Shown here: one piece after another, positions 1 to 16,946 of the stretch | Numbering within the stretch: the first letter of the stretch is position 1 | How the letters are laid out: the number at the start of each line of letters is the position of its first letter | Assembly: GCA_005883255.1 (NCBI GenBank) | Contig: VAXS01000115.1 | Span: 11,029-27,974, forward strand | Length of the DNA: 16,946 nt | Direction: 5' to 3' | Source of the DNA: Actinomycetota bacterium | GTDB lineage: Bacteria; Actinomycetota; Thermoleophilia; Solirubrobacterales; Solirubrobacteraceae | The notes under the pieces: model-generated | What the model was told of the DNA's origin: nothing | Seen by the model: only the letters and a program-made list of their open reading frames with translations | Database searches by the model: none | Made by a program: the position numbers and the translations under genes

Positions 1-839
1 ACGCGTTCATCGCGCCCTGGCTCCGGGGCGCGGCGGCGCTGCTGCACGACGCGCGCTTCGAGCCGGGCGAGCGCCTGGAGCTGCTGGAGCGCGAGGGCGT
101 GAACGTCCTGTGCATGGCGCCCACCGAGTACCGGGTGATCGCCCGGCGCGCGCGGCCGCGGCCGGTGGCGTCGCTGCGGGGACTGGTCGCTGCCGGCGAG
201 GCGCTCGACGCCGAGGTCCTGGGCGCGTTCCACGAGGCCACCGGACTGTGGATCCGGGACGGCTACGGCCAGACCGAGACGGGTCAGCTCACCGGCAACC
301 CGCCGGGCGCGCCGCCCCGGCCGGGGTCGATGGGTCGGTCGCTCCCCGGCGTGGCCCTGCGGGTGGAGGAGGGCGAGCTGGTGCTCTCCGATCCGGCCAC
401 CGACCCCACGTTCTTCCTGCGGTACCTGGGTGGGGACGACCGGGCGCCCGCGGCAGGGCCATGGCGGACCGGCGATCGGGTCCACGCCGACGAGGACGGC
501 TACCTCCACTTCGAGGGGCGCGCGGACGACGTGATCATCTCCGCCGGCTACCGGATCGGCCCGTTCGAGGTGGAGTCGGCGCTGGCCGCGCACCCGGCGG
601 TGGCCGAGGCGGCGGTGGTGGCCGCCCCGGACGCCGAGCGGGGCTCGGTGGTGCGGGCGATCGTGGTGGTCCGCGACGGCTACCGGCCCGGCGCGGCGCT
701 GGCCCGGGAGCTGCAGGAGCACGTCAAGGCCGAGACCGCGCCCTACAAGTACCCCCGGCTCGTCGAGTTCGCGGACGAGCTGCCGAAGACCGCCAGCGGC
801 AAGGTCAAGCGGGCCGAGTTGCGGGCCCGGCGCGGCTGA
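1..839 (+). CDS. Acyl-CoA synthetase (AMP-binding, medium-chain type), C-terminal part, 5' truncated by window edge
   Basis: The reading frame is open from base 3 and ends at TGA 837-839; the N-terminal domain lies outside the window. The product would activate a carboxylic acid with ATP to an acyl-adenylate and pass it to CoA in the cytoplasm. Visible ANL-superfamily motifs, in order, are the YGQTE core (about base 263), the WRTGDR motif (about 463), the hinge and C-terminal motif GRADDVIISAGYRIGPFE (about 517-570), and PKTASGK with the catalytic lysine near the C-terminus (about 783). The MAPTEYR segment (from 114) and the ending LVEFADELPKTASGK resemble the medium-chain/xenobiotic acyl-CoA ligases (ACSM-like) more than acetyl-CoA synthetase. 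The exact substrate cannot be read from this fragment. It is followed by a decayed propeller relic, not by a co-oriented metabolic partner. Confidence 0.9.
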   Translation, partial: AFIAPWLRGAAALLHDARFEPGERLELLEREGVNVLCMAPTEYRVIARRARPRPVASLRGLVAAGEALDAEVLGAFHEATGLWIRDGYGQTETGQLTGNPPGAPPRPGSMGRSLPGVALRVEEGELVLSDPATDPTFFLRYLGGDDRAPAAGPWRTGDRVHADEDGYLHFEGRADDVIISAGYRIGPFEVESALAAHPAVAEAAVVAAPDAERGSVVRAIVVVRDGYRPGAALARELQEHVKAETAPYKYPRLVEFADELPKTASGKVKRAELRARRG

Positions 840-863
840 CCTCGTCACCTGCGCCACGATCCC

Positions 864-1075
864 ATCGGCGCGGTGGGGCCGGGCTCGGACCTCGCGCCCG
901 GGCGGGGCGGCTCGGTGTGGTTTGCCGGCTCGCGCGGACGCATCGGGCGCGCCACCCGGTCCGGGCGGATGACGCTCTTCGCCCGCCCAGGTCAGCCGCG
1001 TGGGCGGCCTCGCGCCCGCGCCCGGCGGCGGCGTGTGGTCCACGGCGCCCGAGGGGGTGGGCCTGCTGAGCGCTA
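864..1075 (+). pseudogene. Frameshifted relic of a virginiamycin-B-lyase-like beta-propeller
   Basis: No intact gene fills the 326 bases between the acyl-CoA synthetase and the propeller gene at 1166, but translation shows recognisable Vgb-type blades. In the frame of base 864 one reads AVGPGSDLAP, then GGSVWFAG, then GRIGRATRSGRMTLFARP, which matches the family pattern GPDGxxWFxxxxxxIGRxxxxGxxTxFxxP. Around 984-1000 the similarity moves to the +1 frame, reading QVSRVGGLAPAPGGGVWSTA and then PEGVGLLS up to about 1075. Downstream the resemblance ends. The nearby intact gene contains the analogous PVGPASDLTVGPDGALYF. I read this as the remains of a duplicated neighbour that lost its ends and took a one-base frameshift. 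A sequencing error in a short real gene is the alternative, but no plausible start or full propeller is present. Confidence 0.65.
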
Positions 1076-1165
1076 TTTCGCGCCTGGACGCCTGTTGGGC
1101 ACGCCTGCGCGGGCCTTCAAGCGCAGCGCGGAGCGCCCCGATCGGTCCCTGGAGGACCAATTCCG
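1076..1165 (+). other. Leader region of the propeller gene
   Basis: This stretch holds no recognisable coding similarity. It ends with a good ribosome-binding site, GGAGGA at 1151-1156, nine bases before the GTG at 1166. No convincing -35/-10 pair is visible. The Shine-Dalgarno lies partly inside a small inverted repeat, listed separately. Confidence 0.5.
1144..1158 (+). promoter_or_regulatory. Inverted repeat overlapping the ribosome-binding site of the propeller gene
   Basis: GGTCC (1144-1148) and GGACC (1154-1158) are perfect 5-base arms around CTGGA. The Shine-Dalgarno GGAGGA (1151-1156) lies in the loop and the 3' arm. A hairpin here could reduce translation initiation, but five pairs is short and this may be chance in GC-rich DNA. 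Confidence 0.3.
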
Positions 1166-2437
1166 GTGTTCCGTGCGCTCACAGGTCTGCTCGCCGTCGC
1201 GGCCGCGACGCTGTTCCTGGCCGCCGGGGCCGGCGCGATCACCTGCGACCCGGGCCGCTGCGCCACCTTCTCGACCCCGGGCGCCACCGGCCCGGTGGTG
1301 GCCGGACCCGACGGGGCCCTGTGGTTCCTGGGCGACGGCTTCGTGGGCCGGATGGATCTGGCCGGGAACGTCACTCGCTTTCCCGCGCCGGTGGGTCCGG
1401 CCTCCGACCTGACCGTGGGGCCGGACGGGGCGCTCTACTTCACCGCCCAGGGCGTGGTGGGCCGGATGGGCACCGACGGCCAGTACACGGTTGCGCGCAG
1501 CGGCATCAACGGCGGCGCGATCGCCGCGTCGCCCGACGGCACCCTCTGGCTGGGCGGCCCCAACACACTGCTGCGCCTGCGCGACAGCGACGTGGTGGCG
1601 CGGGCCACCGGCGGCGTGAGCAACCTCAGCGTGGCCCAGGCCGGCGCCGCCCGGGCGGTCCCCGGTCCGACCATGATGGTGCGCGGACCCGACGGCAACA
1701 TCTGGTTCCCCGAGGCCGGACGGGCCGCGATCGGGCGGCTGGCGGCGGACGGGACCGTGACCGACTTCCCGCTGCCCCCCGAGTTCGGCGCGCAGATCGG
1801 CGGCATCACGGCCGGACCCGACGGGGGAATCTGGTTCACGGCGCCGAACGGTTTCCGGGTGGGACGCCTGAGCAGCAAGGGCGAGTTCACCGCCTACCGC
1901 ACCAGCTGGAACCCGTACGCGATCACCGCCGGACCCAGCCACGCGATCTGGTTCGCGATGACCGACCGGGGCCGCTGGACGATCGTCCGCATGGTTCCGG
2001 CCGGCTATATGTCCTACTGGCAGGTGCCCGGGCCGGTGCGGGGGATGGGCGTGGGCCCCGACGGCGCCGTGTACCTCACCAAGGACGGCTCGCTCGAGCG
2101 GATCCTGCCCTTCCTGGGCGCCTACCCGGTGCGAGGCCGCTCGCTGCCGATGGCGCCCCGAAGCCACGCCGTGACCATGCGCTTCTCCTGCTCCCAGTAC
2201 GACCTCGTCTACTGCGCCGGGAGCGTGGTCGTGCGCTACGGGTCGCGCGTCGTGGGCACCGTTCCCTTCTCCCAGCGGGTCAACGACGCGCCCTCCACCC
2301 GGATGGTCCTCAACCGCTACGGGCAGGGGCTGGTGCGGCGGATGGGGCGCGTCCCGGTGGTGGCCACCCTCACGCAGCACGACGCGGGCGGGGCCACCCG
2401 CCAGACCAGCTTCGGCTACGTCCTGCGGCGCCGGTGA
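1166..2437 (+). CDS. Secreted seven-bladed Vgb-like beta-propeller protein
   Basis: The 423-residue product starts at GTG 1166, chosen because GGAGGA sits nine bases upstream and a signal peptide follows at once (hydrophobic stretch to about residue 24, ending AGAGA). Residues about 40-325 contain seven propeller repeats, recognised by GPDGALWF, GPDGALYF, SPDGTLWL, GPDGNIWF, GPDGGIWF, GPSHAIWF and GPDGAVYL; this equals the blade number of virginiamycin B lyase. The last 100 or so residues form a separate beta-rich tail with two cysteines (RFSCSQYDLVYC) of a kind common at the end of secreted actinobacterial proteins. The histidine-bearing loop usual in true Vgb (P-x-H before the sixth blade) reads NPYAIT here, so lyase activity is doubtful. 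An extracellular binding or structural role is more likely. The stop codon overlaps the start of the following NHL gene. Confidence 0.85.
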   Translation: MFRALTGLLAVAAATLFLAAGAGAITCDPGRCATFSTPGATGPVVAGPDGALWFLGDGFVGRMDLAGNVTRFPAPVGPASDLTVGPDGALYFTAQGVVGRMGTDGQYTVARSGINGGAIAASPDGTLWLGGPNTLLRLRDSDVVARATGGVSNLSVAQAGAARAVPGPTMMVRGPDGNIWFPEAGRAAIGRLAADGTVTDFPLPPEFGAQIGGITAGPDGGIWFTAPNGFRVGRLSSKGEFTAYRTSWNPYAITAGPSHAIWFAMTDRGRWTIVRMVPAGYMSYWQVPGPVRGMGVGPDGAVYLTKDGSLERILPFLGAYPVRGRSLPMAPRSHAVTMRFSCSQYDLVYCAGSVVVRYGSRVVGTVPFSQRVNDAPSTRMVLNRYGQGLVRRMGRVPVVATLTQHDAGGATRQTSFGYVLRRR

Positions 2438-3420
2438 CCAGGCGCCGACTCACCCTCGCCGCCCTGGGCGGGCTGCTCGCGCTCCTGGTCGCGGCCGTGC
2501 CGGCGCTGGCCGCCTACCACTACGAGGGGAGCTTCGGGCAGCCCGGTGGCGGGCGCGGCGGGTTCGGGCCCCCGCGGGCGGACTACCGGCTCTACCGCCT
2601 GAAGAGCTCGCCCGGAGCAGTGGCCTTCGACGGGCGGGGCAACGTGTGGGTGGCCGACTCGCTGAACGGCCGGGTGGAGCGCTTCACCCCGTCTGGCCGG
2701 TTCCTGGGCGCGCTCGGCCGCCGGGGGATCGAGCCCGGGCTGTGGCTGGATCCGGAGGGCCTGGTGGTGCACGCGGGCCACCTGTACGTGGCGATGAACG
2801 GGAACGACCGGGTCGACGTCTTCACGCTGGGCGGCCGCTGGACCTCGATGTTCCTGGTGCACTCCAACGTGCGCAAGACGTTCGCGATGACCCGCGGCGC
2901 CGGCCTCGGCCAGCTGCACAACCCCTACCAGCTGGCGCGCTCGCGCAGCGGCGCCTTCTACGTGGCCGACCTCAACAACGGCCGGGTCAACCGCTACGAC
3001 TCCCGCGGGCACGCCCGGGGCCAGCTCGGCTCGTTCGGGACGGGCACCGGCCAGTTCCTGTCGCCCTATGGCGTGGCGGTGGACGGCGCCGGCAACGTGT
3101 ACGTGTCCGACCGCGACCTGAACAAGGTCTCGAAGTTCTCGGCGTCCGGCCAGCTGCTGACCGAGTGGGGGGAGACCGGGGTCGGGCCCGGCGACTTCCG
3201 CAGCCCCGGCGGGGTGGCGGTCGACCGCTCGGGGAACGTCTACGTCGCCGACCTGGCGAACCTGCGCGTGCAGAAGTTCGCTCCCGACGGCACCTTCCTC
3301 GACTCCTTCGGCGCGGGGATCCTCAAGAACCCCAACTACGTCGCGGTCGCGCGCGACTGCACGGTCTACGTCTCGGACTACCGCCGGGTGTCGCGTTTCG
3401 CGCCCAGCGGGGGCTGCTAG
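2434..3420 (+). CDS. Secreted NHL-repeat beta-propeller protein
   Basis: The 328-residue product is translated from GTG 2434, which overlaps the preceding TGA in the sequence GTGA. There is no Shine-Dalgarno, so translation is probably coupled to the upstream propeller gene. Residues 1-27 form a signal peptide (MTRRR, a hydrophobic core of about 18 residues, cleavage after ALA). The rest consists of NHL repeats with the signature GVAVDxxGNVYVxDxxxxRVxxF; clear copies read AVAFDGRGNVWVADSLNGRV, YGVAVDGAGNVYVSD and GGVAVDRSGNVYVADLANLR. About six repeats are present, as in a six-bladed NHL propeller. The frame could be extended far upstream without a stop, but that extension overlaps the coding region of the Vgb-like gene and lacks repeats, so it is discarded. 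Function is unknown; extracellular protein-protein or ligand binding is the family expectation. Confidence 0.85.
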   Translation: MTRRRLTLAALGGLLALLVAAVPALAAYHYEGSFGQPGGGRGGFGPPRADYRLYRLKSSPGAVAFDGRGNVWVADSLNGRVERFTPSGRFLGALGRRGIEPGLWLDPEGLVVHAGHLYVAMNGNDRVDVFTLGGRWTSMFLVHSNVRKTFAMTRGAGLGQLHNPYQLARSRSGAFYVADLNNGRVNRYDSRGHARGQLGSFGTGTGQFLSPYGVAVDGAGNVYVSDRDLNKVSKFSASGQLLTEWGETGVGPGDFRSPGGVAVDRSGNVYVADLANLRVQKFAPDGTFLDSFGAGILKNPNYVAVARDCTVYVSDYRRVSRFAPSGGC

Positions 3421-3432
3421 TAGTAGTAGTAG
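3418..3432 (+). repeat. Five tandem in-frame TAG stop codons
   Basis: The NHL gene ends with TAG at 3418, followed in frame by TAG at 3421, 3424, 3427 and 3430. The next three bases (3433-3435) are the stop codon of the opposing lipoprotein gene. The trinucleotide repeat therefore forms the whole 12-base spacer between two convergent genes. It looks like slippage expansion of a stop codon. Confidence 0.9.
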
Positions 3433-4293
3433 TCAGACGCTGCTCTGGCCCAGGACACCGCAGACCTCGAAGCCCAGCCGCTGGGCGGCGGGGGCCTCTT
3501 GGGTGGTGGCGATCAGCCCGTCGCGCTGGCTGAGCGCCACGAGCTTGCCCCTGTCGCGGGCCCGGGCGGCGGCCACTCGCTGCGCGCCGACGTCGACCCG
3601 AGCGGCGAACGCGGACGCGAACCGGCCGTAGGTGCGGGGCAGCCTGCTGCTCGACGCCTCGGCCCGGACCGTGGCCAGCGCCCGCCGCTCCGCCGCCAGC
3701 GCCGCCGGGCCGCTGCGGGCGATCGCGGCGGCGTCCATGGGACCGGCGGGCTGCGGCCGTACCGACCGCGACACCCGGTTGGCCGCCGTGCACGCCTGGT
3801 CCACCTGGCGAACCAGGCCCGGGTCGGCGGGCGCCCGGATCGCGCCGCCGCACACCCGAAAGCCCAGTTGGCCGCCCACCTTGGCCCGCCGGGCCTGGAG
3901 GCCCGCGACCTGGGCGTCGAGCTGGTCGAAGCGCCTCACGTCGCCGGCCCGGGCCCCCAGCGCCTCCGCCCGGTAGCCCGCGACGATCCGCGTCGTGAGC
4001 GTCCGGTAGGCCGCCCACCTGGCGTCCAGCTGGCGCGGCGGGTCGAGCTTGTCCAGGCGCTTGGCCAGTCGCTTTCGGAGGGAGACCTCCGTGCGGGCGT
4101 TGAGCGCCGCCTGCGCCGCGCTGCGCGCCGGAGCCGCGGCCGGGACCTTGTCTGCCTCGCGGCACAGGGCGTCGGCCTGCTTGACGAAGTCGGGATGGCT
4201 CAGCCGGCCGCCGCCGCACGCGGCCAGCCCCAGCGCCGCGAGCGCCACCAGCCCGATCGCGCCCGCGACCGAAGCTCCCGTCCGCGCCGACAT
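3433..4293 (-). CDS. Lipoprotein with tandemly duplicated Cys-pair helical domain
   Basis: The 286-residue product has a signal peptide ending in the lipobox LAAC, so Cys26 would be lipidated and the protein anchored outside the membrane. I do not recognise a named family. Two halves look alike: residues 34-149 begin PDFVKQADALCREA and end LGFRVCGG, and residues 157-279 begin PGLVRQVDQACTAANR and end LGFEVCGV. Each half holds one cysteine near the start (44; 168) and one at the end (148; 278), separated by Ala/Arg-rich predicted helices. This suggests two copies of one domain, each with a possible disulfide. The gene follows ilvA on the same strand after 38 bases and has no strong Shine-Dalgarno, so its link to the ridA-ilvA unit may be only transcriptional. 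Confidence 0.8.
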   Translation of the reverse strand: MSARTGASVAGAIGLVALAALGLAACGGGRLSHPDFVKQADALCREADKVPAAAPARSAAQAALNARTEVSLRKRLAKRLDKLDPPRQLDARWAAYRTLTTRIVAGYRAEALGARAGDVRRFDQLDAQVAGLQARRAKVGGQLGFRVCGGAIRAPADPGLVRQVDQACTAANRVSRSVRPQPAGPMDAAAIARSGPAALAAERRALATVRAEASSSRLPRTYGRFASAFAARVDVGAQRVAAARARDRGKLVALSQRDGLIATTQEAPAAQRLGFEVCGVLGQSSV

Positions 4294-4331
4294 GGCGGCG
4301 GATCATGCCCGATCGGGCGGCGCCGCGGCGC

Positions 4332-5558
4332 TCAGCGCACCACCTGGGTCGCGTACCCGCCGTCCTCCAGCGCCCGGGCGATCGCCGCGGCGTGCTCGCG
4401 TCCCCGGGTCTCGAGCACCAGCTCGACCGCGGTCTCGCGCACGTGGAGATCGACGCCCTCGCGGACGTGCGAGACGTCGACCAGGTTGGCGCCGGTCTCG
4501 GCCACCCGGGCCAGCAGCGCGGCCAGGCCGCCCGGGCGGTCCGAGATCCGGGTGAGCAGTACCAGGCGCCGGCCGGACTCCGTCTCGTGGCGCCGGGCCA
4601 CCGCGGCCAGCAGCCCGGGGTCGACGTTGCCGCCGGACAGGATCGCCACGGTGGTGCCCCGGGGCGCGGGCGCCACCTGGCCGCCGGTCAGCGCCGCCAC
4701 GCCCACCGCGCCCGCCCCCTCCACCACCAGCTTCGCCCGCTCCAGCAGGAGGACCATCGCCTCGGCGATGTCGTCCTCGGGCACGGCGACGGCGTCGTCG
4801 AGCCAGCGCTCGAGCAGCGGCAGCGTGAGGTCGCCGGGTCGCTTGACCGCGATGCCGTCGGCGATGGTCAGCGCCGAACGGGCGATGGCCGGCGCATCGG
4901 CTCGGAGGGACTCGACCACGGGGGCGCAGGCCTGCGCCTGCACGCCCACCACCTCGACGTCCGGTCGCTGCGACTTGATCGCGATCGCCACCCCGGCCGC
5001 CAGCCCGCCCCCGCCCACCGGGATCACCACCTTGGCCAGCTCCTCGACGTCCTCGACCAGCTCGAGCCCCAGCGTGCCCTGGCCGGCCACCACGTCGGGA
5101 TCGTCGAACGGGTGGACGAACGCCATCCCCCGCGCCTCCGCGTGCTCCCGTGCCGCCCGGACCGCCTCGTCCACGCTCCCGGGCACCACATGCACGCGCG
5201 CGTCGAGGCTCAGGGCGGAGTCGGTCTTGGCGATGGAGGCGTCGGCGGGCATGAACACCTCGCAGGGCACGCCGGCCGCCCGGGCGGCGTAGGCCACGGC
5301 CTGCGCGTGGTTGCCCGCGCTCCCGGCCACCACGCCCGCGCGGCAGCCGTCCCCCAGGGCCGCGATCTTGGCGGCGGCGCCGCGGGGCTTGAACGAGCCG
5401 GTGCGCTGCAGGTTCTCGGCCTTCAGCGCCACCTCCGGCGCCCCGCAGCGCTCGGCGATGGTCCGCGAGGACAGGATCGGGGTGCGGCGGATCAGGCCGG
5501 CGCCCGCCGCCCGCGCCTGGAGGATGCGCTCCAGGCCGATCGCCCCGTCCCCGGACAT
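4332..5558 (-). CDS. ilvA: Threonine dehydratase (threonine ammonia-lyase) with C-terminal ACT domain
   Basis: This 408-residue PLP enzyme deaminates L-threonine to 2-oxobutanoate, the first committed step toward isoleucine. The PLP lysine is Lys57 in QRTGSFKPRGA, and the substrate loop SAGNH follows at about residues 80-84. The glycine loop binding the PLP phosphate is VGGGG at 181-185. From about residue 328 a single ACT regulatory domain begins (LVLLTRISDRPGGLAALLA). The length fits the roughly 400-residue actinobacterial form with one ACT domain rather than the two-ACT E. coli IlvA. The ATG at 5558 is four bases after the ridA stop, so the two genes form an operon with RidA made first. 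Whether the role is biosynthetic or catabolic cannot be decided from sequence. Confidence 0.92.
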   Translation of the reverse strand: MSGDGAIGLERILQARAAGAGLIRRTPILSSRTIAERCGAPEVALKAENLQRTGSFKPRGAAAKIAALGDGCRAGVVAGSAGNHAQAVAYAARAAGVPCEVFMPADASIAKTDSALSLDARVHVVPGSVDEAVRAAREHAEARGMAFVHPFDDPDVVAGQGTLGLELVEDVEELAKVVIPVGGGGLAAGVAIAIKSQRPDVEVVGVQAQACAPVVESLRADAPAIARSALTIADGIAVKRPGDLTLPLLERWLDDAVAVPEDDIAEAMVLLLERAKLVVEGAGAVGVAALTGGQVAPAPRGTTVAILSGGNVDPGLLAAVARRHETESGRRLVLLTRISDRPGGLAALLARVAETGANLVDVSHVREGVDLHVRETAVELVLETRGREHAAAIARALEDGGYATQVVR

Positions 5559-5562
5559 CGCC

Positions 5563-5955
5563 TCAGTCCGTCATGGCCACGATCGCGTCGATCTCGACCT
5601 TGGCCCCCCGGGGCAGCCGCGCCACGCCCACGGTCACGCGCGCCGGCGGGTCGCCGGCGAAGAAGGACTCGTAGGCGTCGTTGACCTCGCCGAAGGCGTC
5701 CATGTCGGTGACGTAGACCGTGAGCCGGACGGCCTCGGCCAGGTCGGTGCCGGCGGCGGCGCAGACGATGGAGAGGTTCTCCAGGCAGCGCCGGGCCTGG
5801 TCGCCCGGGCGGTCGCCGACCAGCTCGCCGCTGTCGGGGTCGACCGGGATCTGGCCCGAGCAGAACAGCAGGCCGCGGGAGCGAACCGCGTGCGAGTACG
5901 GGCCGACCGCGGCCGGTGCGCCCAGGGCGGTGACGACCTCGCGATGGTGGGACAT
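5563..5955 (-). CDS. ridA: RidA family enamine/imine deaminase
   Basis: The 130-residue product has the normal RidA length. It hydrolyses the reactive enamine/imine products (2-aminoacrylate, 2-aminocrotonate) released by PLP dehydratases. Visible family features are GPYSHAV near residue 18, [10 protein letters not shown] at 31-40, and the C-terminal signature [20 protein letters not shown]. Arg106 and Glu121 lie at the positions of the E. coli catalytic Arg105 and Glu120. The ATG at 5955 is preceded by a complete Shine-Dalgarno (AAGGAGGT, 5967-5974 on the plus strand). It sits directly upstream of ilvA, which makes exactly its substrates, so the function follows well from both sequence and context. 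Confidence 0.95.
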
Positions 5956-5966
5956 GCCTGCGGAGT

Positions 5967-5974
5967 ACCTCCTT
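5967..5974 (-). promoter_or_regulatory. Full Shine-Dalgarno of ridA
   Basis: On the minus strand the sequence reads AAGGAGGT, a full match to the 16S rRNA tail, 11 bases before the ATG at 5955. It is the strongest ribosome-binding site in the window and contrasts with the divergent gene at 5997, which has none. Confidence 0.8.
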
Positions 5975-5982
5975 CTCGTGGG

Positions 5983-5988
5983 TAGCCT
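5983..5988 (+). promoter_or_regulatory. Predicted -10 box of a leaderless transcript (DUF255 gene)
   Basis: TAGCCT lies eight bases before the ATG at 5997 and no Shine-Dalgarno is present. A transcript starting about seven bases downstream of this hexamer would begin at or next to the start codon. No good -35 is visible. This is inference from spacing and from repetition of the pattern at other genes here. Confidence 0.4.
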
Positions 5989-5996
5989 CTCACGAC

Positions 5997-7967
<1,971 letters not shown>

Positions 7968-7971
7968 CTGA

Positions 7972-10089
7972 CTACTTGCAGCCGCGCGCGGGCGTCTGGG
8001 CGCTGGACGGGCCGAGGGAGCCGGCGCCCGAGAGCGCCGGGTACACGTTCACGTAGTAGCGCGCGCTGGCCTGCCCCTTGCAGTCGGAGACCAGCATCCC
8101 GCGCGTGAGGATGTCGGCCGACGCCTCGCCGGCTCCGTCGTAGTCCATGAACGTGCCGTGCGAGTCCGCCGGGCGGGTCCCGAAGCCCGCGACGGTAGAC
8201 AGGGCCACGACCTGGCCGGAGCCCGGGTCCAGCGAGGTCGAGCCCGGATCGGCCAGCCACACGCCCACCGCGCCCTCGGGCCGGCGCGACAGGCTGCCGT
8301 CAGGCAGCACGAACCGGCCCAGGCGGATATGGGCGGTGGGATCGGGCTCCTTGTCCAGCAGCGCCGTGAGCTGGTCGGCCACCGCGTTGGACGCCGTGGG
8401 CCCCACCGACTCCGAGTCGAGGCCGTGGCCGTGCCTGCTCGAGTGGCAGTCGTCGACCGTGTAGAGCTCGGGACTCGAGAACGCGGCCCAGGCGGGGATC
8501 ATGTAGCCGATCAGGTCGTCGGCCAGCCCCGCCTGGAAGCGGTACGTCGCGCGGGCGTGCCAGGTGGGGACCGCCGGGTTGGGGCGGTTCGGGCACTCGG
8601 CGTCCTCGATCCCCCACGGGCTGCCCAGCATGAGCGCCGGGAACGACTCCGCCGGGTTGGCCAGGAGCTGCAGGTCGGGCCCCACGTCCAGGACCCCGAC
8701 CTCCGTGCGCAGGTCGCGGCCGGCCCGGCCGGCGTACACGCCGCCGGTGTAGCTGGGGCGGTTGTCGAACACGCCGGCCACCGCCAGCGCCCGGAAGCCG
8801 TTGTTCTCCAGCGGCACGTCGAACTCGTGGCGCGCGACCGCCAGCGAGCCGAAGCGCAGCCGCTGGGCCTGGGGCGCCTCGGCCGCGATCGCGGCCGCGA
8901 AGGCGTCTCCGGTGGCCGCGGCCTGCGGGTAGCACCCGTCCGTGCGCTGGGCGTAGAACGGGTACTCGGGATGGAGGATCGGGCCGCATTCGGGGGCCGT
9001 GACCGGCGGGACCGTCGAGGGATCCTCCTCCGAGCCGTTCTCGCCCACCAGGTACATCGCCATCCCCGGGATGCGCGATTCGAGCCCCCGGTGGAAGTAC
9101 CCCGGCCAGTCGGAGCTGATCTCGCGCTTGAGCGGGATGCCGTTGGCGGGGTCGACCAGGTCCGAGTGGCCGATCTCCTGGTTGTGCGCGGCCAGGTTCA
9201 TGATCGTCACGATCGGCGTGCCGCCGCGGTCGCGCGCCTGCAGGAGGCCGATCTTCGTGTCGATCGCCCGGGGCTGGAACTCGTTGTCGGCGGTGGTGGG
9301 GAAGTTGTGGACCTCGACGTAGAGGTTGGAGGGCGTCCGGAACTGGCGCGCCCACAGGGTGGCGGACCGGCGGTCGTCGTAGGCGCGCGCCGCCGCCTCC
9401 GCCACGCGATCGTCCAGCCAGTTCATGTAGTAGTCGTCGACGCCCGAGTTGGCCCCCGCCGGCAGGGTGCCGCCGGCGTCCGGGGCCCCGTAGATCCCGA
9501 TCGGATCGGGGGAGCTCTCGTTGTGGTTGGAGCTCACGATCAGGTCGGTGATCCCGGGGCGCAGGCGCCGGGCCCGAGCCCGCATGTCCTTGGTGCCCAG
9601 CGACTCGTCCGGCTGGTAGGCGTTGAAGATCCCCTGCGAGACCACGGAGGCCAGCACGACCGTCCTGGCGCCGTCGGAGAACGCCACCGCCCGGACGTCG
9701 ATCGGGTCGTGGACCACGGCCGCCAGCTGGTTGACGCCGCTGGACACGAAGATCCCGTCGTAGCGCCCGTTGTGGTTGGCGTCGCAGTAGGGCTCCTGGG
9801 GCGCGCCGGTTGCCGGATCTCCGTAGTCGAAGCGTCCGTTGCCGTTGAGGTCCGTGTAGGGCTCCTCGAAGGCGAAGGGCCGCGGGCCGTCCAGCCCGGG
9901 CGGGCACAGGGCGAAGGCGCTTCCGTCGGCGGCGGCGATCGCCGCGGGCGTGGAGGGCGGGGTCACGTCGACCTTGGCCGCCCCCACCTGGAAGCTCGAG
10001 GCCGCGCGTGCGGCGCCCGGAGCGCAGGCAGCCACGAGCACCGCCACCGCGGCGGCCACCCCGAGCCGACGACGCCTCCCCCGTGCCAA
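7972..10089 (-). CDS. Secreted neutral/alkaline ceramidase-like protein with EF-hand-like loops
   Basis: The 705-residue product has an Arg-rich start, a hydrophobic core and cleavage after ARA (residue 29); VAAC at 19-22 also resembles a lipobox, so a lipoprotein is possible. The mature protein begins with FQVGAAKVDVTPP, the typical entry strand of the neutral/alkaline non-lysosomal ceramidase N-terminal domain. SSNHNESSPDPIGIYG (about 186-201) corresponds to the conserved His/Ser region of that family, and MNLAAHNQEIG to its later His loop. Two loops of the pattern DxNxNGxxD (Asp80-Asp88, Asp103-Asp111) look like calcium-binding EF-hand/dockerin loops inserted near the N-terminus. The TTG start at 10089 is chosen because the basic n-region follows it; there is no Shine-Dalgarno. 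Whether the substrate is a ceramide is unknown. It lies 47 bases downstream of glnA. Confidence 0.8.
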   Translation of the reverse strand: MARGRRRRLGVAAAVAVLVAACAPGAARAASSFQVGAAKVDVTPPSTPAAIAAADGSAFALCPPGLDGPRPFAFEEPYTDLNGNGRFDYGDPATGAPQEPYCDANHNGRYDGIFVSSGVNQLAAVVHDPIDVRAVAFSDGARTVVLASVVSQGIFNAYQPDESLGTKDMRARARRLRPGITDLIVSSNHNESSPDPIGIYGAPDAGGTLPAGANSGVDDYYMNWLDDRVAEAAARAYDDRRSATLWARQFRTPSNLYVEVHNFPTTADNEFQPRAIDTKIGLLQARDRGGTPIVTIMNLAAHNQEIGHSDLVDPANGIPLKREISSDWPGYFHRGLESRIPGMAMYLVGENGSEEDPSTVPPVTAPECGPILHPEYPFYAQRTDGCYPQAAATGDAFAAAIAAEAPQAQRLRFGSLAVARHEFDVPLENNGFRALAVAGVFDNRPSYTGGVYAGRAGRDLRTEVGVLDVGPDLQLLANPAESFPALMLGSPWGIEDAECPNRPNPAVPTWHARATYRFQAGLADDLIGYMIPAWAAFSSPELYTVDDCHSSRHGHGLDSESVGPTASNAVADQLTALLDKEPDPTAHIRLGRFVLPDGSLSRRPEGAVGVWLADPGSTSLDPGSGQVVALSTVAGFGTRPADSHGTFMDYDGAGEASADILTRGMLVSDCKGQASARYYVNVYPALSGAGSLGPSSAQTPARGCK

Positions 10090-10098
10090 CGCCCCCGA

Positions 10099-10104
10099 AG
10101 TCTA
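10099..10104 (-). promoter_or_regulatory. Predicted -10 box of a leaderless transcript (ceramidase-like gene)
   Basis: On the minus strand TAGACT lies nine bases before the TTG at 10089. No Shine-Dalgarno is present in the 47-base gap after glnA. The same hexamer in the same relation precedes the HxlR gene. No clear -35 element is visible. Confidence 0.4.
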
Positions 10105-10136
10105 TGCACCGTCTCCAGGTGGGGCGCCGCTACCGG

Positions 10137-11474
10137 CTACAGCACCGGCAGGTAGCGCTCCAGCTCCCAGGGCGTGACCTGGATGCGGTAGTCCTCCCAC
10201 TCCTGGCGCTTGATCTCGACGTAGCGGTTGAACATGTGCTCGCCGAGCGTGCGCAGCACGAGCTCGGACTCCGACGTCAGCTCGATCGCCTCGCCCAGGG
10301 TCTCCGGCAGCTGCTCGATGCCCAGCCGGCGCCGATCGTCGGGGGAGAGGTGGTAGAGGTTCTTCTCCATCGGCTCAGGCAACTCGTAGCCGTGCTCGAT
10401 CCCCTCCAGGCCCGCCTGCAGCAGGACCGCGAACGTCAGGTAGGGGTTGCAGGCCGGATCGGGGCAGCGGAGCTCCATACGGGTGGCCTGCTCCTTGCCC
10501 GGGTGGTAGAGCGGCACCCGCACCAGCGCCGAGCGGTTGCGGCGCGACCACGAGCAGTAGACCGGCGCCTCGTAGCCCGGGACCAGGCGCTTGTAGGAGT
10601 TCACCCACTGGGCGAAGATCGAGCACACCTCGCGGGCGTGCTTGAGCTGGCCGGCGATGAAGGCCTTGCCGGTCTCCGACAGGAAGTACTGGTCGCTGGA
10701 GTCGAAGAAGGCGTTGCGCCCCTCGCGGAACAGCGATTGGTGGGTGTGCATCCCCGAGCCGTTCTCGCCGAACAGCGGCTTGGGCATGAACGTGGCGTGA
10801 AGGCCGTACTTCATCGCGTACTCCTTCACGGTGATCCGGTAGGTCATGCAGTCGTCGGCCATCTTGAGCGCGTCGGCGTAGCGCATGTCGATCTCGTGCT
10901 GCGAGGGGCCGACCTCGTGGTGGGTGTACTCGACGTGGATGCCCAGCTGCTCGAGGGCCAGCACGGTCTCGCGGCGAAGGTCGGAGCCGGCGTCGAGGGT
11001 GGTGAGGTCGAAGTAGCCGCCCTCGTCGAGGACCTCGGTCTCCTTGGCGCTGCGGAAGTAGAAGTACTCCAGCTCGGGGCCGACGTAGAAGCGGTCGAAC
11101 CCCATGGCGGACGCGCGCTCCAGCGCCCGGCGCAGGACGTGCCGCGGGTCGCCCTCGTACGGCGTGCGCTCGGGCGTGAGGATGTCGCAGAACATCCGGC
11201 CCACGCCCTGCTCCTCGGGACGCCAGGGCAGCACCGCGAACGTGCTGGCGTCGGGCTGGGCGATCATGTCCGACTCCTCGATCGCGTTGAACCCGGTGAT
11301 CGAGGACCCGTCGAAGCCCATCCCGCCCTCGAAGGCGTCGTCCAGCTCGGCGGCGTTGATCGAGAACGACTTGAGCTGGCCGAGGATGTCGGTGAACCAG
11401 AAGCGGATGAAGCGGATCCGCCGCTCCTCGACGATGGACTTGACGTCGTCGGCGGTCAGAGCCTGGTCGGCCAC
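10137..11474 (-). CDS. glnA: Glutamine synthetase, class I-alpha type
   Basis: The 445-residue enzyme makes glutamine from glutamate, ammonia and ATP in the cytoplasm, as a dodecamer in this family. Signatures include FDGSSITGF near residue 54, the metal/ATP region GPELEYFYF, HHEVGPSQHEID, KPLFGENGSGMHTHQSLF, SYKRLVPGYEAPVY, NRSALVRVP and ELRCPDPACNPY. The length and lack of the extra segment found in I-beta enzymes place it in the I-alpha group, which is normally not adenylylated and is feedback-controlled. Residues GFNAIEESD stand where Bacillus GS has GFVRIEESD, so the feedback residue Arg62 is replaced by Ala64. The GTG start at 11474 has AAGGAGG four bases upstream. The second glutamine synthetase expected in many actinobacteria is not in this window. 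Confidence 0.96.
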   Translation of the reverse strand: MADQALTADDVKSIVEERRIRFIRFWFTDILGQLKSFSINAAELDDAFEGGMGFDGSSITGFNAIEESDMIAQPDASTFAVLPWRPEEQGVGRMFCDILTPERTPYEGDPRHVLRRALERASAMGFDRFYVGPELEYFYFRSAKETEVLDEGGYFDLTTLDAGSDLRRETVLALEQLGIHVEYTHHEVGPSQHEIDMRYADALKMADDCMTYRITVKEYAMKYGLHATFMPKPLFGENGSGMHTHQSLFREGRNAFFDSSDQYFLSETGKAFIAGQLKHAREVCSIFAQWVNSYKRLVPGYEAPVYCSWSRRNRSALVRVPLYHPGKEQATRMELRCPDPACNPYLTFAVLLQAGLEGIEHGYELPEPMEKNLYHLSPDDRRRLGIEQLPETLGEAIELTSESELVLRTLGEHMFNRYVEIKRQEWEDYRIQVTPWELERYLPVL

Positions 11475-11478
11475 GGGG

Positions 11479-11522
11479 CCTCCTTGGGGATTCGTCGCGG
11501 GTGGGAGAGCGCGCGAACCCTA
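11479..11522 (-). promoter_or_regulatory. glnA 5' region: Shine-Dalgarno and candidate -10 box
   Basis: On the minus strand AAGGAGG (11479-11485) supports the GTG start of glnA. Further upstream TAGGGT (11517-11522) fits the actinobacterial -10 form, which would give a leader of about 36 bases. A convincing -35 box at the usual distance is not visible, so the promoter call is tentative. Confidence 0.4.
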
Positions 11523-11593
11523 GTACACCCGTCCGCAGGCACGCCCGCGCTCAGCCGGCTGCAAACCCGCGCCTCGCGGCGTCCTCGGTCGCG

Positions 11594-11612
11594 GCAATAG
11601 CGCTGCTACTGC
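11594..11612. promoter_or_regulatory. Imperfect dyad between the HxlR gene and glnA
   Basis: GCAATAGC and GCTACTGC are 8-base arms with one mismatch around GCT. The dyad lies 72 bases upstream of the candidate glnA -10 box, in the 208-base gap between glnA and the HxlR gene. It could be an operator for glnA control or a weak terminator after the HxlR gene; no T-tract follows it on either strand. Nothing else definite is seen in the gap. Confidence 0.25.
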
Positions 11613-11682
11613 ACGCTCCCTGCGTCCAGGCCAGGCTTGGTTTTCGCGCGGCTGAGCACGACCGTACCTACGGCCGGATGTA

Positions 11683-12048
11683 CTAACGAGTGGCAGCGGC
11701 CCTGGCCTGCTGGCGCAGCCAGCGCCTGGCCCAGTGCTTGAGCGCGGCCAGCGCCGGCTCGAGCTCGTGGCCCATGTCGGTCAGCGCGTACTCGACGCGG
11801 ACCGGCGGCCCGTCGATCACCCGGCGCGCGACGAGCCCGCGCGCCTCCAGCTCCTTCATCCGCTCCGACAGGAGCCGGTCGGACAGCTGGGGGATCGCCT
11901 GGGCGACCTCCGAGAAGCGCAGGGGGCCGTCGAGGAGCACCACCAGGATCGCGCCGGTCCAGCGCTTGCCGACCAGCTCGACGGCCTGGTGGTAGTAGGG
12001 GCAGCAGGTGGGCTCGCGTCCACTGGGCTGCCCGGCTCCCCGGCTCAT
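11683..12048 (-). CDS. HxlR-family winged-helix transcriptional regulator
   Basis: The 121-residue product has the HxlR signature CPYYHQAVELVGKRWTGAIL, followed by LLDGPLRFSEVAQAIPQLSD, LLSERMKELEARGLV and the wing region RVEYALTDMG. It would bind DNA as a dimer. Cys15-Cys16 lie at the N-terminal position where several relatives (YodB, HypR) carry a redox- or electrophile-sensing cysteine. The ATG at 12048 has no Shine-Dalgarno, but TAGACT lies seven bases upstream inside the end of the preceding gene, which suggests a leaderless internal transcript in addition to readthrough. It is 10 bases downstream of the AhpD-like gene, whose promoter carries a typical HxlR-type dyad, so that neighbour is its likely target. 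Confidence 0.9.
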   Translation of the reverse strand: MSRGAGQPSGREPTCCPYYHQAVELVGKRWTGAILVVLLDGPLRFSEVAQAIPQLSDRLLSERMKELEARGLVARRVIDGPPVRVEYALTDMGHELEPALAALKHWARRWLRQQARAAATR

Positions 12049-12055
12049 GCCACTG

Positions 12056-12061
12056 AGTCTA
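12056..12061 (-). promoter_or_regulatory. Predicted -10 box of a leaderless transcript (HxlR gene)
   Basis: On the minus strand TAGACT is seven bases before the ATG at 12048 and overlaps the TAG stop codon of the preceding AhpD-like gene. There is no Shine-Dalgarno. The hexamer is identical to the one before the ceramidase-like gene. Confidence 0.4.
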
Positions 12062-12628
12062 GGCCGCGCGGAGCGTGGCGGTGCGGGACTCCTCGACGGA
12101 GCCGTCCACCGGCACGTCTCCGGCGACGTTGATCGTCGCCGTAAAGGTCTCGAGGCTCACGTAGGCCAACGCCTCGAGGATCTGCTCGTCGGTCCAGCCG
12201 GCCTCGCGCGCCTCCTCGTGGAGGTGGAGCGGGGCCCGGCCCTGCTCCTCGACGACGGCCTTCAGGTAGCGCAGCAGCGCCGCCTGACGCTCGTCGCCCG
12301 AGTCGAACTCGCGGGCGAGCTCGACCTCGTCGAGGCCCAGTCCGGCCGTGCGCGCCATGCGGCTGTGCATGGCGAGCCCGGGCTGGGAGCCGTAGTGGTC
12401 GGCCACCGCCAGCGCGATCCGCTCGACCGTGGGAAGGTCGAGCGTCCCGTGGCGCAGCTCCGAGCGGAACCGCGCGTAGGCGCGGATCGCCGCGGGCGAG
12501 CCCGCCAGCACCCCCAGGAAGTTGGGGAGCTGGCCGCCGGTGGCCAGCGCGCCCTTCAGCACCGGGGTGGAGGCTTCGGGCGCGGTCAGCTCGTCGTGGA
12601 TGTGGAATCTGCTCATTGCGGTCTTCAT
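12059..12628 (-). CDS. AhpD/carboxymuconolactone-decarboxylase-like protein lacking the CxxC motif
   Basis: The 189-residue product has the helical CMD/AhpD fold pattern: PNFLGVLAGSPAAIRAYARF, then VERIALAVADHYGSQPGLAMHSRMAR, then a second helical part with GWTDEQILEALAYVSLETFT. In active AhpD-like peroxidase-related proteins the central segment reads approximately NGCxYCxxxH. Here it is YGSQPGLAMH, so both redox cysteines are replaced (Ser and Gly) while the histidine stays. The whole protein contains no cysteine, so alkylhydroperoxidase activity by the usual route is excluded. The start may be ATG 12628 or ATG 12616, and neither has a strong Shine-Dalgarno. The gene has its own promoter with an HxlR-type dyad and is followed by the HxlR gene. 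Confidence 0.85.
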   Translation of the reverse strand: MKTAMSRFHIHDELTAPEASTPVLKGALATGGQLPNFLGVLAGSPAAIRAYARFRSELRHGTLDLPTVERIALAVADHYGSQPGLAMHSRMARTAGLGLDEVELAREFDSGDERQAALLRYLKAVVEEQGRAPLHLHEEAREAGWTDEQILEALAYVSLETFTATINVAGDVPVDGSVEESRTATLRAA

Positions 12629-12661
12629 GGGCGGTCTCTCAAGGGAGGAGGAGAGATGTGA

Positions 12662-12681
12662 CCGCGCCCTTGTGGGCGCGG
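12662..12681 (-). promoter_or_regulatory. Perfect hairpin in the 5' leader of the AhpD-like gene
   Basis: CCGCGCCC and GGGCGCGG are perfect 8-base arms around a 4-base loop (TTGT on the plus strand, ACAA on the transcript). The element lies between the predicted transcription start (about 12713) and the start codon at 12628. It could stabilise the leader or affect translation. There is no T-run after it on either strand, so it is not a standard terminator. Confidence 0.5.
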
Positions 12682-12706
12682 CTGGTACTTCTCCGAGGGG
12701 CTATTC

Positions 12707-12721
12707 CTTACTGTTCGTAAG
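12707..12721. promoter_or_regulatory. HxlR-type operator dyad upstream of the AhpD-like gene
   Basis: The sequence CTTAC-TGTTC-GTAAG is a perfect 5-base dyad with a 5-base centre, in an AT-rich island that stands out from its surroundings. Operators of HxlR-family regulators such as YodB have the related form TACT-n-GTAAGTA. The dyad overlaps the predicted -10 box, where binding would repress. The HxlR gene two positions downstream is the obvious candidate for the binding protein. Confidence 0.6.
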
Positions 12722-12748
12722 TATATCGGCCCCGCGGCCGGTGCGCAA
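12720..12748 (-). promoter_or_regulatory. Promoter of the AhpD-like gene
   Basis: On the minus strand TTGCGC (12743-12748) and TATACT (12720-12725) are separated by 17 bases, a good sigma-70-type pair with a near-consensus -10. The predicted start near 12713 would give a leader of about 85 bases. The HxlR-type dyad overlaps the -10. Confidence 0.6.
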
Positions 12749-12825
12749 ACCGCCGGAGGCGGTCCGTACTCGGTTTCCTTCCTTATACGCGGACGTCTAA
12801 ACCGCGGCTCAGCTTCCCGGTGCGC

Positions 12826-13161
12826 TCAGACCGCGGCGTGCGACGAGGCGACCGTCACCAGGATGAGGAAGAGGGCCATCACGACCGCCCACATCGCCAC
12901 CTTGTCGGGGCGCGGGCCCAGCCGGTCGGCGGTGCGAGCGCGGGGACGGCGCCGCTCGATCTCCACGAACCGCGGGGTGCGGCCGGTGGCTCCCAGGGCG
13001 GCGCGGGGCGGGCGAGCGGGCAGCACCTCGAGGGCACGGGCCGCGGGCGGCGGGGCGGAGCGCTTCTCCGGCCGGCCGGTGATCGTCACGGTGCGGCGGG
13101 CGCGAGGCGGAGCCGGCGGGTGGTCGTCGACCCGTAGCGCGCCGGCGCGTGCGTTAGGCAT
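12826..13161 (-). CDS. Small basic single-pass membrane protein under c-di-AMP riboswitch control
   Basis: I do not recognise a named family. The 111-residue product has a long Arg/Pro-rich N-terminal part (about 1-85) without a signal peptide, then one membrane segment (about residues 88-106, KVAMWAVVMALFLILVTVAS) and a tail of only a few residues. The expected topology is N-terminus inside, anchored by its C-terminus. The ATG at 13161 is preceded by AAAGAGGA at a normal distance, directly after the riboswitch aptamer, which supports both start and gene. The riboswitch implies a role in osmotic, potassium or cell-envelope balance, the usual processes under c-di-AMP control. Basic composition and the absence of catalytic motifs fit a regulatory or scaffolding protein rather than an enzyme. 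Confidence 0.75.
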   Translation of the reverse strand: MPNARAGALRVDDHPPAPPRARRTVTITGRPEKRSAPPPAARALEVLPARPPRAALGATGRTPRFVEIERRRPRARTADRLGPRPDKVAMWAVVMALFLILVTVASSHAAV

Positions 13162-13176
13162 GGCTCATTCCTCTTT

Positions 13177-13320
13177 CCGTGCTTACGGGGTTAGCTGACG
13201 GGCTAGCGCTGAAAGAGCCGCGCTACGGCCCGGCGGCCTCGCTGGCGGCGGGCGCCGGGACGTTTCGCCCCAACAACTCGGGTCCCCCGCTTCCCGCGAC
13301 TGGCGGGAACTCAGCGGTAT
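13177..13320 (-). promoter_or_regulatory. Cyclic di-AMP riboswitch (ydaO/yuaA class)
   Basis: Read on the minus strand, this 144-base stretch contains the conserved cores of the ydaO class in the correct order. CGCTGAG opens the 5' side, then come GCGGGGGACCC (13280-13290), TTGGGGCGAAACG (13261-13273; consensus GGGGUGAA) and CCCGTCAGCTAACCCCGTAAGC (its first and last bases at 13202 and 13181). The last block closely resembles the Bacillus subtilis ydaO element as I remember it. A variable GC-rich stem lies in between. The element ends about 15 bases before the ATG at 13161, with the Shine-Dalgarno immediately after it, so ligand control of translation or of early termination is possible. No intrinsic terminator with a T-tract is visible, which favours a translational mechanism. 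Confidence 0.92.
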
Positions 13321-13330
13321 GGCGGCGCGG

Positions 13331-13360
13331 ATCGTAACAAGGCTCCGGCAGCACTGTCGC
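13331..13360 (-). promoter_or_regulatory. Promoter of the riboswitch transcript
   Basis: On the minus strand GCGACA (13355-13360) and TACGAT (13331-13336) are 18 bases apart. Transcription would start near 13324, just before the first conserved bases of the aptamer. This position supports both the promoter and the riboswitch boundary. Confidence 0.6.
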
Positions 13361-13391
13361 GGCGAGTGTGCCCGGCGGACCGGACAGGACG

Positions 13392-14003
13392 CTATTTGCG
13401 CGCGTTGGTCCCGGCCGCCGAGACCAGGCGGCACATGAGGGCCCCCGCCTCGGCGTCGTCGAGGCCCTGCTCGCGGGCCAGCGAGCGCCAGGTGGCGAAC
13501 GCGACCGCGTGCCCGAGCGCGGCGCGCACCCGCCGCCGGGCCTGGCCCCGGGCGCGGCGGCCGGCCATCAGGGTGTCGGCGGCGGCCGCCAGGTAGTCGC
13601 GGTAGCCGCCCATCAGCCGCTGGACGATCGGCATCGTCTCCTGGTCACGGAGGAGGTTCTCCCGCATCCGGTCGGTGCGCCGGTACTGGGCGTACAGCTC
13701 CTCGAGCGCGCTCCGCAGCCGCTCGTCGGGGTCGTCGATCGCGGCCCAGCGAGCCAGGTCGGGCGGGGGGTTGGCGTCCAGCCAGTGCGCCGAGCAGGCG
13801 GCGAACAGCGACGCCTCGTCCGGGAAGTGGCGGTAGACGGTGGAGCGCTTCACCCCGGCGCGCTCGGCGATCGCGCTGATCGAGGTCCGGGCGGGCCCCA
13901 TGGTCCCGTGCAGCTCGACGGTGCTCTCCGTGATGCGCCGGCGCGTGCGCTCCTGCAGCTCGGCGCGCCGCTTCATCCGGTAGGGACGTTTTTCGTCGGA
14001 CAT
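13392..14003 (-). CDS. TetR-family transcriptional repressor
   Basis: The 203-residue product has a TetR N-terminal DNA-binding domain: a basic lead-in, then TSISAIAERAGVKRSTVYRH and FPDEASLF at residues 40-67, which is the canonical helix-turn-helix. The C-terminal ligand domain is helical and family-specific, so the inducer is unknown. The ATG at 14003 is supported by AGGGGA five bases upstream. It is divergent from the cupin gene, and a perfect 20-bp dyad in the 82-base gap lies ten bases from its own start codon. The likely role is repression of both genes. Its stop is followed by the promoter of the riboswitch gene on the same strand. Confidence 0.92.
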   Translation of the reverse strand: MSDEKRPYRMKRRAELQERTRRRITESTVELHGTMGPARTSISAIAERAGVKRSTVYRHFPDEASLFAACSAHWLDANPPPDLARWAAIDDPDERLRSALEELYAQYRRTDRMRENLLRDQETMPIVQRLMGGYRDYLAAAADTLMAGRRARGQARRRVRAALGHAVAFATWRSLAREQGLDDAEAGALMCRLVSAAGTNARK

Positions 14004-14012
14004 CGGTGTCCC

Positions 14013-14032
14013 CTGGATCTTGACAGATCCAG
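14013..14032. promoter_or_regulatory. Predicted TetR operator
   Basis: CTGGATCT-TGAC-AGATCCAG is a perfect dyad with 8-base arms and a 4-base centre, a size and symmetry typical for TetR-family sites. It overlaps the -35 box (14020-14025) of the divergent cupin gene and sits ten bases from the TetR start codon, so one bound dimer could block both genes. Confidence 0.75.
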
Positions 14033-14049
14033 CCGGCTTCCGCTAGGTT
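14020..14049 (+). promoter_or_regulatory. Promoter of the cupin gene
   Basis: TTGACA (14020-14025) is a perfect -35 consensus, and TAGGTT (14044-14049) is a typical actinobacterial -10, 18 bases away. The leader would be about 30 bases and contains the ribosome-binding site. The -35 is inside the predicted TetR operator. Confidence 0.7.
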
Positions 14050-14073
14050 CCGCGCGACACCTCTGTCCACCCA

Positions 14074-14080
14074 AAAGGAG
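14074..14080 (+). promoter_or_regulatory. Ribosome-binding site that decides the cupin start
   Basis: AAAGGAG ends at 14080. An in-frame GTG begins at 14080 and overlaps this element, so it cannot use it; the ATG at 14086 is five bases downstream and is therefore the real start. Confidence 0.75.
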
Positions 14081-14085
14081 TGACC

Positions 14086-14592
14086 ATGCAGGCGACCGCA
14101 GCGCGGGTCCTTGGACCCAAGGATGGGAAGGCCGGGTTCCTCGGCAGCATCGGGGTCCGGTTCATGATCGACGGAGCCGAGACCGGCGGCGGGTTCTCGC
14201 TGGTGGAGCACCCGATGTCGCCGCGCTCCCTGGCGGCGCCGCTGCACCGGCACTCCCGCGAGGACGAGTACAGCTTCGTCCTGGAGGGGCGGGTCGGCGC
14301 GCTGCTGGGCGACGAGGTGCTGGTGAGTGGCCCCGGCGACCTGATCTTCAAGCCGCGGGGCCAGTGGCACACGTTCTGGAACGCCGGCGACGAGCCCGCG
14401 CGCTTGCTGGAGATCATCGCCCCGGCGGGATTCGAGGGGTTCTTCGCCGAGCTCGACGCGATGGGCGGCGCGATGGAGGCCGATCCGCAGGCGTTCGGCG
14501 CACTGGCCGCGCGCTACGGGCTCGAGGTGCAGCCCGACACCGTGCCCGAGCTGCTGGAGCGCTTCGACCTGCGGGTGGGCGAGCGGATCTAG
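14086..14592 (+). CDS. Single-domain cupin protein (quercetin-dioxygenase-like fold)
   Basis: The 168-residue product holds one cupin barrel. Motif 1 reads PLHRHSREDEYSFVLEG with metal ligands His54, His56 and Glu61. Motif 2 reads GDLIFKPRGQWHTFWN with His95, matching G-x5-PxG-x2-H-x3-N exactly. All four metal ligands are present, so a metal-dependent enzyme is possible; the reaction (dioxygenase, isomerase or binding only) cannot be told. The C-terminal 55 residues, starting about FEGFFAELDAMGG, resemble the helical tail of cupins associated with small aromatic or xenobiotic compounds. Control by the divergent TetR suggests induction by its substrate or a related molecule. It converges on the TraR/DksA-like gene with a gap of 22 bases. 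Confidence 0.9.
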   Translation: MQATAARVLGPKDGKAGFLGSIGVRFMIDGAETGGGFSLVEHPMSPRSLAAPLHRHSREDEYSFVLEGRVGALLGDEVLVSGPGDLIFKPRGQWHTFWNAGDEPARLLEIIAPAGFEGFFAELDAMGGAMEADPQAFGALAARYGLEVQPDTVPELLERFDLRVGERI

Positions 14593-14614
14593 CGCGGCGC
14601 GGGGAGCGGGTCCG

Positions 14615-14959
14615 CTACCAGCCGCCGCGGTCGTAGCGGGCCTGCTCCTCCACCGTGCGCTCCGCCCAGGGCATGGCCTCCAGGCGCTCGTCGGGGATCG
14701 GCTCCCCGCTCTCGATCGACCGGCCGTACTTGCCTTCCGCCAGCCGTTGCTCGGCCCGCTCGATCGCGGCCAACTCGTCGCGCAGCTGCTCGGCGATGCC
14801 GGCGTCCCGCTCGGACTCGAACAGCTCTGAGCCCTCGTCGCCCAGGTGCTGGTCCACGTGCGAGAGCTCGTCGTCGACGCCGGGGATCAGCTCGGCCAGG
14901 TCGCGCCGGATCCGCTCCCGCTCGCGCGCCAGCAGCTCGCGTGCCCGGGCCTCGTCCAC
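14615..14959 (-). CDS. TraR/DksA-like protein without zinc-finger cysteines
   Basis: The 114-residue product has an N-terminal coiled coil (about 1-75; ELLARERERIRRDLAEL, then DEGSELFESERDAGIAEQL) and the C-terminal region GKYGRSIESGEPIPDERLEA followed by MPWAERTVEEQ. In TraR/DksA relatives this segment reads about YGxCxxCGxPIPxxRLxAxPxAxxC; here all zinc-binding cysteines are replaced and the protein has none. The fold may persist without zinc. DksA-like proteins bind RNA polymerase through the secondary channel, but this activity cannot be assumed here. The GTG at 14959 directly abuts the stop codon of the cytochrome c gene, with GGGGAGG six bases upstream inside that gene, so the two are translated from one mRNA. 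Confidence 0.85.
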   Translation of the reverse strand: MDEARARELLARERERIRRDLAELIPGVDDELSHVDQHLGDEGSELFESERDAGIAEQLRDELAAIERAEQRLAEGKYGRSIESGEPIPDERLEAMPWAERTVEEQARYDRGGW

Positions 14960-15451
14960 CTACTGCCTCCCCGCCACGGCGGCCACGAACGAGGCCACGT
15001 CCGCGGCGTCCTTGCCCTGGTAGAGGCCCGCGGGCATGCGGCCGTTGCCGCGGTCGCGGCCGTGCAGGATGGCGTCCAGCACCAGCGCCCGCGGCGGCTT
15101 GAGCTTGTCGAGGTTGGGGCCGACCTGGCCCACGGCGTTGGCCTCGGCCAGCGTGTGGCACTGCTGGCAGATGCGCCCGAACAGCTCGCGGCCGTGCTCC
15201 TGGGCGGCGGTGAGCTTGATCCGGGCCTGCCCGGCGCGGTCCGAGTTGTGATTGTCGGCGATGACGACCGCGGGGATCGCGATGCCCAATCCCAGGTACA
15301 GCGCCGCCAGCACGATGACGAAGACCCGTCGCGCGGGCCGGCTGCGCAGCGCCAGGAGTTGGGCGCGGGCCCGGCGCGGACCGCCGCCCAGGGCGATGAG
15401 GAAGATCGTGATGCCGACCACGATCCAGATCGCGATGAAGCCGACCGCCAT
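14960..15451 (-). CDS. Membrane-anchored c-type cytochrome
   Basis: The 163-residue product has two hydrophobic segments (about residues 3-22 and 43-65), followed by an extracytoplasmic cytochrome c domain. The heme motif is CQQCH (Cys95, Cys98, His99) and the likely axial methionine is Met139 in NGRMPAG. GPNLDKL at 111-117 is the usual loop between them. It would shuttle electrons at the outer face of the membrane, for instance to an oxidase. The ATG at 15451 is chosen because the first membrane segment follows it directly; the open frame extends far upstream but lacks protein-like sequence and runs antisense to the phosphoribosyltransferase. TATCGT lies nine bases before the ATG, without a Shine-Dalgarno. 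No oxidase genes are in the window. Confidence 0.9.
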   Translation of the reverse strand: MAVGFIAIWIVVGITIFLIALGGGPRRARAQLLALRSRPARRVFVIVLAALYLGLGIAIPAVVIADNHNSDRAGQARIKLTAAQEHGRELFGRICQQCHTLAEANAVGQVGPNLDKLKPPRALVLDAILHGRDRGNGRMPAGLYQGKDAADVASFVAAVAGRQ

Positions 15452-15559
15452 GGCGCGGGCACGATATCGCCTGGGCTGGAGCCGGCGCCGCGGCTGGCGC
15501 GCTCCCCACCCGGTCGGGGCGGCGTGCGCGGGCGCCCGGCCGGCGCTACGGTCCGGGTG
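15452..15559. promoter_or_regulatory. Divergent promoter region, cytochrome c / phosphoribosyltransferase
   Basis: This 108-base gap contains two candidate -10 boxes for leaderless mRNAs. On the minus strand TATCGT (15461-15466) is nine bases before the cytochrome ATG. On the plus strand TACGGT (15547-15552) is seven bases before the ATG at 15560. No Shine-Dalgarno precedes either gene, and clear -35 boxes are not seen. Confidence 0.4.
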
Positions 15560-16186
15560 ATGGCCCCCTCGCGGCTGTTCGCCGACCGCGCCGATGCAGG
15601 TCGCCGCCTCGCGGACATCCTTCCCCCGCTGGACGGCGACGTGCTCGTGCTCGGGCTGGCTCGGGGCGGCGTGCCGGTCGCGGCCGAGGTGGCCCGGGCG
15701 CTGGGCGCGCCGCTGGACGTCCTGGTCGTCCGCAAGGTCGGCCACCCGCTGCAGCCGGAGTACGCGCTGGGCGCGGTCAGCGAGGACGGGATCGCGCTGC
15801 CCGACGACCTCCCGGACGCCATGGTCCAGCCCCAGCTCGAGCGCGCCCGCCGGCAGGCGCAGGAGCTGCGGGGGCCGCGCGGGCGCGCCCCGATCGAGGG
15901 CCGCTGCGCGGTGGTGGTCGACGACGGCCTGGCGACTGGCCGCTCGATGGAGGTGGCGCTGACCACGGTGGCCGAGCACCGTGCCGCGCGGGTGGTGATG
16001 GCGGTCCCGGTGGCGGCCGGACCGGGCTTTCGCCGCCTGGGCGAGCGCTGGGAGGTCCACGCGGTCGAGGTGCTGGAGCCCCCCGACTTCTTCGCGGTGG
16101 GCCAGTTCTACTCCGACTTCGCGCAGGTGAGCGACCAGGAGGTGGCGGACCTGCTGCGGGAGAGCGACAGTCCGCAGCGGGTCTAG
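15560..16186 (+). CDS. Phosphoribosyltransferase-domain protein
   Basis: The 208-residue product has the type I PRTase fold. The PRPP-binding loop is VVVDDGLATGRSM at about residues 118-130, with the paired acidic residues Asp121-Asp122. The N-terminal core reads LVLGLARGGVPVAAEVARAL, and DVLVVRKVGHPLQPEYALGA at about 53-72 is typical of an uncharacterised PRTase group often found alone or fused to dienelactone-hydrolase-like domains. The base or other acceptor is unknown. ATG 15560 is taken as the start, with GTG 15557 as an in-frame alternative. The gene lacks a Shine-Dalgarno and has a -10-like box close by. Its TAG stop overlaps the stop of dnaE2 in the palindrome CTAG. Confidence 0.88.
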   Translation: MAPSRLFADRADAGRRLADILPPLDGDVLVLGLARGGVPVAAEVARALGAPLDVLVVRKVGHPLQPEYALGAVSEDGIALPDDLPDAMVQPQLERARRQAQELRGPRGRAPIEGRCAVVVDDGLATGRSMEVALTTVAEHRAARVVMAVPVAAGPGFRRLGERWEVHAVEVLEPPDFFAVGQFYSDFAQVSDQEVADLLRESDSPQRV

Positions 16187-16946
16187 CGCCGCCGGCCCGA
16201 GGCGAAGCTCATGACGGCGGGGGCGACCGCGCGGAAGTCGGCGGCGTCGGCGTCGGCGTCCCGGTCGGGCTCCTCGCGCGGCAGCTCCTTGACCTCGGCC
16301 AGCGGCGCCTCGGGCGCGTCGAGGGGGGTGAGCCGGTCGACCACGACGTTGGTCGCGCCGCCGTGCGCGGGATCGCGCTCCAGCACCCCGGCCGCCAGCA
16401 CCAGCGGCTCGGTGCGGACGGTCAGCCGGAAGCGCTCGTAGACCGGCGGGGTGACGATGAGGTTGATCGTGCCGTGCTCGTCCTCCAGGAGGAGGAACAC
16501 CACGCCGTTGGCGGTCGCCGGGCGCTGGCGGGCCACGACCAGGCCGCCGACGCGGACCCGCGAGCGGTGGGGGAGAGTGGCGAGGTCGCGGGAGGTGACG
16601 GGTGGCTTCTCCATCTCCTCCAGGCTCGGGCGCAGTAGCGCGAGCGGATGGGCGGCCACGGTCATGCCCGTGCCGGCGTAGTCGGCGAGCATCCGCTCCC
16701 AGGCGCTCAGCGAGCGCAGGTCCGGAGAGGCCGGCAGCGGCAGCGGCAGCGCCAGCTGCGCGCCCGGCTCGACCAGGCCGCCGCCGGGGGCGGCGATCCC
16801 CAGGTCCCACAGCGCGCGGCGCCGGTCGCCGCCCGCCAGCTCGTCGCACGCGCCCGCCCAGGCCAGTCGCTCCAGCGACGGCCGTCCGGCGCCCGCGGAC
16901 CCCGCCAGCTCCGCCAGCGAGGCGAAGCGCCCGCCCCGCTCCCGCC
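16183..16946 (-). CDS. dnaE2: Error-prone DNA polymerase DnaE2, C-terminal part, 5' truncated by window edge
   Basis: The frame is open from the right edge to TAG at 16183, giving about 254 C-terminal residues of an alpha subunit-type (C-family) polymerase used in damage-tolerant synthesis. From the edge one reads RFASLAELAGSAGAGRPS and LERLAWAGACDEL, the helix-hairpin-helix region, then RRRALWDLG. Next come AWERMLADYAGTGMTVAAHP and LALLRPSLEEM. The OB-fold domain follows: RVRVGGLVVARQRPATANG, then VVFLLLEDEHGTINLIV. The wording LVVARQRPATANGVVF and the ADYAGTG-HPLALLR block fit DnaE2 (ImuC) better than replicative DnaE1. The partners ImuA/ImuB would lie beyond the right edge if present. The gene converges on the phosphoribosyltransferase with overlapping stops. 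Confidence 0.93.
   Translation of the reverse strand, partial: RERGGRFASLAELAGSAGAGRPSLERLAWAGACDELAGGDRRRALWDLGIAAPGGGLVEPGAQLALPLPLPASPDLRSLSAWERMLADYAGTGMTVAAHPLALLRPSLEEMEKPPVTSRDLATLPHRSRVRVGGLVVARQRPATANGVVFLLLEDEHGTINLIVTPPVYERFRLTVRTEPLVLAAGVLERDPAHGGATNVVVDRLTPLDAPEAPLAEVKELPREEPDRDADADAADFRAVAPAVMSFASGRRR

Follow-up and report, generated by a model that had tools for sequence, protein, structure and literature searches.

An ordinary c-di-AMP riboswitch ahead of a conserved membrane protein of no described family, with a probable anchor or adaptor role in cell-wall remodelling

The locus discussed here lies in the genome of a member of the Solirubrobacteraceae (Actinomycetota, Thermoleophilia, Solirubrobacterales; assembly GCA_005883255.1, contig VAXS01000115.1), within a stretch of 16,946 nucleotides to which we refer as the window. 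On its minus strand, a promoter-like box, a c-di-AMP riboswitch aptamer, a Shine-Dalgarno (SD) sequence, and the gene of a 111-residue membrane protein follow one another, with a cytochrome c gene upstream and a carboxymuconolactone decarboxylase (CMD) gene downstream (Table 1). This arrangement supports the transcription unit that was proposed in a first-pass annotation of the same DNA.

Table 1. Features of the riboswitch locus in window coordinates, with the evidence for each
Feature	Position	Strand	Evidence
c-di-AMP riboswitch aptamer (RF00379)	13166..13326	-	cmscan, whole-genome search
Aptamer loop CUCUUUC, 5' strand of predicted pseudoknot	13211..13217	-	complementarity, modest covariation
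GAAAGAG, 3' strand of predicted pseudoknot, overlaps the SD	13171..13177	-	complementarity
Promoter-like stretch: TACGAT (13336-13331), -35-like GCGACA (13360-13355)	13331..13360	-	sequence; -10 position kept across related loci
Shine-Dalgarno AAAGAGG	13170..13176	-	sequence; 8 nt before ATG at 13161
Gene of 111-aa single-pass membrane protein (tail plus anchor family)	12826..13161	-	ORF, family alignments, dN/dS
Membrane helix, codons 86-109	12835..12906	-	AlphaFold; hydropathy window >=1.6 in 84/86 members
Motif RRTVTITGR, codons 22-30	13072..13098	-	alignment, pattern
CMD family gene, syntenic downstream neighbour	12059..12628	-	PF02627, synteny
Cytochrome c gene, syntenic upstream neighbour	14960..15451	-	PF13442, synteny

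The aptamer is an ordinary representative of the ydaO/yuaA class. The first-pass annotation had recognized the conserved cores of this class on the minus strand and named a covariance-model search as a check; cmscan indeed returned a clear, full-length match to RF00379 (model positions 1-134, 66.1 bits, E 1.1e-13) against a gathering score of 38 bits, making membership of the class near certain. It is the sole Rfam match over the cut-off within the window, and a whole-genome search found it again at the same position. Four further RF00379 copies occur in the source genome, upstream of reading frames whose translations resemble wall or secreted proteins (one of them truncated by a contig end). 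The genome also holds one diadenylate cyclase domain (PF02457, E 1.7e-26), as does each of the 14 genomes searched, and by this homology the host is predicted to make c-di-AMP.

The protein encoded downstream is rich in proline and arginine, basic (net charge +13 before the helix), and has one helix. Its AlphaFold model (pTM 0.30) contains a single confident helix at residues 86-109; mean pLDDT reaches 92-97 over residues 91-110 and 76 over residues 81-90, the rest lying at 49-63 without secondary structure. Searches against Pfam and NCBIfam gave no family match for the window protein, and its earlier description as an uncharacterized, small, basic, and proline-rich single-pass protein holds. 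The basic tail suggests that the N-terminus of this copy lies inside the cell.

When the window protein alone was compared with the named genomes, no relative emerged; its relatives surfaced via riboswitch-linked neighbours in a survey of riboswitch targets. A profile built from eight members then matched one copy each in 102 of the 146 genomes of the family, the other 44 (some of them incomplete) giving no match at E 0.001. The riboswitch was sought around 101 of these 102 places (18 + 83), the remaining one being at a contig start, and five of the 102, that one among them, were left out where a contig ends close upstream. Among the 97 assessable copies, 76 are accompanied by RF00379 above the cut-off, 1 by a weak match (31.1 bits), and 20 by none. 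The pairing is found in 19 of the 21 family genera with a match, and one further riboswitch-linked copy, in genome G190, was missed by the profile. Two profile matches (G091 and G113) are probably spurious, as frames of 540 and 571 residues with no riboswitch, and a match at E 0.008 (L195) was rejected as an unrelated frame. In a sample of 199 genomes from the class, the profile matched nine genomes in other families of the order, eight of them with the riboswitch. The earlier annotation had named absence of the gene at orthologous riboswitches as a refuting outcome; such absence was not what we observed, the pairing being kept both inside and outside the family. A genome holds about five riboswitches, and at that number chance proximity would not explain the pairing. 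The copies without a riboswitch belong mostly to genera g7, g13, and g14 (eight of the nine in g14), so c-di-AMP control is not essential to the gene. Beyond these genomes, a search of 5.8 billion proteins yielded 788 clusters at E <=0.01 from 7992 scored candidates; among the 120 matches listed, four names read Solirubrobacteraceae and one Phycisphaerales. Named records matched by one member came from Solirubrobacteraceae, Solirubrobacterales, Candidatus Siliceabacter, or unplaced actinobacterial MAGs.

The surroundings of the gene are conserved as well. At 18 other loci of the family, the region encoding the C-terminal part of DnaE lies upstream on the same strand in 17 and the cytochrome c gene in 15, and within the stretch examined CMD is present in 8 and GlnA in 4; a single locus (L202, in G186) has none of the four. 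Outside the family, cytochrome c, CMD, HxlR, or GlnA (one or more of them) is found near each of the nine loci from the rest of the order. Judging from these shared neighbours, most of the loci appear to be orthologous, and the riboswitch would therefore have been gained or lost at a gene that stayed in place. Ahead of the CMD-HxlR pair, we also observed an inverted repeat, CTTAC-N5-GTAAG (window 12707-12721), which recurs at 8 of 13 related loci (L196, L200, L201, L206, L301, L303, L304, and L308) and is a possible HxlR operator.

What the relatives have in common can be read from the 86 riboswitch-linked members (the 76 family matches, the G190 copy, the weakly matched one, and the 8 from other families), whose reading frames were picked by a script using third-position GC and a motif bonus, so that the picks lean toward the family; in five cases a bad pick was exchanged manually. 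The membrane helix is clear in 84 of them and not visible in L296 and L303. A PDR-type lead-in occurs in 82 and a loose RRTVxIxG pattern in 63, being absent from 23, and a WW motif is present in 41 and missing from 45, the window copy included. Within an alignment of 35 sequences, all of them riboswitch-linked members or matches of the family profile, R22, R23, T24, I27, and G29 are invariant. In 22 of the 86, the segment preceding the helix is neutral or carries a negative net charge, which weakens the topology argument made above from the basic tail. A stricter version of the RRTVxIxG pattern matched none of 143 other riboswitch-controlled reading frames, so the motif is not a common tag of the regulon. 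A second N-terminal tail, RDL..LW..SL..S..RR, was seen by pattern in 21 of the same 143 (e.g., L102, L129, and L151). Comparison of the window gene with a same-genus copy (L026) gave a dN/dS of 0.32, and over 12 hand-picked pairs the ratio ranged from 0.09 to 0.58, substitutions per site being mostly synonymous; the gene is under purifying selection.

Some relatives are considerably larger than the window protein. By pattern, 16 of the 86 riboswitch-linked copies continue after tail and helix into peptidoglycan-binding or RlpA-type (DPBB) sequence. Pfam recognizes both PG_binding_1 and DPBB_1 in L009, L312, L307, and L236, and PG_binding_1 alone in L269; two truncated sequences (L291 and L277) gave no Pfam domain. 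Of ten other members compared with Pfam, eight had no match at E 0.1, L076 had a weak Fn3-like match below the cut-off of that model, and L009 had its peptidoglycan-binding and DPBB matches only. NCBIfam added four models named after wall enzymes or lipoproteins, and each of these matched 1 of 15 members. The fused form of L009 sits at the very dnaE-cytochrome c locus, and four of five database relatives of its tail carry both domains, one of these being 100% identical to L009. The first-pass annotation had set the protein apart from the cell-wall targets of this riboswitch class, a separation that does not stand in the light of these fusions. At L269, the anchor gene of G303 appears to be frameshifted, with its two parts in separate frames.

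The coexistence of both forms, at related loci and inside genus g4 (where 12 of 14 riboswitch-linked members are fused by pattern), together with strong variation in length, could also mean that the small protein is what remains of an RlpA-type wall enzyme after loss of the outer domains, and that it has become dispensable. We regard such decay as very unlikely, as 70 of the 86 riboswitch-linked members are without an outer domain by pattern, and a dispensable remnant fits poorly with invariant tail residues, with the dN/dS range of the hand-picked pairs, or with one copy being retained in most genomes of the family.

Turning to the start of the transcription unit, the claim of a promoter was upheld in part. 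The position of the -10 box TACGAT is kept in relatives: 84 of the 86 related loci have 70 nt of upstream sequence, and there TANNNT occurs 59 times at offsets -12 to -9 relative to the first base of the aptamer. A control stretch shifted upstream by another 200 nt contained 7 occurrences across about 70 positions in 226 loci. The case for a full two-box promoter is weaker. GCGACA, separated from TACGAT by an 18-nt spacer, matches TTGACA at 4 of 6 positions; among 83 related loci, 72 have no -35 candidate better than 3 of 6, and no promoter was returned when 12550-13450 was scanned with strict sigma-70 criteria. Given the weak -35 boxes and the empty scan, a -10-type promoter is the better description of this stretch and a plausible one. 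At the other end, the SD directly after the aptamer is in place as annotated. A four-codon reading frame (ATG AGC CAT GCC TAA, window 13154-13168) spans the beginning of the gene in a different frame.

The aptamer and the SD are connected by a predicted pseudoknot. In the window, the loop CUCUUUC is complementary to GAAAGAG in the 3' tail at all seven positions, and in 74 of the 86 riboswitch-linked loci loop and own tail are complementary at 6 or more of 7. A similar loop-tail complement is present in the crystallized ydaO sequence given in PMC5393176. Early core patterns for loop and tail missed 114 and then 44 of 158 loci. Across all 229 loci, 159 reach 6 of 7, while 200 shuffles of the tails averaged 97 and never exceeded 112. 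Of the 94 loci whose loops are clearly variant, 29 reach this level (mean 16.8, maximum 26 over 500 shuffles with a wider loop window), against 19 when the consensus loop is compared with the same tails. A fixed-heptamer version gave 30 of 117 variant loops (mean 8.0, maximum 18 over 1000 shuffles), but here the consensus loop fits 28 of the 117 tails, about as many as the own loops, and many heptamers are probably out of register. A pairing test on aligned columns was itself in the wrong register, as a slide of +1 raised standard pairs from 54.5% to 66.1%. In short, covariation between loop and SD is present but modest.

The overlap of GAAAGAG with the SD makes an OFF switch at the level of translation likely. 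A rival view keeps riboswitch and protein as they are but has transcription attenuation, that is, premature termination rather than hiding of the SD, as the means of control. Such control is reported for ydaO of Bacillus subtilis and rpfA of Streptomyces coelicolor (PMC9960051; PMC10117811, cited for both), and the modest loop-SD covariation would leave room for it. Yet one consensus scan found no terminator-like hairpin or site between 12550 and 13450, the 3' strand of the aptamer overlaps the SD itself, and in 83 of the 86 loci no more than 15 nt separate the aptamer end from the start that was picked, leaving little space for a terminator before the gene. Attenuation is thus somewhat unlikely, and we retain control of translation as the preferred reading.

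The company that the gene keeps under c-di-AMP control is informative as to its role. In 30 genomes of the family, RF00379 has 158 matches at E <=1e-3, of which 150 pass the cut-off. At least 15 of the 158 precede a protein of the window's kind, each in a separate genome. Sorted by rough patterns, the 158 targets comprise 124 of wall type, 15 of the tail-plus-anchor family, and 19 that are unclassified. Other arrangements were seen as well. In genus g12 (L016 and L050, with L131), the riboswitch stands ahead of a 96-residue reading frame without a Pfam match, and in G121 this frame sits between two tandem riboswitches. At L306 and L307, in two genomes of other families, the riboswitch has an RNase P RNA (RF00010) upstream of it at a distance of up to about 1 kb. 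In other parts of the class, RF00379 is found ahead of genes whose translations look, by eye, like KdpA or APC/KimA-type transporters (L007, L013, L014, L022, L024, and L027-L029).

It is these potassium transporter-like targets, along with the action of c-di-AMP on K+ transport reported for Streptomyces (PMC10117811), that would favour a role of the small protein in regulating ion or osmolyte transport for the sake of turgor balance, in line with the suggestion of the first-pass annotation that it may be an effector or regulator in envelope or turgor balance. On the other hand, no transporter is found among the conserved neighbours tested (the queries being the window's own neighbours), the fusions found are to wall domains, and wall-type proteins dominate the roughly classified targets of the family. 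We therefore consider a transport role quite unlikely and return to cell-wall remodelling.

Taken together, we favour, with moderate confidence, a canonical c-di-AMP riboswitch that controls translation of a conserved membrane protein, a probable anchor or adaptor of wall remodelling. At high c-di-AMP, ligand binding would stabilize the aptamer fold including the CUCUUUC-GAAAGAG pseudoknot, and the paired SD would keep the ribosome out and the gene off. At low c-di-AMP, the SD would be free and the protein made alongside the wall enzymes behind the other riboswitches of the genome. Its C-terminal helix would hold it in the membrane, with the disordered and, in this copy, basic tail bearing the RRTVxIxG motif in the cytosol, and it would probably couple a cytosolic partner to cell-wall remodelling. 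In the fused relatives, the same tail and helix are joined directly to the peptidoglycan-binding and RlpA-type lytic domains. More tentatively, the protein may represent an undescribed family of c-di-AMP-controlled membrane adaptors, spread over several families of one order, in which the disordered tail, lying in the cytosol, brings a partner from there to the enzymes of wall remodelling, and evolution joins the adaptor to RlpA-type enzymes or separates it from them.

The locus thereby adds a conserved riboswitch target without an enzyme domain, for which the fused form hints at the pathway and the short tail motif offers something testable. It also opens a direct route to studying the coordination of wall growth by c-di-AMP in the order. 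In the literature library searched, no paper dealt with c-di-AMP in Solirubrobacter, and the riboswitch papers matching Solirubrobacter or the Thermoleophilia were, by title and abstract opening, on other subjects.

Compared with the ydaO/yuaA class as a whole, the window offers the usual features, i.e., a full-length RF00379 match, a 3' tail complementary to the loop, and a diadenylate cyclase in the genome, but the protein encoded downstream, taken alone, does not belong to the wall enzymes or the transporters. RlpA-type proteins combine PG_binding_1 and DPBB_1, and some relatives carry both after the same tail and helix, whereas the window protein ends after the helix and shows in Pfam and NCBIfam no DPBB_1, by which an RlpA lytic transglycosylase would be recognized. 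The nlpC switch of Corynebacterium glutamicum is similar in that no terminator was seen, the loop is complementary to the SD, and a translational OFF switch was proposed: PMC9960051 places repression most likely at translation and puts forward an SD-pseudoknot model. It differs in its target, an NlpC/P60 peptidase, and in resting on reporters where our case rests on sequence. Finally, the rpfA switch of S. coelicolor, although reported in PMC10117811 to act by transcription termination and on a lysozyme-like enzyme, shares with the present locus an actinomycete host and a wall-related regulon.
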